Shown in pieces: positions 1-64,000 of a DNA stretch of 64,000 nucleotides (positions are counted from its first letter, which is position 1; every line of letters begins with the position of its first letter). A model generated the notes under the pieces. That model had not been told where the DNA came from. It worked only from the letters and a program-made list of their open reading frames with translations, and searched no databases. This stretch comes from Methylobacterium durans. GTDB taxonomy: Bacteria; Pseudomonadota; Alphaproteobacteria; Rhizobiales; Beijerinckiaceae. Made by a program: the position numbers and the translations under genes. Location of the stretch: NCBI RefSeq assembly GCF_003173715.1, contig NZ_CP029550.1, forward strand, positions 4,139,501-4,203,500, read 5' to 3'.

Positions 1-1188
1 GTCGTGAGCGGCGGCGGCACCCGCCGCCTCCTCTCGAACGCGGCCATGCCGGAGGGCGTCGTCGAGACGGTCGACCTGCGCGACGATTCGTGGTGGGACT
101 CGATCCACGGCTCCTGGCGAACTCTGATCGCGCCGGCCGAGGAGCCGCTGCGCGTGATCGACCAGGGGCGCGCCGGCTTCGACATGGTCGAGATCCTGAT
201 CGACGAGGCGCCGCTGCGGGCGGCGATCGTCGACTTCTCGATCCGACTGCTCCTGTCCTCGCTGATCATTGCGGCGACGGCGGCGGGCCTCGTCTTCATC
301 GTGCTGCAGCGGGTGATCGTCGCCCCCGTGCGCCGGCTCGCACACAACATCACCGCCTTCGCCGACGACCCGGAGAGCCTGGAACGCGTGATCACGCCCT
401 CGCGCCGAACCGACGAGATCGGCCATGCCGAGACGGCGCTCGCCAAGATGGAGCAGGCGCTGGCCGGCGAATTGCGCGAGAAGCGGCGGCTGGCCGAGCT
501 CGGCCTCGCGGTCAGCAAGATCAACCACGAGTTGCGCAACCTCCTCACGACCGCGCAACTCCTCGTCGACCGCCTGGAAGGGGCCGCCGACCCGACCGTG
601 CAGCGCGTGGCGCCGCGCCTCGTGGCGACGCTCGGCCGGGCGATTCGCTTCTGCGAGGCGACCCTCGCCTATGGGCGCGCCACCGAGCGCCACCCGCAGC
701 GCCGCCTCGTCCTGCTGGAGCCGATCCTGGCCGAGCTGCCCGAACTTGCCGGCCTCTCGACGGAATCCCGCGTGAGCGTGCGCGAGCAGGTGCCGTCCGG
801 CCTTCAGATCTGCGCGGATCCCGAGCAGCTCTCGCGGGCGTTGACGAATCTCGTTCGCAACGCCGTCCAGGCGCTCGACGCGGCGGGTGCGGGCCGCGAG
901 GCCCCGGAGGTGCGGGTGACGGCTTCACGCCACGGCGGCGTCGGCTCAGGCTTCGTGACGATCCTCGTCTCCGACAACGGCCCCGGTCTGCCGGAGCGGG
1001 CGAAGGCCCACCTGTTCGCGCCTTTTCAAGGCTCCATGCGCGCGGGCGGCACCGGGCTCGGACTCGCCATCGCGGCTGAGCTCGTGCAGCTCAACGGCGG
1101 GACGCTGCGCCTGGACGAGGGGGTGCCCGGCGCGAGCTTCCGGATCACGGTGCCGGACTGGATCCCCGGCCCGAAGGAGCTGCACTGA
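1..1188 (+). CDS. Sensor histidine kinase, 3' part (5' end outside window)
   Basis: Membrane-bound two-component sensor kinase, open at the left edge; 395 residues are visible and an in-frame GTG lies at position 4, but the true start is probably upstream. One membrane segment (about residues 79-103) is followed by a HAMP-like linker (about 100-153). The dimerisation/phosphoacceptor box holds the motif HELRN, with the likely phosphorylated His near residue 175. The ATPase domain shows an N box (NLVRNAVQAL), a G1 box (DNGPGLP) and a G2 box (GGTGLGLAIA). The partner regulator and the sensed signal are not visible because the sensor domain lies outside the window. It ends 15 bp before the convergent biotin synthase gene. 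The kinase assignment is firm; the role is unknown. Confidence 0.9.
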   Translation, partial: VVSGGGTRRLLSNAAMPEGVVETVDLRDDSWWDSIHGSWRTLIAPAEEPLRVIDQGRAGFDMVEILIDEAPLRAAIVDFSIRLLLSSLIIAATAAGLVFIVLQRVIVAPVRRLAHNITAFADDPESLERVITPSRRTDEIGHAETALAKMEQALAGELREKRRLAELGLAVSKINHELRNLLTTAQLLVDRLEGAADPTVQRVAPRLVATLGRAIRFCEATLAYGRATERHPQRRLVLLEPILAELPELAGLSTESRVSVREQVPSGLQICADPEQLSRALTNLVRNAVQALDAAGAGREAPEVRVTASRHGGVGSGFVTILVSDNGPGLPERAKAHLFAPFQGSMRAGGTGLGLAIAAELVQLNGGTLRLDEGVPGASFRITVPDWIPGPKELH

Positions 1189-1203
1189 GCGTGCGCCGTC
1201 CGC

Positions 1204-2214
1204 TCACTCGGCGGCGGCGAGTGTGATCCCGGGCACGGGCACGCCGATGTCGCGCAGCAATTCCGCGTCCGCGTCCGTCTCGTTGTTGGCGGTCGTCAGC
1301 AGGCGCTCGCCGTAGAAGATCGAGTTGGCACCGGCGAGGAAGCACAGGATCTGCGCCTCACGTGTGAGCCCACGGCGACCGGCGCTGAGGCGCACGCGGG
1401 CGCGGGGCATCACGATGCGGGCGGTGGCGCACATGCGCACGAGGTCGATCGGATCGACCGGCGCCTGGCCCTCCAGCGGCGTGCCCTCGACGGCGACGAG
1501 GGCGTTGATCGGCACGCTCTCGGGATGGGGCGCGTGGTTCGCCAGAACCTGCAGCATGGCGGCGCGGTCCTTGACGCCCTCGCCCATGCCGACGATGCCG
1601 CCGCAGCAGACGCCGATGCCGGCGTCGCGCACGTTCTCCAGCGTCCGCAGGCGATCCTCGTAGGTCCGCGTCGAGATGATGTCTCCGTAGAAGTCCGGCC
1701 CGGTATCGAGGTTGTGGTTGTAGGAGGTGAGGCCGGCCTCGGCGAGGCGCTGCGCCTGGCTCGGAGTCAGCATGCCGAGGGTGACGCAAGCCTCCATGCC
1801 GAGGCCGCGCACCCCCCGGACCATCGCCAGCACCGCGTCGAATTCCGGCCCATCCTTCGGCTGGCGCCACGCGGCGCCCATGCAGAAGCGGTGGGCCCCG
1901 GCGGCCTTGGCGGCGGCCGCCTCCTGCAGCACGGCCTCGACCGGCATCAGCCGCTCGCGGGCCAGCCCCGCCCCCTTGTGATGGGCCGATTGCGGGCAAT
2001 AGGCGCAATCCTCGGGGCAGCCGCCGGTCTTGATGGACAGGAGGCTCGCCCGCTGGATGTCCGCCGGGTCGTTGTGGGCCCGGTGCACCTCGGCCGCCCG
2101 GTAGACGAGATCGAGGAGGGGCAGATCGTGGATCGCCTGGATCTCGGCCACCGTCCAATCGTGGCGGATCGCGGGGCTGGTCGGAGCGGGCAGGGGGGCG
2201 GGGGTCAGCGTCAT
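1204..2214 (-). CDS. bioB: Biotin synthase
   Basis: Radical SAM enzyme that inserts sulfur into dethiobiotin, the last step of biotin synthesis. With the ATG at 2214 the protein has 336 residues, normal for BioB. The [4Fe-4S] cluster motif CxxxCxxC is present as CPEDCAYC (Cys66, Cys70, Cys73), followed by the expected PQSAHH. An earlier ATG at 2223 (MGPM) and a longer reading frame to 2283 exist, but conserved sequence begins only after the chosen start. The product would serve the biotin carboxylase subunit encoded at 26417-28420. No other bio genes are in the window, so the pathway is scattered. I see no BirA-type operator. Confidence 0.95.
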
Positions 2215-2304
2215 GGGCCCCATCCAGCGGAACTTGGCCGGAAAATCAAGCGGGGCCGGCCGCAACCCGCCGCACGAGCCCACGCTTCCTCCCCTGCCGA
2301 CCCG

Positions 2305-3189
2305 TCAGTTCGTCGGCTCGCCCGCCGCAACCTTGGCGGTCCAGTCGTCGAAGGCGACGACCTCCTGGCGCTGCTCGCCGAGACCGTCGATGCCGAGCGT
2401 GACCACGTCGCCGCTCTGCAGGTAGCGCGGCGGCCTGCGGCCGAGCCCGACGCCCGGCGGCGTGCCCGTGGTGATGATGTCGCCGGGCTCCAGCATCATG
2501 AAATGCGAGAGGTAGGCGACGATCTGGGGTACGTCGAAGATCATCGTGCCGGTCGAGCCCGTCTGCATCCGCTCGCCGTTCACGTCGAGCCAGAGGTTCA
2601 GGTTTTTGAGGTCCGGCACCTCGTCGAGGGTGACGAGCCAGGGCCCGAGGGGCCCGAAGGTCGGGCAGCCCTTGCCCTTGGTCCAGGTGCCGCCGCGATC
2701 GAACTGATATTCCCGCTCCGAGAGATCGTTGCAGACGCAGACGCCCGCCACGTAGCTCAGCGCCTCGTTGGCGTGGACGTAGGAGGCGCGGGTGCCGATC
2801 ACGATGGCGAGCTCCACCTCCCAGTCGGTCTTTGCCGAGCCCTTCGGCAGGATGACGGGATCGTTCGGCCCGGACAGGCAGGACGGCGCCTTGTTGAAGA
2901 CGATCGGCTCGGTCGGGATCGGCGCGCCGGTCTCCTCGGCGTGGTCCGCGTAGTTCAGGCCGATCGCGATGAAGTTGCGGGTCCCGCCGACGCACGGACC
3001 GAGGCGGGTCTCCGGGGGCAGCAGCGGCAGCGTCTCCGGATCGATCAGGCGGAGTCGGTCGAGCGCCGCCGGGGCGAGGGCCGGCCCGCAGAGGTCGCGC
3101 AGCACGCCCGAGAGGTCGCGCAACTCCCCGTCCTGATCGATCAGGCCGGGTTTCTCGTCCCCGCTCTCTCCGTGACGCACCAGCTTCAT
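2305..3189 (-). CDS. Fumarylacetoacetate hydrolase (FAH) family protein
   Basis: Enzyme of the FAH fold (294 residues), a family of metal-dependent hydrolases, isomerases and decarboxylases acting on 2-oxo acids, often in aromatic or sugar-acid breakdown. Conserved stretches include GLNYADHAEE, DWEVELAIVIG and TGTPPGVGLG, which carry the metal-binding and substrate-pocket residues. The ATG at 3189 is chosen because GGGAGG lies about 10 bases upstream; an in-frame extension to 3243 has no such site. It is transcribed toward bioB with a 90-bp gap, so co-transcription is possible but not shown. The substrate cannot be read from sequence; candidates are fumarylpyruvate-like or homoprotocatechuate-derived compounds. 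Confidence 0.85.
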   Translation of the reverse strand: MKLVRHGESGDEKPGLIDQDGELRDLSGVLRDLCGPALAPAALDRLRLIDPETLPLLPPETRLGPCVGGTRNFIAIGLNYADHAEETGAPIPTEPIVFNKAPSCLSGPNDPVILPKGSAKTDWEVELAIVIGTRASYVHANEALSYVAGVCVCNDLSEREYQFDRGGTWTKGKGCPTFGPLGPWLVTLDEVPDLKNLNLWLDVNGERMQTGSTGTMIFDVPQIVAYLSHFMMLEPGDIITTGTPPGVGLGRRPPRYLQSGDVVTLGIDGLGEQRQEVVAFDDWTAKVAAGEPTN

Positions 3190-3585
3190 CGTCGCCGCCC
3201 TCCCAACCCGATTCAGATCCTGAGGACGGCAAGTGGGTCCCATCCGGCGCCGGTCAAGCGACCGTCATCGGATCGCCGCCGTCCCCTTGTTGCGCAAAGC
3301 ACACACGGCTTGCACAAAAACGCCGAAGCCGCCGTTTTCGGACGAGTCGCCAGCACAATCGTGCAGAAGGTTTAGATGTGAACGAATCTGAATGGCGCGG
3401 GCCTGATGTTCGGCGGAGAGCGATATATTCGGTTCTCATCTGTATTCGCAAGATTTTCGCGTGTTCGTTATCGCACGCAGCGTGGGATTGCTAAGTCTCG
3501 CCGAGCAGGGCAATCTTGGTTTTAAGGCGTCGTGCCCGTTGTGGCGACGGGACAATCGAGCGTCGCAAACAAGGCTGGGACGACC
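3190..3585. promoter_or_regulatory. Divergent intergenic region with paired TTGCRCAA octamers
   Basis: This 396-bp region separates the divergent FAH-family and fadL-like genes and is visibly richer in A/T than its surroundings. A palindromic octamer TTGCGCAA (3290-3297) and a near copy TTGCACAA (3310-3317) sit exactly 20 bp apart, two helical turns, as expected for a dimer-of-dimers operator. An A/T-rich stretch near 3420-3460 could hold the fadL promoter. No regulator gene is adjacent. The octamers are seen directly; regulation is inferred. Confidence 0.35.
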
Positions 3586-4938
3586 ATGAAGGGGAATCTG
3601 CGCGCGCTCGCTCTGGCGGGGGTATCGGGGGCGGTGCTCGCCCTCGGGGTGAGTGACGCGATGGCGGGTGCCTTCGGCATCCGCGAACAGAGCACGATTG
3701 CCGCAGGTCTCGCCGATGCGGGCGCCGCCTCCGGCGCCGGCGGCGTCTCGTCGATGTTCTGGAACCCGGCCACGGTGACGATGCGTCCCGGCTGGGTCAG
3801 CGAGCAGAACTTCACCTTCATCAACCTGTCGGGCGACATCCGCACGCAGCCGGGCACCTCCCCGGGCTTCGCGGCCCTCGGCAATTCGGGCGAGATCGGC
3901 CAGGGCGCGGTCGTGCCGTCCGGCGCCACCTCCTACCAGCTGAACGACCGTCTCTGGGTCGGCCTGCAAACCGGCGCGCCCTTCGGCCTCGTCACCAAGC
4001 CGAACCCGGTCTGGGCCGGCGAGGTCTACGCCCGCTCCAGCCGCATCTTCTCGCTGAACATCAACCCGGTGATCGGCTACAAGGTCAACGAGTGGCTCTC
4101 GGTCGCCGCCGGCCCGACCTTCGAGTACTTCAAGCTCAACCTGAAATCGGCCTTTCCCTTCAGCCCGCTGATCCCGCCGGCAAACCTGCCGACCGCGATC
4201 CTGAAGGGGGAGTCCTGGGGCGTCGGCTTCACGGCCGGCGTGCTCGTCACGCCCTGGGCCGGCACGCAGGTCGGCGTCGGCTACCGCTCCTCGGTCAATC
4301 ACGGCATCGAGGGTCTGCTGCTGCTGCCGCCGATCAACCCGCTGATCGCGCCGAAGACCGCGGTGAAGGCGATCCTCGACACGCCCGACAAGGTCAGCTT
4401 CGGCATCACGCAGGCGCTGAGCCCGGTCGCGCGGGTGAATTTCGGCTTCGAGTGGGACAATTGGTCGAGGCTCGGGGTGATCCCGGTGACGTCGATCGTG
4501 ACCGGCGCGGCCGTCCAAGCCCTGCCGCTCAACTATAAGGACGGGTTCACCTACTCGGTCGGCGCCGAGTACGAGTGGTCGCCGGCGCTCACGGTCCGGG
4601 CCGGCGTGTCCTACGAGCAATCGCCGATCGACTTCTCGAACCGCTCGGCCCGCCTCCCCGATGCCGATCGCATCAACCTCGCGGTCGGCGCGAGCTACCG
4701 CTGGAGCGAGAAGCTGACGCTCAACGCGGCCTACTCGCACCTCTTCGTCGATCGCGGCCGTCTCCTCGCCGGGCCGGGCCGCGACTACGACAGCCGCTAC
4801 ATCGCCGCGCCAGCGATCCCGATCACCTTCGCGGGCCTCGCGGAAGGCAGCGCCGACATCGTGTCGGTCGGCATTCGCTACGTCTTCGGCGAGCCGGCCG
4901 CGCCGATCGCCCCGGCGCCGCTGGTGCGCAAGTACTGA
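3586..4938 (+). CDS. FadL/OmpP1/TodX-family outer-membrane transport protein
   Basis: Outer-membrane beta-barrel of the FadL family, which admits long-chain fatty acids or other hydrophobic compounds by lateral diffusion. The 450-residue protein starts at the ATG at 3586, just before an N-terminal signal peptide with a hydrophobic core and likely cleavage after AMA (near residue 27). The mature N-terminus, GAFGIREQS, is typical of the family hatch domain, and a later N-P-A segment (WNPATVT) is also characteristic. Amphipathic beta-strands alternate through the rest, and the C-terminus ends in Tyr, as common for barrels. A GTG 54 bases upstream would add residues in front of the signal peptide and is unlikely. 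The transported compound is unknown. Confidence 0.88.
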   Translation: MKGNLRALALAGVSGAVLALGVSDAMAGAFGIREQSTIAAGLADAGAASGAGGVSSMFWNPATVTMRPGWVSEQNFTFINLSGDIRTQPGTSPGFAALGNSGEIGQGAVVPSGATSYQLNDRLWVGLQTGAPFGLVTKPNPVWAGEVYARSSRIFSLNINPVIGYKVNEWLSVAAGPTFEYFKLNLKSAFPFSPLIPPANLPTAILKGESWGVGFTAGVLVTPWAGTQVGVGYRSSVNHGIEGLLLLPPINPLIAPKTAVKAILDTPDKVSFGITQALSPVARVNFGFEWDNWSRLGVIPVTSIVTGAAVQALPLNYKDGFTYSVGAEYEWSPALTVRAGVSYEQSPIDFSNRSARLPDADRINLAVGASYRWSEKLTLNAAYSHLFVDRGRLLAGPGRDYDSRYIAAPAIPITFAGLAEGSADIVSVGIRYVFGEPAAPIAPAPLVRKY

Positions 4939-4948
4939 CGACGAGAAA

Positions 4949-4986
4949 CGCGGCTCAGCTCTTCCGTTCGGGGGAGATGAGCCGCG
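4949..4986 (+). terminator. Candidate hairpin after the fadL-like gene
   Basis: A perfect 9-bp inverted repeat (CGCGGCTCA at 4949-4957 pairing with TGAGCCGCG at 4978-4986) begins 11 bp after the fadL-like stop. There is no T-run after it, so it is not a classical intrinsic terminator; it may slow polymerase or protect the 3' end of the mRNA. Confidence 0.35.
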
Positions 4987-5121
4987 CTCGATCCATTCCG
5001 GTCGAGGCATCAGGATCCGGCAGGCCCGGATTGATGCGGGAATGGCCGGCCCATTCCGGAGACGGGGCTTCCCGCCCCTCTCAGCCCGCTCCACCAGCGG
5101 CGAATACCGGCGCCCGCCCGC

Positions 5122-6915
5122 TCACGCCTTCATGCGGACGTAAGTGCCGGGCGCCGGTCCCAGCGAGGGCAGGGCGTCGCCGCCGGGCTTGCGGGCTGGA
5201 ACACGCTCCGGCGCCTGCTTCTCCAGCCATTCGAACCAGTAGGGCCACCACGAGCCCTTGTTCTCGGTCGCGGCCTCGATCCAATCCTCCAGCCGCCCCT
5301 TGGCGGGGCCACCCGTCCAGTAGCCGTATTTCGGTTTCGCGGGCGGGTTGACCACGCCCGCGATGTGGCCCGAGCCCGCCAGGACGTAATCGACCTTGCC
5401 GCCGAACCGGGCGGACCCCTCGAAGACCGAGCGCGCAGGCGCGATGTGGTCCTCCCGCGTGGCGAGGTTGAAGATCGGGATCTTCACCTTCTTCAGGTCG
5501 AGCCGCACGTTGCCGAGCACCATCGTCCCCTTGGAGAGGTTGTTCTCCAGATAGCAGTTGCGCAGGTAGAAGGAATGGTTGGCCGCCGGCATGCGGGTGG
5601 CGTCGGCATTCCAGTAGAGAAGGTCGAAGGCCATCGGCGCCTTGCCCTTCACGTAGTTGTTAACGACGTAGGACCAGATCAGGTCGTTCGGCCGCAGCAT
5701 GTTGAAGGCGTTGGCCATGCGCGAGCCGTCTAGGTAGCCGCGCTGCTTCATGCGCGCCTCGATGCCCTGGATCTGGGCCTCGTCGGCGAAGACCTTCAGG
5801 TCGCCCGCGTGGGTGAAGTCCACCTGGGTCGTGAGAAGCGTCGCGCTGCGGATGCGCCGGTTGCCGGTCGCCGCCTGCGTGGCGAGCGTGACGGCGAGCA
5901 GCGTGCCGCCGACGCAGTAGCCCGCCGCCGCGACCTCGGTCTCGCCGGTGGCGACGCCGATCGCGTCGATCGCCGCCTCGATGCCCTCCCGCATGTAGCT
6001 CTCGAAATCCTTGTCGGCGTGCCGCTCGTCCGGGTTCACCCAGGAGATGCAGAACACCGTGAGGCCCTGCGAGACCATCCAGTTGATGAGGCTCTTCTGC
6101 GGGTTGAGATCGAGGATGTAGAACTTGTTGATCCAGGGCGGCACGATCAGGAACGGGCGCTTCAGCACGGTCTCGGTCTGCGGCGCGTACTGAATCAGCT
6201 CCATCAGGTCGTTGCGGAACACGACCTCGCCCGGGGTCACGGCGACGTTCACGCCGACCTCGAAGCCCGACGGATCGGTCTGCCGCACGCGCAACTCGCC
6301 CTTGCCCGCCTCGATGTCCTCCGCGAGCATCTTGAGGCCGCGGACGAGGTTGGCGCCGCTCTCCTCCAGCGTGTGCCGGATCAGCTCCGGGTTCGTCATC
6401 ACGAAATTCGAGGGCGAGAGGGCGCCGGTGATCTGGCGGAGGTAGAATTGCGCCTTGTGCCGGGTGTGCTCGTCGATCCCCTCGGCCCGCTCGACGAGCC
6501 CCTCCGCCCAGCGCGAGGTGATGAGGTAGCTCTGCTTCAGGAAGTCGAAGACCGGGTTCGTGGACCATTCCGCGTGCGCGAAGCGGTTGTCCCTCGGCTC
6601 GGGCACGGCGATGGGCGGCGGGTTCTTGCCCTGCATCCGAAACCACGTCGTGCCCCAGAGATTGATGAAGGCCTCGCTCAGCGCCGTCTGGGCCTCGAGC
6701 GTCTTCTGCGGATCGGACAGCCACTTCTCGGCCACCGTGCCGAGCGTTTTGACCACGTCGCCGACTTCGTCGGAGCCGCCCGCCTTCGCGCCCTCTCCGT
6801 CGAGGGGCTTGAAGTAGGTGGCGGCGGTGCGGCCGAATTCCTCGACGAACAGGCTCGCATTGCGCGACAGCGCCTCGAAGTCGGGCATCTGTGCCGGCGT
6901 CTTGTGCTCCGTCAC
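5122..6915 (-). CDS. phaC: Class I poly(3-hydroxyalkanoate) synthase
   Basis: Polymerises (R)-3-hydroxyacyl-CoA, mainly 3-hydroxybutyryl-CoA, into PHA storage granules. The GTG at 6915 is preceded by the purine-rich AGGGAGAGAAG and gives 597 residues, the class I size. The lipase-like box is GYCVGG with the catalytic Cys at residue 334. Downstream are an Asp-containing segment (ATREDHIAPARS) and the C-terminal His segment (GSGHIAGVVNPP) of the catalytic triad. The N-terminal domain matches class I synthases (NRFAHAEW and WVNPD segments). It stands alone, with no phaA, phaB, phasin or phaR in the window. The frame extends upstream of the chosen start but without family-like sequence. Confidence 0.95.
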   Translation of the reverse strand: MTEHKTPAQMPDFEALSRNASLFVEEFGRTAATYFKPLDGEGAKAGGSDEVGDVVKTLGTVAEKWLSDPQKTLEAQTALSEAFINLWGTTWFRMQGKNPPPIAVPEPRDNRFAHAEWSTNPVFDFLKQSYLITSRWAEGLVERAEGIDEHTRHKAQFYLRQITGALSPSNFVMTNPELIRHTLEESGANLVRGLKMLAEDIEAGKGELRVRQTDPSGFEVGVNVAVTPGEVVFRNDLMELIQYAPQTETVLKRPFLIVPPWINKFYILDLNPQKSLINWMVSQGLTVFCISWVNPDERHADKDFESYMREGIEAAIDAIGVATGETEVAAAGYCVGGTLLAVTLATQAATGNRRIRSATLLTTQVDFTHAGDLKVFADEAQIQGIEARMKQRGYLDGSRMANAFNMLRPNDLIWSYVVNNYVKGKAPMAFDLLYWNADATRMPAANHSFYLRNCYLENNLSKGTMVLGNVRLDLKKVKIPIFNLATREDHIAPARSVFEGSARFGGKVDYVLAGSGHIAGVVNPPAKPKYGYWTGGPAKGRLEDWIEAATENKGSWWPYWFEWLEKQAPERVPARKPGGDALPSLGPAPGTYVRMKA

Positions 6916-7063
6916 GCGCTTCTCTCTCCCTGTCGCCGCGGGTTCCGGGCCCCGCCGCACGCTCGCCCGCCGCAACTGTCCCGGGGCCTCGTTTCCGACA
7001 AATTAACGCTTCACCTCGAACTTTCGCCAGCCCGCCGGTTCTGTTTAGCGCTACAGAAAATTC

Positions 7064-7429
7064 ATGGACTCAGCCCGACACGTCCTGCGCGCCATCGCTG
7101 TCGCCGGCGCGGCGCTGACAGCGGCCTGCTCGGCCGACACGAGTCCGCTGCGGCTCGCCGCGGCCGAGCCCAAGCCGGTGCCGGCGCCCGACTTCGTGGC
7201 CCAGTCGCGCACGAGCGGGGATTACCTGCCCGTCGGCATCTCGGCGCCGGTGCGGCCAGTGCGGGCGAAGTCGGCCGAGAGCCAGAAGGCGCTGGAGGCC
7301 GAGTTGGAAGGCGCGCGCAACCGCAACGAGGCCCGCGGACGGGCCGCGCAGGGCGCCGCCCGGGGCACCGGCACGAGCGGCGGCCACGGTGCCGGAGAGG
7401 GTGCCGGCAAGGGCACCGGTTCGGAGTGA
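7064..7429 (+). CDS. Small putative lipoprotein, unknown function
   Basis: Unrecognised 121-residue protein, divergent from phaC. The N-terminus has a signal peptide ending in a lipobox-like LTAAC, so Cys about 22 would be lipidated and the protein anchored in the envelope. The middle is Pro/Ala/Val-rich, then comes a charged, helix-prone stretch (KALEAELEGARNRNEA), and the tail is a low-complexity Gly/Thr/Ala run (repeated GTG, GAG, GKGTG). No catalytic motif is visible. It is probably an accessory envelope protein; no function is assigned. Confidence 0.6.
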   Translation: MDSARHVLRAIAVAGAALTAACSADTSPLRLAAAEPKPVPAPDFVAQSRTSGDYLPVGISAPVRPVRAKSAESQKALEAELEGARNRNEARGRAAQGAARGTGTSGGHGAGEGAGKGTGSE

Positions 7430-7522
7430 GATTTTCAGGGTCGGCGGACGCCCCGCGAGGTGCTAGACAGGCCGATCCCGCTGTTCGATGACCCCGCACG
7501 CGCGAATCACGGGATCGCGCCG

Positions 7523-8758
7523 ATGGACAACGCGAAGACCATGACCGACTTCCACCGCATCAAAAGACTGCCGCCCTACGTCTTCGAGCAGGTGAACCGG
7601 ATCAAGGCCGCCGCCCGCGCCAACGGCGCCGACATCGTCGATCTCGGCATGGGCAATCCCGACCTCGACGCCCCGCGCCACGTCATCGCCAAGCTCGTCG
7701 AGACGGCCGGGCGCCCTCGGACGGACCGCTACTCGGCCTCGAAGGGCATTGCCGGCCTCCGCCGGGCCCAGGCGGGCTATTACCAGCGCCGCTTCGGCGT
7801 GACGCTGAACCCCGACACGCAGGTCGTCGCCACGCTCGGCTCGAAGGAGGGCTTCGCCAATATGGCGCAGGCCATCACGGCGCCCGGCGACGTGGTTCTG
7901 GTGCCGAACCCGAGCTATCCGATCCACGCCTTCGGCTTCCTGATGGCGGGCGGCGTGATCCGCTCCGTGCCGGCCGAGCCGACGCCGGCCTTCTTCCCGG
8001 CGGTCGAGAAGGCGATGCAGCACTCGATCCCGAAGCCGGTGGCCCTCGTCGTCTGCTATCCGTCGAACCCGACGGCCTACGTCGCGTCCCTCGACTTCTA
8101 CCGCGACCTCGTCGCCTTCGCGAAGCGCCACGAAATCATCATCCTGTCGGATCTCGCCTACGCGGAAGTCTACTTCGACGGCGAGCCGCCGCCCTCGGTG
8201 CTGCAGGTGCCGGGCGCGATCGACTGCACGGTCGAGTTCACCTCGCTCTCGAAGACCTACTCGATGGCGGGCTGGCGGATGGGCTTCGCGGTGGGTAACG
8301 AGCGCCTGCTCGCCGCGCTCACCCGCGTGAAATCCTACCTCGATTACGGGGCCTTCACGCCGATCCAAGTGGCGGCGACCGCCGCGATCAACGGCCCGGA
8401 TTCCTGCATCGCGGAGATGCGCGCGATCTACAAGAAGCGCCGCGACGTGATGGTCGAATCCTTCGCCAAGGCCGGCTGGAAGATCCCCGCGCCCTCCGCC
8501 TCGATGTTCGCCTGGGTGCCGATTCCCGACCGGTTCAAGGAACTCGGCAGCCTCGAATTCTCGAAGCTCCTCGTCGAGAAGGCGGACACCGCGGTGGCGC
8601 CGGGCATCGGCTTCGGCGAGCACGGCGACGAGTACGTGCGCATCGCCCTCGTCGAGAACGAGCAGCGGATCCGGCAGGCCGCGCGCAACGTTCGGCGCTT
8701 CCTCGAGACCTCGGACCGCACGCTGCACAACGTGGTGCCGATGGCCAAGGCCGTCTGA
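7523..8758 (+). CDS. AlaC-like PLP-dependent aminotransferase (class I/II)
   Basis: Fold type I aminotransferase of 411 residues. The N-terminal FHRIKRLPPYVFEQV segment closely resembles the start of the glutamate-pyruvate aminotransferase AlaC (YfdZ); LL-diaminopimelate aminotransferase-like enzymes belong to the same group. Family features include the glycine-bearing MGNPDLDAP, the NPSYP segment, the PLP-contacting SDLAYAEVYFDG, and the PLP lysine in SLSKTYSMAGWRMGF. The ATG at 7523 is chosen; one at 7541 also fits, and an upstream extension to 7460 lacks homology. No adjacent amino-acid pathway genes help to fix the substrate. Alanine/2-oxoglutarate transamination is most likely. Confidence 0.87.
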   Translation: MDNAKTMTDFHRIKRLPPYVFEQVNRIKAAARANGADIVDLGMGNPDLDAPRHVIAKLVETAGRPRTDRYSASKGIAGLRRAQAGYYQRRFGVTLNPDTQVVATLGSKEGFANMAQAITAPGDVVLVPNPSYPIHAFGFLMAGGVIRSVPAEPTPAFFPAVEKAMQHSIPKPVALVVCYPSNPTAYVASLDFYRDLVAFAKRHEIIILSDLAYAEVYFDGEPPPSVLQVPGAIDCTVEFTSLSKTYSMAGWRMGFAVGNERLLAALTRVKSYLDYGAFTPIQVAATAAINGPDSCIAEMRAIYKKRRDVMVESFAKAGWKIPAPSASMFAWVPIPDRFKELGSLEFSKLLVEKADTAVAPGIGFGEHGDEYVRIALVENEQRIRQAARNVRRFLETSDRTLHNVVPMAKAV

Positions 8759-8905
8759 CCGGACCCTCCTCCCGCCTGCTGGATGTTGCGGCGGGGCGAC
8801 AGGCGGCGGCAAAGCGGAGCCGTACGGTCATCGGCGCTTGTCAGGCGGCCTCCCCGCCCGCAAGGCTCGGGGCGATTGTCTCGATGCCCGCGTTCCGAGG
8901 GTTGC

Positions 8906-9118
8906 ATGCGCCGCCTGAACCTGCTCGCCGCCCTCCTGCTCACCGGCGCCGCCGGCGCCTGTGCGCCAAATCCGATCATCGCCCGCGATCCGGTGCCCGC
9001 GCCGGGTCCCGAGGTCGGCTACGTCTGCGATTCGCGGCCGCTCGTGCTCAACGCCTTCGACACGAAGTGCGACCCCGTCGCCCGCGAGCCGCAGGTGGTC
9101 CTGCGCTCGAAGGGCTGA
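8906..9118 (+). CDS. Small putative lipoprotein, unknown function
   Basis: 70-residue protein with a typical lipoprotein signal: a positively charged start (MRRLN), a hydrophobic stretch and the lipobox GAAGAC, which places Cys about 19 at the mature N-terminus. The short mature part is Pro-rich and contains two further Cys residues (VCDSRP and TKCDP) that could form a disulfide. GAGG lies just upstream of the ATG. I do not recognise the family. It sits between the aminotransferase and another small exported protein on the same strand. Confidence 0.6.
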   Translation: MRRLNLLAALLLTGAAGACAPNPIIARDPVPAPGPEVGYVCDSRPLVLNAFDTKCDPVAREPQVVLRSKG

Positions 9119-9213
9119 AGGCCGAGCCGGAGCGGACGAACAAGGCAGATCGGGCTAGGCTCGTCGGCTCCGGGGCCGCGAGCCGGCCCCGGCACCCGTG
9201 TTGGAGACCCTGC

Positions 9214-9561
9214 GTGACGATCTTCCGCCCTCTCATCGCCGCGTGCCTCCTCGGCCTGCCCCTCGCGCTCCCGCTGAATGCGGCCGCGCAGGGCGTGCCG
9301 TCCTATTACATGGGTGGCGAGGGCCCGACGGTGCTCCAGCCCGACCCGGACACGGGGCGGCCGATCCCGCCCCCGTGGCGCCCGGATCTGCTGGCGGTGC
9401 CGGCCGTGCCGGTGCCGCACGTGATGAACGGCGGCGGCTTCGGCCTGACCGGCAACGCCTACTACAACGACAGCGACAGCGAGGGGCGCCTCGGCGGACG
9501 CCGCCACCCCCGCGTCTTCGTCCTCGTACCGGCGCCCGTGCCGCCGCTCGTGGCGCGCTGA
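9214..9561 (+). CDS. Small exported protein, unknown function
   Basis: 115-residue protein starting at a GTG preceded by GGAG at good spacing. It has a clear Sec signal peptide (hydrophobic residues about 6-25) with likely cleavage after NAAAQ. The mature part is Pro/Gly-rich with a YYMGGEGP start, a central PIPPPWRPD segment and a YYNDSDSEGR acidic patch. No enzyme motif is visible. Together with the preceding small lipoprotein it may form a minor envelope-protein pair. The family is unrecognised. Confidence 0.6.
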   Translation: MTIFRPLIAACLLGLPLALPLNAAAQGVPSYYMGGEGPTVLQPDPDTGRPIPPPWRPDLLAVPAVPVPHVMNGGGFGLTGNAYYNDSDSEGRLGGRRHPRVFVLVPAPVPPLVAR

Positions 9562-9586
9562 GCGCCCTCGGCCCGATCCGGAGCGA

Positions 9587-9928
9587 TCACGTCTTCAGCG
9601 GGTCGTGACCCCAGTTCATCAGGGACATCCGCCAGGGTGAGTCCGGGTCCTGCCGCGCCTTGCCTCCTTGGGCGAGATGGCGATGGACGTAGGAGACGAC
9701 CTTGCGCATGTGTGCGTAATCGTCTTCGCTGAGGTCGGTCTTCCTCTTGTCCTTGATCGCCAGGATGCGCCGGCCCTCCTTGTGGCCGGTCGATTCGCCG
9801 CCGTCCGTCTTCTGCCCGACCGCCTGACTCTCCTCGCTGTCGAGGTGCTTGCGGAGTGCGGCCGGCGTCATGTTCACGGCCTCGTTGAACTCCGCCCAGG
9901 TCTTGTCGTCGTCCTCCGACTTCGCCAT
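9587..9928 (-). CDS. DUF3140 domain protein
   Basis: 113-residue protein matching the DUF3140 pattern along its length: an N-terminal WAEFNEAVNMTPAALRKHLDSEES block, the central GQKTDGGESTGHKEGRRIL block, a YAHMRKVVSYVHRHLAQ helix and the end SLMNWGHDPLK. The ATG at 9928 follows GGAAGTGAG at acceptable spacing; a start at 9955 is also possible. The function of the family is not established. The helical, charged, cytosolic character and the SPF-like compactness suggest a nucleic-acid or stress-related role, but that is a guess. It stands alone between convergent neighbours. Confidence 0.8.
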   Translation of the reverse strand: MAKSEDDDKTWAEFNEAVNMTPAALRKHLDSEESQAVGQKTDGGESTGHKEGRRILAIKDKRKTDLSEDDYAHMRKVVSYVHRHLAQGGKARQDPDSPWRMSLMNWGHDPLKT

Positions 9929-10085
9929 CGCGCACGCGCTCACTTCCGATTGCAAACCTGCCTATCAACGCGTGGCCGCGAGCAGGTTCCAGAGGGGGCG
10001 CGTCCGCGGGGCCGGCGCCGTTTACAGGGCGCCGCCGGGCCGGTATCAGGCCCCTCCACCATCCGCACCACGAGTGAACCCCTAG

Positions 10086-11214
10086 ATGCGCGCCGAGATC
10101 GAGCAAGCCTCGGATGCCGCCAAGCAGTCGATCGGACTGCTGAGGAGGCATCTTTGACTGGGATACCGTCGAGAAACGCCTCGCCGAACTGAACGCGGCG
10201 TCCGAGGACCCGGAACTCTGGAACGATGCCGAGGCCGCGCAGAAGGTGATGCGCGACCGCACCCAACTCGACGAGGCCGTCTCCTCCATCAAACGGCTGG
10301 AGCAGGATCTCGATGACGCCCATACCCTGATCGAGCTCGGCGAGGCCGAGGACGATCAGGCCACGATCGAGGAGGGGGAGCGGGCGGTCCGCGCCGTCGA
10401 GGCCGAGGCCGCGCGGCGCCAGATCGAGAGCCTGCTCTCGGGCGAGGCCGACGGCTTCGACACCTATCTCGAAGTCCATTCGGGCGCTGGCGGCACTGAG
10501 AGCCAGGACTGGGCCAACATGCTCCAGCGCATGTACGCCCGCTGGGCGGAGCGCCGGAAGTACAAGGTCGAGATCGTCGAGTGGTCCGACGGCGAGGAGG
10601 CCGGCATCAAGGGCGCCACGCTCCTGATCAAGGGCCACAACGCCTACGGCTGGCTCAAGACCGAGTCCGGCGTGCACCGCCTCGTGCGGATCTCGCCCTA
10701 CGATTCGAGCGCACGGCGCCACACCAGCTTCGCCAGCGTCTGGGTCTACCCGGTCATCGACGACCGGATCGAGATCGAGATCAAGGAATCTGATTGCCGG
10801 ATCGACACCTACCGCTCGTCCGGTGCCGGCGGCCAGCACGTGAACACCACCGACTCGGCGGTGCGCATCACGCACATCCCGACCGGTATCGTGGTGGCCT
10901 GTCAGCAGGAGCGCTCGCAGCACAAGAACCGGGCCACCGCCTGGAACATGCTGCGCGCGCGCCTCTACGAGGCCGAATTGAAGAAGCGGGAGGAGAAGGC
11001 CAACGCCGAGGCCGCCGCCAAGACGGATATCGGCTGGGGCCACCAGATCCGGAGCTACGTGCTGCAGCCCTACCAGCTCGTGAAGGATCTGCGCACCGGC
11101 ACACAATCGACGAGTCCCGACGACGTGCTCGACGGCGAGCTCGATCCGTTCATGGAATCCTCCCTGGCCCAGCGCGTCTACGGCGGCGCCGAAGCCGTGG
11201 AGGACATCGACTGA
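10086..11214 (+). CDS. prfB: Peptide chain release factor 2 (programmed +1 frameshift)
   Basis: Release factor that reads UGA and UAA and triggers peptidyl-tRNA hydrolysis. A 23-codon leader (10086-10154) ends at an in-frame TGA (10155-10157); reading continues from 10156 in the +1 frame, giving 375 residues, the normal RF2 size. The GGQ loop lies near residues 248-250 ([14 protein letters not shown]). The codon-reading tripeptide is SPY (about 203-205) instead of the SPF of E. coli, which as far as I recall is usual in alphaproteobacteria. The N-terminal stretch [13 protein letters not shown], directly after the shift site, is the classical RF2 sequence, so the shift is certain. It ends 4 bp before the convergent M23 peptidase gene. 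Confidence 0.95.
10143..10158 (+). promoter_or_regulatory. prfB autoregulatory frameshift site
   Basis: A Shine-Dalgarno-like AGGAGG (10143-10148) precedes the slippery CTT TGA C (10152-10158) by three bases. This is the RF2 arrangement: slow reading of UGA when RF2 is scarce lets the ribosome slip +1 from CUU to UUU and make full-length RF2. Seen directly; the mechanism is known from E. coli. Confidence 0.95.
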
Positions 11215-11218
11215 CGGT

Positions 11219-12376
11219 TCAGCGACCGCTGAACTGCCACGCGTCGAGGGCGGCGCCGGCCCTGAGGAAACGCTGCGGATCGACGGGCTCCCCGTCGATC
11301 CGTGTCTCGTAATGCAGGTGGCTGCCCGTCGAGCGGCCGGTCGAGCCGACCCGGCCGACGATGTCGCCGGCCCGGACCCACTGACCGGGGCTGACCGCGA
11401 GCCGCGCCAGATGGGCGTAGCGGGTGACGACGCCATGCCCGTGGTCGATCTCGACCATGTTGCCGTAGCCGCCGGCCGTCTCGGCGGCGGTGACCCGCCC
11501 CGGCGCGGTCGCGCGGGCGGGTTCCCCGTACTCCGCCTTCAGGTCGAGTCCGGTGTGGAGCGCCAGCCCGCGCGTGAACGGGTCGAGACGCGTGCCGAAG
11601 CCGCTCGACAGGCTGAATTCCCCAAGGATCGGGCGTCGAAGCGGCAGATCCGCCGCAACCCGGCGCAGGCGCTCCTCATCGCCCCGCGCTCGCTGGGCCT
11701 GTGCGAGCGCCAGGGCGAAGGGATCGCCGCTCACGGGAACGAGGGGCCCGCCGAGGCCCGGCTTGGGCTGGTCGAACCGGTTCGGATCGAGACCGGTCCG
11801 GGCGACGAGGCTGCGCAGGCGCTCGGTGCCGCGCCCGGCCCGCGCCGCGAGGCGCCCGAGACTCAGCGCCTGGACCTGCCCGAACCTGTCGAGGGCGCGC
11901 TCCACGGCGGCCAGCCGCGACCCCGTCTCGCGGGCGGATCGTCGGCCGGGTGGTCCCTCGCCGGTACGCAGTTCGAGCCCCGGTGAAACCGGCTCCGGCA
12001 ATGCGCCAATCGGCGACGGGTCAGCGCCCGACTCCGACCCGGCGACACCGACGAGGTCGGCGATCGCCGCCTGACGACGCTCGAGGCCGGCTTGGCGCTC
12101 GACGAGGGCGGAGAGGCGTGCCTCGACCCCGTCGCGGTCGAGGCTGCGCTGGGTCGTGCTCCGGTCGAGACTTGCCTGGAGGTCGGTGATGCGCGCCTCG
12201 TAGGCGGCCTGCATCGCGGCCTGGCGCGCGACGAAGCGGGCGAGAACCTCGTCGTGGAAGACGAGGACGTAGGTGGCACCCGCGGCCCAGAGCGTCGCGA
12301 GGAGGAGCGCGATGCCGAGCGCGAGATGCCCGGCACGCAGGGGCGTCGGCGTCGTGGCCCGGAAGGGGAATGGCAT
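11219..12376 (-). CDS. M23 family metallopeptidase with membrane anchor and coiled coil
   Basis: Envelope peptidoglycan hydrolase or EnvC/NlpD-like activator, 385 residues. A single membrane segment (about 17-40) is followed by a helical, probably coiled-coil, region (about 42-110 and 150-240), then a C-terminal M23 (lysostaphin-type) domain. The zinc ligands are all present: H274 and D278 in HTGLD and H355 in HLHYE, with the expected SGFGTRLDPF entry segment. It should be catalytically competent, unlike many degenerate regulators. It likely cleaves peptide crosslinks during growth or division. It is convergent with prfB, 4 bp apart. Confidence 0.9.
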   Translation of the reverse strand: MPFPFRATTPTPLRAGHLALGIALLLATLWAAGATYVLVFHDEVLARFVARQAAMQAAYEARITDLQASLDRSTTQRSLDRDGVEARLSALVERQAGLERRQAAIADLVGVAGSESGADPSPIGALPEPVSPGLELRTGEGPPGRRSARETGSRLAAVERALDRFGQVQALSLGRLAARAGRGTERLRSLVARTGLDPNRFDQPKPGLGGPLVPVSGDPFALALAQAQRARGDEERLRRVAADLPLRRPILGEFSLSSGFGTRLDPFTRGLALHTGLDLKAEYGEPARATAPGRVTAAETAGGYGNMVEIDHGHGVVTRYAHLARLAVSPGQWVRAGDIVGRVGSTGRSTGSHLHYETRIDGEPVDPQRFLRAGAALDAWQFSGR

Positions 12377-12482
12377 CGGGACCGACCCGTGAGACGAGCC
12401 GGAATTAAGCGGGGATCAAGGTTAACGAACCGCGAAGGTCTGAGAGAAGGAACCTACCCGCCCGGTGAGCGAGCGCCCGGCC

Positions 12483-12950
12483 TCAACCGAGATCGCGAGC
12501 CGCCTGCAGCACCGCGTCGGCGTGGCCGGGCACCTTCACCTTCGGCCAGATCCGGCTGATGCGGCCCTCGCGGTCGAGGAGCATCGTGGTGCGCTCGACG
12601 CCCATGTATTTGCGGCCGTACATGCTCTTCTCGACCCAGACGCCGTAGGCTTCGAGCATGGTCTTGGTCTCGTCCGAAGCGATCGAGAAGGTCAGGCCGT
12701 ATTTCGCCCGAAACCGGTCGTGGCTCTTCACCGGATCCGGCGAGACCCCGATCACCCGCGTGTCTGCCGCCGCGAACGCGTCGAGCAACGCGTTGAAGCC
12801 CTGCGCCTCAAGGGTGCACCCGCTCGTGTCGTCCTTCGGATAGAAGTAGAGCACGATCTTGTGACCTTTGAGGTCTTGGAGGCGAATGTCCTCGCCGCCG
12901 GCGCCCGGCAGAGTGAAATCGGGGGCGGGATTGCCGGTTTCGAGGGCCAT
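12483..12950 (-). CDS. bcp: Bcp/PrxQ-type peroxiredoxin, apparent 1-Cys form
   Basis: Thiol peroxidase of 155 residues that reduces hydrogen and organic peroxides. The peroxidatic Cys45 sits in the conserved YPKDDTSGCT segment. The resolving cysteine found five residues later in E. coli Bcp is absent: residue 50 is Gln (CTLEAQ). No second cysteine exists anywhere in the protein, so the enzyme must be resolved by an external thiol. Length and the remaining conserved blocks (GVSPDPVKSHDRF, VERTTMLLDREG) are normal. It is monocistronic as far as I can see. Confidence 0.92.
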   Translation of the reverse strand: MALETGNPAPDFTLPGAGGEDIRLQDLKGHKIVLYFYPKDDTSGCTLEAQGFNALLDAFAAADTRVIGVSPDPVKSHDRFRAKYGLTFSIASDETKTMLEAYGVWVEKSMYGRKYMGVERTTMLLDREGRISRIWPKVKVPGHADAVLQAARDLG

Positions 12951-13087
12951 CGTGCCTTCCTTTCGGCCGATTATGGGTGTCCGGTGGGGAACGCCATCCG
13001 CGAGACGCCGAAGAGGCGGCCACGAAACACGGATGTCCCTCGATCTCTAGGCCGAGCGGGCAAGCCGATCCAGCGGTCAAGGTTCGA

Positions 13088-16000
13088 ATGGTTGAGGATA
13101 CGGCCCAGGGACTTCGACCGAAGCCGCCGGCCCGTGGCTGGGGCGGCGTGTGCCTCCTCACCGCGCTCTCCCTCGTCTTCGTCCTCGGCCTCGGAATCGG
13201 CGTCGCCCTGCTGCGTCTGACCTACGGCCCCTTGCGGATCGACGGCCTCTCCTCCCAGGTCGCCTCCGCGATCGCCGACCGGATCGGGCCCGGCTGGACC
13301 ATCACCCTGCGCGACTCGGCGCTCGAGCTCGACAGCGAGCGTTCGCTGGCACTGCGCGTCGCCGGCCTCGACATCCGCAACCCGCAGGGCGCGCTGGTCG
13401 TGCGGGCGCCGCTCGCCGTCGTCAGCCTCGACACCTGGAGCCTGATGCGTCTGGCGGTGCAGCCGCGCTCAATCGAGTTTCGGGACCTGCAGATGACGGC
13501 GCTCGTCCACCGGGACGGCTCGATCGCCTTCGCGGCCTCGGAGCCCGCCCATCCTGGCGAGGCCAAGCCCCACACGCTGCCGAGCGTCGACCCGGCCCGC
13601 GGCACGGTGTCGCCGATCTCGGCGGCGGTCGCCTCGATCTTCGGCGTGGTGCTCGATTCCGCCGGGATCGTCGGCGCCCTCGACCGGGCGCGCATCACCA
13701 ATGCCCGCCTCACCCTCGTCGACGACGATGCCCGCGAGCGCGCGGTCTTCGAGCGCGTCAACGGCCTGTTCGGCCGCGACGCCGCGCAGGAGGCGCGCAT
13801 CTTCGAACTGCGCATCGACGGGCCGCACGGCGAGTGGCGCTTCGGCGGCAACCTGCGTGAGGCGGGCGGCACGAAGCGCACCGGCATCATCACCCTCGAC
13901 GATCTCCCGGTGACGGACCTGCTGCTGCTCTCGGGCCAGTCGCGCCTGCCGATCACCACCGACCTGAAGCTCTCGGCCAAGGCCGACGTCGCCCTCGACG
14001 GGGGCCGCATCGAGGCCATGAAGGCGACCCTGCGCACCAGCGACGGCAGCTTCCTGATCGAAGAGAAGGATTTCAACCCGGTCACGATCGAGACCCTGCA
14101 GGCGAGCGCCAGCTGGGACGAGGCGAACCGCGCGCTGAAGCTCGACGCGCTCGACTATGCGGGCGCCGGCAACGCCGTGCGTCTCACCGGCGCCTGGACC
14201 GAGAGCCCGCCCGGCGCCGACACGGCCTGGACGGCGACCGTGTCCGGCCGCGACGCCGTGCTGCGCGGCGCGAGCGCCGCCGACAAGCCCGTGCGGATCG
14301 CAACCCTCGACGCCCGCCTCTCGGGCCGGTCCGGCGGCATCGCGATCGACGACCTCGCGATGGCGGGCGAGACCTTTGGCGGCCGAATCACGGGCACGAT
14401 CGGCACGAGCGGAGACGACGACGGGCTGACGCTGCATGTGACGGCCTCGAACGCAGACGTACGCACCGCCCTGCGGCTGTGGCCGGAGCATATCGCGCCC
14501 CCGACCCGCAATTACCTGTCGGACGAGCTGAGGGGCGGCCGGGTCGACAGCGTGGACATCACGGTGGACATGTCCGCGGCCGAACTCGCCGCAGCCACCA
14601 AGGGCGACCCGATGCCCGACAACGCGGTGCGGATCGCCTTCGGCGTCTCGGACGCCACGCTCAACGTCTCGGCGGACGCGCCGCCCCTGACGAAGGGCCG
14701 GGTCAGCGGCGTGATCACGGGTCGCACAACCACGATCCGCGGCGTCACCGCCGACATCCGTGTGAGCGACGGGCGCAGCCTCGCCATCACGGACGGGAGC
14801 TTCGTGATCCCCGAGATCACGCCGGACAAGGTGGTGGCGCAGATCGGCTTCCACCTCGGCGGCGGCGCCGACGCGCTGGCGGCCCTCCTCCAGACCAAGA
14901 TGTTCCGGAGCCTCACCAATTCCGACCTCGACCCGGCGACGGTGCGCGGCAACGCCGATCTGCGCGTCGACTTCCCGCTGAACCTCAAGCACCTGCCCGA
15001 CCTCGTCGACCTGCCTGTGACCCTGAGCGGGACGCTCACCGATCTCACGGTCGACAAGGTGTTCGGCAAGGAGAAGCTGGAGAACGGCAAGTTCGCGGTG
15101 GGCTACGATCGCGGCGGCTTCTCCCTCAAGGGCGACGGCCGCATCGTCGGGTCGCCCATCACCGTCGATCTGCGCCAGCCGAAGGCCGGCGGCGTCGGCG
15201 AGGTCCTGGTGAGCCTGACCCTCGACGAGGCCCTGCGGGTGCGCAAGGGGCTGCCGGGCGCGCCCCAGCTCACCGGGCCGATCGCCGTCCGGGCAGTGGT
15301 GCCGCTCGGCCGGACGGGGCCCGGCAAGAGCCCGGTTCGGGTCGAGGCCGACCTCTCACGCGCCGGTATCGACGGACTGGTGCCGGGCTTCGTGAAGCCC
15401 GCCGGCAAGCCCGGGCGCCTGTCCTTCAACCTGATCGACAATGGGCCGGAGCGCCCGACCGACCTGCGGGACATCGTCCTCGACGCGGCCCCGGCGAGCG
15501 CCCGCGGCACCGCGACCTTGAGCGCGGATGGCGGGATCGAGCGGGCGGACTTCACGACACTCAAGCTCTCGCCCGGCGACGAGATGCGCGTCAGCGTCGA
15601 GCGCGGCGGGGGTGGCTACCGCCTCAGCGTGAAGGGAGCGGTCGCCGACGCGCGGCCCTTCCTGCGCTCGCTGACGGGGCCCGATACCAAGACGCCGAAG
15701 GATGCGAGCCCGAAGGAGATCGAGGCTGATCTCGCCCTCAACATCCTGACGGGGTTCAACGAGGAGGCGCTGACGAACGCGAGCCTCAAGCTCTCGCTTC
15801 GCGGGCGTGAGGTGCGGCAGGCGAGCTTCCAGGGCCGCTTCCGCTCGGCGCCCTTCACCGCCAACATCGCCCGCGGCGAGCGCGGAGCACCGGTGCTCAA
15901 CGTCGATTCGGCCGATGCGGGCGCGACGCTGCGCTTCGTCGACATCTACCGCCGGATGTATGGCGGCCGCCTCCTCCTCAACGTGTCGATGAATGACGGT

Positions 16001-16540
16001 CCGCAGGCCGGAGCGGTCAACGTCCGCAACTTCGCCCTGCGCAACGAGCCGGCCCTGTCGAGCATCATGGCGCAGGGACCGGCGAGCAGCGAGGTCACGG
16101 ATACCCGCGGGCGCCGCCGCGTCGTGCAGGGCCAGGGCAGCGAGGTCACCTTCGACAGGATGCGGGCGAACTTCGTGCGCACCGGCAGCCGGGTCGATTT
16201 CACGGACGCGGCGATCTCAAACGCGGCGATGGGCTTCACGCTCAGCGGCTACCTCGACACGGGACGCGAGCGCACCGACATCAACGGCACCTTCGTGCCG
16301 CTCTACGGGCTCAACAACGTGGTGGCGCAGGTGCCCCTGTTCGGCCCACTGCTCGCGGGCGGCCACAACGAGGGGCTGTTCGCGGTGAATTTTCGCGTGG
16401 CCGGCAAGCTCGGCGCGCCCGACGTGAGCGTGAACCCCCTCTCGGCGGTGGCGCCGGGCTTCCTGCGCAAGCTCTTCAGCGCCGGCGGCGGGCCCGACGC
16501 CTTCGCGGACGGCGTCCAGGCCGCGCCGATGGAGCGCTAA
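13088..16540 (+). CDS. Large AsmA-like / DUF3971 (YhdP-type) membrane-anchored protein
   Basis: 1150-residue protein with one N-terminal membrane segment (about 20-43) and a very long, repetitive beta-rich body, ending in an AsmA_2-type C-terminal block (about 960-1130, including GYLDTGRERTDINGTFVPLYGLNN). Proteins of this kind (AsmA, TamB, YhdP) form periplasm-spanning hydrophobic grooves thought to carry phospholipids to the outer membrane. The ATG at 13088 is chosen because the membrane anchor follows closely; the frame is open to 12977. It ends 5 bp from the convergent tyrS. In a hopanoid-producing cell it belongs to the envelope lipid machinery, but a specific lipid cannot be named. Confidence 0.82.
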   Translation: MVEDTAQGLRPKPPARGWGGVCLLTALSLVFVLGLGIGVALLRLTYGPLRIDGLSSQVASAIADRIGPGWTITLRDSALELDSERSLALRVAGLDIRNPQGALVVRAPLAVVSLDTWSLMRLAVQPRSIEFRDLQMTALVHRDGSIAFAASEPAHPGEAKPHTLPSVDPARGTVSPISAAVASIFGVVLDSAGIVGALDRARITNARLTLVDDDARERAVFERVNGLFGRDAAQEARIFELRIDGPHGEWRFGGNLREAGGTKRTGIITLDDLPVTDLLLLSGQSRLPITTDLKLSAKADVALDGGRIEAMKATLRTSDGSFLIEEKDFNPVTIETLQASASWDEANRALKLDALDYAGAGNAVRLTGAWTESPPGADTAWTATVSGRDAVLRGASAADKPVRIATLDARLSGRSGGIAIDDLAMAGETFGGRITGTIGTSGDDDGLTLHVTASNADVRTALRLWPEHIAPPTRNYLSDELRGGRVDSVDITVDMSAAELAAATKGDPMPDNAVRIAFGVSDATLNVSADAPPLTKGRVSGVITGRTTTIRGVTADIRVSDGRSLAITDGSFVIPEITPDKVVAQIGFHLGGGADALAALLQTKMFRSLTNSDLDPATVRGNADLRVDFPLNLKHLPDLVDLPVTLSGTLTDLTVDKVFGKEKLENGKFAVGYDRGGFSLKGDGRIVGSPITVDLRQPKAGGVGEVLVSLTLDEALRVRKGLPGAPQLTGPIAVRAVVPLGRTGPGKSPVRVEADLSRAGIDGLVPGFVKPAGKPGRLSFNLIDNGPERPTDLRDIVLDAAPASARGTATLSADGGIERADFTTLKLSPGDEMRVSVERGGGGYRLSVKGAVADARPFLRSLTGPDTKTPKDASPKEIEADLALNILTGFNEEALTNASLKLSLRGREVRQASFQGRFRSAPFTANIARGERGAPVLNVDSADAGATLRFVDIYRRMYGGRLLLNVSMNDGPQAGAVNVRNFALRNEPALSSIMAQGPASSEVTDTRGRRRVVQGQGSEVTFDRMRANFVRTGSRVDFTDAAISNAAMGFTLSGYLDTGRERTDINGTFVPLYGLNNVVAQVPLFGPLLAGGHNEGLFAVNFRVAGKLGAPDVSVNPLSAVAPGFLRKLFSAGGGPDAFADGVQAAPMER

Positions 16541-16545
16541 GGCGC

Positions 16546-17823
16546 TCAGCCCACCCGCAGCAGGACGTGCTTCTTCCGCCCGAACGAGAGCTTGATCACG
16601 CCGTCGCCCGTGAGGTCGCTCTCGCGCAGCACCGCGCGCTCGTCGGTGACGGCGACGTCGTTCACCCGCAGGCCGCCATTCTTGATCTGGCGGCGGGCCT
16701 CGCTCGTCGAGGGCACGAGCTTGGCGTGCTCCGGCCCGAAGGCGGTGAGGACGCCGAGGCCGGCCGCGAGGAGATCCCGCGAGACGGCGACGGTCGGCAG
16801 ATCGGCGGCGAGGCTGCCCTCCACGAAGGTCTTGCGCGCGGTCTCGGCCGCGGCGTCCGCCGCCTCGCGCCCGTGCATGAGGGCGGTCGCCTCGGTGGCG
16901 AGCACCTTCTTGGCCTCGTTGATCTCGGCGCCGGCGAGCGCGGAGAGCCGCGCAATCTCGTCCATCGGCAGGAGGGTGAAGAGCTTGAGGAAGCGGGCGA
17001 CGTCGGCATCCTCGGTGTTCCGCCAGAACTGCCAGTAATCGTAGGGCGAGAGAAACCCGGCATCGAGCCAGACGGCGCCGGCGGCGGTCTTGCCCATCTT
17101 GGCGCCCGACGCCGTCGTCAGCAGCGGGCAGGTCAGCCCGTAGAGCTGCGGCGTACCGAGCCGGCGGCCGAGGTCGATGCCGTTGACGATGTTGCCCCAC
17201 TGGTCCGAGCCGCCCATCTGCAGGATGCAGCCGTAGCGGCGGTTCAGCTCCACGAAATCGTAGGACTGGAGGATCATGTAGTTGAACTCCAGGAACGAGA
17301 GTTCCTGGTCGCGCTCCAGCCGCATCCGCACGCTGTCCATCGACATCATGCGGTTGACCGAGAAGTGCCGCCCGATATCGCGCAGCATCTCGATGTAGTT
17401 GAGCTTCGTCAGCCACTCCGCGTTGTCCACCATGCGGGCGCCGTTGCCGTCCTCGCCGAAGCTGAGGAAGCGCGAGAAGGTCTTCTTGATGCCTTCCTTG
17501 TTCTCCTCGATCTGCTCCAGCGTCAGGATCTTGCGGGCCTCGTCGCGCCCCGAGGGGTCGCCGACGCGGGTGGTGCCCCCGCCCATCAGCGCGATCGGCC
17601 TGCCGCCGGTGGCCTGCAGCCAGTGCAGCATCATGATCGAGAGCAGGTGGCCGACATGGAGCGAGGCCGCCGTGCAATCGTATCCCACATAGGTCGTGAG
17701 CCGCCCCTCCCGGGCCGCCGCATCGATGCCGGCGAGGTCCGAGGCCTGGTGGATGTAGCCGCGCTCGGTGAGGATCCGCAGGAAGTCGGATTTCGGGCTG
17801 AATTCGTCGGGGGCGGTGGTCAT
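16546..17823 (-). CDS. tyrS: Tyrosyl-tRNA synthetase
   Basis: Charges tRNA-Tyr, 425 residues. Class I synthetase signatures are present: the HIGH-type motif HVGH (56-59) and the KMSKS-type motif as KMGK (242-245). The tyrosine-binding segment includes [10 protein letters not shown], and [10 protein letters not shown] precedes the second ATP motif. The C-terminus ends in an S4-like RNA-binding domain ([12 protein letters not shown] through HVLLRVG). The ATG at 17823 is used. Confidence 0.96.
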
Positions 17824-17967
17824 GGCGCGGTCGGATCTCGATGGGTACCGGGTGCGAGGCGTCGCGGGCGGGACAGGATCGCGGCCCGCGTGCTAGCTCC
17901 TGCGCTTCGGCACGGATGGCCGCGCTCTTAGCAGGGCGGCCCGGGAAAGGCACGGGGGCGGGACGGC

Positions 17968-19101
17968 ATGGCGATGATGCGCGCGATCGGGCTGATGAGC
18001 GGCACCTCCCTCGACGGCGTCGACGTCGCGCTCATCGAGACGGACGGCGAACGGGTCAACGTCGTCAAGGGCCACAACAACTTCCTGGAGCCGCTCGGCC
18101 CGACGGGCTACCGCGGCTACGCCGATGAGGAGAAGGCGCTCCTGCGCGCCGCCACCAAGGATGCGGAGAGCGTGGTGGCACCGGAGGACCGCCCGGGCTG
18201 CCTGCCGGAGGCGGAAGCTTTCGTCACGCGGGCTCATGCCGAGGCGGTGGAGCAATTCCTCGCGGAGAACGGTCTCTCGACCGCCGACATCGACGTCATC
18301 GGCTTCCACGGGCAGACCGTGATCCACCGGCCCGACCACCGCATCAGCATCCAGATCGGCGACGGGCAGGCGCTGGCGCGCCGGCTCGGCATTCCGGTCG
18401 TCTCGGACCTGCGACGCGCCGACATCGAGGCGGGTGGGCAGGGGGCGCCGCTCGTCCCGATCTTCCACAAGGCGCTCGCCGAGGCTTCGGGTTTCGAAGG
18501 GCCCTTCGGCATCCTCAACATCGGCGGCGTGGCGAACGCGACCCTGATCGACGCGAAGGGCGGTATCATCGCCTTCGACACCGGGCCCGGCAACGCGCTC
18601 ATCGACGAGTGGATGCAGGAGCGCGAGAATAAGAACCTCGACGACGGCGGCCGCACCGCCGCTCGCGGCCGGCCGGACGAGTCGCTCCTCGCCTGGCTCC
18701 TGATGCACCCGTTCTTCGTGAGGAAGCCCCCGAAATCGCTCGACCGGAACTGGTTCTCGCACAAGCTCGCCGGCCAGCTCTCGACCGAGGACGGGGCGGC
18801 GACGCTCACCGCCTTCACCGCTCGGGCGGTGGCGCGCGCGCTGGACCACGCCCCGGAGGTCCCGACCCGCTGGATCGTGGCCGGCGGCGGCGCCCGCAAC
18901 GGCGAGTTGGTGCGCCTCCTGCACTACCATCTGCGCACCGAGATCACGACCGCCGACGCGATCGGCTGGTCCTCGGCCTATCTCGAGGCGCAGGCCTTCG
19001 CCCATCTTGCGGTGCGCTCCCTGAAGGGGCTGCCCATCACCTTCCCGTCGACCACGGGCGTGCGCGAGGCGATCAGCGGGGGCGTGCTGGCGCAGCCGTG
19101 A
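17968..19101 (+). CDS. anmK: Anhydro-N-acetylmuramic acid kinase
   Basis: Phosphorylates 1,6-anhydro-MurNAc to MurNAc-6-phosphate in peptidoglycan recycling. At 377 residues it has the family length. The start MRAIGLMSGTSLDGVDVALI is the ATP-binding signature of AnmK; other blocks are GFHGQTVIHRP, NIGGVANATL, DTGPGNALIDEW and the Gly-rich VAGGGARN. It is divergent from tyrS with 144 bp between. The next gene begins 10 bp after its stop. No murQ or amidase gene is adjacent. Confidence 0.95.
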   Translation: MAMMRAIGLMSGTSLDGVDVALIETDGERVNVVKGHNNFLEPLGPTGYRGYADEEKALLRAATKDAESVVAPEDRPGCLPEAEAFVTRAHAEAVEQFLAENGLSTADIDVIGFHGQTVIHRPDHRISIQIGDGQALARRLGIPVVSDLRRADIEAGGQGAPLVPIFHKALAEASGFEGPFGILNIGGVANATLIDAKGGIIAFDTGPGNALIDEWMQERENKNLDDGGRTAARGRPDESLLAWLLMHPFFVRKPPKSLDRNWFSHKLAGQLSTEDGAATLTAFTARAVARALDHAPEVPTRWIVAGGGARNGELVRLLHYHLRTEITTADAIGWSSAYLEAQAFAHLAVRSLKGLPITFPSTTGVREAISGGVLAQP

Positions 19102-20602
19102 CGCGGCGCCGGTGAGCCTCGGCCACGCCCTCGCGCGGATCGTCGCGGAATACCCGGAGGCGCGGCTCGACCCGGCGGCGAACCATCCCCTGGGCGCCGT
19201 CATCCGCAAGGGCGCCCCGGACGAGTTGCGCCGCGCCCTCGGGCCGGAGGCGGGGCTTGTCGTGCGGGGCAGCGCCGGGCGCGGCCCGCGCTGGGCCGCC
19301 GTGCCCTGGATCGCGGCGCTCGATCCGGCCGTCACCACGAGTCCGACCCGCGGCTACTACCTCGTCTACCTGTTCCCGGCGGATGCCGATTCCGTGCATC
19401 TCGCCCTCGTCCAGGGCACGGTCGCGGCTCTGCGAGAGCACGGGGCCGGCGCACCGGCGGCCTTGCGCGCCTCGGGCGAGCGGCTGCGGCGGGTGCTCGC
19501 GGATTTCACCGGGCGCCTGCCGGTCCGGGAGATCCGCCTCGGCGGCGGCAGCGCGCTCTCCGACGGCTACGAGGCAGCCCATATTCTCGGCCTGCGCTAC
19601 GGGATCGGCGAGCTCGCGGACGAGCGGCGGCTGCGGCGCGACCTCGAAGCGGCGCTCGCCGCCTACCGGGCGCTCAGGGCGCGCGGGGGCTCGCGGCGGT
19701 GCCGGGATGAGGCGCGCGCGATCCTTCGCGGGATGAGCGCGCCGCTGCTTTCGGGCACCCAGAACGTTGATCGCGATCCCCAGCAGGATCAGGGCGGCGC
19801 CGGCCGCCTCGACCGGGCCGAACGGCTCGCCGAGGAGGAGGCTCGTGCTGGAGATGCCGACCACCGGCACCAGCAGGGCGAAGGGCGTCACCGTCGCGGC
19901 CGGATAGCGGCTGAGGAGCCGGTTCCAGAGGGCGAAGGCGAGGATCGTGGTCGGGTAGGCGATGAACAGGATCGCCGCAAGGGTCCGCGCGTCGGCGCGG
20001 GCCAAGCCGCCCGCGATGGCGGCCGGCCCCTCGAAGACGAGCGACAGGGCGACGAGGGGCGGGCTCGCCGCGAGGCTGCCCCAGACCATCAGGGCGAGCA
20101 TGTCGATGCGGCCGGCGGCCTTCACGATGATGTTGGCGGTCGCCCAGGCGAGCGCCGCGCCGAGCACGAGGAGGAGCGGCGTGAGGAGCGCGTGCTGCGC
20201 CTTCCACACCCCGATGATCCCGACGCCGAGCGCCGCGACGAGGGCTCCGACGATCTGCAGCGCGGTCGGCCGCTCGCCGAACACCGCGAAGGCGAGGCCG
20301 ATCGTGAAGAAGACCTGGACCTGGATGATCAGGGAGGACAGGCCCGCCGGCATCCCGATGGCGATCGCGAGGAAGAGCAGGCCGAACTGGACGACGCCGA
20401 GGGAGAATCCGAAGGCAACGACGGTGCGGGCCGGCGCCCGCGGCGGCCGCACCAGCAGGACGCCCGGAACGGCGGCGAGCAGGAAGCGGAGCGCCGTGAG
20501 CAGCAGGGGCGGCAGCGTCTCGAGCCCGACCTTGATCGCCACGAAATTGAGGCCGAGCAGGGTCACGACCAGGAGGGCCGTCAGAACATCCCGCAACGCC
20601 AT
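19073..20602 (-). CDS. EamA-type DMT superfamily permease with unclear C-terminus
   Basis: Inner-membrane transporter of the drug/metabolite family: ten predicted membrane helices in two EamA repeats fill the first roughly 295 residues (to about 19720), ending normally with LLGIAINVLGARK. The ATG at 20602 follows GGGAG. After that point the frame stays open for about 200 further residues to 19073; this part is Arg/Pro-rich and is simply the complement of the MrcB_N gene, so it is unlikely to be functional protein. A TGA in a neighbouring frame at 19674 may mark the original end. Family members export amino acids or other metabolites; the substrate is unknown. It is divergent from aroC. Confidence 0.7.
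   Translation of the reverse strand: MALRDVLTALLVVTLLGLNFVAIKVGLETLPPLLLTALRFLLAAVPGVLLVRPPRAPARTVVAFGFSLGVVQFGLLFLAIAIGMPAGLSSLIIQVQVFFTIGLAFAVFGERPTALQIVGALVAALGVGIIGVWKAQHALLTPLLLVLGAALAWATANIIVKAAGRIDMLALMVWGSLAASPPLVALSLVFEGPAAIAGGLARADARTLAAILFIAYPTTILAFALWNRLLSRYPAATVTPFALLVPVVGISSTSLLLGEPFGPVEAAGAALILLGIAINVLGARKQRRAHPAKDRARLIPAPPRAPARPERPVGGERRFEVAPQPPLVRELADPVAQAENMGCLVAVGERAAAAEADLPDRQAPGEIREHPPQPLARGAQGRRCAGPVLSQSRDRALDEGEMHGIGIRREQVDEVVAAGRTRGDGRIERRDPGHGGPARAAPGAAPHDKPRLRPEGAAQLVRGALADDGAQGMVRRRVEPRLRVFRDDPREGVAEAHRRRVTAAPARPR
19112..19736 (+). CDS. MrcB_N (DUF3578) domain protein; 3' end ambiguous
   Basis: About 200 residues from a GTG at 19112, 10 bp after anmK. The sequence matches the MrcB_N domain, the N-terminal domain of some McrB-type restriction proteins: RWAAVPWIAALDP, TTSPTRGYYLVYLF, the closing GYEAAHILGLRYGIG, and a final helix (RLRRDLEAALAAYRAL). 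No GTPase or nuclease domain follows. The in-frame stop does not come where the domain ends: the frame stays open to 21061, across the opposite-strand permease gene and into aroC, which is implausible as protein. A stop exists in another frame at 19734-19736, so a lost stop or a frameshift near 19700 is suspected. The end given here is the domain-supported limit, not an in-frame stop. Confidence 0.55.
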
Positions 20603-20790
20603 CCCGAAACGCTCCCGATCCCGAACCCCTGCGAGGGACCTGCCCCATCCCTACGCCGGACGTCGAGAGACGGTTTCGCCGATCGGCGCGGGCGTGTCCG
20701 CTCGGGTTCCCGGTACGCATCCGGAGCAGGGCGGCCCGTCTTCCGATCGGATTTGTGGGCCGCGCGATCCCGCGCTAGAGCGGGCGAGCC

Positions 20791-21906
20791 ATGTCCCACA
20801 ACACGTTCGGCCATCTCTTCCGCGTCACCACCTTCGGCGAGAGCCACGGGGTCGCCCTCGGCTGCGTGGTGGACGGCTGCCCGCCCGGCCTGCCGCTGGA
20901 GGCTGCGGAGATCCAGGCCGAGCTCGACCGGCGCAAGCCCGGCCAGTCCCGCTTCACCACGCAGCGGCGGGAGCCCGATCAGGTCAAGATCCTGTCCGGC
21001 GTTTTCGCCGACGACCGAACCGGCGGGCGCCAGCTCACCACGGGCACGCCGATCGCCCTGATGATCGAGAACACCGACCAGCGCTCGAAGGATTATTCGG
21101 AGATTCGCGACGGCTACCGGCCGGGTCACGCCGACTATACCTACGACGCCAAGTACGGCATCCGCGACTATCGCGGCGGCGGGCGCTCCTCGGCCCGCGA
21201 GACCGCGGCGCGGGTCGCGGCCGGGGCCATCGCCCGCAAGGTGCTGCCCGGCGGCGTGGTGATCCGCGCCGCCCTCGTGCAGATGGGCCCGCACGCGATC
21301 GACCGGGGGAACTGGGACTGGGAGGAGGTCGCCCGCAACCCGTTCTTCTGCCCCGATCCGAAGGCCGCCGCGGCCTACGAGACCTATCTCGACGGCATCC
21401 GCAAGGACGGCTCGTCGGTCGGGGCGGTGATCGAGGTGGTGGCCGAGGGCGTGCCCGCGGGCCTCGGCGCGCCCGTCTACGGCAAGCTCGACGCGGACCT
21501 TGCCGCGGCCATGATGTCGATCAACGCGGTCAAGGGCGTCGAGATCGGGGACGGCTTCGCCTCTGCGGCCCTGCGGGGCGAGGAGAATGCCGACGAGATG
21601 CGCGCCTCGAACGACGGCCGCCCGACCTTCCTCGCCAACCACGCGGGCGGCATCCTCGGCGGCATCTCGTCCGGCCAGCCGATCGTCTGCCGCTTCGCCG
21701 TGAAGCCAACCTCGTCCATCCTCACGCCGCGCCGCTCGGTGACCCGCGACAACCGCGACATCGACCTCGTCACCAAGGGCCGCCACGACCCCTGCGTCGG
21801 CATCCGCGCCGTGCCGGTGGCTGAGGCGATGATGGCCTGCGTCCTGGCCGATCACTACCTGCGCCACCGGGGGCAGGTGGGCGGCGAGACCGGCGAGCGC
21901 CGCTGA
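20791..21906 (+). CDS. aroC: Chorismate synthase
   Basis: Final shikimate-pathway enzyme, converting EPSP to chorismate with reduced FMN. The complete 371-residue protein begins [20 protein letters not shown], the family signature that includes a catalytic His. Further signatures are RPGHADYTY, the Arg-rich [19 protein letters not shown] block, and GGISSGQPI. An ATG start at 20791 is clear. It is followed 28 bp later by the ribB-like gene on the same strand, so the two are probably co-transcribed. Confidence 0.97.
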
Positions 21907-21934
21907 GCCGCCCGTTTGAGAGAAGAGCTTGTTC

Positions 21935-23011
21935 GTGCCCCATACCAGCGTCACCGAAGCCATTGAGGCGTTCAGCCGCGGCGAGATCGTCGTCGTCACC
22001 GACGATGACGACCGCGAGAACGAGGGCGACCTCGTCGTCGCGGCCTCCCTCTGTACGCCGGAGAAGATGGCCTTCATCATCCGCAACACCTGCGGCATCG
22101 TCTGCGCGCCCATCACGCAAGGGGAGGCGCGCCGCCTGCGCCTCGACCCGATGGTGGCCTCGAACGACGCGCCGCTGGGCACCGCCTTCACCGTCACGGT
22201 GGACGTGAAGCACGGCCTCACCACCGGCATCTCGGCCGAGCAGCGCTGCAACACCGTGCGGGCGCTCGCCAACGGCAACATGGGCGCCTCGGATTTCGTT
22301 CGGCCGGGCCACGTCTTCCCGCTCATCGCCCGGGACGGCGGCGTGCTGATGCGCTCCGGCCATACGGAGGCGGCGGTCGATCTCTGCCGGCTCGCCGACC
22401 TGCCGCCTGTCGGCGTGATCTGCGAGCTCGCCAACGACGACGGTACCGTGATGAAGGGGCCGCAGATCGAGGATTTCGCCGAGCGCCACGCCCTCAAGCG
22501 CGTCTCGGTGGCCGACCTGATCGCCTACCGGCAGGCCCGCGACAAGCTGGTCGAGCGGGTGGGGAGCTTCCCCGTCCGGACCGAGTTCGGCGAGATGACG
22601 GGCTACGCCTACACCACGCCCTTCGAGTCGATCCAGCAATTCGCCTTCGTGCACGGGCGCATCGGCGACGGGCGCGACCTTCTGGTGCGGCTCCACCGCT
22701 CGAACGTCGTCGCCGACGTGATCGAGGGTGGCAAGCTGATCGAGAGCGTGATGGCCCGCTTCGCCCGCGAGGGACGGGGCGTCCTCGTCTACCTGCGCGA
22801 CGGCACGGCGGGCGTGCCGCTCTCGCGCTTCGCGGAGGAGGGGACGGAGGCGCAGCGCGTGCGCCAGTGGCGCGAGGTGGGGCTCGGCGCCCAGATCCTG
22901 CGCGACCTCGGCGTGGTCTCGATCCGCAACCTGTCCGCGTCGTCGCGCGCCTATGTCGGCCTGTCGGGTTTCGGAATCGAGATGCTCGGTGAGGAGCCGC
23001 TGGACGGCTAG
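21935..23011 (+). CDS. ribB: 3,4-dihydroxy-2-butanone 4-phosphate synthase with degenerate GTP cyclohydrolase II-like tail
   Basis: Riboflavin pathway protein of 358 residues. The N-terminal RibB domain (about 1-205) is intact, with the acidic metal loop DDDDRENEGDL, the GHTEAAVDLCRLA block and a DHBP-synthase ending. The C-terminal domain (about 210-350) resembles RibA, but the zinc site is gone: where GTP cyclohydrolase II has Cys ligands (ECLTGD and CDCG), this protein has RSNVVADV and no Cys. Such RibBX-type proteins are known in alphaproteobacteria to lack cyclohydrolase activity. The GTG at 21935 is chosen because GAGAAGAG lies at good spacing; a TTG at 21929 is possible. A separate ribA must exist elsewhere. 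Confidence 0.92.
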   Translation: MPHTSVTEAIEAFSRGEIVVVTDDDDRENEGDLVVAASLCTPEKMAFIIRNTCGIVCAPITQGEARRLRLDPMVASNDAPLGTAFTVTVDVKHGLTTGISAEQRCNTVRALANGNMGASDFVRPGHVFPLIARDGGVLMRSGHTEAAVDLCRLADLPPVGVICELANDDGTVMKGPQIEDFAERHALKRVSVADLIAYRQARDKLVERVGSFPVRTEFGEMTGYAYTTPFESIQQFAFVHGRIGDGRDLLVRLHRSNVVADVIEGGKLIESVMARFAREGRGVLVYLRDGTAGVPLSRFAEEGTEAQRVRQWREVGLGAQILRDLGVVSIRNLSASSRAYVGLSGFGIEMLGEEPLDG

Positions 23012-23118
23012 AGCATTTTCCGCGGGGGTGGTTGCCGGTTCCGCGAAAGAAAAGGCGGCCTTATCAATGAGCTGGAGCATGTCCCGTGATCCGATGATCA
23101 CGGGACATGCTCCAGCGG
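23012..23118. repeat. Intergenic palindromic element with 21-bp perfect hairpin
   Basis: Between convergent genes. The right half is a perfect 21-bp inverted repeat (23071-23091 and 23096-23116) with a CGAT loop; the left arm starts GCTGGAGCATGTCCCGTGATC. The left half (23012-23055) starts AGAGCATTTTCCGCGG and folds imperfectly with CCGCGAAAGAAAA. These motifs resemble the small palindromic intergenic repeats scattered in methylobacterial and rhizobial genomes (recollection, not checked). It probably also ends transcription from both sides. Confidence 0.7.
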
Positions 23119-23119
23119 G

Positions 23120-24049
23120 TCAGCGCCCGAGCAGCGCGTCCACATGCGCGGCGGCCGAGCGCGCCAGACCTTCCAGGCTGTAACCGCCCTCCAGCACCGA
23201 GACGATCCGGCCGCCCGCGTGGCGGTCGGCGAGGTCCATCAGCTTGCGCGTCGCCCAGGCGAAATCGGCATCGTCGAGGCGCAGGTTCGCGAGCGGGTCG
23301 AGCCGGTGGGCGTCGAAGCCCGCCGAGATGATGAGGATGTCCGGCCGGAACGCCTCCAGCCGCGGCAGGATGCCCGCCTCGAACGCCTCGCGGAACACCG
23401 CGCCGTCGTCGTTGGGGCGCAGCGGCACGTTCACGATCGTGTCCCGCGTGCCCCGTTCCGAGGCCGCGCCGGTGCCCGGAAACAGCGGCATCTGGTGCGT
23501 CGAGGCGTACATGACGCTGGCATCGTCCCAGAAGATGTCCTGGCTGCCGTTGCCGTGGTGCACGTCCCAATCGACGATCGCGACGCGCTCGGCGCCGTGC
23601 GCCCTCTGCGCGTGGCGCGCCGCGATCGCCGCGTGGTTGAACAGGCAGAAGCCCATCGCGGTGGCGCGCTCGGCGTGGTGGCCCGGCGGGCGCATGGCCA
23701 CGAAGGCGTTGGCGCACTCGCCCGCCATCACCGCGTCGACCGCGTGCACCGCGCCGCCGACGGCGCGGAGCGCCGCCTCCAGGGTGCCCGGCGACATCAG
23801 CGTGTCGGAATCGATCTGGACGTAGCCACTCGCGGGCGAGGCCGCCACGATCGCCTCCACGTAGGCGGCCGGATGGACGAGGGTCGCGACCTCGGGCTCC
23901 GCCTTCGGGGCGAGGCCGCGCACGAGGCCGGCGAAGCGCTCGTCCTCGAGCGCCCGCTCGATGGCACGGATCCGGTCCGGCCGCTCGGGATGCCCCTCAG
24001 GAATCGCGTGGTCGAGGGCCGCCGGATGGCTCATGTACAGGGTGCTCAC
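23120..24049 (-). CDS. Histone deacetylase family (HDAC-like) amidohydrolase
   Basis: Zinc-dependent deacetylase of 309 residues from the arginase/deacetylase fold; bacterial members remove acetyl groups from polyamines, small molecules or proteins. Signatures are RPPGHHAERATAMGFC (paired His of the charge relay), DWDVHHGNG (zinc Asp and His) and SAGFDAHRLDPLA (second zinc Asp), with the catalytic loop LEGGYSLEGL. The GTG at 24049 is chosen because GGGAGG lies 8 bases upstream; the frame extends to 24124 without similarity. The gene order gives no hint of the substrate. Confidence 0.92.
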   Translation of the reverse strand: MSTLYMSHPAALDHAIPEGHPERPDRIRAIERALEDERFAGLVRGLAPKAEPEVATLVHPAAYVEAIVAASPASGYVQIDSDTLMSPGTLEAALRAVGGAVHAVDAVMAGECANAFVAMRPPGHHAERATAMGFCLFNHAAIAARHAQRAHGAERVAIVDWDVHHGNGSQDIFWDDASVMYASTHQMPLFPGTGAASERGTRDTIVNVPLRPNDDGAVFREAFEAGILPRLEAFRPDILIISAGFDAHRLDPLANLRLDDADFAWATRKLMDLADRHAGGRIVSVLEGGYSLEGLARSAAAHVDALLGR

Positions 24050-24313
24050 GCGGATCCTCCCGGCGGCCGTTCCCGGCAAACCGCTCGCGACGCGTCGCTG
24101 CCGGACGCGGGTCGACTGTGGCATGGAACGGTCGGCGCGAGCTACGAGGAACGCGCGCCGGCAAGATTCGCGAAAGGCTGCTTCGTGAGCACGCTTTAAC
24201 CTGAACGCCAGTTCAGACTTGCCCGTTAACCGCGAAGTCGATCCGCTCCCGCATAGTCGATTTCAGACAGGTTCAAAGACCGGCTCAAGCAAAAGCCGGG
24301 GGAGCATCAAGAG

Positions 24314-24748
24314 ATGATCAACGCTTCGCTGCAGGATTTCTGTAACCGTATTGCCGCCGCCGGACGCATCACGACCGCCGACCTGTCGGTGCTCGGCGAC
24401 GAGCTTCTGCCGGACGGCATCACGGTCCGCGACGAGGCCGACCTCCTGATCGCCCTCGACCGCGCTGTGCCGGTCTCGAACCCGGCCTTCGCCGATTTCC
24501 TCGTCGCCGCGATCGTCGACTTCGCCGTCTGGGGCGAACGGCCGACCGGCTACATCAACGCGGAGACGGCGCGCTGGCTCGCCGCCTCGATCGGCAACGG
24601 GCGCGGTCCGACGGCGACCGGCGCCCGCATCGCGGTCGAGATCGTGCGCGAGGCCCAGGCGAGCGACGAGACGCTGATCGCCTTCGCGCTCGCCGCCAAC
24701 AGGCGCGTGGCGGAAGGGGTCGACGTCGAGACCCGCCTCGCGGCCTGA
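24314..24748 (+). CDS. Conserved-looking hypothetical protein
   Basis: 144-residue, acidic, soluble, all-helical-looking protein without signal peptide or membrane segment. The start at 24314 follows a GGGGAGC stretch. Striking, probably conserved, segments are FAVWGERPTGYINAETARW and a C-terminal helix. I do not recognise the family and see no catalytic motif. It is preceded by about 260 bp of non-coding sequence that includes a moderately A/T-rich stretch with likely promoter activity (24190-24300). Confidence 0.65.
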   Translation: MINASLQDFCNRIAAAGRITTADLSVLGDELLPDGITVRDEADLLIALDRAVPVSNPAFADFLVAAIVDFAVWGERPTGYINAETARWLAASIGNGRGPTATGARIAVEIVREAQASDETLIAFALAANRRVAEGVDVETRLAA

Positions 24749-24920
24749 GCCATTCTATGCGTGAGCGGTCGCCCGACCCGAGGATTGGACAGATAGTGCT
24801 GTCATCGGCCGCGTAAGACGCGCCCTTCAGCAAAAATGTTCGCCGATCCGCCGTCTTCCCCCGCGTGAGAGCGCGCCGATCGTAACGGAATGGCCGGCCG
24901 AAGATCGGATACTCGCCGCC

Positions 24921-26262
24921 GTGGCAATCGGGCGGGCAGGGATGGCCAGACGCGTCTCACGGAAGGCGGACGAGCAAGGGCAGGTGGAACGCCGCTCGTC
25001 CCGCTACGTGGCCCTCGACGGTCTCGACGCGGCGGGACGCGAGAAGCTCCTCGCCGAACTCGACGCCGTCCTGGCGTGCCGTGTCCGCGACATCAGCCTG
25101 ACGGGGCGGCTCCGGGAGATCTACCGCGCCGCGAGCTGGCGCCACCGCAGCCGCACCATCCGGTTCTGGCTGCTCTGGGTTTCGGTCTTCAGCGCCGTCA
25201 CCTGCCTGATCGACTACGTGATGCACCCGCCGCTCCTGGGCGTCTCCCTGGCCCTGCGCAGCGTCTTCATCCCGGTCTTCTACGCCGTCCTGGCCTGGAT
25301 CTGGGTGCGGCCGAGGGCGTCCTGGATCGAGGGGGTGACCCTGCCGCTGACCGTCGCCGCCATGATGCTCGTGGCGGAGCTCCTCGGCAGCGCCGGAGGC
25401 GGCGCGCTGCACGAGCGCTACCTCATGGGCGGCCTGTTCGCGACGTCGACCGCGATCGTCGTCTTCCCGATCGAGCGGGTCTGGTCGATCGCCGGGACAG
25501 TCGTCGTCATCGGCCTGTTCCTGATGTTCGGGCTGATGAACCCGAATGTCGACGCCAAGGTGCCGATCCTTGAGACGACCTTCTTCACCTTCGTGATCGG
25601 CTGCCTCGTGCCAGCCCGGCAGGCGATGAACACCGTCCTCGCACATGCCTACCTTCTGAGCCTGCGCAAACGGATCCTGACAGAGGCGCTCGCCGCCGCG
25701 AACGCGCGGCTCGCGGTCCTGGCGGACACGGACGGGCTCACCGGCCTGCCGAACCGCCGCGCCTTCCAGGGCCGCCTCGCCCGGGACTGGGCCGAGCAGG
25801 CGGCACGATCGGGCACGATCGGCGCCATCCTGATCGACGTGGACCACTTCAAGCGCTTCAACGACAGCGCCGGCCACGCCGCGGGCGACCGCTGCCTCGT
25901 CGCCGTGGCTGCGGCGATCCGTGCGACGATGCCGGACGGCGCGCTCGCGGCCCGCTACGGCGGCGAGGAATTCGTCGCCGTCGTGCCCGGCACCCGGCCG
26001 CGCGACGATCGCCAAGCGGATCCGCTCCGACGTCGCCGCCCTCGCGCTGCCCCATCCGGGCTTCTCCGACGGCCGCTCCGTGACGGTGAGCGTCGGAATC
26101 GCGCTCGCACCCGCCGAGGGCGATGCATCCGTGGCGGAGGGGCTCCTGCAGTGCGCCGATGCAGCCCTCTACGAGGCCAAGGCTCGGGGACGCGACAGCG
26201 TGGTCGCCGCCTGGGCCATGAAGGTCGCGCCCGCCGAGACGGGCGACGTCCGCGCCGCCTGA
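24921..26262 (+). pseudogene. Membrane GGDEF protein (diguanylate cyclase), frameshifted in the catalytic domain
   Basis: The N-terminal part has about six membrane helices (roughly residues 80-240), then a GGDEF domain starting DTDGLTGLPNRRAF. The active site RYGGEEF (near 25954-25974) is present. Shortly after VVPGT (about 25990) the frame is lost: the rest of the domain, with IAKRIRSDVAAL, VSVGIALAPAEG and ADAALYEAKARGRD, is encoded in the next frame and ends at 26262, while the original frame runs on as Arg-rich nonsense to 26354. One surplus base or two missing bases near 25990-26005 explains this. It could be a sequencing error or a real inactivation of c-di-GMP synthesis. The start could be the GTG at 24921 or the ATG at 24942. 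No RxxD inhibitory site is visible. Confidence 0.75.
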
Positions 26263-26416
26263 GGCGGCAGCCGGGGCCGTCCCGGGTGCGCGCCCGCGCG
26301 AAACCTGTCCCCACCGACGAAGGTCGCCTTCCAGAACGCGCGCAAGTGCTTTAACGGGGGCGAAGCTTGGGCGCCGGTTTCGCCGCCGAGTTCCTTTGAA
26401 CTGAATACGGTATTCG

Positions 26417-28420
<2,004 letters not shown>

Positions 28421-28436
28421 GCGACCGGGCGGTCCC

Positions 28437-28865
28437 TTGCCGCTCTACTTCGCCTACGGCGCCAACATGGACGCCGCCGCGATGGCGCTGCGCTGCCCCG
28501 CCTCGCGGCTGGTGGGGCAGGGCCGCCTCCACCGGCACCGCTTCATCGTGATGCGGGAAGGCTACGCCTCCGTGGTGCGGGACCCCGCCCGCACCGTCTG
28601 GGGCGTGCTCTGGGACCTCGCCCTCGCCGACATCCCCGCTCTCGACCGCTACGAGGGCGTCGCGGGCGGCCTCTACGCGAAGGCGTCGCAGCCGATCGCG
28701 ACCGAGGGCGGCGTCAAGCGGGCGCTGATCTATCTCGGGCGCTCGACCGCGCCGGGCGTCCCCCGCCCCGGCTACCTGGAGGCGGTGCTGCGGGCCGGCG
28801 AGGCGGCGCAACTGCCCGCCGCCTACCGGAAGGAGATGCGCGCGTGGCTGCGCGGGCCCGGCTGA
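28437..28865 (+). CDS. Gamma-glutamylcyclotransferase-like (AIG2/GGCT fold) protein
   Basis: 142-residue protein starting at a TTG 16 bp after the pccA stop, so probably in the same transcript. The start PLYFAYGANMD carries the YGxN glycine-rich substrate loop of the GGCT fold. The catalytic-type acid is in LDRYEGVAGGLY. Members form 5-oxoproline from gamma-glutamyl amines, but many bacterial ones have other or unknown substrates. The start codon is weakly supported because there is no clear ribosome-binding site. Confidence 0.8.
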   Translation: MPLYFAYGANMDAAAMALRCPASRLVGQGRLHRHRFIVMREGYASVVRDPARTVWGVLWDLALADIPALDRYEGVAGGLYAKASQPIATEGGVKRALIYLGRSTAPGVPRPGYLEAVLRAGEAAQLPAAYRKEMRAWLRGPG

Positions 28866-28875
28866 GGCCGCACCG

Positions 28876-31002
28876 CTAGAAGCGGGTGCGCAGCTCCACG
28901 TACAGGGTGCGCGGCGGGCCCGCGAAGATGCCGCCATTGTCCTCCGCGCTGGCGCGGGTGAAGGTGCGCCTGTCGAAGACGTTCGCCACGCCGAGGCTGA
29001 GGCGGGATGCGGGCGTGACCGCGTAGGTGGCGCGGGCGTTCCAGATTACCCATCCTGGGATGCGGCCGAAGCGCCCGTCCGCGGAGGGGGGCACGGTGTT
29101 GGCCTCGTCGGCGAACTGGTCCGACTGCGCGTAGCCGAACCAGTCGAAGCTCCAGGGCCCGGTGGCGTAGCCCGCCCCGACCGTACCCGTGTGCCGGGAA
29201 TACAGGCGCAGGTCGTTGCCCGCGAAAGCGCCTTCCTGGATCGTCGCGCGGGTGTAGGCGTAGGTGGCGTAGGCGCTGAGGCCCGAGAGCGCCGTGTCGA
29301 GGCTGGCGAAATCGTAGCGCAGGCCCATCTCGACGCCGCGGTGGAGCGTGCGGCCGACATTGACGTAGTCGCTGCGGATCGCGTCGAACTCGATCTGGTT
29401 GTCGAAGCTCAGGCGGAACCATGCGATCTCGGCGGTGAGGCCGCCGAGCGTGGTGCGGGCACCGATCTCGGCGGTCGTGGCGATCTCGGGGGCGAGCTTC
29501 TGGTCGCTGCGGCTGAGCGGGAGCTGCAAGAAATTGAGCGAGCCGAACGAGCGCCCGACATTGCCGTAGAGGAACAGGTCGGGGCTCGCCGTGTAGCCGA
29601 GGCGCAGCGAGGGCAGCGGCACGGTGTAGTGCTCCTCCGCCCGGAACCCGTTCAGGTTGTTCGCCCGCCCGATCGTGACGTCCTCGACGCGGATGCCCGG
29701 CATCACCGTCAGGGCGCCGAAGGTCAGCTTGTCGTCGAGGTAGAAGGCGTGGGCTTCTGTCGCGCCGACCGAGTCGCGGTTCGGCACGGGCCTGTACAGG
29801 AACGGGTAGGAGCCGGCGCGGAAGCTGCGCCGAAGCCGCTTCTCGTCTGCATCCTCGCGGATGTAGCGGTAGCCGATCGAGGTCTCCTGCGGGACGCCGA
29901 ACGGGTCCGAGCGGAGGCCGAAGCGCGGCTCGACGCCGAACGTGTTGTAGTTGCGCGGCGTGACGTCGAACTGCGTCGCGAGGCTGTCGCGGTTCCGGTT
30001 CGAGAGCGCGAAGCTGCGGTGGCTGCTGAGATCGAACACGGTCGTCTCGAAGTACTTGGTGCCGTCGAACTCGTTGACGTAGCGGGCCACGCCCTCGATG
30101 CGGCTGCCGTCGTAGGATTGATACGCGTTGGTCGAGCCGTAGGGGTTGCGCCGGTAGGCCGCCTGATCGAGGGGTCCGGGCAGCTCCGCCGAGGCGCTGT
30201 AGCCGTGCACGCGCCCGTCGACGTAGCTCTCCGGCGTCAGCTGGACCCGGTACTTGAGCATCACGTCGTCGATGTCCTGGTTCGATCGCGGCCGGAAGGA
30301 GGGGCCGTGGTTGCCCGAGTAAAGCAGCGCGAGGCCGCTGCCCTCGCCGTTAGAGCCGCCGATCACGATGTCCGACTGGCCGTTGAGGAATCCGCCGGCC
30401 GGGTCCGAGCCGTTGAGATTGCCCCGCAATCGTATCTGCCCGCCGAAATCCCTCGGGATCGGCCAGGTCACGTAGTTGATGACGCCGCCGACGTTCTGCG
30501 GCCCGTAGCGCACGGCGGCGCCACCCTTGATCACGTCGATCCGCTCCAGCATGCCGAACGAGACCGGCGCCAGGGACAGTTCGGGCTGCAGATAGGGCGC
30601 GCTGGAGAGCGGCACGCCGTCGAGGAGCACGGTTGCGTAGCCGCCGAGCCGCGAGGCGAGGCCGCGGATGCCGACGCTCTGCGCGAAGTCACCCGTGGCG
30701 GGCCCGTTCGGGATCGGCGTCTGCACGCCGGGGATCAGGCGCAGCGCGTCCGTGATGTTCTTGGCGCCGGCGGCCTCAAGATCCGTCCGGGTCGCCTCGC
30801 CGCGGCTGCCGGCATAGATGCGCGCCGCCGCCGGGACGCGAACGGTGGCGAGCGGGCTCGCGGTCACGTCGAGTTCCTCCAGCGTCACGGATGCCTGTGC
30901 CGGACCTTCGGCGCCCGGAGCGGCCCCGGCGGCCGTGCAGCCGGCGGCAAGCCACAGCAACGCGACGCGCGCCGCGCGGTGAATATCGTTCGATCTGTGC
31001 AT
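28876..31002 (-). CDS. TonB-dependent receptor, FecA-like (ferric citrate type)
   Basis: Outer-membrane ferric-siderophore receptor of 708 residues: signal peptide (about 1-28), plug domain (about 60-190) and 22-strand barrel ending in Phe. The plug segment VLLDGVPLSSAPYLQPELSLAPVS plus GGAAVRYGPQNVGGVINYVT closely resembles FecA. The N-terminal signalling domain of E. coli FecA is absent, so it should not drive a FecI/FecR-type cascade, and no such genes are adjacent. The N-terminal ASVTLEELDVTASPL carries a TonB-box-like region. It is divergent from a PepSY membrane protein, a common iron-uptake pairing. Ferric citrate is the likely but unproven ligand. Confidence 0.88.
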   Translation of the reverse strand: MHRSNDIHRAARVALLWLAAGCTAAGAAPGAEGPAQASVTLEELDVTASPLATVRVPAAARIYAGSRGEATRTDLEAAGAKNITDALRLIPGVQTPIPNGPATGDFAQSVGIRGLASRLGGYATVLLDGVPLSSAPYLQPELSLAPVSFGMLERIDVIKGGAAVRYGPQNVGGVINYVTWPIPRDFGGQIRLRGNLNGSDPAGGFLNGQSDIVIGGSNGEGSGLALLYSGNHGPSFRPRSNQDIDDVMLKYRVQLTPESYVDGRVHGYSASAELPGPLDQAAYRRNPYGSTNAYQSYDGSRIEGVARYVNEFDGTKYFETTVFDLSSHRSFALSNRNRDSLATQFDVTPRNYNTFGVEPRFGLRSDPFGVPQETSIGYRYIREDADEKRLRRSFRAGSYPFLYRPVPNRDSVGATEAHAFYLDDKLTFGALTVMPGIRVEDVTIGRANNLNGFRAEEHYTVPLPSLRLGYTASPDLFLYGNVGRSFGSLNFLQLPLSRSDQKLAPEIATTAEIGARTTLGGLTAEIAWFRLSFDNQIEFDAIRSDYVNVGRTLHRGVEMGLRYDFASLDTALSGLSAYATYAYTRATIQEGAFAGNDLRLYSRHTGTVGAGYATGPWSFDWFGYAQSDQFADEANTVPPSADGRFGRIPGWVIWNARATYAVTPASRLSLGVANVFDRRTFTRASAEDNGGIFAGPPRTLYVELRTRF

Positions 31003-31215
31003 GATACAACTATAAATTTAGAAGTCTTGACGGAATAGACTTATTGCATCAACCTTGTTCTGGATGAAGATCTATTTCTATTTCGCGTCGTCTTTAGAAG
31101 TATTTCAAGAAATGCACAGATGCTTGGTTGAAATGAAATCCACCATTAGCAATCGCACGTTGATTCACGGGCTGGTCGCGCACCCCGCCGCGGATCCGAG
31201 GGCGGAAGCGGGCCG
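31003..31215. promoter_or_regulatory. Divergent fecA-like / pepSY promoter region with TTTAGAA half-sites
   Basis: A distinctly A/T-rich 213-bp region. The heptamer TTTAGAA followed by G occurs twice, at 31017 and 31093, the first only 14 bp from the receptor start codon. TTTAGAA/TTCTAAA arms are the building blocks of Irr-type iron control elements in rhizobia and relatives; the opposite arms here are imperfect. Iron-responsive control is inferred from the match and from the genes flanking it. Confidence 0.4.
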
Positions 31216-32337
31216 GTGACGGGGCGGGAATCGCCGCGGGGGCGGCTCCGCGCGGCCTGGAAGCGCCTGCACCGCTGGTTCGGCCTCGGCGGGGGCGCGC
31301 TGCTGGTGCTGATCGGTCTGACGGGGAGCCTCAACGTCTTCTACCGGGAGATCGACGCGGCGCTGAATCCGGCCCTCTACCGGCCGGCCTCGCCGGAGCG
31401 GCGGATCGGCCCATCGGAGGCGCTCGCCGCCGCCGCGCAGGCCGACCGCGAGCCCGTGAGCCAGATCGCGCCGCCGGACTGCGTCTGGCCGGTCTGGGTG
31501 ATCGTTCACGCGCACCCCGACCGCCGGACCTGGACGACGATGATCGACCCGTCGGACGGCCGCGTGCTCGGCCGGCGGGACACGGGGACCGCCTTCGCCC
31601 ACCTCGTCTACCGGCTGCACCACACGCTGCTGCTGCGCGACTGGTGGGGCAAGGAGGCGGTGGGCGTGGCCGGGATCGGGCTGCTGCTGTCCTGCTTGAG
31701 CGGCCTCTGGCTGTGGTGGCCGAGGCCGGGCCGCTTCCGTCGCTCCGTCACCCTGCGGCGCGGCGTGTCGCGCCAGCGCTTCTGGCTCGATCTCCACGGT
31801 GCCGCAGGCTTCTGGGCCTGCGCCGTGCTCGTCGTCGTCGCCGTGACGGGGATCGGCCACATCTTCCCGGGTCTGATGCGGCCGGTCGTCGGCGCGTTCT
31901 CGCCGGTCACGGCCCTGCCGTCGCCGAACCTGCCCGCCTCGGATGCCCCGCGGCTCGGCGCGGACGCGATCCTGGCGGCGGTCCGGTCGGCCCATCCCGA
32001 GGCTGCGGTCACGCGGATCAACCCGCCCTCCGGCAGCCGCAATTCCTGGCGCGTCTTCCTCGCGCCCCCGGGCGTCGACCCCGCCTTCCGCAGCGACGGG
32101 GTGCTCTGGCTCGATCCCTGGAGCGGGCGCATCGTCGAGGACCGGAGCTGGGGCGCGATGTCGAACGGGAACCGCTATCAGGCGCTTCAGATCTGGCTGC
32201 ACAACGGCTCCGTGGCCGGCCTGCCCGGGCGCCTCCTCGTGTTCGCGGCGGGCTTCGCGCCCCTCCTCCTGTTCGCCTCCGGCTTCGCCGTCTGGCGCTC
32301 CCGCCGGGCGCGCCTGCGGGCCCTGGCGCCGGCATGA
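31216..32337 (+). CDS. PepSY-associated transmembrane protein (PiuB-like)
   Basis: Inner-membrane protein of 373 residues with four membrane helices: about 25-45, 147-168 (GLLLSCLSGLWLWW), 198-218 and 334-355. Two periplasmic PepSY-like regions lie between them. The start KRLHRWFGLGGGALLVLIGLTGSLNVFYREID is the hallmark of the family. Membrane histidines (HRW, HHTLL, HNG) may bind haem or metal; family members act as ferric-siderophore reductases. It starts at a GTG and is divergent from the FecA-like receptor, which supports a role in reducing or releasing imported iron. Confidence 0.87.
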   Translation: MTGRESPRGRLRAAWKRLHRWFGLGGGALLVLIGLTGSLNVFYREIDAALNPALYRPASPERRIGPSEALAAAAQADREPVSQIAPPDCVWPVWVIVHAHPDRRTWTTMIDPSDGRVLGRRDTGTAFAHLVYRLHHTLLLRDWWGKEAVGVAGIGLLLSCLSGLWLWWPRPGRFRRSVTLRRGVSRQRFWLDLHGAAGFWACAVLVVVAVTGIGHIFPGLMRPVVGAFSPVTALPSPNLPASDAPRLGADAILAAVRSAHPEAAVTRINPPSGSRNSWRVFLAPPGVDPAFRSDGVLWLDPWSGRIVEDRSWGAMSNGNRYQALQIWLHNGSVAGLPGRLLVFAAGFAPLLLFASGFAVWRSRRARLRALAPA

Positions 32338-32453
32338 CCGGCCTGCTCGCCCCCTGTTCGGGACGGCGTTCTCATCCGCGCTCCCGCGTGATACCTCCCC
32401 GGCCTGAACACGAGGGTGCCGCCAAGGGGCCTGCGCAAACACGGGAGTCGCGC

Positions 32454-32738
32454 TTGAGCGAGACCAGAACCGTCGACGTCGTGATCACCGGCCGCGTGCA
32501 GGGCGTCGGCTACCGCGTCTGGACGCAGCATCAGGCGCAGCTGCACGGGCTGACCGGCCATGTGCGCAACCGCGACGACGGGGCGGTCATCGCCACCTTC
32601 TCGGGCCCTGCCGACGCAATCGGCGCGATGCTGAAGGCCTGCGAGGCGGGCCCGCGTGGCGCGCGGGTCGACGCGGTCGCGGTGACGGAGCAGCCCGGAT
32701 CCGAGACGTTTCCGGATTTCGAGATCCGCGGCGCCTGA
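32454..32738 (+). CDS. acyP: Acylphosphatase
   Basis: 94-residue enzyme hydrolysing carboxyl-phosphate bonds. It begins at a TTG with GGGAG upstream at good spacing. The active site is intact: GRVQGVGYR with the phosphate-binding Arg21, and HVRNRDDG with the catalytic Asn39. The rest matches the normal alpha/beta sandwich (a GPADAI helix and the closing FEIRGA strand). The physiological substrate of bacterial acylphosphatases is not settled. It follows the PepSY gene by 116 bp but need not be co-transcribed. Confidence 0.93.
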   Translation: MSETRTVDVVITGRVQGVGYRVWTQHQAQLHGLTGHVRNRDDGAVIATFSGPADAIGAMLKACEAGPRGARVDAVAVTEQPGSETFPDFEIRGA

Positions 32739-32844
32739 CGCCCGGCGCACTTCCCGCGTCCGACCGCTCGCGCGGCCCACCCCCTCGACAGGTGACCTGC
32801 CGCCGGGCTAGCGAGCGGCGGCGCTCCGCCCGACCCCCGACCGC

Positions 32845-33579
32845 ATGACCAACCTTCCCACCGACGCCGCCTTCTCGCACCTCGATCTCGCCGCGCTGAT
32901 CTTTTTCGTCATTGCCTGGGTCGGCTACGGCCTCTCGGTCGGGCGGATGCGCGGGCGGCTCGTGAGCCTCAGCCAGATCATGAACGCGCAGCGCGAGTCC
33001 TGGGCGCGGCAGATGATCGTGCGCGAGAACCGCGTGGTGGACACCACCATCAACGCCTCGCTGCAGAACGGCACCGCCTTCTTCGCCTCGACCTCGCTGA
33101 TCGCGCTCGGCGGCGTCCTCACGCTCTCGCGCTCCGGCGACGAGGTGCTGAGCCTGTTCGGAACGCTGCCGTTCGGCGCGATCACGACGCGCACCACCTG
33201 GGAGATCAAGGTGGCGGGGCTCGCTGTCGTGTTCGTCTACGCGTTCTTCAAGTTCGCCTGGGCCTACAGGCTGTTCAATTACGGCGCCATCCTGATCGGC
33301 GCGGTGCCCCCCAAGGGCAGCGGCGCCTCGGAGGCCCAGATGCTGCGCGCAGCCCGCCGGGCCGCCGCGATGAACATCGCGGCCGGCAATCACTTCGCGC
33401 GGGGCCAGCGGGCCTTCTTCTTCGCGCTCGCCTATCTGGGCTGGTTCGTGAGCCCGATCATCCTGATGCTGACGACGACCGCGGTCGTCCTGGTGATGTG
33501 GCGGCGCCAGTTCGTCTCCGAGATCCGGGCCGCGCTGCTCTCGGAGCACCCGCTGAAGGTCAGGGAGCCGAATCCATGA
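32845..33579 (+). CDS. DUF599 family membrane protein
   Basis: 244-residue inner-membrane protein with four predicted helices (about 14-32, 73-93, 121-145 and 188-213). Conserved-looking family segments are RESWARQMIVRENRVVDTTINASLQNG and FAWAYRLFNYGAILIG. Family function is unknown. Its stop overlaps the start of the DUF3253 gene by four bases (ATGA), which indicates translational coupling. Confidence 0.85.
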   Translation: MTNLPTDAAFSHLDLAALIFFVIAWVGYGLSVGRMRGRLVSLSQIMNAQRESWARQMIVRENRVVDTTINASLQNGTAFFASTSLIALGGVLTLSRSGDEVLSLFGTLPFGAITTRTTWEIKVAGLAVVFVYAFFKFAWAYRLFNYGAILIGAVPPKGSGASEAQMLRAARRAAAMNIAAGNHFARGQRAFFFALAYLGWFVSPIILMLTTTAVVLVMWRRQFVSEIRAALLSEHPLKVREPNP

Positions 33580-33935
33580 CGAACCCTCCGGACCCGATCC
33601 GCCCGGCCCGCGCGAGCGAAGAGGCGATCGCCGAGACCATGCTGCGGCTCGTCGCCGAGCGTGGGGCGGGCAAGACGATCTGTCCCTCCGAGGTCGCTCG
33701 GGCCCTCGGCGGCCCGCACCCGGACGGCTGGGGCCCGCTGATGCAGCCGGTGCGGCGCGTCGCGGTGCGGCTCACGAAATCCGGACAGGTCGTGATCCTG
33801 CGCAAGGGACGACCGGTGCCGGACCCGGACGATTTCCGCGGCATCTACCGGCTGGCAGCCGCCCCGGGCGACGCTTCGGGCGCGGCTTCGGGGACCAGTT
33901 CGGGCGACGGTGCCGGGAACGCGTCCGAGGTGTAG
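33576..33935 (+). CDS. DUF3253 family protein
   Basis: 119-residue soluble protein with the DUF3253 pattern: an N-terminal helix ETMLRLVAERGAGKTICPSEVARAL, the central WGPLMQPVRRVAVRLTKSGQVVILRKGRPV winged-helix-like block, and PDDFRGIYRL. The fold resembles a small DNA-binding winged helix, but binding is unproven. The Ala/Gly/Ser-rich tail (about 100-119) is low complexity and lies in the 91-bp overlap with the opposite-strand YdcF-like gene. It is translationally coupled to the DUF599 gene. Confidence 0.83.
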   Translation: MTNPPDPIRPARASEEAIAETMLRLVAERGAGKTICPSEVARALGGPHPDGWGPLMQPVRRVAVRLTKSGQVVILRKGRPVPDPDDFRGIYRLAAAPGDASGAASGTSSGDGAGNASEV

Positions 33936-34699
33936 CCGGCGAGCCTGTAGGCGAGAAGGCCGATCCACTCCTTCACCGCGAGGTCGAGATGGAGGAGGCC
34001 GTCCGAGGCGAAGCTGTTGAAGCGGAACGCGTCGGCGAAGCCGCGCGTCCGGTAGTCGACCGGGAAGGCGGTGACCTCGAAACCCGCCTGCCGGAAGCAG
34101 CCGATCGACCGGGGCATGTGCCAGGCGGAGGTGACGAGGAGCCAGCGCTCGCCGGGCTTCGGCTTGACGAGATCGGCGGTGAAGAGCGCGTTCTCGCGGG
34201 TGTTGCGGGAGCGGTGCTCCAGGATCAGGCGTGAGCGCGGAGCGCCCAGCACGTCGCCCATGCGGCCGACGATCTCGGCCTCGGAGAGGCCCTGGCTGAG
34301 GCTGCCGCTGCCACCCGAGAAAACGAGCCGCGCGCTCGGGAAACGGCGGGCGAGGTCGGCGAGGTAGATCGGACGCTCACCCGCGTCGTTCACGACGATC
34401 TGGCGGCGCGCCTCGGACAATCCGGAATCGACGCCGCCGCCGAGGACGATGATGCCGGTGGGCGGGGCGCCGTCCTCGGCGAAGGCCGGGAAGCGCTGCT
34501 CGAGGGGCGCGAGCGCCAGGAAGGGCAGGGGCGAGAGCCCGGCGAGTGCGAGGCCGCCGAGGCCGAAGCCGGCGAGACCCGCGCCGGTGCGCCGCCAGCG
34601 CGTCGCCACGAGAAGAACGAGCCCGAGCCATCCGACGAAGATCAGGAAGTTCGACGGCGTCAGGACGAAGAAGATCACCTTCGAAAGCGGGAAGAACAT
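33845..34699 (-). CDS. YdcF/SanA/ElyC-type DUF218 domain protein
   Basis: 284-residue protein with two N-terminal membrane helices (about 8-32 and 40-65) and a DUF218 domain: IIVLGGGVDSGL, FSGGSGSLSQGLSEAE, LILEHRSRNTRENALFT and VTSAWHMPRSIGCFRQAGFEV. Family members such as ElyC and SanA act in envelope or lipid-carrier integrity. The ATG at 34699 gives the full membrane anchor; longer frames upstream have no similarity. Its Pro/Glu/Ala-rich tail overlaps the 3' end of the convergent DUF3253 gene by 91 bp. Confidence 0.87.
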   Translation of the reverse strand: MFFPLSKVIFFVLTPSNFLIFVGWLGLVLLVATRWRRTGAGLAGFGLGGLALAGLSPLPFLALAPLEQRFPAFAEDGAPPTGIIVLGGGVDSGLSEARRQIVVNDAGERPIYLADLARRFPSARLVFSGGSGSLSQGLSEAEIVGRMGDVLGAPRSRLILEHRSRNTRENALFTADLVKPKPGERWLLVTSAWHMPRSIGCFRQAGFEVTAFPVDYRTRGFADAFRFNSFASDGLLHLDLAVKEWIGLLAYRLAGYTSDAFPAPSPELVPEAAPEASPGAAASR

Positions 34700-34748
34700 C
34701 GTCCGGACGGGCCTCTGGCGGATGATCTCGGATGGCTTCGGCGGGCGC

Positions 34749-35411
34749 TCAGCGGTTCTCCGTCTCGGCCCTGAAGCGGGCGAGGGCGGCCTCGTCCGGC
34801 GGCAGCAGGCCCGCGAGGCTGCCGCCATTCTCGACGGCGCGCAGGATCCAGAGGTCGAGGCGCTGCTGCTCGACCGCCTCGAAGGCGACGACCTCCGCGA
34901 TCGTCGGCGGCACGACGGCAACGCCGTGGCCGTCGCCGACCACGATGTCGCCCGGATGGACCGCCGCGCCGGCGCAGCCGATCGGCTCGTTCGTGCCGGC
35001 GAGGACGAGGCCGGGGGCCGCGAGCGCCGGTGCCTCGCCGCAATCCCAGACGGGCAGGCTGCCGCCGACCGGCAGCGCGCCCGAGACGACGAGTCCGGCT
35101 GCACCGCGGCGCAGGAGGCGCTCGGCCAGGATCGCGCCGAAGGGGAGGGCGCTGCCGGCACCTCCCGCATCGATCACGACCACGGCGCCCTCCGGGACGG
35201 CTTCGACAGCCTCGGCCAACGAGGGGCCCGCCTCGTCGCGGGCCGGGATCAGGCGCATCGTCACGGCGGCGCCGACCGCGCGCGTGCCGCCCGTGCGCCG
35301 GCGCAGGCCGCGCGGCACGCAGGCGCCGAGTCCCCGGCGCATCAGGGCCCGCGCGAGGCTCGCCGTCGTGACGGCCGACAGGGCATCCCGCAGGGTCGTG
35401 TCGATCGGCAT
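34749..35411 (-). CDS. RraA-like family protein lacking the usual Arg-Asp pair
   Basis: 220-residue protein of the RraA/HMG-aldolase fold; members are RNase E inhibitors or class II aldolases/decarboxylases acting on 2-oxo acids. The fold markers VVIDAGGAGSALPFGAILAERLLRRGAAGLVVSGA and VVGDGHGVAVVP are present. The catalytic pair normally found as G-x-x-R-D after the VVDGA segment is replaced by GALPVGGSLPV, so aldolase activity is doubtful. The ATG at 35411 is chosen because GGAG lies nine bases upstream; an ATG at 35426 is also possible. Function unknown. Confidence 0.75.
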   Translation of the reverse strand: MPIDTTLRDALSAVTTASLARALMRRGLGACVPRGLRRRTGGTRAVGAAVTMRLIPARDEAGPSLAEAVEAVPEGAVVVIDAGGAGSALPFGAILAERLLRRGAAGLVVSGALPVGGSLPVWDCGEAPALAAPGLVLAGTNEPIGCAGAAVHPGDIVVGDGHGVAVVPPTIAEVVAFEAVEQQRLDLWILRAVENGGSLAGLLPPDEAALARFRAETENR

Positions 35412-35490
35412 GCCAGAGATCTCCATGCCGAGGGGTTCGGCCTCCGCCCAAGGTGGGTCGCGCACGGGTTCCGGCAAGCCGCGCCGGGGA

Positions 35491-36111
35491 TCAGCAGATC
35501 GGCTCGGCGATCACCTGAGCGGCGCCGGGGCGGGCCGCGATCCCCGCGTACCACCGGGACAGGGCCGGACGCTCGACTCGCGCGTGGGGCAGGTGCAGCC
35601 AGCGATGCGCCGCGCAGCCGACGGCGATGTCGGCGATGCTGAAATGCTCCCCGGCGACGAAGGCCTGACCCGCGAGATGCCGGTCGAGAGTCTCAGCGTG
35701 GCGCTCCGTGCGGAGGAGGGAGGCCGAAATCGCGGCCCCGTCCCGCTCGGCTTCCGCGACGCGAAAGGTCTGGAGGAATGCGTCGCGCATGGCCGGCGTG
35801 AAGCTCGTCGCCTGCCAGTCGAGCCACTGGGCGATCCGCGCCCGGGCGCGGGCGTCGCCCGGCAGCGTGAGCGGGCCGCCATGGGCTTCGGCGAGATAGC
35901 GCAGGATCGCGTTCGATTCCCACAGGACGAAGCCGTCCTCCTGAAGGGTCGGCACGAGACCGTTCGGGTTGAGGGCCCGGTAGGCGGCATCGTTGACGAT
36001 GCCGTGGGCGCCGCCCGCATCGAGCCGCTCGTAGGGCAACTCGAGTTCGTCGAGGCCCCAGAGAACCTTCTGGACGTTGACCGAGTTGGCCCGGCCCCAG
36101 AGCCTGCGCAT
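35491..36111 (-). CDS. Glutathione S-transferase family protein
   Basis: 206-residue GST-fold protein. The thioredoxin-like N-terminal domain runs to about residue 78: MRRLWGRANSVNVQKVLWGLDEL, then the cis-Pro NGLVPTL and the glutathione-binding ES in LWESNAILRYLAE. The C-terminal all-helical domain carries the N-cap motif HFSIADIAVGC. It resembles theta/beta-class enzymes with a Ser or Asn active residue near position 10. The substrate is unknown. It is the upstream neighbour of the RraA-like gene on the same strand. Confidence 0.9.
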   Translation of the reverse strand: MRRLWGRANSVNVQKVLWGLDELELPYERLDAGGAHGIVNDAAYRALNPNGLVPTLQEDGFVLWESNAILRYLAEAHGGPLTLPGDARARARIAQWLDWQATSFTPAMRDAFLQTFRVAEAERDGAAISASLLRTERHAETLDRHLAGQAFVAGEHFSIADIAVGCAAHRWLHLPHARVERPALSRWYAGIAARPGAAQVIAEPIC

Positions 36112-36220
36112 GCCGTATCCCTCCCGTCTCCGCCGAACCGGGTCGGCCGGCGACGAGGGGACATCGACCCTGCGCGGCCCGCGCGCAAGCCCCGCCCGCG
36201 GGGGCGGGGCGCCGCGGAGT

Positions 36221-36961
36221 TCAGGCCACCGCCCGCTTCTCGACGATCACCGTGTCGACGATGTCGGCCGGCTCGTAGAGCCAGCGCGCCACGATCCCGG
36301 CGAGGATCGCGCCCGCGATCGGGGCGAGCCAGAACAGCCAGAGCTGCATCACGTAGGGCTCGCCCGCGAAGAGCGCGGGACCGGTGCTGCGGGCCGGGTT
36401 CACCGAGGTGTTGGTGACGGGGATCGAGATCAGGTGGATCAGCACCAGCGTCAGGCCGATCGGGATGCCGGCGAAGCCCACCGCCGCGCCCTTCGAGGTC
36501 GTGCCGATGATGATGAACAGGAAGAAGAAGGTCGCGAGCACCTCCGTCGCGACGCAGGCCACGAGCCCGTATTTGCCGGGACTGAGATCGCCGTAGCCGT
36601 TCGAGGCGAAGCCCTCCGGGATCCAGCCCGGCTTGCCCGAGGCGATGGCGTAGAGCACGCCCGCCGCGATGATGGCGCCGACGACCTGCGCGATGATGTA
36701 GGGAACGACGTGGTGGTTGGCGCAGCGCCCGGCCGACCAGAGGCCGAGGGTGACGGCCGGGTTGAAATGGCCGCCCGAGATGTGACCGACCGCGTAGGCC
36801 ATGGTCAGGACCGTGAAGCCGAAGGCGAAGGCCACCCCGAGGAAGCCGATCCCGAGGCCCGGGAACGCGGCGGACAGGACGGCGGCGCCGCAGCCGCCGA
36901 AGGTGAGCCAGAAGGTGCCGAAGAATTCCGCCGTGGCACGGCGCATCAGATCGTCGCTCAT
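36221..36961 (-). CDS. aqpZ: Aquaporin Z
   Basis: Inner-membrane water channel of 246 residues with six membrane helices and two half-helices bearing NPA motifs (67-69 and 188-190). The selectivity filter fits a strict water channel: Phe near 47, His176, Thr near 185 and Arg191. The ATG at 36961 has GGAG seven bases upstream; the frame is open further upstream but those residues are charged and unlike aquaporins. It ends about 110 bp from the GST gene. Monocistronic appearance. Confidence 0.95.
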
Positions 36962-37333
36962 GACCAGACTCCATGCGTGATGCAGGCGAGGGTCGACCGG
37001 GACGATGAGGATGCGGCGTCTTCCGCGGCGCGAGCGCCGGAGGATCGAACCGCGACGCGATAAGAGGCGACCGAAACGTGTGGGCCTGCGATCCGTCCCC
37101 TGCAATACGCTCGCGCCAAGAATCGAGCCATAGGAAAGCGCGCAACCGGCCGGAACGGTCGAGAAACGTACCGGCATTGTACTTGCCTGTTCAGACAACG
37201 ACCACTGGGCGCAATGGCCGAAAACGTTGCCTCATCGATGAAGCCGACTTGGAATCATTCTGGAAACCACAGTGACACGTGCAAAACGCCCTGCTCGCGG
37301 CGTCGCGCATCGCGCGCCGTCACGGCCGGACGA
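36962..37333. other. Intergenic region upstream of aqpZ
   Basis: 372 bp between the stop of epmB and the start of aqpZ. I find no convincing gene on either strand. It includes a moderately A/T-rich stretch (about 37130-37270) likely to carry the aqpZ promoter on the minus strand. No strong hairpin with a T-run was found after epmB. Confidence 0.4.
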
Positions 37334-38386
37334 TCACGCGTCCGCAGGTCCGGGCGGGTAATCGTGTTCCGCGCCCGCCGGGTCGGTGACGCGGTAGCCG
37401 TCCCGGGTCTCGCGCAGGTAGGCGCTCCCGGCCGGGACCTTGCCGTGTCCGCCCGGGATGTCGAGGACGTAGAGGGGCTGGGCGAGGCCGGAGAGCCGCC
37501 CGCGCAGCGCCTGCATCAGCGCCTGCCCCTCGGCGATCCCCGTGCGGAGGTGGCCCGTCCCCGGGGCGAGGTCGCCGTGGTGGAGATAGTAGGGCTTGAT
37601 GCGGTTCTCGACGAAGCTGCGCATCAGCCGCTCCAGCGTCGCGGCGTCGTCGTTGACGCCCCGCAGCAGCACGCTCTGGCTCACCATGGGGATGCCGGCA
37701 TCCACGATCCGCGCGACCGCGGCCCGGCCGGCCGGCGTGAACTCGCGCGGGTGGTTGGCGTGAAGCGCCACGAAGACCGCGCCCGGAAAGCGCCTGAGCG
37801 CCGCGACAAGGTCCTCGCTGACGAGGTCCGGCGCGACGAACGGCACCCGCGTGTGGACGCGCAGGACCCTGACATGCGGGATCGCGGCGAGCGCCTGCGC
37901 GATGGCGCCGAGGCGACGGGCCGAGAGGGCGAAGGGATCGCCGCCCGTGAGCACCACCTCCCAGATATCGGGTTGCGCCGCGATGTAGGCGTAGGCCGCG
38001 GCGAGCTCCGCCTCGCTCAAGGTCCCGAGTCCGTCCGGCCCCACCATCTCGCGGCGGAAGCAGAAGCGGCAATAGACCGGGCAGACGTGAAGCGGCTTCA
38101 GGAGCACCCGGTCGGGATAGCGGTGGACGAGGCCGGGCACCGGCGCGTGCGCGCCGTCGCCGATCGGGTCGGCCCGCTCCTCGGGCAGGGTCTCGATCTC
38201 CTCGGGCCGTGGCAGGAACTGGCGCGCCATCGGGTCGGCGGGGTCGGCCGCGTCGATCAGCTCGGCCATGTCCGGCGTCACCGCGACCGCGTAACGGGCG
38301 GCGACCGCCCGGAGGGCCGGGAGATCCTCGGCCCGGATCAGGCCGGCGCCCGCGAGATCGTCGGGGTTTCGCAGCGGGCGGGTCAC
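37334..38386 (-). CDS. epmB: EF-P (R)-beta-lysylation enzyme, lysine 2,3-aminomutase-like
   Basis: Radical SAM/PLP enzyme of 350 residues that converts alpha-lysine to beta-lysine for attachment to EF-P. The cluster motif is CPVYCRFC (C102, C106, C109). Other aminomutase blocks are EVVLTGGDPFALS, VRVLRVHTRVPFV, IPMVSQSVLLRGVND and KPYYLHHGD. Its GTG start overlaps the upstream epmA stop by a GTGA, showing translational coupling. The substrate-lysine assignment rests on the neighbouring epmA and efp. Confidence 0.95.
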   Translation of the reverse strand: MTRPLRNPDDLAGAGLIRAEDLPALRAVAARYAVAVTPDMAELIDAADPADPMARQFLPRPEEIETLPEERADPIGDGAHAPVPGLVHRYPDRVLLKPLHVCPVYCRFCFRREMVGPDGLGTLSEAELAAAYAYIAAQPDIWEVVLTGGDPFALSARRLGAIAQALAAIPHVRVLRVHTRVPFVAPDLVSEDLVAALRRFPGAVFVALHANHPREFTPAGRAAVARIVDAGIPMVSQSVLLRGVNDDAATLERLMRSFVENRIKPYYLHHGDLAPGTGHLRTGIAEGQALMQALRGRLSGLAQPLYVLDIPGGHGKVPAGSAYLRETRDGYRVTDPAGAEHDYPPGPADA

Positions 38387-39435
38387 GGTCCGGCCTCCGC
38401 GACGGGCGTCCAGATCACGTCGTCGATCCGCGGGGCGCCGGTCGCCAGCATCACGAGCCGGTCGAAGCCGAGGGCGATGCCGCTCGCCTCCGGCATCGCG
38501 GCGAGCGCGGCGAGGAAATCCTCGTCGATCGGGTAGGTCTCACCGTAGATCCGCGCCTTCTCGGCCATTTCGACCTCGAAGCGGCGGCGCTGCTCGTCCG
38601 GGTCGGTCAGCTCGCCGAAGGCGTTGGCGAGCTCGACCCCGCAGGCGTAGAGCTCGAAGCGCTCGGCCACCCTGGGGTCGCGGGAGCAGGGCTTCGCGAG
38701 CGCCGCCTCGCTGACCGGGTACTCGCACAGGATGGTCGGGCGGCCGAGGCCGAGATTGGGCTCGATCCGCGCCACCAGGACGCGGCTGAACAGGTCGGCC
38801 CAGGTGTCGTCTTCGGCGACCCGGAGGCCCGCGGCAGCAACGCTCGCGGCGAGGCGTTCCCTGTCCGGCGAGCCGTCGAAGCCGATCGTCGCGAGGAGAT
38901 CGATCCCGGCGTGCCGGGCGAAGGCTTCGGCGAGCGTCAGCCGCTCGAAATCGGCCTGCGGATCGGTCTCCCGCCCGCGGAAGGCGAGGCGGCGCGCGCC
39001 CGCCGCCTCGGCGGCGAGCGCCAGGAGCTCCGCGCAATCGGCCATCAGCACCGTATAGCTCTCGCTCGCGCGATACCATTCGAGCATCGTGAACTCGGGA
39101 TGGTGGAGCGCGCCCCGTTCCCGATTGCGGAATACGCGGGCGAGGCTGAACAGGCGCGGCTCGCCCGCGGCGAGGAGCTTCTTGCAGGCGAATTCGGGCG
39201 AGGTGTGGAGGTAGAGGGGTCTGCGCATCCCGTCCGGCCCGATCACCTCGGTGGCGAAGGCGGAGAGATGCGCCTCGTTGCCCGGCGAGACCTGAAGCGC
39301 CGCCGCCTCGACCTCGACGAAGTCGAGTGCCGCGAAATGCGCCCGCATGCGGGCGGCGATGCGGTTGCGCAGGATCAGGAGCGGGCGCCGATCGGCGTGT
39401 ACCTGCGGCGACCACCAGGGCGTGGGCGTGGTCAC
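38383..39435 (-). CDS. epmA: EF-P lysine ligase (class II LysRS-like, GenX/PoxA)
   Basis: Truncated lysyl-tRNA synthetase paralogue (350 residues) that ligates beta-lysine to EF-P. It lacks the anticodon-binding domain, and class II motifs are present: motif 2 ([23 protein letters not shown]) and motif 3 ([12 protein letters not shown]), with the [18 protein letters not shown]-terminal block. The GTG at 39435 has GGAG upstream and sits just ahead of family sequence. It is coupled to epmB on the same strand and divergent from efp, so enzyme and target genes are back to back. Confidence 0.95.
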
Positions 39436-39623
39436 GGGCCGAACACTCCGAACGGCGCTCTGGCGTGGAAGTCCGGGCGAGACGGCATGGAACGGGCGGG
39501 GCCTCGGCTCGCGGCGACTGGCAACCGGGCCGCGGATGCGATAGTGGCGGGAGCGAGTCGTCCCCGCGGGAAACCGCGATGGGGGACGCCACCCCGATTT
39601 GTCAACGTCAGGACCAGAACCCC

Positions 39624-40190
39624 GTGAAGGTGATCGCCTCAACGCTCCGCAAGGGGAACGTCGTCGAGAAGGACGGCAAGCTCTACGTGATCCTGTTCGC
39701 CGAGAACATCCATCCCGGCAAGGGCACCCCTGTGACGCAGCTCGACATGCGCCGCATCACCGACGGGGTGAAGGTCTCGGAGCGCTACCGCACGACCGAG
39801 CAGGTCGAGCGCGCCTTCGTGGAGGACCGCGAGCACACCTTCCTCTACAGCGACGGCGAGGGGTTCCACTTCATGAACCCCGAGAATTACGAGCAGATCG
39901 CGGTGCCGGAGGACGTCGTCGGCGACGCCGCCCCCTACCTGCAGGAGGGCATGGCCGTGATGCTCTCGATCCACAACAGCACGCCGCTCACCATCGAGCT
40001 GCCCCAGCGCGTCACCCTGGAGGTGGCGGAGACGGAGCCGGTGCTGAAGGGCCAGACTGCCTCCTCCTCCTACAAGCCGGCCGTCCTCTCGAACGGCGTG
40101 CGCACCACGGTGCCGCCGCACATCGCGGCCGGCACCCGCGTCGTCATCATGACCGCGGACGGTTCCTACGTGGAGCGCGCAAAGGATTAG
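39624..40190 (+). CDS. efp: Translation elongation factor P
   Basis: 188-residue factor that relieves ribosome stalling at polyproline. Three beta-barrel domains are recognisable. The modified lysine is Lys33 in the loop HPGKGTP, close to the position of E. coli Lys34. It starts at a GTG at 39624. The adjacent epmA and epmB supply the beta-lysine modification; no EpmC hydroxylase is adjacent. Confidence 0.96.
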
Positions 40191-40214
40191 CCCGGGCCGC
40201 AGCGGGGTTTGCGG

Positions 40215-40244
40215 TCGAGGCCGGGCGGAAGCGCCCGGCCTCGA
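40215..40244. terminator. Bidirectional hairpin terminator between efp and DUF1624 gene
   Basis: A 13-bp perfect stem (TCGAGGCCGGGCG at 40215-40227 pairing with 40232-40244) with a GAAG loop lies between the two convergent stops. The following TCCGTTTC is only weakly T-rich. The very stable stem makes termination for efp and the opposite gene likely. Confidence 0.7.
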
Positions 40245-40250
40245 TCCGTT

Positions 40251-41261
40251 TCAGGGGTTCGGTGCCGCGCCCTCGGCCTCAGCGTAGCAGGTCTCGGACA
40301 GCGCCTGCGCCCGCAAGGTCTCGGCCGGCGTGAAGCGGCGCCCGTCGGCCGACCACAGGCTCTCCCGACGCAGCGCCTCGGCCGTGCAGCGCGCAGCCCT
40401 TGCGCAGGCGGCCGCCTCGCCGCCGGTGCGCACGCAATTGGCCTCGTAATCCGCGTGGAATCGCGCGAGCCCGGCGCGCGGATGCGGCCCGGTCAGCGTC
40501 ACGATCCCGGTCAGGGCGGCCAGGAGCAGCGGCTGGTGCAGGAGGTAGATCGCGAGGCTGTGGCGCCCGGCGAAGGCGAGCGCACGCCCCGCCCGGCCCG
40601 GGTGCCAGCGCCCAATGCGCGAGGCCGCGAGCCTCGGCAGGAACGCTCTCCCAGCGACGAGCCCGGCCAGTACGGCGCCGAACCAGGGAAACAGCGGCAC
40701 GTAGTCGTTGGTGCGGGGGAGCGTGACCCCGAGTCCGAGAAAGCGCAGGGCGGGTGCGTCGAGAAGCGGGCTCGCGATCAGGTGCGGCGCTGCCGCGACG
40801 AGCCCCGCCGCCAGAAGGATCAGGGCCGGCGGAAGACGCAGGAAGGGAAGAGCGAGGACGCTCGCGAGCGCGATGCAGTGGAGCACCCCGAAGAAGATGA
40901 AGCTGTCTGGGAAGGCGAAGTAGGTTGCGAGGGTGATGAGAAGCGCCGCCGCCCCGATCCGCAGGAGCCTGAGCCCGAACGGGCGCGGCCGGATCCGGTC
41001 GCCGTTCATCAGCACGAGGCCTACCCCGACGAGGAACAGGAAGCTGCCCGCGATGAGGTGGGCGGCCGCGCGCCCGGGCGACGTCAGCGCGTAATTGTCG
41101 GGTGTCAGGCTCAGGAAGCCGAGGTCCCAGACCGTGTGATAGACCACCATAGCGACGATGGCCGCACCGCGGGCCGCGTCGATGACCGCGAGGCGCGGCC
41201 CGGGCGAGGCCGCAACCTCCGAAGCGGGAGCCCGAGAACTCATGGTCTGTGAGAGCGACAT
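40251..41261 (-). CDS. DUF1624 / heparan-alpha-glucosaminide N-acetyltransferase-like membrane protein
   Basis: 336-residue polytopic inner-membrane protein with about seven or eight helices. The start RLAVIDAARGAAIVAMVVYHTVWDLGFL is the DUF1624 signature, holding the His thought to accept acetyl groups. A final AIYLLHQPLL helix matches acyltransferase relatives. The C-terminal roughly 80 residues are soluble and contain four Cys (NCVRTGGEAAACARAARC and ETCYAE), possibly disulfide-linked in the periplasm. The acceptor is unknown. Confidence 0.82.
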   Translation of the reverse strand: MSLSQTMSSRAPASEVAASPGPRLAVIDAARGAAIVAMVVYHTVWDLGFLSLTPDNYALTSPGRAAAHLIAGSFLFLVGVGLVLMNGDRIRPRPFGLRLLRIGAAALLITLATYFAFPDSFIFFGVLHCIALASVLALPFLRLPPALILLAAGLVAAAPHLIASPLLDAPALRFLGLGVTLPRTNDYVPLFPWFGAVLAGLVAGRAFLPRLAASRIGRWHPGRAGRALAFAGRHSLAIYLLHQPLLLAALTGIVTLTGPHPRAGLARFHADYEANCVRTGGEAAACARAARCTAEALRRESLWSADGRRFTPAETLRAQALSETCYAEAEGAAPNP

Positions 41262-41651
41262 CGGCGTGTCATAGGCGAAGACACGGCCGCTGGCGCCTCC
41301 CCGAGGTCGAGGGATGGGGTCTGATCACGGCGTCCCGTTGCGTATTGGCGGTCGTCGCAATGCGCGGTTGCATACGCGACGTCCGGCCGCATCGCTCTCG
41401 AAAACGTGAAAGCGGGGCGGCGCACGAGCGGGCCGCAAATCTTGCGTCCGGCAATCTGCGAATCGGATCACGGGCTTGGCCGCGGCACCCGCCTGTTCGA
41501 GGCGGGCTCGACCTGTGGCTCAGCTGCCGTCTCGCGGGAAATTGCGTAGGCGCGCGCCAGACCTGCCGGCCAAACAGGCTTCCGCCGAGTCGGGACTTTG
41601 TTAATCTCGTTTGTGAACCGCAAGTCGCGATTCGGTGTGGGTTGCTTAATC
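41262..41651. other. 390-bp intergenic region upstream of the cold-shock gene
   Basis: Divergent region between the DUF1624 gene and the dual cold-shock gene. I see no gene. A 7-bp hairpin with no T-run occurs at 41488-41506. The last 60 bases before the cold-shock start are A/T-richer than their surroundings and may be a 5' leader, a place where cold-shock mRNAs often carry thermosensitive structure; that is not shown here. Confidence 0.35.
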
Positions 41652-42257
41652 ATGTCTGACGAATTCGGATCAGGGCCGCGGGGCCTGCATTCGGCAGATG
41701 GCTTGGGCAGCGCTGCGCAGACCGGCGAGCAGGACCAGCCGCTCGATCTCGTCGAGGTGGCCGGCCGGATCAAGTGGTTCGACGTCTCCAAGGGCTTCGG
41801 CTTCATCGTTCCGGACGACGGCAGCGCCGATATCCTGCTGCACGTCACCTGCCTGCGCCGGGACGGCCATCAGGGCGCCAGCGAGGGGGCCCGCATCGTC
41901 GTCGAGGCGGTGGAGCGCGCGCGCGGCTGGCAGGCCTTCCGGGTGATCTCCCTCGACCAGTCGACGGCGACGCATCCGTCCGAGTTGGCGCTGCCCCGCA
42001 CGCACGTCACCGTGACGCCGACGAGCGGCCTTGAGACCGCCGTCGTGAAATGGTTCAACCGCCTGCGCGGCTTCGGCTTCCTCAGCCGCGGCGACGGGAC
42101 GCCGGACATCTTTGTTCACATGGAGACGTTGCGCCGCTACGGAATCGCCGAGCTGAAGCCCGGAGAGGCGGTGCTGGTGCGCTACGGCGACGGATCGAAG
42201 GGGGCGATGGCCGCCGAGGTCCGTCTGATCGACGGGGCCCTGCCGTCCTCCCATTGA
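41652..42257 (+). CDS. Cold-shock protein with two CSD domains
   Basis: 201-residue protein with two cold-shock domains: first about 50-115 ([20 protein letters not shown] with DILLHVT) and second about 135-200 ([20 protein letters not shown] with DIFVHME). RNP1 (KGFGFI and RGFGFL) and RNP2 (ILLHV and IFVHM) RNA-binding motifs are present in both, so it should bind single-stranded RNA or DNA as a chaperone. Tandem CSDs of this type are common in Rhizobiales, and the 50-residue N-terminal tail is polar and unstructured. The ATG at 41652 is used; a start at 41598 is possible. Confidence 0.92.
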
Positions 42258-42273
42258 TGATGGGTGTATTCCG

Positions 42274-42762
42274 TTGCGTTGCGTCGTTCCGCTCCTCCGT
42301 GCCGGCCTCGCGCTCACCTGTCCTGCTGGCCTCGCCGCGGTGCCGCCCGTCCTGGCGCAGGCGGCCCCGCAGGAGGCGAAGACAGAGCCCCTGACCGTCG
42401 TCTCCAGATCCGGGGCGCACGCGTTTCAGGTCGAGGTGATGCGCGACGACGCGTCCCGAGCCAGGGGGCTGATGTTCCGCCGGAGCATGCCGGCGAATCG
42501 CGGGATGCTGTTCGATTTCGAGCGGTCGCTGCCGGTCACCATGTGGATGAAGAACACCTACCTTCCCCTCGACATGGTGTTCATCCGCGCGGACGGGACG
42601 ATCGCCCGGATCGAGTCGGACACCGAACCGCTGTCGACGCGGGTCATCGCGTCCGGCGAGCCGGTCCTGTCCGTGCTGGAACTCAACGCGGGCGTCGCGA
42701 ACAAGCTCGGCCTCCGGCCCGGCGACCGGATCGACCACCCGCTGTTCCGGAGCCCGCGCTGA
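42274..42762 (+). CDS. DUF192 family exported protein
   Basis: 162-residue protein with an N-terminal Sec signal peptide (hydrophobic about 6-26, cleavage probably after VLAQA). A DUF192 domain follows, with EVMRDDASRARGLMFRRSMP, MWMKNTYLPLDMVFI and SVLELNAGVANKLGLRPGD. Members are small beta-barrel-like periplasmic proteins of unsettled function. The only usable start in frame is the TTG at 42274, weakly supported. It starts 16 bp after the cold-shock gene and is likely in the same operon. Confidence 0.85.
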   Translation: MRCVVPLLRAGLALTCPAGLAAVPPVLAQAAPQEAKTEPLTVVSRSGAHAFQVEVMRDDASRARGLMFRRSMPANRGMLFDFERSLPVTMWMKNTYLPLDMVFIRADGTIARIESDTEPLSTRVIASGEPVLSVLELNAGVANKLGLRPGDRIDHPLFRSPR

Positions 42763-42897
42763 CGAGCGGCTGCGCTCACCGACGGTGCGAAACACGAACG
42801 CACCGTGAACGCATAGCTTGACCCTCGTCCCGATTCGGGCCAGTGTTCCTCTATTGTTCCAGCTTCCTGACAGGGAGCGGACGGGAGGGGCGCGGCG

Positions 42898-43320
42898 ATG
42901 ATCGAGAGCGGGCGGTACGACGGCACCTGCGGCGGCATCCTCTTCCGCAACGACGACTGGACCCTGTCCAAGGACGGGCTGGAGCACCGCTCGGGCTACT
43001 TCATCGATCGGGACGCGCTCGGACAGCGCCGAGAGGAGAACCTCTGGGCCTGGCCCCTCCACATGGCCGAGAAGCGCTGGTGCACGCCGAGCCTGTTCCG
43101 CGAGGCGTTCCTGGTGGCGCTCGACCGCTTTGGCATCGCGCGCGACGCCGAGCTGGCCCCGTCCTTCGCGGTCGGCATCGGCATACGCGCTGGGCAGGGC
43201 GTCGCCGGCGAGGGCTTCGTCAGCCTCTCGGAGATCGTGAGGCCGCGCCCGCAGGCGGGCCATGCGGGGCGGGCAGGGCGCGGCGAGCGCCGCGCCGCGA
43301 AGGTCTCCGCGCGGGCTTGA
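42898..43320 (+). CDS. Hypothetical protein
   Basis: 140-residue soluble protein with a strong GGAGGGG upstream of the ATG. Recognisable only as an unannotated family: the N-terminal YDGTCGGILFRNDDWTLSKDGLEHR, a Trp-rich ENLWAWPLHMAEKRWC segment, and an Ala/Arg-rich tail. No catalytic motif or membrane segment is visible. It sits alone in a stretch with few genes. Confidence 0.65.
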   Translation: MIESGRYDGTCGGILFRNDDWTLSKDGLEHRSGYFIDRDALGQRREENLWAWPLHMAEKRWCTPSLFREAFLVALDRFGIARDAELAPSFAVGIGIRAGQGVAGEGFVSLSEIVRPRPQAGHAGRAGRGERRAAKVSARA

Positions 43321-43628
43321 GGGCGCGGCCGCCGATCACGCCGCGCAACGGCAGCCGCAACTCGGATTTTCGAGCGCTGCATTCCTGATCGCGGCCCGTC
43401 CTGCGACGGGGCGCGCGGCATTTTCGGGGACTTTCCGGCCGTCTCGATCGTAGAGCGCGCGGGCTGATCTTCGGTCGGCCTGTGCTCTTCGGGACACGCT
43501 CAGCCCAATCATTCTGTGCCAGGGTGCGGTGCAGGACTTGCTTTGTCTCAGGGCTGGCGAGTTACGGCGAAGGCGCGATGAAACAAAAGGACGGCCTCGC
43601 CGTTCAGCCCCCATAGAGTGGCCCAATC
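43321..43628. other. Intergenic region upstream of response regulator
   Basis: 308 bp with no supported gene. A moderately A/T-rich part (about 43490-43600) precedes the response-regulator start and likely holds its promoter. No hairpin with a T-run was seen. Confidence 0.35.
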
Positions 43629-44078
43629 ATGAATGACGTGAAGCCGTCGGGAAGGAAGCCGGTCATCCTTGTCGTGGAAGACCAACCCGACGAGCGGTTT
43701 CTCGCTGCGACCCTGCTGGAGGAGACCGGCTTCACGGTGATCGAGGCCGAGACCGCCGAGAAGGCGCTCGCGATCCTGAACGACCGTGCGGACGAGGTAA
43801 GCGTCGTATTCTCCGACGTCCGCACCCCCGGCCCGATCGGCGGCTTCGAACTCGCCCGCATCATCGGGGTGACCTGGCCGCGGGTGCGGGTCCTGCTGAC
43901 CTCGGGCGACGCTGGCGACCAGCCAAGCGATCTCCGCGTCTCGGCGACCTTCATCCCGAAGCCCTGGCGCGCGGAGGATATTCTCGCCTGGGTGGAGCAG
44001 GCGGCCGGCCGTCCGGATCGCGGACCCTCCGTGATCGGCCCGGGCGGAAAAATTATCTCCCGCGAGATGGAAACTTGA
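43629..44078 (+). CDS. Single-domain response regulator
   Basis: 149-residue receiver-domain protein with no output domain. It shows the acidic pair ED in VVEDQPDERF, the phosphorylatable Asp in VVFSDVRTPGP, the Thr/Ser switch VLLTSGD and the conserved Lys in IPKPW. A 30-residue C-terminal tail follows. Such single-domain regulators in alphaproteobacteria often act as phosphate shuttles. The kinase partner is unknown. A small NepR-like gene lies 60 bp downstream on the same strand. Confidence 0.9.
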   Translation: MNDVKPSGRKPVILVVEDQPDERFLAATLLEETGFTVIEAETAEKALAILNDRADEVSVVFSDVRTPGPIGGFELARIIGVTWPRVRVLLTSGDAGDQPSDLRVSATFIPKPWRAEDILAWVEQAAGRPDRGPSVIGPGGKIISREMET

Positions 44079-44138
44079 CGCCCGATCCCCGTTGACGGCG
44101 ATCCGCAAGATGCGCCGCCCCCGGTGCCGTGAGCCGTC

Positions 44139-44345
44139 ATGAAATCCGTCGCCCTCAATCACGCCGCGAATTACCGTCGTCCCGGCGCCTCCACCGCGTC
44201 GATGGCCGACGCGCTCCTCCTCGCCAAGATCGGCGAGGATCTGCGCGAGCATTACCGCGAGGTCTCCGCGGGCGCTCCGCCGCTCCAGCTCGCGCGGCTC
44301 GCCCATCTCCTCGACGAGCGGCGCGCGCACTCGGCCCGCGCCTGA
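44139..44345 (+). CDS. Small helical protein, possibly NepR-like anti-sigma factor
   Basis: 68-residue protein. The segment LLAKIGEDLREHYREV followed by PPLQLARLAHLLDERR has the spacing of NepR anti-sigma factors of the general stress response (IG..LR..Y..V, then P..L..L...L). The match is by eye and covers about 35 residues. No PhyR-like or EcfG sigma gene is adjacent, only a single-domain response regulator upstream. It could be a paralogue of the main NepR, or an unrelated small helical protein. Confidence 0.4.
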   Translation: MKSVALNHAANYRRPGASTASMADALLLAKIGEDLREHYREVSAGAPPLQLARLAHLLDERRAHSARA

Positions 44346-44460
44346 ACCGACCGCTGCCCGATCGAACGCACAACGTCCCGGCGCGGCATCGCCAGGGCGC
44401 GCAAATCTGCTATGGAAGCGCACCGGCTCAGCCGTCGCGTCCCGTACGATCGAGCACTTC

Positions 44461-45654
44461 ATGCGTCTGACAGCTTGGCACGGCTTAGGGGCCGCAGGAT
44501 TGGCCGCAGCATGGCTCGGCTTCGCCGGCCTTGCCCCCGCGCGCGCCGCCGCGCCGCCGCCGCAACCGGCACAGGGGCCGGGCGGCGTCGGAGACCGCTC
44601 CGCGACGATCGTCAAGCGGGCCGTCGGCCGGGCGAGCGCGGCGACCTTCGCCTTCTACGCGGCGGGCGCCGCCCCCGCCGAGGGCCGCCCCGTCGTGATC
44701 TTCCTGCATGCCTGGGGCGCGCCGAACCCGCAGAGCTACGGCGCCTGGATCGACCACCTCGCCCGGATGGGCAATCTCGTCCTGTTTCCCCGTTTCCAGG
44801 AGGTGAACCGGACCCGTCCCGCCGACGCCACGGCGAATGCCGAGAGTCTTCTCAAGGCGGCGCTGGCCGAACTCGCGAGCGATCCCGATGCGAAGCCGGA
44901 CCCGAAGCGGGTCGCCGTGATCGGGCATCTGGCAGGAGCGCCGTTGGCGTTGAACCTCGCCGCGGGGGCCAAGGAGCAGGACCTGCCGGCGCCGAAGCTC
45001 GTCTTCGCCGTGATGCCGGGCGGCATCGCGAGCAACCCGAAGGCCCGCGGCATCGCCCTGAAGGACCTCGCCGCGATCCCCGCCGGCACGATGGTGATCA
45101 CCGTCATCGGCGACAGGGATGCCCGTGCGGCCGACGCCGCCGCCCGCCGCATCCTGCGCGAGGCGAGCGCCGTGCCGCCCGAGCGCAAGCTGTTCGTGCG
45201 GGCCCTCTCGGACGACCACGGGTTTCCGGCGCTGACCGCGACGCTCGCGGCGCCGGCCGGCGTCGAATCCGGGTACGACGGGGGTGCGATCAAGCTGCCG
45301 CCCGACCCCAAGGATCAGAAGGCGCCCCCCTTCAAGTGGTCGGCCGACATGGCGCTGACGGGCGAGCAGCAGACGCTGGTCTCCCAGATCAACAATGCCC
45401 GCACCGACGCGCTGGACTACCTCGCCTTCTGGAAGACGTTCGACCTCGCCGCCGCGGCGGCCTTCTCGGGCGCCGATGCCGGAGCGCTCAAGAACAACGC
45501 CCGCTTCAGCGACATGGAGCGCTGGACCGACGGATGGCCGGTGAAACGCCTCGCCGTCGAGACGCCGCGGGCCGCCCCCCAGCCCGCTCCGACGCCCGCG
45601 GCGAGCAGCACCGCCCCGGCGGCCCGTAGTTCTACGGCACCGGCTCGCCGCTGA
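44461..45654 (+). CDS. Exported alpha/beta hydrolase-like protein without the nucleophile serine
   Basis: 397-residue protein with a Sec signal peptide (about 1-30, cleavage likely after ARA) and an alpha/beta hydrolase core: the PVVIFLHAWGAPNPQSYGAWIDHLARMG entry and a nucleophile-elbow position. At the elbow the usual G-x-S-x-G is GHLAG (155-159), so Leu157 replaces the serine. The later DDHGFP segment could supply a His. The Ala/Pro-rich tail (about 365-397) is low complexity. It is probably a non-catalytic or altered hydrolase in the periplasm. Confidence 0.75.
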   Translation: MRLTAWHGLGAAGLAAAWLGFAGLAPARAAAPPPQPAQGPGGVGDRSATIVKRAVGRASAATFAFYAAGAAPAEGRPVVIFLHAWGAPNPQSYGAWIDHLARMGNLVLFPRFQEVNRTRPADATANAESLLKAALAELASDPDAKPDPKRVAVIGHLAGAPLALNLAAGAKEQDLPAPKLVFAVMPGGIASNPKARGIALKDLAAIPAGTMVITVIGDRDARAADAAARRILREASAVPPERKLFVRALSDDHGFPALTATLAAPAGVESGYDGGAIKLPPDPKDQKAPPFKWSADMALTGEQQTLVSQINNARTDALDYLAFWKTFDLAAAAAFSGADAGALKNNARFSDMERWTDGWPVKRLAVETPRAAPQPAPTPAASSTAPAARSSTAPARR

Positions 45655-45689
45655 GCAGAATGTCCCTCGAGAGATCCGCCTGATCGACG

Positions 45690-46301
45690 ATGAAGCTGTT
45701 CCACTCGCATTTCTCGCCCTTCGTGCGCAAAGTCATGGTCTGCGCGCACGAACTCGGTCTCGCGGACCGGATCGAGCTTCTGCCGAGCGCCGTTCATCCG
45801 ACGAACCGTGACGGCAAGGTGCTTGCGCATCACCCGCTCGCCCAGGCGCCGACGCTCCTCGACGATGCCGGCGAGGCGGTGGCGGACAGCCGGGTCATCT
45901 GCGAATACCTCGACGCGCTGGGCGGGGACCGCCTCTTTCCCGCAGCCGGACCCGAGCGCTGGCGCGCCCTCAACGAGCAGTCGGTCGCGGACGGGCTCCT
46001 CGATGCGGCCCTCCTCATCCGCTATGAGTTGACCGCACGACCGGACGCCGAGCACTCCGCCGCTTGGATCGCGGGTCAGCAGGCGAAGATCGGGAGCAGC
46101 CTCGCCTGGTTCGAGGCACGGGCCGAGGGTTTCGGCGAGCGCCTCGACATCGGGACGATCGCGACGGCCGTCGCGCTCGCCTATCTCGACCTGCGCTTCG
46201 CGGAGTTCGCCTGGAGCGCGCAGCATCCGCGCCTCGCCGCGTGGTACAGGGCGTTCGCCGAGCGGCCCTCGATGCAGCTGAGCCGTCCGCCGGCCGGCTG
46301 A
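45690..46301 (+). CDS. Glutathione S-transferase family protein
   Basis: 203-residue GST-fold protein. The start MKLFHSHFSPFVRKVMVCAHELG shows the SPFxRK motif seen in many bacterial GSTs, with Ser9 as likely active residue. The cis-Pro AQAPTLLDD and glutathione-binding ADSRVICEYLD follow. The all-helical C-terminal domain runs from about 85. It is not related closely to the other GST at 35491-36111. Substrate unknown. Confidence 0.9.
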   Translation: MKLFHSHFSPFVRKVMVCAHELGLADRIELLPSAVHPTNRDGKVLAHHPLAQAPTLLDDAGEAVADSRVICEYLDALGGDRLFPAAGPERWRALNEQSVADGLLDAALLIRYELTARPDAEHSAAWIAGQQAKIGSSLAWFEARAEGFGERLDIGTIATAVALAYLDLRFAEFAWSAQHPRLAAWYRAFAERPSMQLSRPPAG

Positions 46302-46522
46302 TGCGTCGTCGCTCTGCATGATCCGGCCAATTCGGCCGCCATCCCGGATGGGCCGAGGCGCGGGGAGCGTTGCTCGGAAGGGCCGACCTGCTTGGCTGTC
46401 TCGGCGCGCAGCGGCCAGATCAATCTAAAGTGGTGTTAAGCGCTCAAGCTTAAATCGTCGGGTGAGTGCGCAATGGCGCAGCTCTTGCTACGCTTGGCAT
46501 CTCATTCGTGGGATGCGCAGCC

Positions 46523-46735
46523 ATGCCCGATTTCGTCGCCGCCCTCACCGCCGCCGCCGCGTTTTGCCTCGGCCTGATTGCCCTCAACGCCCTGACCCGC
46601 CTCGCCCTGATCTGTCAGGTGGCGCCCAGCGACCTCGCCGAGAACGGATTCGTGCAATTCGGGGGCGCCGTCATCCTGGCACGCGCCGCCTATCGGCGGG
46701 CCCCGCTTGCCGTCAGAGCCGAGGTCGAGCGCTGA
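46523..46735 (+). CDS. Small membrane protein, unknown
   Basis: 70 residues from the ATG at 46523; a GTG at 46466 would extend it by 19. One hydrophobic helix (about 5-33, AALTAAAAFCLGLIALNAL) is followed by a short soluble tail with repeated Arg. There are no homologues I can recall. Weakly supported, since GC-rich DNA readily gives such frames; a GGGATG-type site precedes the ATG. Confidence 0.35.
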   Translation: MPDFVAALTAAAAFCLGLIALNALTRLALICQVAPSDLAENGFVQFGGAVILARAAYRRAPLAVRAEVER

Positions 46736-46754
46736 GGCCGGCTTGAAAAGGAAA

Positions 46755-46778
46755 CGGCCGGGCCACGAGGCCCGGCCG
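46755..46778 (-). terminator. Intrinsic terminator of the hpnL-hpnJ operon
   Basis: A 10-bp perfect GC-rich stem (46755-46764 with 46769-46778, loop ACGA) lies 27 bp after the hpnJ stop. On the minus strand it is followed by TTTCCTTTTC, a fitting T-rich tract, so it should end transcription from hpnL, hpnM, hpnI and hpnJ. Confidence 0.8.
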
Positions 46779-46804
46779 CTCCTGGCTTCCGATCTGCTCG
46801 GGCC

Positions 46805-48238
46805 TCAGGCGGCCTTGGCGCTCGACTGACGCTCCTTGAGGAAGTGCCAGAACTCGACGCCCTCGCGCAGTCGGCGCTTCATCATGTCCGGCGAGCGGAC
46901 CATCTCGCCGACGATCGAGGCGATCTTCGGGGCGCGGAAGTAGAACTTCTTGTAGAAATCCTCGACCGAGTTGAAAATCTCGGTGTGCGAGAGGTGCGGA
47001 TAGTGCAGCGGCGCCACCTGCACCCCGTTCTCGTCGACGAGCTCGGCGTTCTCCACATCGAGCCAGCCGTTCTCGACCGCCTGCTTGTAGAGGAAGGTGC
47101 CGGGGTAGGGCGCCGCGAGCGAGACCTGAATCGTGTGCGGGTTGATCCGGGTGGCGAACTTGATCGTCTCCTGGATCGTCTCCTTCGACTCGCCCGGCAG
47201 GCCGAGGATAAAGGTGCCGTGGATGGCGATGCCGAGTTCGTGGCAATCCTTGGTGAACTTCTCGGCCACCTCGACGCGCATGCCCTTCTTGATGTTGTGA
47301 AGGATCTGCTGGTTGCCCGACTCGTAGCCGACGAGGAGGAGGCGCAGGCCGTTGTCGCGCAGGACCTTCAGGGTCTCGCGCGGCACGTTCGCCTTCGCGT
47401 TGCACGACCACGTGACGCCGAGCTTGCCGAGTTCGCGGGCAATCTCTTCCGCGCGGGGCAGGTTGTCGGTGAAGGTATCGTCGTCGAAGAAGAACTCCTT
47501 CGTCTGCGGGAACGCCTTCAGGCAGTACTTGATCTCCTCGATCACGTGGCCGACCGAGCGGGTCCGGTAGGTGTGGCCGCCTACCGTCTGCGGCCACAGG
47601 CAGAACGTGCAGCGGCTCTTGCAGCCGCGGCCGGAATAGAACGAGATATAGGGGTGCTTCAGGTAGCCGATGAAGTAGTTCTCCATCACGAGATCGCGCT
47701 TGTAGACGCTCGTGACGAAAGGCAGCTGATCCATGTCTGTCATGATCGGACGGTCTTCGTTGTGCACGATGACGCCCGAGGCATTCCGATAGGACAGGCC
47801 CTTGATCTTGGACATGTCGATCCCGTCGGCGACGTCCTTGATCGTGAAGTCGAACTCGTTGCGAGCCACGAAATCGACCGCGGGCGCCTGGGCGAGACTG
47901 CCGGCGGCATCGACCGCGACCTTGGCGCCGATCAGGCCGGCCTTTAGGTTCGGGTTCTCGGCCTTCAGCGCCTCGATGGTCTTCACGTCCGACTTGAAGG
48001 ACGGCACCGAGGTGTGGAGCACGACGAGGTCGAAATCCTTGGCCTGGCCGCGGATCTCGTCGAGCTTGGTCTTGTGCGGCGGGGCGTCGATCAGCTTCGA
48101 GTTCTCGACGAGCGCCGCCGGCTGCGCGAGCCAGGTCGGATACCAGAACGACTTGATCTCGCGCTTGGCCTGATAGCGGGAGCCGGCGCCCCCGTCGAAG
48201 CCGTCGAAGGTCGGTGCCTGGAGGAAGAGCGTGCGCAT
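46805..48238 (-). CDS. hpnJ: Hopanoid biosynthesis radical SAM protein HpnJ
   Basis: Radical SAM enzyme of 477 residues (B12-binding-like N-terminal part, then the radical SAM core) that contracts the glucosamine ring of BHT glucosamine into the cyclitol ether. The cluster motif CKSRCTFC gives C206, C210 and C213. The start MRTLFLQAPTFDGFDGGAGSR matches HpnJ proteins exactly in style. The ATG at 48238 is chosen; a TTG at 48247 is possible. It is the last gene of the hpnL-hpnM-hpnI-hpnJ operon, 50 bp after hpnI and ending at a terminator. Confidence 0.95.
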   Translation of the reverse strand: MRTLFLQAPTFDGFDGGAGSRYQAKREIKSFWYPTWLAQPAALVENSKLIDAPPHKTKLDEIRGQAKDFDLVVLHTSVPSFKSDVKTIEALKAENPNLKAGLIGAKVAVDAAGSLAQAPAVDFVARNEFDFTIKDVADGIDMSKIKGLSYRNASGVIVHNEDRPIMTDMDQLPFVTSVYKRDLVMENYFIGYLKHPYISFYSGRGCKSRCTFCLWPQTVGGHTYRTRSVGHVIEEIKYCLKAFPQTKEFFFDDDTFTDNLPRAEEIARELGKLGVTWSCNAKANVPRETLKVLRDNGLRLLLVGYESGNQQILHNIKKGMRVEVAEKFTKDCHELGIAIHGTFILGLPGESKETIQETIKFATRINPHTIQVSLAAPYPGTFLYKQAVENGWLDVENAELVDENGVQVAPLHYPHLSHTEIFNSVEDFYKKFYFRAPKIASIVGEMVRSPDMMKRRLREGVEFWHFLKERQSSAKAA

Positions 48239-48288
48239 GGGGTTCAAGGCCTCAGTGCAATGCGAGACGAAGTCAGACGAAGCGAAGA

Positions 48289-49482
48289 TCAGACGGAGGT
48301 GGCTTCAGCATCGCGGCTGAGCGTCGCCTCCGGAATAAGCGTTCCGTCCGCAACGACGCGATAATCGTGACCTTTCCATGTCACCGCACCCGAGACGAAG
48401 CTCCACGAGAAGTTCGCGAAGGAGAGCATGTCGCGAATCGGCAACAGCCAGTAGGCGTGCGGCTCCAGCCCAAAAGCGCGCTCGAGCCGGACGCAGAGCA
48501 GGATGCGGCAGGCCAGCGCCAGGGCGGCCACGACGAGGGCGCTGTGGCCCGCCCCCGGCAGCAGCGCGCCGATCAGCGCCAGCGGGAAGGCGTGGGTGAC
48601 GACGGAACCGGCATAGCCGGCCGGATCGACGTTGCGGATCGTGCGGTTCCAGCGCAGCTCGTGCCGCCAGAGGCCGGACATCTCGGTGTCGACGCAGGTA
48701 TGCCCGATCGTGAAGTTTGGGATCGCCACCTCGCCCACATGGATGCGCAGGGCCTCGCCGATCGCGTAATCGTCGGCGAGATCGTCGCGAAACGCCTCGA
48801 AGCCACCGATCGCGGAGAGCGCGGTGCGGCGGAAGGCGATGGTCGAGCCGAAGCAGGGCTTGGCGAGCTTCAGCGCCGTGCCCATCACCACGTTCGGCAG
48901 GAATTGTACGTCTATGGCGAGGCCGGAGAGGTGGGCATGGATCCCGCGGTGGGCCGGCACGCCGTGATAGAGGCAAGTGACGCCGCCGATGCCGGGCGCG
49001 GAGAGCTCGGCGACCACCCGCTCCAGGTAGTCGGGCCGCACCACCATGTCGCTGTCGGCGAGCACGATCACGTCATTGGCGATCAGAGCCGACATGTTGA
49101 TCAGGTTCGAGACCTTGCGGTTCGAGCCGTGCTGGCGTGCATCGATCACGAGGTCGATGCGCGCGGACGGATGCGCCTCCTGCAGGCGGCGCACGACGCC
49201 GATCGCCGGGTCGGCCGCGTTCTGCACGCCGAAGACGATCTGGACCAGGCCCGCGTAATCCTGCCGGCAGAACGTCTCCAGGTTCTCGTAGAGGTTCGGC
49301 TCCATGCCGCAGAGGGGCTTGAGCATCGTGACCGAGGGTCGCGCCGCATCCGCGGCGAGGCGGGCCGGGATGCGAGCGGCGAAGCGGCCGGCGAGGAGGG
49401 CCGCGATGAGCCCGTAGCCGCAACCGGCGAGCGCGAGGACGAGAAGGATCGGCGAGAGCCAGGTCAGGTCCATGAGGGACAT
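48289..49482 (-). CDS. hpnI: Hopanoid glycosyltransferase HpnI
   Basis: Membrane GT2/ceramide-glucosyltransferase-like enzyme of 397 residues that attaches N-acetylglucosamine to bacteriohopanetetrol. The nucleotide-sugar motif DSD is in LADSDMVV, and GGFEAFRDDLADDY plus a downstream ELRW segment form the catalytic region. One N-terminal helix (about 7-28) and two or three C-terminal helices anchor it. The ATG at 49482 is used. It sits between hpnM and hpnJ on the minus strand. Confidence 0.94.
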   Translation of the reverse strand: MSLMDLTWLSPILLVLALAGCGYGLIAALLAGRFAARIPARLAADAARPSVTMLKPLCGMEPNLYENLETFCRQDYAGLVQIVFGVQNAADPAIGVVRRLQEAHPSARIDLVIDARQHGSNRKVSNLINMSALIANDVIVLADSDMVVRPDYLERVVAELSAPGIGGVTCLYHGVPAHRGIHAHLSGLAIDVQFLPNVVMGTALKLAKPCFGSTIAFRRTALSAIGGFEAFRDDLADDYAIGEALRIHVGEVAIPNFTIGHTCVDTEMSGLWRHELRWNRTIRNVDPAGYAGSVVTHAFPLALIGALLPGAGHSALVVAALALACRILLCVRLERAFGLEPHAYWLLPIRDMLSFANFSWSFVSGAVTWKGHDYRVVADGTLIPEATLSRDAEATSV

Positions 49483-49551
49483 CGCTCGGTCACGGAAGGG
49501 AGGGGGCGCGCCGGTAGGCGCGGCGTCAGAGGTGTGACGTGTCGGCTTCGT

Positions 49552-50166
49552 TCAAGGCGCTGGTTTGGCGGCGAGCATCTTGTCCGTGCGCTCGCGCAGG
49601 AATTTGAGCAGCCCGTCCGCGCCACCGGCCTTCAGCGGCTCGGCGAAGCTCGTGCGCTGCGCGGCGACCTCGCTGACGTTGCCGTTCAGAAGGACGTCCT
49701 GGATGCGGTTGCCCGCATTCACCACGAAGTCGACGTCGGAATCCTCCCCGCCCGCATTCGCCACCCGCGTGCGGACGACGCGGGCGCCGCCGCGGGCCTC
49801 GCTCTTCGGGTTGACGTCGAACTTGCCGCCGATCGCCTCGGACAGGCGCGTGGCGTAGGTCGCGATGAAGTGTTGCGCGAAAGCCTCGGTCAGGGCCGTC
49901 TGCTGGTCGGCCGCAAGGCCCTTCCACTTCGGGCCCACGGCGACGCGGACCATGGCCGGAAAGTCAAAGCTCTCGCGCATCGGGCCGGAGATGGCATCCG
50001 CCCGGGCCTTCACGTCGCGGGACCCGTCCTTCAGCGCAGCCTCGTAGCTGGTGTACAGGGACTGCACCGTCTTGGCGGCCGGATCGTCCGCGGCCCGCGC
50101 GGTGGGCGCTGCCGCCAGGACGGCGACGCAGACGAGCGCGGCCAGGAATTCGCGGATCAGGCGCAC
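49552..50166 (-). CDS. hpnM: Hopanoid-associated MlaC/Ttg2-like periplasmic protein HpnM
   Basis: 204-residue periplasmic protein of the MlaC (toluene tolerance) type: Sec signal peptide (cleavage likely after ARA, near residue 26) and a lipid-binding body with FDFPAMVRVAVGPKWKGL and RIQDVLLNGNVS. It starts at the GTG at 50166, overlapping the last ten bases of hpnL, so it is translationally coupled. By analogy with MlaC it probably ferries hopanoids across the periplasm; the substrate is not proven. The longer frame upstream lies inside hpnL and is not used. Confidence 0.93.
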   Translation of the reverse strand: MRLIREFLAALVCVAVLAAAPTARAADDPAAKTVQSLYTSYEAALKDGSRDVKARADAISGPMRESFDFPAMVRVAVGPKWKGLAADQQTALTEAFAQHFIATYATRLSEAIGGKFDVNPKSEARGGARVVRTRVANAGGEDSDVDFVVNAGNRIQDVLLNGNVSEVAAQRTSFAEPLKAGGADGLLKFLRERTDKMLAAKPAP

Positions 50167-51272
50167 TTCTTCAGGTCTCCCCGCTCGGCCTCGCTCAACG
50201 AGGGGGCGTAGGCGTTGCGCGGCGGGGCGTAGCTGTAGAGCGGCCCCAAGGTCGCGGGCTGGAGCACCGCCCCGAGGCGGCGTCCGAGTTCGGCGGCGCG
50301 CTCCTCGCTCTCCTCGGCCTCGGTGCCACGCTCCATCAGGTGCCACGCGATGAGGCCCGGCACGCCGACGAGGAGGTCGGCGAGGCGCTTGACGAGCGAC
50401 AGGGCGAGCGCCGCCTCGGCCGGGATCCCGAAGATCGCGCAGAGGGCGATCAGGCCGCCCTCCTGCGCCCCGAGGGCACCGGGCACCGCGAAGGCGGCGC
50501 CGCGCACGGCCTGGGCGAGGCTCTCGATGATCACGGCCTCGGCGAAGCTCACCGGATAGCCCATGAAATGCAGGCAGACATAGACTTCGAGCGTGCCGAT
50601 GAGCCAGCCGACGAGGTGGATCGCGATGCCGGAGAGGATTCGGGTAGGCTGGCCGTAGAGCCGGCGCAGGTTGTCGTAGAGCACGTCGATGGCGCCGAGC
50701 GCGCGCCACTCGCGGCCCGAGGCGAACCGGCTGACAAGGGCCTGGATCAGGCGATGCCCGGAGCGGCGCTGGATCAGATAGAAGGCACCGACCGCCGGGG
50801 CGGCGATGGCGAGCCCACCCGCGACCGCACGGACCACCGGCCCGTCACCCGCCAACCAGACGAGGATGCCGAGGCCGGCCACCGTGAAGAGGAGCTGCGT
50901 CAGCGCCTGCGTCATCAGGTCGACGAACATGCTGGCGCCGGCGAGCCCCCCGGTGACGCCGCGGCGCGTGAGGAGGCGCGCCCCGACGAAGTCGCCGCCC
51001 ACGGTCGCCACGGGCAGAAGCGTGTTGATGCCCTCGCGCACGAAGCGGAGGTTCACGCAGGCCGGAAGAGCCGGACGCTCCATTTTCGGGAAGATCACGA
51101 ACCAGCCGAGGCCGGCCCACGCGACGGCGACGGCGCGCGCCGCCACGACGAACAGGGCACCCCAGCCCGCGCTCACCACCGCGGCCGCCACATCCTCAAG
51201 ACCCGAGGACAGGAACAGGCCGACGACCGTGCAGAGTCCGACGATGAGAGCCAGGGTCGTCAGGCGCTTCAT
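50157..51272 (-). CDS. hpnL: Hopanoid-associated membrane protein HpnL (LPG-flippase-like)
   Basis: 371-residue inner-membrane protein with about eight helices, in the lysylphosphatidylglycerol-synthase N-terminal domain (UPF0104) family. The segment RGAAFAVPGALGAQEGGLIALCAIFGIP matches. First gene of the minus-strand operon, divergent from the amidinotransferase; the ATG is at 51272. Its role may be flipping or transporting hopanoids, which fits the MlaC-like hpnM and RND-type hpnN, but is unproven. Confidence 0.92.
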   Translation of the reverse strand: MKRLTTLALIVGLCTVVGLFLSSGLEDVAAAVVSAGWGALFVVAARAVAVAWAGLGWFVIFPKMERPALPACVNLRFVREGINTLLPVATVGGDFVGARLLTRRGVTGGLAGASMFVDLMTQALTQLLFTVAGLGILVWLAGDGPVVRAVAGGLAIAAPAVGAFYLIQRRSGHRLIQALVSRFASGREWRALGAIDVLYDNLRRLYGQPTRILSGIAIHLVGWLIGTLEVYVCLHFMGYPVSFAEAVIIESLAQAVRGAAFAVPGALGAQEGGLIALCAIFGIPAEAALALSLVKRLADLLVGVPGLIAWHLMERGTEAEESEERAAELGRRLGAVLQPATLGPLYSYAPPRNAYAPSLSEAERGDLKKCA

Positions 51273-51482
51273 GATCCTCTTTCGGGTTCGTCGAAGGCTG
51301 AAATGCTGAATTCCCGCCGTGATTCCGACGGAAAAAAATCGCCGGGAGCGAGGAGCATCTCGGCAAGTTGCAGCTTTGGTCAGCGTTGTCTATCACCCGG
51401 GAGACACACCGCGGTCCAAAGCGGCACAGGGGCGAAATGCCTCCCGAAGAACTGCTGCGGGAACGCCGAAGGGGACTGACCG
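51273..51482. promoter_or_regulatory. Divergent promoter region hpnL / amidinotransferase
   Basis: 210-bp gap between the two divergent start codons. The middle (about 51300-51370) has an A-rich patch (GGAAAAAAATCG) likely to belong to the promoters. It indicates that the amidinotransferase and the cyclitol-ether operon may be controlled from one region. No operator was recognised. Confidence 0.5.
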
Positions 51483-52664
51483 ATGGATCGCGAATCACAC
51501 ATCACGGCCGGCGAGGCCGTGCTCGACGACGCTCACGCCGGTGCCTTCAACGGCCACAATCAGGGCAGCGCGGGCGTGCCGGCGCCTCAATCCCCGGTAA
51601 TGGCCTGGAACGAGTGGGATCCGCTGGAGGAGGTCATCGTCGGCTCGCTCGACGGCGCGACCATCCCGACCCACCATCTCACGGTGATTTTCAACCTGCC
51701 GCGGGCAGCGCAGCCCTTCTACCGGTTCGCGAGCGGCTGGCGCTATCCGAAGTTCATGAAGAAGCTCGCCCAGGCCGAGCTCGACAATTTCATCGGCATC
51801 CTGGCCGGCGAGGGCGTGAAGGTGCGCCGCCCCGACAGCGTCGACTTCTCGCGGAAGTTCAAGGCGCCGCGCTGGTCCTCGCGCGGCTTCTGCGTGGCCT
51901 GCCCGCGCGACCCCTACCTCGTGATCGGTGACGAGATCATCGAGAGCCCGATGTGCTGGCGCTCCCGCTACTTCGAGGGGGATGCCTACCGCTCCCTGTT
52001 CAAGGAGTATTTCCGCGCCGGCGCCCGCTGGACCTCGGCGCCGCGGCCCCAGCTCACCGACGATCTCTACAACTACGATTATCGGGTGCCGAACCTGAAG
52101 GCCGGCGAGCCGATGCAGTTCACCGTCAACGAGTTCGAGCCCGTCTTCGACGCGGCCGATTTCGTGCGCTGCGGGCGTGACCTTTTCGTCACGCGCTCCA
52201 ACGTCACGAACCTGATGGGCATCGAGTGGCTGCGCCGCCACCTCGGGCCGGGCTTTCGCATCCACGAGATCGAGAGCCGTTGCCCGCAGCCGATGCACAT
52301 CGACTCGTCGTTCATGCCGCTGGCGCCCGGCAAGGTGCTGGTCAATCCGGACTACGTCGATGTCGAGCGCCTGCCGGCGGTCCTCAAGAAGTGGGACGTC
52401 CTGATCGCGCCGCGCCCCGACCCCGTCGCGGGCTTCATGAGCAAGATCTCGATGTGCTCGCCCTGGACCTCGATCAACGTGCTGATGCTCGACGAGAAGA
52501 AGATCGTCGTCGACGCGAGCCAGCCGACCTTGATCAAGGCCCTGAAGGATTGGGGCTTCGATCCGATCCCGGCGCCGTTCCTGTCCTACGGCCCGTTCGG
52601 CGGCTCCTTCCACTGCGCGACGCTCGACGTGCGCCGCCGCGGCACGCTGAAATCCTACTTCTGA
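51483..52664 (+). CDS. Glycine amidinotransferase (AGAT)-family enzyme, hopanoid-cluster associated
   Basis: 393-residue enzyme of the guanidino-transferring AGAT/StrB group, which moves the amidino group of arginine to an amine. The whole active site is present: Cys378 in GGSFHCATLDVRRRG, His272 in PQPMHIDSSF, and an acidic residue in EFEPVFDAADF (about 217-227), all as in animal AGAT. StrB relatives act on aminocyclitols. It sits between hpnL and hpnK, within the genes that make the amino-cyclitol ether hopanoid, and 88 bp before hpnK on the same strand. The inferred job is to guanidinylate BHT cyclitol ether, a head group reported from methylobacteria. No creatine-pathway gene is nearby. 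Family: very likely; substrate: inference. Confidence 0.9.
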   Translation: MDRESHITAGEAVLDDAHAGAFNGHNQGSAGVPAPQSPVMAWNEWDPLEEVIVGSLDGATIPTHHLTVIFNLPRAAQPFYRFASGWRYPKFMKKLAQAELDNFIGILAGEGVKVRRPDSVDFSRKFKAPRWSSRGFCVACPRDPYLVIGDEIIESPMCWRSRYFEGDAYRSLFKEYFRAGARWTSAPRPQLTDDLYNYDYRVPNLKAGEPMQFTVNEFEPVFDAADFVRCGRDLFVTRSNVTNLMGIEWLRRHLGPGFRIHEIESRCPQPMHIDSSFMPLAPGKVLVNPDYVDVERLPAVLKKWDVLIAPRPDPVAGFMSKISMCSPWTSINVLMLDEKKIVVDASQPTLIKALKDWGFDPIPAPFLSYGPFGGSFHCATLDVRRRGTLKSYF

Positions 52665-52752
52665 GACGGGGGCGGTCGAGACCGCCCGCGACACGCACGT
52701 CGTTCCAGGTTCCGGGGCCTCGCCTTCGCGGCGGCCCCGGCGAGGAGATCCC

Positions 52753-53595
52753 GTGAAGCGGTTGGTGGTCACGGCTGACGATTTCGGCCTGAGCCTTCAG
52801 GTCAACGAAGCGGTGGAGCAGGCGCACCGCGAAGGAATCCTCACCGCCGCGAGCCTGATGGTCTCGGCGCCCGCGGCCGCCGACGCGATCGAGCGGGCTC
52901 GGCGCCTGCCGTCGCTCCGGGTCGGGCTACACCTCGTCCTCGTCGAGGCGTGGCCGACCCTACCGGCCGTCGAGCTTCCCGATCTCACCGACGCGGCCGG
53001 GCTGATGCGCCGGGACATGGAGCGGCTCGGGCTCGACCTCGCCCTGAGACCCGCCGCGCGACGGCAGCTCTCCGCCGAGATCGGGGCCCAGTTCGAGGCC
53101 TTCCGCGCCACCGGGCTGCCGCTCGATCACGTCAACGCCCACAAGCACTTCCACGTGCATCCGCTGATCGCGGGCGCCGTGCTGAGGATCGGGCGCGCCT
53201 TCGGCATGCGGGCGCTCCGCGTCCCCCGCGAGCCCCGTGAGATCCTGCGGCGGGCGGAACCCGGCTCGAATCCACGACCGGCCCTCGACATCGCGCCCTG
53301 GGCCGCGCTCCTCGCCGTACGCGCCCGCGCCGCCGGCCTCCTGATCCCGGACCGGACGCTTGGCTTGGCCTGGTCCGGCGCCATGAATCCGGCCCGCGTG
53401 GCGGCCCTGCTGTCGCAGCTGCCGGAGGGGCTGACGGAGCTATACACCCATCCGGCCACGGCGGGTGGCTTTCCCGGCGAGGCGCCGGGCTACGCCTACG
53501 CGGCGGAGCGGGACGCACTCACGGCGCCAGAGGCGCGGCAGGCGGTGGAACGGGCCGGAGCGATCCGCGGCGGGTTCTCGGATTTCGCGCGCTGA
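52753..53595 (+). CDS. hpnK: Hopanoid-associated deacetylase HpnK (YdjC-like)
   Basis: 280-residue YdjC/polysaccharide-deacetylase-like enzyme removing the acetyl group from BHT N-acetylglucosamine to give BHT glucosamine, the substrate of HpnJ. The metal site is visible: paired Asp (D9, D10) in TADDFG and the His cluster in NAHKHFHVHP. The GTG at 52753 follows GAGGAGAT, an excellent ribosome-binding site. The free amine it exposes is the group an amidinotransferase would modify. It ends convergent with hpnN, about 150 bp away. Confidence 0.93.
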   Translation: MKRLVVTADDFGLSLQVNEAVEQAHREGILTAASLMVSAPAAADAIERARRLPSLRVGLHLVLVEAWPTLPAVELPDLTDAAGLMRRDMERLGLDLALRPAARRQLSAEIGAQFEAFRATGLPLDHVNAHKHFHVHPLIAGAVLRIGRAFGMRALRVPREPREILRRAEPGSNPRPALDIAPWAALLAVRARAAGLLIPDRTLGLAWSGAMNPARVAALLSQLPEGLTELYTHPATAGGFPGEAPGYAYAAERDALTAPEARQAVERAGAIRGGFSDFAR

Positions 53596-53747
53596 CGCGC
53601 GCGCGGCGAACGTCGCCGCCGAGGGATGATCCTGGGTGCCGCCGCCTGGCAGGACGTGGCCGTCGAGGATCGACCTCGCGATGCCGCCCGGCACGGGCAG
53701 GGCTTGCGCGCGGTGCGGTCCGGCCGCACCGCGCGTCGTTCGATGGC

Positions 53748-56399
53748 CTACTTCGCCAGCGCCGCCTCGGAACGCTTCGGCATCATCGCGTCGTCGTCGA
53801 TGGTCTTCGCTTCGGGCCGCTTCGGGTCGGGCTTCTTGGGCGGAGGGCCCAGGAAGGCCGGCACCACGAAGAAGGCCGCGAGCAGGGTGAAGAACAGCGA
53901 CAGCGCGAGCAGCTTACCCATGCTCGCCGTGCCGGGATGGCTCGACAGGACGAGCGAGCCGAAGGCCGTGCCGGTGGTGAGCGCCGAGAAGAAGATCGCC
54001 CGGGTGAGGCTTGAGGCCAGCATGTCGGTCACGCCCGCTCGCCACGCGATCACGTAATAGATGTGGAACGCGACGCCGACCGCGAGCATCAGCGGCAGGG
54101 CGATGATGTTGGCGAAGTTGAGCGGCATGCCGACCACGTGGAGCGCCATCAGCGTCCAGAGAGTGGCGAGCACCAGCGGCCCGAGCGTCATCGCGACGTC
54201 CCAGGGTTTGCGCAGAGCCACCGAGAGGATGATGAAGATCAGCGCCAGCGCGGTTAGGCCCGCCTGAACGAAGGCCCCGAGGATCGTGTAGCTCGACGCG
54301 GTCGTCGCCACCGGCGCTCCGGTCGCGTGCGGCGCCACGGTCTGCACCTCCTTGGCGAAGTTGCGCAGGACCTGATCGTCGTTCGAGTTGCCCTTCGGAT
54401 GGACCTCGATGCGGGCGCGCCCATCGGCGGCGACCCACTCGGCCTTCACCTGCGGGGGCAGGTTCTCAAGCGTGATCTTCTCCGGGTGGAGCAGGTCGCG
54501 CAGTCGCTTCAGCAGGGTCTTCAAGTCGGTGGTCAACGCGACCGAGGCCGCCTCGCGGATCGTGACCGGGGCGTTGGCGAGCTTGTCGAGCGTATTGGCG
54601 AGCGCGTCCGCGCTCTTGGCGCCGGGCTCGCTGCCGCCGCCGACCCCGCGCAGGGCGACAGCCGCATCCTTGATCGCCTTCACGTTCTCGGCGTCCGTTG
54701 GCGGCGGCGGCTTGCGGCCGGGATTCAAGACGGGATCGAGAAGCTGCGCCGTCTCCTGGATCGTGGCGAGCTTCTGGTCCTGGTCGCGCGGCACGTAGGT
54801 GTCGATGCTGTTCATCTCGGCGACGGAGGACAGGGCGCGCAGCTTCTTCATCGTCTCCGGAATGTCGGCGACGGAGGGAACGAGCACGTCGATGATGTTG
54901 GGGCTCGTCGCCGGGTCCTTGATCAGGTCGAGATAGGTCGCGATCGACTCGACCTTGGGGCTCCTCAGGTGCATCGGGTTCGAATCGAAGGGCAGCTTCC
55001 AGAGGAGCGGCATCCCCGCGAGGGTGATGAGACCGACGCCGGTCAGGACCCATTTGCGGTTGCGGATGATCCACGGATCGACGCCGGACAGCCAGGTCGT
55101 CTCGACGGCCTCCTTCTCGCCCCGCGGCTTGAACACGGCAATCAGCGCCGGCAGCAGGGTGAGCGAGAACAGGTAGGCCACGATCATGCCGACGCCGGCG
55201 ATCAGGCCGAGTTCGGACACGCCGCGGAAGGCGGTCGGCAGGAAAGCGAAGAAGCCGGCGAGCAGCGAGACGGCGGCGAGCGTCAGCGACCAGCCAACGC
55301 CCCGCGAAGCCGCCCGGATCGCGGCCTCCAGCGTCGGCTGCTCGTAGCGGTCGGCCCGGTATCGCACGGCGAACTGGATGCCGAAATCGATGCCGAGGCC
55401 GACGAACAGAGCCGCGAAGGCGACCGAGATCGGGTTCAGCTCGCCGACCATGAGGAGGCCGAGCGCCGCCGTGACGATGAGACCCGCGAAAGTCGTGATG
55501 ATCACGGCGGTGACGAGCGGCGCGGAGCGCAGAGCCAGCCACAGGAACAGGACGATGGCGCCGACCGTGACGCTGTTGTTGAGGAAGGCGTCGTCCGACA
55601 GCGTAGCGAACTCGTCGTCGGCCACGGCGACCGGTCCGGTCAGCCGCATGCGCAGGCCGTTCGCCTCGTCGATCCTCAGATCCTTGGCGGTGCCGCGGAT
55701 CAGCTTCGTCGCCTCCGCGCCCGGCTGGAGGGCGTTGAAGTCGAGGACCGGCTGGATGATCACGAACTTACGCAGGTCCGTGACGCGGGTCTCGCCGCCG
55801 GAGAGCAGCATCTGCCAGGACATGCGCGCGGGCTTGCCGGCGAGCACCGTCTCCAGCGTGCTGTTGATCTGCGCCATCGGCTTGTCGAGCTCTTCGAGCT
55901 TGGCGTCGCCGCTCTTCACGCCACGGGCGCCCAGGCTCAGGACACGCATGATCCCGCGCAGCGACGGGTCAGCCGCGAGGGGGCCGAGCAGGCCCTGCTG
56001 CTGGACGAGCTGCTCCGTCGTCTTCTCGAGCTCCGCCTGCGACATCAGCAGGAAGCCGTTCTTGTCGAAGAACGGGCCGCCGTCCGGGCGGTACACGGTC
56101 TCGATCAACTTCTTTTGATTGCTCAGCGCCTTGGTCAGCTCGGCGGCGGCCTCCTCGGCCTCCTCCGGCGTCTTCCCGTCGATGACGGCCACCACCGTGT
56201 TGGTGCGCTGAGGGAAGGCCTTCTCGTAGTTGATCTCGTCCTGGCGCCAGGATTCCTTCGGATCGATCAGCCGCTCGACATCGGTGTTGATCCGGAACAG
56301 ATGCGCGGCGGTGCCGGCGCCGACGACGGTCATCAGCGCGACGACCGCGATGACGATCCAGCGACGATGAACGGAAAACGCGACGAGTCGTTCGATCAC
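53748..56399 (-). CDS. hpnN: Hopanoid RND-type transporter HpnN
   Basis: 883-residue inner-membrane RND/MMPL-family transporter that moves hopanoids toward the outer membrane. It has twelve helices in two sets: one N-terminal helix, then five near 270-420, one near 455 and five near 715-855. Two large periplasmic loops of about 230-250 residues each separate them. The start IERLVAFSVHRRWIVI fits HpnN; GTG at 56399. Members form trimers or dimers without an added membrane-fusion partner. It faces hpnK tail-to-tail, and its start faces hpnH across 616 bp. Confidence 0.93.
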   Translation of the reverse strand: MIERLVAFSVHRRWIVIAVVALMTVVGAGTAAHLFRINTDVERLIDPKESWRQDEINYEKAFPQRTNTVVAVIDGKTPEEAEEAAAELTKALSNQKKLIETVYRPDGGPFFDKNGFLLMSQAELEKTTEQLVQQQGLLGPLAADPSLRGIMRVLSLGARGVKSGDAKLEELDKPMAQINSTLETVLAGKPARMSWQMLLSGGETRVTDLRKFVIIQPVLDFNALQPGAEATKLIRGTAKDLRIDEANGLRMRLTGPVAVADDEFATLSDDAFLNNSVTVGAIVLFLWLALRSAPLVTAVIITTFAGLIVTAALGLLMVGELNPISVAFAALFVGLGIDFGIQFAVRYRADRYEQPTLEAAIRAASRGVGWSLTLAAVSLLAGFFAFLPTAFRGVSELGLIAGVGMIVAYLFSLTLLPALIAVFKPRGEKEAVETTWLSGVDPWIIRNRKWVLTGVGLITLAGMPLLWKLPFDSNPMHLRSPKVESIATYLDLIKDPATSPNIIDVLVPSVADIPETMKKLRALSSVAEMNSIDTYVPRDQDQKLATIQETAQLLDPVLNPGRKPPPPTDAENVKAIKDAAVALRGVGGGSEPGAKSADALANTLDKLANAPVTIREAASVALTTDLKTLLKRLRDLLHPEKITLENLPPQVKAEWVAADGRARIEVHPKGNSNDDQVLRNFAKEVQTVAPHATGAPVATTASSYTILGAFVQAGLTALALIFIILSVALRKPWDVAMTLGPLVLATLWTLMALHVVGMPLNFANIIALPLMLAVGVAFHIYYVIAWRAGVTDMLASSLTRAIFFSALTTGTAFGSLVLSSHPGTASMGKLLALSLFFTLLAAFFVVPAFLGPPPKKPDPKRPEAKTIDDDAMMPKRSEAALAK

Positions 56400-57015
56400 G
56401 AGTATCCTGCCTGCCTAGAGCCCTCACCGGAAACCGGGAGCGGGTGTCCGGTCGAGACCGCGCGACGCAACGGGGAAACGGGGCATCTGCCACGAACCTT
56501 GGCTCGCGCAAAATGCCCTGATCGCCGATCCGGCATCTCCGAGACCGGAACGAGTGGCGGGGACGGCCGGTTTCAGCCGCCCGCGCGATACCGGACGCTC
56601 GATCCGGCCGCCGACCCTTCGCGGTCGGCCTGCTCAGTAAAGGCCCTGAGCCGCGAATGCAACGCAGGGGCAATTCCAGTGGAAGAGCTGTCTCGAGGTG
56701 CGATTTCGCACTGCAGCAAACTTATGCTCAAGCTCAGATCGCTGGTCTGGTCGCATTCCGGACGCAAAGCTGGCATTGGGTCTGCGCACTAGGAAAGACC
56801 ACCCGGATTGGGATAGGCGTCGGCTCGGAACGCAGTGTGATGACGGGCGCGATCCCGTGATCTGTGGCCCGCTTGCGTCATCGGCCGAAACACGTGCGCC
56901 CGCCCGCGTTCGCGGACGGCAATTGAGACCGTTTCCAACCTAGATCGCTGGAATTCGTGTTCTTTTCGCGCTAAGCAGCCCGACAATCTGGGGCCAAAAA
57001 CAAAGGAGCCGCGTT
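56400..57015. promoter_or_regulatory. 616-bp divergent region hpnN / hpnH
   Basis: Large non-coding gap between two divergent hopanoid genes; I find no supported gene in it. A weak GGAAC-N17-GGTT element, similar to the EcfG general-stress consensus, occurs at 56547-56572 in the hpnH direction but lies over 400 bp upstream. The stretch right before hpnH (about 56930-57010) is A/T-richer and ends with an AAAGGAG ribosome-binding site. Confidence 0.4.
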
Positions 57016-58179
57016 TTGGGCATTCCCCTCCGGTACGTCGCGAAGATCGGCGGCTACATCCTCAAGCAGCATCTGACGGGCCGCAAGCGCTACCCGCTCG
57101 TGATGATGATGGAGCCCCTGTTCCGCTGCAACCTCGCCTGCGCGGGTTGCGGGAAGATCGACTACCCGGACGAGATCCTCAACAAGCGCCTGCCGGTGGC
57201 CGACGCGCTGGAATCCGTGCGCGAGTGCGGCGCACCCGTGGTCGTGATCGCGGGTGGCGAGCCGCTTCTCCACAAGGATCTGCCGCAGATCGTTCAGGGC
57301 ATCATCGCCCAGAAGAAATTCGCCATCGTCTGCACGAACGCACTGCTCCTCGAAAAGAAGATCAAGGAGTACAAGCCGAGCCCCTACTTCACGTGGTCGA
57401 TCCACCTCGATGGCGACCAGGAGATGCACGACAAATCGGTTTGCCAGCGCGGCGTCTACGACAAGGCCGTCGCGGCCATCAAGACGGCCAAGGAGATGGG
57501 CTTCCGGGTCACCATCAACTGCACATTCTTCAACAATTCCTCGCCTGACAAGATCGCGGACTTCTTCGATTCCGTCACCCGCATGGGCATCGACGGCATC
57601 ACGGTCTCGCCGGGCTACGCCTACGAGCGCGCGCCCGACCAGCAGCACTTCCTGAACCGGAAGGCGACGAAGGACCTGTTCCGGGGCGTGTTCCGCCACG
57701 GCAAGGAGAAGGGCCGCGAGAAGTGGACCTTCCAGCAATCGGGCCTGTTCCTCGACTTCCTGGCCGGCAACCAGACCTACCATTGCACGCCCTGGGGCAA
57801 TCCGACCCGGACCGTGTTCGGCTGGCAGAAGCCCTGCTACCTGCTGGGCGAGGGTTACACCGCGACCTTCAAGGAATTGATGGAGGAGACGGACTGGGAT
57901 TCGTACGGCACCGGCAATTACGAGAAGTGCGCCGATTGCATGGTCCATTCGGGCTATGAGGCGTCCTCGGTGGTCGATTCCGTGCGCAAGCCCTGGAAAC
58001 CCGTGCTGCACGCGATCCGCGGCATCCGGACCGAGGGCGAGATGGCGCCCGAGGTCAGCCTGGAGAAGCAGCGCCCGGCGGAGTTCGTGTTCTCGCGCAA
58101 CGTCGCTCAGAAGCTGTCCGAGATCAAAGCCTCGGGTGCAGACACCAAGCAGGAAGCTCGCAAGCGCACGGCCGCCTGA
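57016..58179 (+). CDS. hpnH: Adenosylhopane synthase HpnH (radical SAM)
   Basis: 387-residue radical SAM enzyme joining the 5'-deoxyadenosyl radical to diploptene, giving adenosylhopane and extending hopene to C35. The cluster motif is CNLACAGC (C38, C42, C45). The GGEPLLH and TWSIHLDGD segments are family typical. It starts at a TTG with AAAGGAG seven bases upstream, a good site. Unlike in the common hpnC-D-E-F-G-H order, it is transcribed opposite to hpnG and shc, and is followed by a strong terminator. Confidence 0.95.
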   Translation: MGIPLRYVAKIGGYILKQHLTGRKRYPLVMMMEPLFRCNLACAGCGKIDYPDEILNKRLPVADALESVRECGAPVVVIAGGEPLLHKDLPQIVQGIIAQKKFAIVCTNALLLEKKIKEYKPSPYFTWSIHLDGDQEMHDKSVCQRGVYDKAVAAIKTAKEMGFRVTINCTFFNNSSPDKIADFFDSVTRMGIDGITVSPGYAYERAPDQQHFLNRKATKDLFRGVFRHGKEKGREKWTFQQSGLFLDFLAGNQTYHCTPWGNPTRTVFGWQKPCYLLGEGYTATFKELMEETDWDSYGTGNYEKCADCMVHSGYEASSVVDSVRKPWKPVLHAIRGIRTEGEMAPEVSLEKQRPAEFVFSRNVAQKLSEIKASGADTKQEARKRTAA

Positions 58180-58206
58180 GGCAGCGCCGAGGTCATCCCA
58201 ACGAGA

Positions 58207-58237
58207 AAGCCCCGCGGCGCCGCCGCGGGGCTTTTTT
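58207..58237 (+). terminator. Intrinsic terminator after hpnH
   Basis: A 12-bp perfect stem (58207-58218 with 58222-58233), a 3-base loop and an immediate run of T (58232-58237). A textbook rho-independent terminator 27 bp after the hpnH stop. The A-rich left flank (GAAA) makes it only weakly usable for the opposite strand. Confidence 0.93.
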
Positions 58238-58280
58238 CATGGCGTCCGCCGGCGTCAAAAAGGGACGTGGCTTCCTCGAT

Positions 58281-58994
58281 CTAGGCGACCTCGCGCAGGG
58301 GCTCCTCCGCCAACGGGATACCGAGCCCGGGGCCGAGCAGGGCGCGGCAGCGGGCGAGCGACCCGAAGGCGGCCTTCGAATCCCGGGCGAGGCGGACGAG
58401 GCCGCCGACCTTGGCCGAACCGCGGGCGAGGGCGGCGAGGACCGCCAGGATATCGGGCTCGCCGTTCGGTTTCAGAGCCTGGGCGGCGAAGGCGGGCAGC
58501 GCCCGGTGGGCCGGATCGCAGACCACGCGGATCGCAGCGAAGGGCACGCCGTGCCGCTCGGCAAAGGCGGCAGCGACGTGCGATTCCATGTCGACGGCAG
58601 CCGCGCCTGTGCGGGACCAGAGATCGGCCTTTCCCTCTAGGCTCAGCACCGCCGCGTCGACGCCGGCGAGATCGCCGGGGAGGACTTTCAGCCCGGGCCG
58701 GGCGAGGCGGGCGAGCAGGGCGGCGGCAATGGATGCGTCGGCCTCGTAGCGGCGGTTGCCGGCCTGCACGGCGGAGGCAATCACCACGTCACCCGGCAGC
58801 AGATCCGGATCGAGGCCGCCCGCGATCCCGATGCTGACGACGGCCCGGCAGCCCGGCTGCACGCGCTCGGCCAGCATCGCCTGCAGGCGGTGGGGATTTC
58901 CACCCGCGCCGATCGCGGCGACACCGGGACCGGCGGCGAGGCGGCCCTCCTTGGCGAGACCGGTCACGGCGAGCACCGGCAAGGACAGGGCCAT
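58281..58994 (-). CDS. hpnG: Hopanoid nucleosidase/phosphorylase HpnG
   Basis: 237-residue nucleoside-phosphorylase-fold enzyme that removes adenine from adenosylhopane to give a ribosyl-hopane intermediate. The start VLAVTGLAKEGRLAAG is typical of HpnG; ETHR-like loops such as GIAGGLDPDLLPGDVVIAS and VDMESHVAAAFAERHG hold the nucleoside-binding Glu. The ATG at 58994 is chosen because homology begins there; a start at 59051 would add 19 residues. It lies downstream of shc on the minus strand. Confidence 0.92.
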   Translation of the reverse strand: MALSLPVLAVTGLAKEGRLAAGPGVAAIGAGGNPHRLQAMLAERVQPGCRAVVSIGIAGGLDPDLLPGDVVIASAVQAGNRRYEADASIAAALLARLARPGLKVLPGDLAGVDAAVLSLEGKADLWSRTGAAAVDMESHVAAAFAERHGVPFAAIRVVCDPAHRALPAFAAQALKPNGEPDILAVLAALARGSAKVGGLVRLARDSKAAFGSLARCRALLGPGLGIPLAEEPLREVA

Positions 58995-59207
58995 CGGGCC
59001 TGTGCGAACCGCAACGACGCGGCCGCTCGGGGCTGGCTCGGGCAGAATCATGGAAACCCGGCTGTTCGAGGCTGAACCACCCGGTCGACGGACCGGGCGT
59101 GAAGCTCTAGCAGCCTTCATACCAATCCCAATGCGGCCGGCCTGTGGCCAGCCGGCAACAAAGCGCGCCGAAGGCGGTCGGGAGTGCCCCGGATGCTCGC
59201 CGCCCGG

Positions 59208-61208
59208 TCACATCCCGAAGGCGACCTCACGGCTGTTGCTCCGCTTGAGGTTGCGGTAGCGCGCCATGGCCCAGAGGGGGAAGAACTTCGAGTAGCCGTG
59301 GTAGCGCAGGTAGAAGACGCGGGGGAACCCGGTCGCGGTATAGCGCTCCTCGGTCCAGAAACCGTCCGCACCTTGCGTGCGGGCAAGGTAGTTGATGCCC
59401 CGCGTCACCGCTGGCTCGTCGTTGGCGCCCGCGGCCATCAGGGCCAGTAGGGCCCAGGCCGTCTGCGAAGCGGTGCTGTAGCCGGGCTCGAAAGCCGGAT
59501 CGATCTTGTAGCTCGACGCGTCCTCGCCCCAGCCGCCGTCCGGGTTCTGGATGCTGATGAGCCACGTCACGGCCCGGCGCACCTCCGGGGAATTCGGGTC
59601 GATGCCGGCGGCGTTGAGGGCGCACAGCACCGACCACGTACCGTAGATGAAGTTCATGCCCCAGCGGCCGTACCAGCTGCCGTCCTTCTCCTGCTCCTTG
59701 AACAGGTAGGCGACGCCCCGGTCGAGAGCCTGCGAGGTCTCGCGGGTCTCGCCGAGTTGCGCCAGCATCGAGACGACGCGGGCCGTCACGTCTGCGGTCG
59801 GCGGGTCGAGAAGCGCCCCATGATCCGAGAACGGGATGTGGTTGAGGTACATGTGGTTGTTGTCTGCATCGAACGCGGCCCAACCGCCATCTTTCGACTG
59901 CAGGCCTTCGACCCATTCGCGCGCCCGGGCGATCGACGCGCTGTAATCGGGCATGTCGGCCACCAGCCCGTGCTGGCGCATGGCGCGGTTCATCGCCATG
60001 ACCACGACTGCCGTATCGTCGAGGTCGGGGTAGTGGGCGTTCGCGTACTGGAACGCCCAGCCGCCCGGCCGAACGTTCGGTTTCGCCGCCGCCCAATCGC
60101 CGACGATGTCGAGGACCTGCCGGGGCTTCAGCCAGTCGAGGCCGTCGCGCGCCTGCCGCTCGGCGTCGGAGCCACCGGCTTCGAGCAGCGCGTGGCTGGC
60201 GAGCGCCGTGTCCCATACGGGCGAGACGCAGGGCTGGACGTAGGCCTCGTGGTCCTTCTCGACGACGAGCTTCTCGATGGCGTCGCAGGCGATGCGGACC
60301 TGCGGGTGATCGGCCGGGTAGCCCATCACCTCGTACATCAGCACCGAGTTGACCATGGCGGGGAAGATCGCGCCGAGCCCGTCCTCACCGTTCAGGCGCT
60401 CGCTGACCCAGGCGACCGCCTTCTCCTCGGCGCGCAGGCGCGGCGTCTTCGGGAAGTAGTTCTCGACCTTCTGCAGCACCCGGTCGATGCCGCCGAAGAT
60501 CGGCGTCCAGGGCCAAGTGGCGTGCGGTGAGCCGGGCCAGGTGCGGACGTGCTCGGGCGGGGTGACGAACAGCTCCTGAACGCCGATCCCGCGCGGGTTC
60601 CGGGCCCGCGGCTTCTCAGCCTGCAGGACGAACATGGGCACCATCACGCAGCGCGCCCAGTAGGAGACCTTGTCGAGGTGGAAGGGGAACCACGTCGGGA
60701 GGAACATGACCTCGACGGGCATCACCGGCACCGCGGCCCACGGTACCTCGCCATAGAGGGCAAGCAGGAACCGCGTGAAGACGTTGGCGTTCGCGGCGCC
60801 GCCACGGGACAGGATCGCCTCGCGCGCCCGACGCATGTGGGGCGCCTCGATGTCGTCGCCGATCATCTTGAGGGCGAAATACGCCTTCACGCTGGCGCTG
60901 ATGTCGAAGGGACCGTCGTGGACGAGGGCCCAGCCGCCATGCTTGCCCTGCGTCCGGCGCAGGTAATTTCCGATCTTGGCCTCAAGGCCGGCGCGCGGCG
61001 TGGTCGCGCGGAACTGATGGAACAGGATGTACTCAGAGGGGATGGTCGCGTCGGCCTCGAGTTCGAAGCAGATATGCCCGTCCGCGTGCGCGAGGCGCGT
61101 GAGCGCCCGCGTCGCGTTGACCACCCCGCGCTCGACGTCGTCCAGGGAGATGTCCTGGGTCTTCGGGCGCTGCAGCGCCTCGACCTTGCTCACAGCCTCT
61201 CGCATCAT
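59208..61208 (-). CDS. shc: Squalene-hopene cyclase
   Basis: Membrane-associated class II triterpene cyclase converting squalene to hopene and hopanol, 666 residues. The protonating motif DLDDTA spans D395-A400 (D397 being the key acid). QW-type repeats are visible (KHGGWALV, KDGGWAAFD, KDGSWYGRWG, PDGGWGED, ADGFWTEE), as is the PWTPIFGGIDR segment. The start is one of two adjacent ATGs at 61208/61205 after GCGAGG. It lies 38 bp downstream of hpnE in the same operon. Confidence 0.97.
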   Translation of the reverse strand: MMREAVSKVEALQRPKTQDISLDDVERGVVNATRALTRLAHADGHICFELEADATIPSEYILFHQFRATTPRAGLEAKIGNYLRRTQGKHGGWALVHDGPFDISASVKAYFALKMIGDDIEAPHMRRAREAILSRGGAANANVFTRFLLALYGEVPWAAVPVMPVEVMFLPTWFPFHLDKVSYWARCVMVPMFVLQAEKPRARNPRGIGVQELFVTPPEHVRTWPGSPHATWPWTPIFGGIDRVLQKVENYFPKTPRLRAEEKAVAWVSERLNGEDGLGAIFPAMVNSVLMYEVMGYPADHPQVRIACDAIEKLVVEKDHEAYVQPCVSPVWDTALASHALLEAGGSDAERQARDGLDWLKPRQVLDIVGDWAAAKPNVRPGGWAFQYANAHYPDLDDTAVVVMAMNRAMRQHGLVADMPDYSASIARAREWVEGLQSKDGGWAAFDADNNHMYLNHIPFSDHGALLDPPTADVTARVVSMLAQLGETRETSQALDRGVAYLFKEQEKDGSWYGRWGMNFIYGTWSVLCALNAAGIDPNSPEVRRAVTWLISIQNPDGGWGEDASSYKIDPAFEPGYSTASQTAWALLALMAAGANDEPAVTRGINYLARTQGADGFWTEERYTATGFPRVFYLRYHGYSKFFPLWAMARYRNLKRSNSREVAFGM

Positions 61209-61246
61209 CCTCGCCTCAGCGGCTCCTCGAAAGGATGCCCTATGAC

Positions 61247-62533
61247 TCAAGCTGCGCCGCGCCCCAGTGCCGGATCGCACATCAGGGCAAGCGCAGCGGT
61301 CTTGCCGGAGCGAATCGCTCCCTCGATCGTCGATGGCAGGCCGGTCGCGGTCCAATCGCCCGCCAGGACGAGATTCGTCTGCGCGGTCACGGCCTTCGCG
61401 CGCCGGGCGGCCTCGGCCGGCGTCGCCGCGAAAGTCGCGCGCTTCTCCTTGACGATCTGCCAGCTTGGCAGTTCCGGAGCAAGGCAGTCGAGCTTTGCGA
61501 TTTCGCCCCAGATCTGTCGGGCGAGATCCTCGCGCGGCACGTCGAGAAGCCTGTCGGCGCCGCTTATCGTCACCGAATAGCGGTCCGGATAGGCGAACAG
61601 CCACTCGGTGAGCCCGTTCACCACGCCGAGAACGAGCGGGCGTCCGGGCTTCGGAACCACAGCGAAATGCGCGTTGACGATGGACCGGAAGCTCTGCGGC
61701 GCGGCGAGGCCCGGCAGCAACTCGGCCGCGACCCAGGGCGGCAGGGCCAGCACGACCGAATCGTCGGCGGCCAGTTCCACCGGCTCGTCGGTGAAATCGA
61801 GCCGGTCGATCCGCCCGGCACCGAAGCCGAGGCCGCGCAGGCGCCGGCCGAACCGGATCTCGGCCCCCTTGCCTTCCAGGTAGGCGACGGCCGGATCGAC
61901 GAAAGCCGCCGAGAGGCCGGCGACCGCGACGAGGGGGCGGCAGGCGGAGCCGCCCGCGCCCAGCGTCTCACGCAGGATCGTGGCGGCGAGCCCGACATCG
62001 CTCTCGCGGGGGTCGGTGTTGAGGGCCGCGAGCAGGACGGGGTTCCAGAGCCGCTCGTAGAGCAGGCCCTCGCAGGCCATGCTCTGCCCGATCGTGCCGC
62101 CGGCGCCGTCCGCCTTGCCGGAGGCGGCCTTGAGGATGCCCAAGGGAGCAAGGTAGTCGCGGGCGCGGCTGCCCGGCACGCGGCGGGCGCGGCTCAGGAT
62201 CCACCAGGGCAGGCGCCCGGCATTCGGGCGCAATTGCCAGCGCTCACCGGTCTTCAGGTCCGCGAAGTCGAACGCGGCCTCGTCCGGGCCGGTGAGCGCG
62301 TCGGCGGGCGCGCCGACCGTGCGCATGAAGCCGAGCGCGTCGGCATTGCCCGACAGGAGGAGGTGGTTGCCGTTGTCGATCGTGAGGCCGAGGCTCGGAT
62401 CGTAGTAGGAGCGGCAGCGCCCGCCCGCCTGCTTGGCGGCCTCGTGCAGGACCACGCGACGCCCGCGCTCGGCGAGCGAGACGGCCGCGGAGAGGCCGGC
62501 CAAGCCGGCCCCGACGACGTGGACGGTGCCCAT
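61247..62533 (-). CDS. hpnE: Hydroxysqualene dehydroxylase HpnE (FAD-dependent)
   Basis: 428-residue FAD-binding amine-oxidase-like enzyme reducing hydroxysqualene to squalene. The dinucleotide-binding motif GAGLAGLSAAVSLAERG starts at about residue 8; the C-terminal FAD segment LAGDWTATGLPSTIEGAIRSG is characteristic. Its ATG shares one base with the hpnD stop (TGATG), showing translational coupling. With HpnC and HpnD it forms the bacterial three-enzyme route to squalene. Confidence 0.95.
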   Translation of the reverse strand: MGTVHVVGAGLAGLSAAVSLAERGRRVVLHEAAKQAGGRCRSYYDPSLGLTIDNGNHLLLSGNADALGFMRTVGAPADALTGPDEAAFDFADLKTGERWQLRPNAGRLPWWILSRARRVPGSRARDYLAPLGILKAASGKADGAGGTIGQSMACEGLLYERLWNPVLLAALNTDPRESDVGLAATILRETLGAGGSACRPLVAVAGLSAAFVDPAVAYLEGKGAEIRFGRRLRGLGFGAGRIDRLDFTDEPVELAADDSVVLALPPWVAAELLPGLAAPQSFRSIVNAHFAVVPKPGRPLVLGVVNGLTEWLFAYPDRYSVTISGADRLLDVPREDLARQIWGEIAKLDCLAPELPSWQIVKEKRATFAATPAEAARRAKAVTAQTNLVLAGDWTATGLPSTIEGAIRSGKTAALALMCDPALGRGAA

Positions 62534-63387
62534 CAGACGATCCCGTGGCGGAGCGCGACGGCCAGCAGCGCGAGCTTGCCGGGCTTCACCCGGGCGCGGG
62601 GCGCCGACCAGCCGCGCTTCAGGAGCGCGTCGAGGTAGAGCCGGTAGGCCGCTGCCATGAGGCGGGCGGCCTTCGTGGCCTTGCGGGGCGAGCGGCCGAT
62701 GATCTCCCACGTCGCCCGGTAATGGGCGTCGGCCTCCGCGGCCAGGGCCGCGCAGACCTCGCCGATGCGCGGATGCTGGATCGCGGAGCGCGGCGTCGGC
62801 GCCTTGAGGCCGATCCGGGCGAGCTTCTCGCGCGGCAGGTAGAGACGCCCACGCTCCGAATCCTCGTCGATGTCGCGCAGGATGTTGGTGAGCTGCAGGG
62901 CCCGGCCCTGATGCCAGGCGAGGCGAATCCCGTCCTGCTCCGGCATGCCGAAGATGCGCACGGACAGGCGTCCCACCGCGCTCGCCACCCGGTCGCAGTA
63001 GAGGTCGAGTGTGGCCTCGTCGGGCGCCACGATATCCTCGAAGGCGTCCATGGCCATGCCATCGATCACGGCGTGAAAATCCTCGCGGCGGAGGTCGTAG
63101 CGCGCCACCGGCACGATGAGGTCGCGCACGCGGCCGGGGGGCTTGCCCGCGTAGAGGGCATCGATGTCGGCGCGCCAATGGTCGAGCTCGGCGGCGCGGA
63201 TCTCGGCCGGCCCGCCATCGTCGGCGACGTCGTCCACGGCCCGGCAGAAGGCATAGACGGCGTACATCGCTTCGCGCCGCTCCTTCGGCAGCAGCCGCAT
63301 CGCCGTGTAGAACGAGGATCCGGCCGCCGGCAGGGCAGGGGCCGCCCCGGGCGCGCTGTCGGGCATGGGCGTCGCTGTGGCGCTCAT
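62533..63387 (-). CDS. hpnD: Presqualene diphosphate synthase HpnD
   Basis: 284-residue head-to-head prenyl synthase condensing two farnesyl diphosphates to presqualene diphosphate. Both Mg-binding aspartate motifs are present: DDVADD (52-57) and DIDEDSERGR (172-181). It starts at an ATG overlapping the hpnC stop (ATGA) and shares one base with hpnE, so hpnC-D-E are translated as a coupled set. The N-terminal 20 residues (Pro/Ala-rich) are a variable leader. Confidence 0.95.
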   Translation of the reverse strand: MSATATPMPDSAPGAAPALPAAGSSFYTAMRLLPKERREAMYAVYAFCRAVDDVADDGGPAEIRAAELDHWRADIDALYAGKPPGRVRDLIVPVARYDLRREDFHAVIDGMAMDAFEDIVAPDEATLDLYCDRVASAVGRLSVRIFGMPEQDGIRLAWHQGRALQLTNILRDIDEDSERGRLYLPREKLARIGLKAPTPRSAIQHPRIGEVCAALAAEADAHYRATWEIIGRSPRKATKAARLMAAAYRLYLDALLKRGWSAPRARVKPGKLALLAVALRHGIV

Positions 63388-64000
63388 TGCGAAGCTTCCT
63401 GGAGGGCGCGCAGGCTGCGGCCGCGGAAGGGACGGCGGGCGAGGCTGCCGACGATCCCGCCGAGCGCCGTCAGCGCGAAGCCGGCCTTGCCGTGATGGAC
63501 CTTCTCGGAGAGGGGGTCGCGATCGAGGAGGCCGCGGGTCAGCACGATGGCGAGCCGATGGATCGCGGCGATCTCCAGGGACAGCCGCAGATCGTCGATC
63601 AGGCTCGGCAGCACGGCGCCCTCGTCGAGGAGGAGCAGCGTGCGGGCCGCGAGATCGCGGATCACGCCGCGCAGTTCCGGGCTCGCCCGGTCGGCGCCGA
63701 GCATCTCGACGGTCGCGCCGTGCAGGTCGAGATAGTCCTGCGGGATGTAGACCCGGTCGAGATTGCGGTAATCCTTGTCGCAATCCTGCAGGTGATTCAG
63801 GATCTGCAGGGCCGCGCAGATGGCGTCCGAGGCCGCCCAGACCCGGGCCGGATCCTCGCCGTGCACGTCGAGGACGTAGCGGCCGACCGGCATCGCCGAG
63901 TAGCGGCAATAGTGGATCAGCTCGTCCCAGTCCGCGTAGCGGCTCTTGCGCGCATCCATCCGGAAGGCGTCGAGGAGTTCGAGCGCGTGGGTCGGCGGCA
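63384..64000 (-). CDS. hpnC: Hydroxysqualene synthase HpnC, C-terminal part (cut by window end)
   Basis: Squalene-synthase-like enzyme turning presqualene diphosphate into hydroxysqualene. About 204 residues of the C-terminal part are visible and the frame is open to the right edge. The visible start is THALELLDAFRMDARKSRYADW, internal to the family. The second Asp-rich motif is altered relative to HpnD (LQDCDKDYRNLDRVYIP), as expected for HpnC. It overlaps hpnD by four bases. Confidence 0.93.
   Translation of the reverse strand, partial: PPTHALELLDAFRMDARKSRYADWDELIHYCRYSAMPVGRYVLDVHGEDPARVWAASDAICAALQILNHLQDCDKDYRNLDRVYIPQDYLDLHGATVEMLGADRASPELRGVIRDLAARTLLLLDEGAVLPSLIDDLRLSLEIAAIHRLAIVLTRGLLDRDPLSEKVHHGKAGFALTALGGIVGSLARRPFRGRSLRALQEASQ

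Follow-up and report, generated by a model that had tools for sequence, protein, structure and literature searches.

An amidinotransferase gene linked to hpnL in methylobacteria, a candidate for the synthesis of guanidine-substituted hopanoids

Which gene provides the guanidine group found on hopanoids of methylobacteria? The guanidine-substituted cyclitol ether of bacteriohopanetetrol (BHT) was first described in methylotrophs (a 1985 reference cited in the accessible text of PMC5642901), and the accessible part of PMC5358736 reports that Methylobacterium extorquens makes BHT cyclitol ether, both plain and guanidine-substituted, so that a premise of the original prediction, that such compounds occur in methylobacteria, is borne out in print. 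According to the available portion of PMC5642901, the producers of the guanidine-substituted cyclitol ether include methylotrophs, Zymomonas mobilis and Geobacter sulfurreducens, and also Dolichospermum, Aphanizomenon and a Gloeocapsa enrichment, and the compound is proposed there as a sediment tracer of its producers. In the literature that we searched, which lay mostly outside the subscription journals, no gene is named for the guanidine hopanoid, in agreement with the earlier statement that none was known to have been demonstrated, and no link is made between hopanoids and an amidinotransferase.

Here we analyze a stretch of 64,000 nucleotides from Methylobacterium durans (hereafter, the window) that contains a gene for a 393-amino-acid amidinotransferase, which we name AmdT, within a hopanoid cluster (Table 1). 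Along the forward strand, the genes are arranged in the order hpnJ, hpnI, hpnM-like, hpnL, amdT, hpnK, hpnN, hpnH, hpnG and shc, with amdT, hpnK and hpnH encoded on that strand and the remaining genes on the opposite one. The proteins encoded beside amdT that score over the NCBIfam cut-offs are HpnL, HpnI, HpnJ, HpnK, HpnH, HpnG and squalene-hopene cyclase; with HpnI, HpnJ and HpnK among these, the claim that amdT sits among the head-group genes is upheld. HpnN passes the cut-off of one model (Table 1) and, at 1094.9 bits, falls slightly under the cut-off of 1100 of a second one, NF052374. Another HpnL over the cut-off (247.7 bits; G000:C1:4122216-4123190) is encoded approximately 16 kb before the start of the window.

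Table 1. Features of the hopanoid cluster, in window positions
Feature	Positions	Strand	Evidence
hpnJ, radical SAM cyclitol-ether enzyme	46805..48247	-	TIGR03471, 810.6 bits
hpnI, glycosyltransferase	48289..49482	-	TIGR03472, 449.5 bits
hpnM-like, putative start	49552..50157	-	TIGR03481, 119.8 bits, under the cut-off of 160.1
hpnL, flippase-like membrane protein, constant neighbor of amdT	50157..51272	-	TIGR03476, 346.8 bits
hpnL-amdT intergenic region, divergent, 210 bp	51273..51482		zero sigma-70-type matches
amdT, amidinotransferase, candidate hopanoid guanidinylase	51483..52664 (ATG to stop)	+	PDB sequence homology and catalytic residues
hpnK, deacetylase, 88 bp downstream of amdT on the same strand	52753..53595	+	TIGR03473, 357.1 bits
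hpnN, RND-type hopanoid transporter	53748..56399	-	TIGR03480, 997.1 bits, over the cut-off
hpnH, adenosyl-hopene transferase	57016..58179	+	TIGR03470, 535.3 bits
hpnG, hopanoid-associated phosphorylase	58281..59120	-	TIGR03468, 216.5 bits
shc, squalene-hopene cyclase; ORF extends past the match at the N-terminus	59208..61604	-	TIGR01507, 759.7 bits

We consider it probable that AmdT, as an AGAT-family amidinotransferase dependent on arginine, caps the amine of the hopanoid head group, yielding guanidine-substituted BHT cyclitol ether. This is the function that the original prediction had proposed for the gene, and the proposal gains comparative support from the linkage of amdT to hpnL, the co-occurrence with HpnJ and the different partner gene of the sister clade.

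The translated reading frame of amdT contains zero internal stops. A sequence search of the PDB revealed near-full-length homology (residues 30-393 at most) between AmdT and four amidinotransferases of solved structure, namely, SxtG (6u1r; 2e-133, 448 bits, residues 35-393), human AGAT (1jdx; 4e-106, 358 bits), HsvA (5wpi; 1e-95, 324 bits) and StrB1 (1bwd; 7e-73, 249 bits). No Pfam family matched AmdT at 1e-3, and the only NCBIfam match, to dimethylargininase, was below threshold (25.5 bits; cut-off 340). Where the sources give names to the homologs, these are mostly 'amidinotransferase' or 'glycine amidinotransferase'. In the alignment with AGAT, the residues C407, H303, D254, D305 and D170 of that enzyme correspond to C378, H272, D223, D274 and D143 of AmdT, so that alignment and PDB homology agree with the earlier description of an intact AGAT-type enzyme with Cys378 and His272. 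Across 43 rows (20 from HpnJ-encoding genomes and 23 unlabeled homologs), C378, H272 and D223 are invariant, D143 is kept in 42 and D274 in 41. R322, Y164 and S354 of AGAT align to Tyr291, Cys137 and Cys325 of AmdT, and the site of R322 is occupied by Tyr in 18 and by Phe in two of the 20 rows from HpnJ-encoding genomes. In AGAT, R322 presumably binds the carboxylate of the substrate; a creatine-type glycine amidinotransferase was considered for AmdT and is less likely because this arginine is replaced by Tyr291. Scanning of positions 51150 to 52850 yielded zero sigma-70-type promoter matches and three terminator-like matches, compared with 0.9 expected.

The surroundings of amdT were compared across 80 loci, the best of 112 that were confirmed; 79 of the 80 come from Methylobacterium or Methylorubrum and one from a Methylobacteriaceae MAG (L034). 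In each of these best 80 of 112 loci, hpnL is divergent to amdT at a distance of 206-315 bp (median 212, between aligned ends), hpnI and hpnJ are present on all 80, and hpnK is present on 79, with the MAG as the exception. The position of amdT between hpnL and hpnK, pointed out in the original prediction, holds in the window, but hpnK is not a constant neighbor: apart from the window, it lies directly 3' of amdT in one of these best 80 of 112 loci, L032 of M. oxalidis. It is thus hpnL, rather than hpnK, that constantly adjoins amdT. Identity of the encoded proteins to those of the window, again in the best 80 of 112 loci, is 87-97% for AmdT (median 92), with medians of 91 for HpnJ, 83 for HpnK, 76 for HpnI and 72 for HpnL. 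The median dN/dS values from 20 pairs, the window being compared with every fourth locus, are 0.13 for AmdT, 0.15 for HpnJ and 0.36 for HpnL. Because amdT is present in a single copy in the source genome (at 1e-3), is free of stops in all of the best 80 of 112 loci and has this low median dN/dS, it is a real gene, not a chance reading frame. Carriers identified by species include M. soli (L035), M. oxalidis (L032) and M. rhodesianum (L055); the names M. organophilum and M. extorquens do not appear among the best 80 of 112 loci.

In an evenly drawn sample of 199 genomes of the family, 33 encode a match to AmdT at 1e-20, of which 17, from three genera and with 73-100% identity, form a close clade. 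A second group (57-63%) comprises 15 genomes, among them G172 with a fragmentary match, and one genome stands at 41%. HpnJ scores over the cut-off in 43 of the 199 genomes overall, in all 17 genomes of the close clade (although the match in G160 holds a stop codon), and in none of the 15 genomes of the second group, among which G102 has a broken match under the cut-off (540 bits). Co-occurrence with hpnJ across genomes, which had been suggested as a check on the original prediction, was accordingly found in 17 of 17 close-clade genomes of the family and in both carriers from other families (see below). Much of this co-occurrence is shared descent, and most of the HpnJ-encoding family genomes (26 of 43) come without AmdT, which weighs against the guanidinylase reading. 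Within genus g41, amdT adjoins hpnL in five of the six carriers and is separated from it by approximately 3.8 kb in the remaining one (G041), and in G075 of genus g39, amdT lies between hpnN and hpnK, not beside hpnL; both cases weigh against the guanidinylase reading. A seventh HpnJ-encoding genome of g41 (G127) gave no amdT match; its contig stops just past hpnL, and therefore, the lack of a match does not show that amdT is absent.

We built a tree of 74 rows, 51 derived from loci and 23 of 120 listed homologs included as unlabeled rows. The 20 rows from 19 HpnJ-encoding genomes are separated from 31 rows labeled as lacking HpnJ by a branch with 95/91 support. The tree requires a single label change, compared with a mean of 15.9 after shuffling, and none of 500 shuffles was as low, in a test of the kind that near-copies inflate and on a tree in which several outer rows have long branches. 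The HpnJ-lacking label was given to one Bradyrhizobium and one Streptomyces plasmid row without a genome search, and to G102 and G248 despite matches below the cut-off (540 bits, broken, and 363 bits, respectively); G172, a fragmentary hit, was omitted. The HpnJ-positive branch also holds proteins named as Paraburkholderia, Burkholderia, Acetobacteraceae, Paramagnetospirillum, Microvirga and Enterovirga.

Carriers outside the family are few. In a sample of 337 genomes of the class, nine match AmdT at 1e-60, two of them from the genus, and beyond the genus, only G632 (73%) and G744 (66 and 64%, in two copies) exceed 40% identity. These two genomes represent two other families, and both encode HpnJ over the cut-off. 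The amdT gene of G632 lies 89 bp from HpnL (264.5 bits; cut-off 195.65), and one of the G744 copies lies 44 bp from HpnL (232.1 bits; cut-off 195.65), in each case on the same strand. In both genomes, the amdT-hpnL pair is located on a contig other than that of hpnJ, and the hpnJ contig holds a further hpnL-like gene, over the cut-off in G632 and under it in G744. This pairing of amdT with hpnL apart from the hpnJ cluster is the strongest single argument for the guanidinylase reading. The other G744 copy is not beside HpnL, which counts against that reading. Directly 3' of this copy, there is a gene for a CDP-alcohol phosphatidyltransferase (L157:2004-2642), which hints at a lipid substrate. 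HpnK was not found within 20 kb around hpnJ of G632, a further point against the guanidinylase reading. No additional carrier was detected at 1e-100 in the orders of G632 (seven genomes including G632) and G744 (two genomes including G744). Family f17, considered as a route to Zymomonas, was set aside because the best plasmid matches to one 4-kb stretch came from Streptomyces (for the amidinotransferase itself), Ruegeria and Sinorhizobium.

In a sample of the phylum, 15 of 398 genomes match AmdT at 1e-60, six of these belonging to the genus and one to the sister clade; the other eight come from other families and do not exceed 52% identity. In a gammaproteobacterial sample, four of 369 genomes match at 1e-80, and only G1017 exceeds 60%, with a 65% relative of AmdT that a quick tree places near the base of the clade. 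Zero hpn genes lie within 20 kb of this relative, which counts against the guanidinylase reading; in G1017, HpnN passes one of its two model cut-offs, and neither HpnJ nor Shc was detected in the approximately 1.6 of 4.0 Mb that were read. A gene for an SfLAP-family membrane protein is located directly 5' of the AmdT relative (L185:8449-9414). G1017 aside, the AmdT clade is confined to HpnJ-encoding genomes among those settled, 19 of 19 from three families.

The sister clade has a different genomic partner. Of the 16 sister loci, 14 come from the family; the other two are L167, on a Bradyrhizobium plasmid, and L186 (57%), from a gammaproteobacterium, which the quick tree does not place in the sister clade. 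A SugE-like SMR gene is present within 600 bp in 13 of the 16 loci (13 of the 14 from the family; L147-L152, L172, L173 and L175-L179), at a gap of 12-136 bp from the amidinotransferase gene, the two genes having opposite strands in 12 of these 13 cases. It is missing from L174, L167 and L186, the last of which shows an SMR-like match alongside, below the cut-off. Compared with NCBIfam, one of two sister-clade SMR proteins passed the SugE cut-off. In 90 loci that represent the hopanoid clade and G1017, no SMR gene was found within 600 bp, and 80 of these loci show 600 bp on both sides; L033 contains a weak SMR match 2.4 kb away. This set includes L185 of G1017 but neither L139 nor the short loci L001-L030. 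SugE/Gdx proteins are guanidinium exporters according to the accessible parts of the sources, and therefore, in distinction to the hpnL-linked clade, a small guanidine compound for export is the probable product of the sister clade. Among the 15 second-group genomes of the family, squalene-hopene cyclase is over the cut-off in 14 and HpnI in one, G089; this genome, the only one of the sister clade with HpnI over the cut-off, also carries the only family sister locus without a SugE-like neighbor (L174). The Bradyrhizobium locus, on plasmid p195_1 of Bradyrhizobium sp. 195, encodes a 60% relative on a conjugative plasmid amid IS5 and IS66 transposase genes.

The addition of GlcNAc by HpnI, deacetylation by HpnK and ring contraction by HpnJ, taken as established in the original prediction, are in print in the accessible text of PMC12583986. 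In the scheme that we infer, HpnI attaches GlcNAc to bacteriohopanetetrol, HpnK deacetylates the GlcNAc-bearing BHT, and HpnJ contracts the sugar, giving the amino-cyclitol ether. Cys378 of AmdT, assisted by His272 and Asp223/Asp274, would accept the amidino group of L-arginine, with ornithine leaving, and AmdT would then hand this group to the head-group amine, to form guanidine-substituted BHT cyclitol ether. HpnL probably helps the charged lipid to cross the inner membrane, ahead of HpnN-dependent transport. More tentatively, AmdT and HpnL might form a movable two-gene module that guanidinylates and flips an amino-sugar membrane lipid and defines a lipid-acting branch of amidinotransferases, the small guanidine compound of the sister branch leaving via a Gdx-type transporter.

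The main uncertainty of this reading is the acceptor, cyclitol ether versus glucosamine. BHT glucosamine is a serious alternative because, in the available portion of PMC5642901, guanidine-substituted BHT glucosamine is published for the cyanobacterium Dolichospermum BIR53 (non-axenic), along with Nostoc CCY9926 as unpublished data. AmdT would then act one step earlier, and the guanidine product would either be the end product or be subsequently contracted by HpnJ. In the accessible text of PMC12583986, methylated BHT glucosamine is reported from M. oxalidis, whose gene (L032) is 97% identical to amdT of the window, and BHT glucosamines are confined to species without BHT cyclitol ether; therefore, the closest named relative may lack the cyclitol ether in culture. 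Nevertheless, we consider glucosamine an unlikely acceptor, given that the guanidine form published for Methylobacterium, in the accessible part of PMC5358736, is the cyclitol ether, and that every settled genome of the clade encodes HpnJ, which is needless for the glucosamine form. The argument from HpnJ is a weak point because HpnI and HpnJ usually occur together, according to the text available from PMC12583986.

It is quite improbable that AmdT modifies a soluble amine, such as a polyamine, an amino acid or a small cyclitol, its gene being trapped in the hopanoid cluster. The characterized relatives, AGAT, SxtG, HsvA and StrB1, all use other, non-hopanoid amines as acceptors, and the exporter gene adjoining the sister clade would fit a small guanidine product. 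However, that exporter gene was not found within 600 bp in the 90 loci of the hopanoid clade and G1017 (80 of them in full view), the linkage to hpnL survives rearrangement and, in two other families, distance from the hpnJ contig, and HpnJ is encoded in all 19 settled genomes; a soluble-amine role is better suited to the sister clade, with its SMR neighbor. Guanidinylation of another amino lipid, for example, 35-aminobacteriohopanetriol or an HpnL-transported aminoglycolipid, would be in keeping with the lipid-type partners seen elsewhere (HpnL paralogs, the CDP-alcohol phosphatidyltransferase of G744 and the SfLAP-family protein of G1017), and with the 35-aminotriol isomer that, in the accessible text of PMC12583986, accounts for 81% in Enterovirga rhinocerotis, an Enterovirga sp. 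protein being part of the AmdT clade. We rate this option as very remote: a guanidine-substituted aminotriol was not met in the searched literature, as far as its text is accessible, and the aminotriol, made by HpnO according to the same part of PMC12583986, needs no HpnJ, yet the clade comes with HpnJ.

A real tension with the guanidinylase reading comes from the 2025 study PMC12583986, in which, judging by its accessible text, M. soli, M. oxalidis, M. rhodesianum and M. aquaticum were grown and 63 hopanoids reported: the string 'guanid' is absent from the main text, although four methylobacterial strains were studied and loci of the first three species carry amdT. The guanidine form may not have been sought there. 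The same text states that there are no obvious candidate genes near the hpn clusters except hpnA, B, L and M. The producers outside methylobacteria (Zymomonas, Geobacter and cyanobacteria, as recorded in the available sources) also count against the guanidinylase reading. For Zymomonas, the accessible text of PMC3495753 gives hpnI, hpnJ and hpnK as adjacent by locus number and does not contain 'amidino'.

If the proposed function is correct, amdT would be the first candidate gene for the unusual, positively charged guanidine hopanoid of methylobacteria, and producers of guanidine hopanoids would become predictable from genomes. A single gene would also allow one to ask what a fixed positive charge on hopanoids does for membranes, and HpnL would gain a testable role.

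Among the known amidinotransferases, SxtG, which belongs to a different pathway and has a non-hopanoid amine as its acceptor, is the best solved-structure match to AmdT, with the catalytic cysteine and histidine at the same alignment places. AGAT (1jdx/1jdw) shows whole-length homology and has the five residues of the catalytic set in common with AmdT, but differs at R322, Y164 and S354, and the genomic setting of AmdT is lipid synthesis. StrB1, an inosamine-phosphate amidinotransferase, has an aminocyclitol as its acceptor. The comparison with StrB made in the original prediction stands as far as homology is concerned, yet StrB1 is the lowest-scoring of the four solved enzymes, SxtG and AGAT being the nearest, and a StrB-like origin as the closest kin of AmdT is rejected. 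The sister clade (family loci L147-L152 and L172-L179) is 57-63% identical to AmdT and has the same catalytic residues, with an SMR gene in place of HpnL; Ser326 of AmdT is replaced by Gly in all 15 sister rows (14 family genomes and one Bradyrhizobium plasmid), and Gln269 by Asn in 12 and Thr in three of them.
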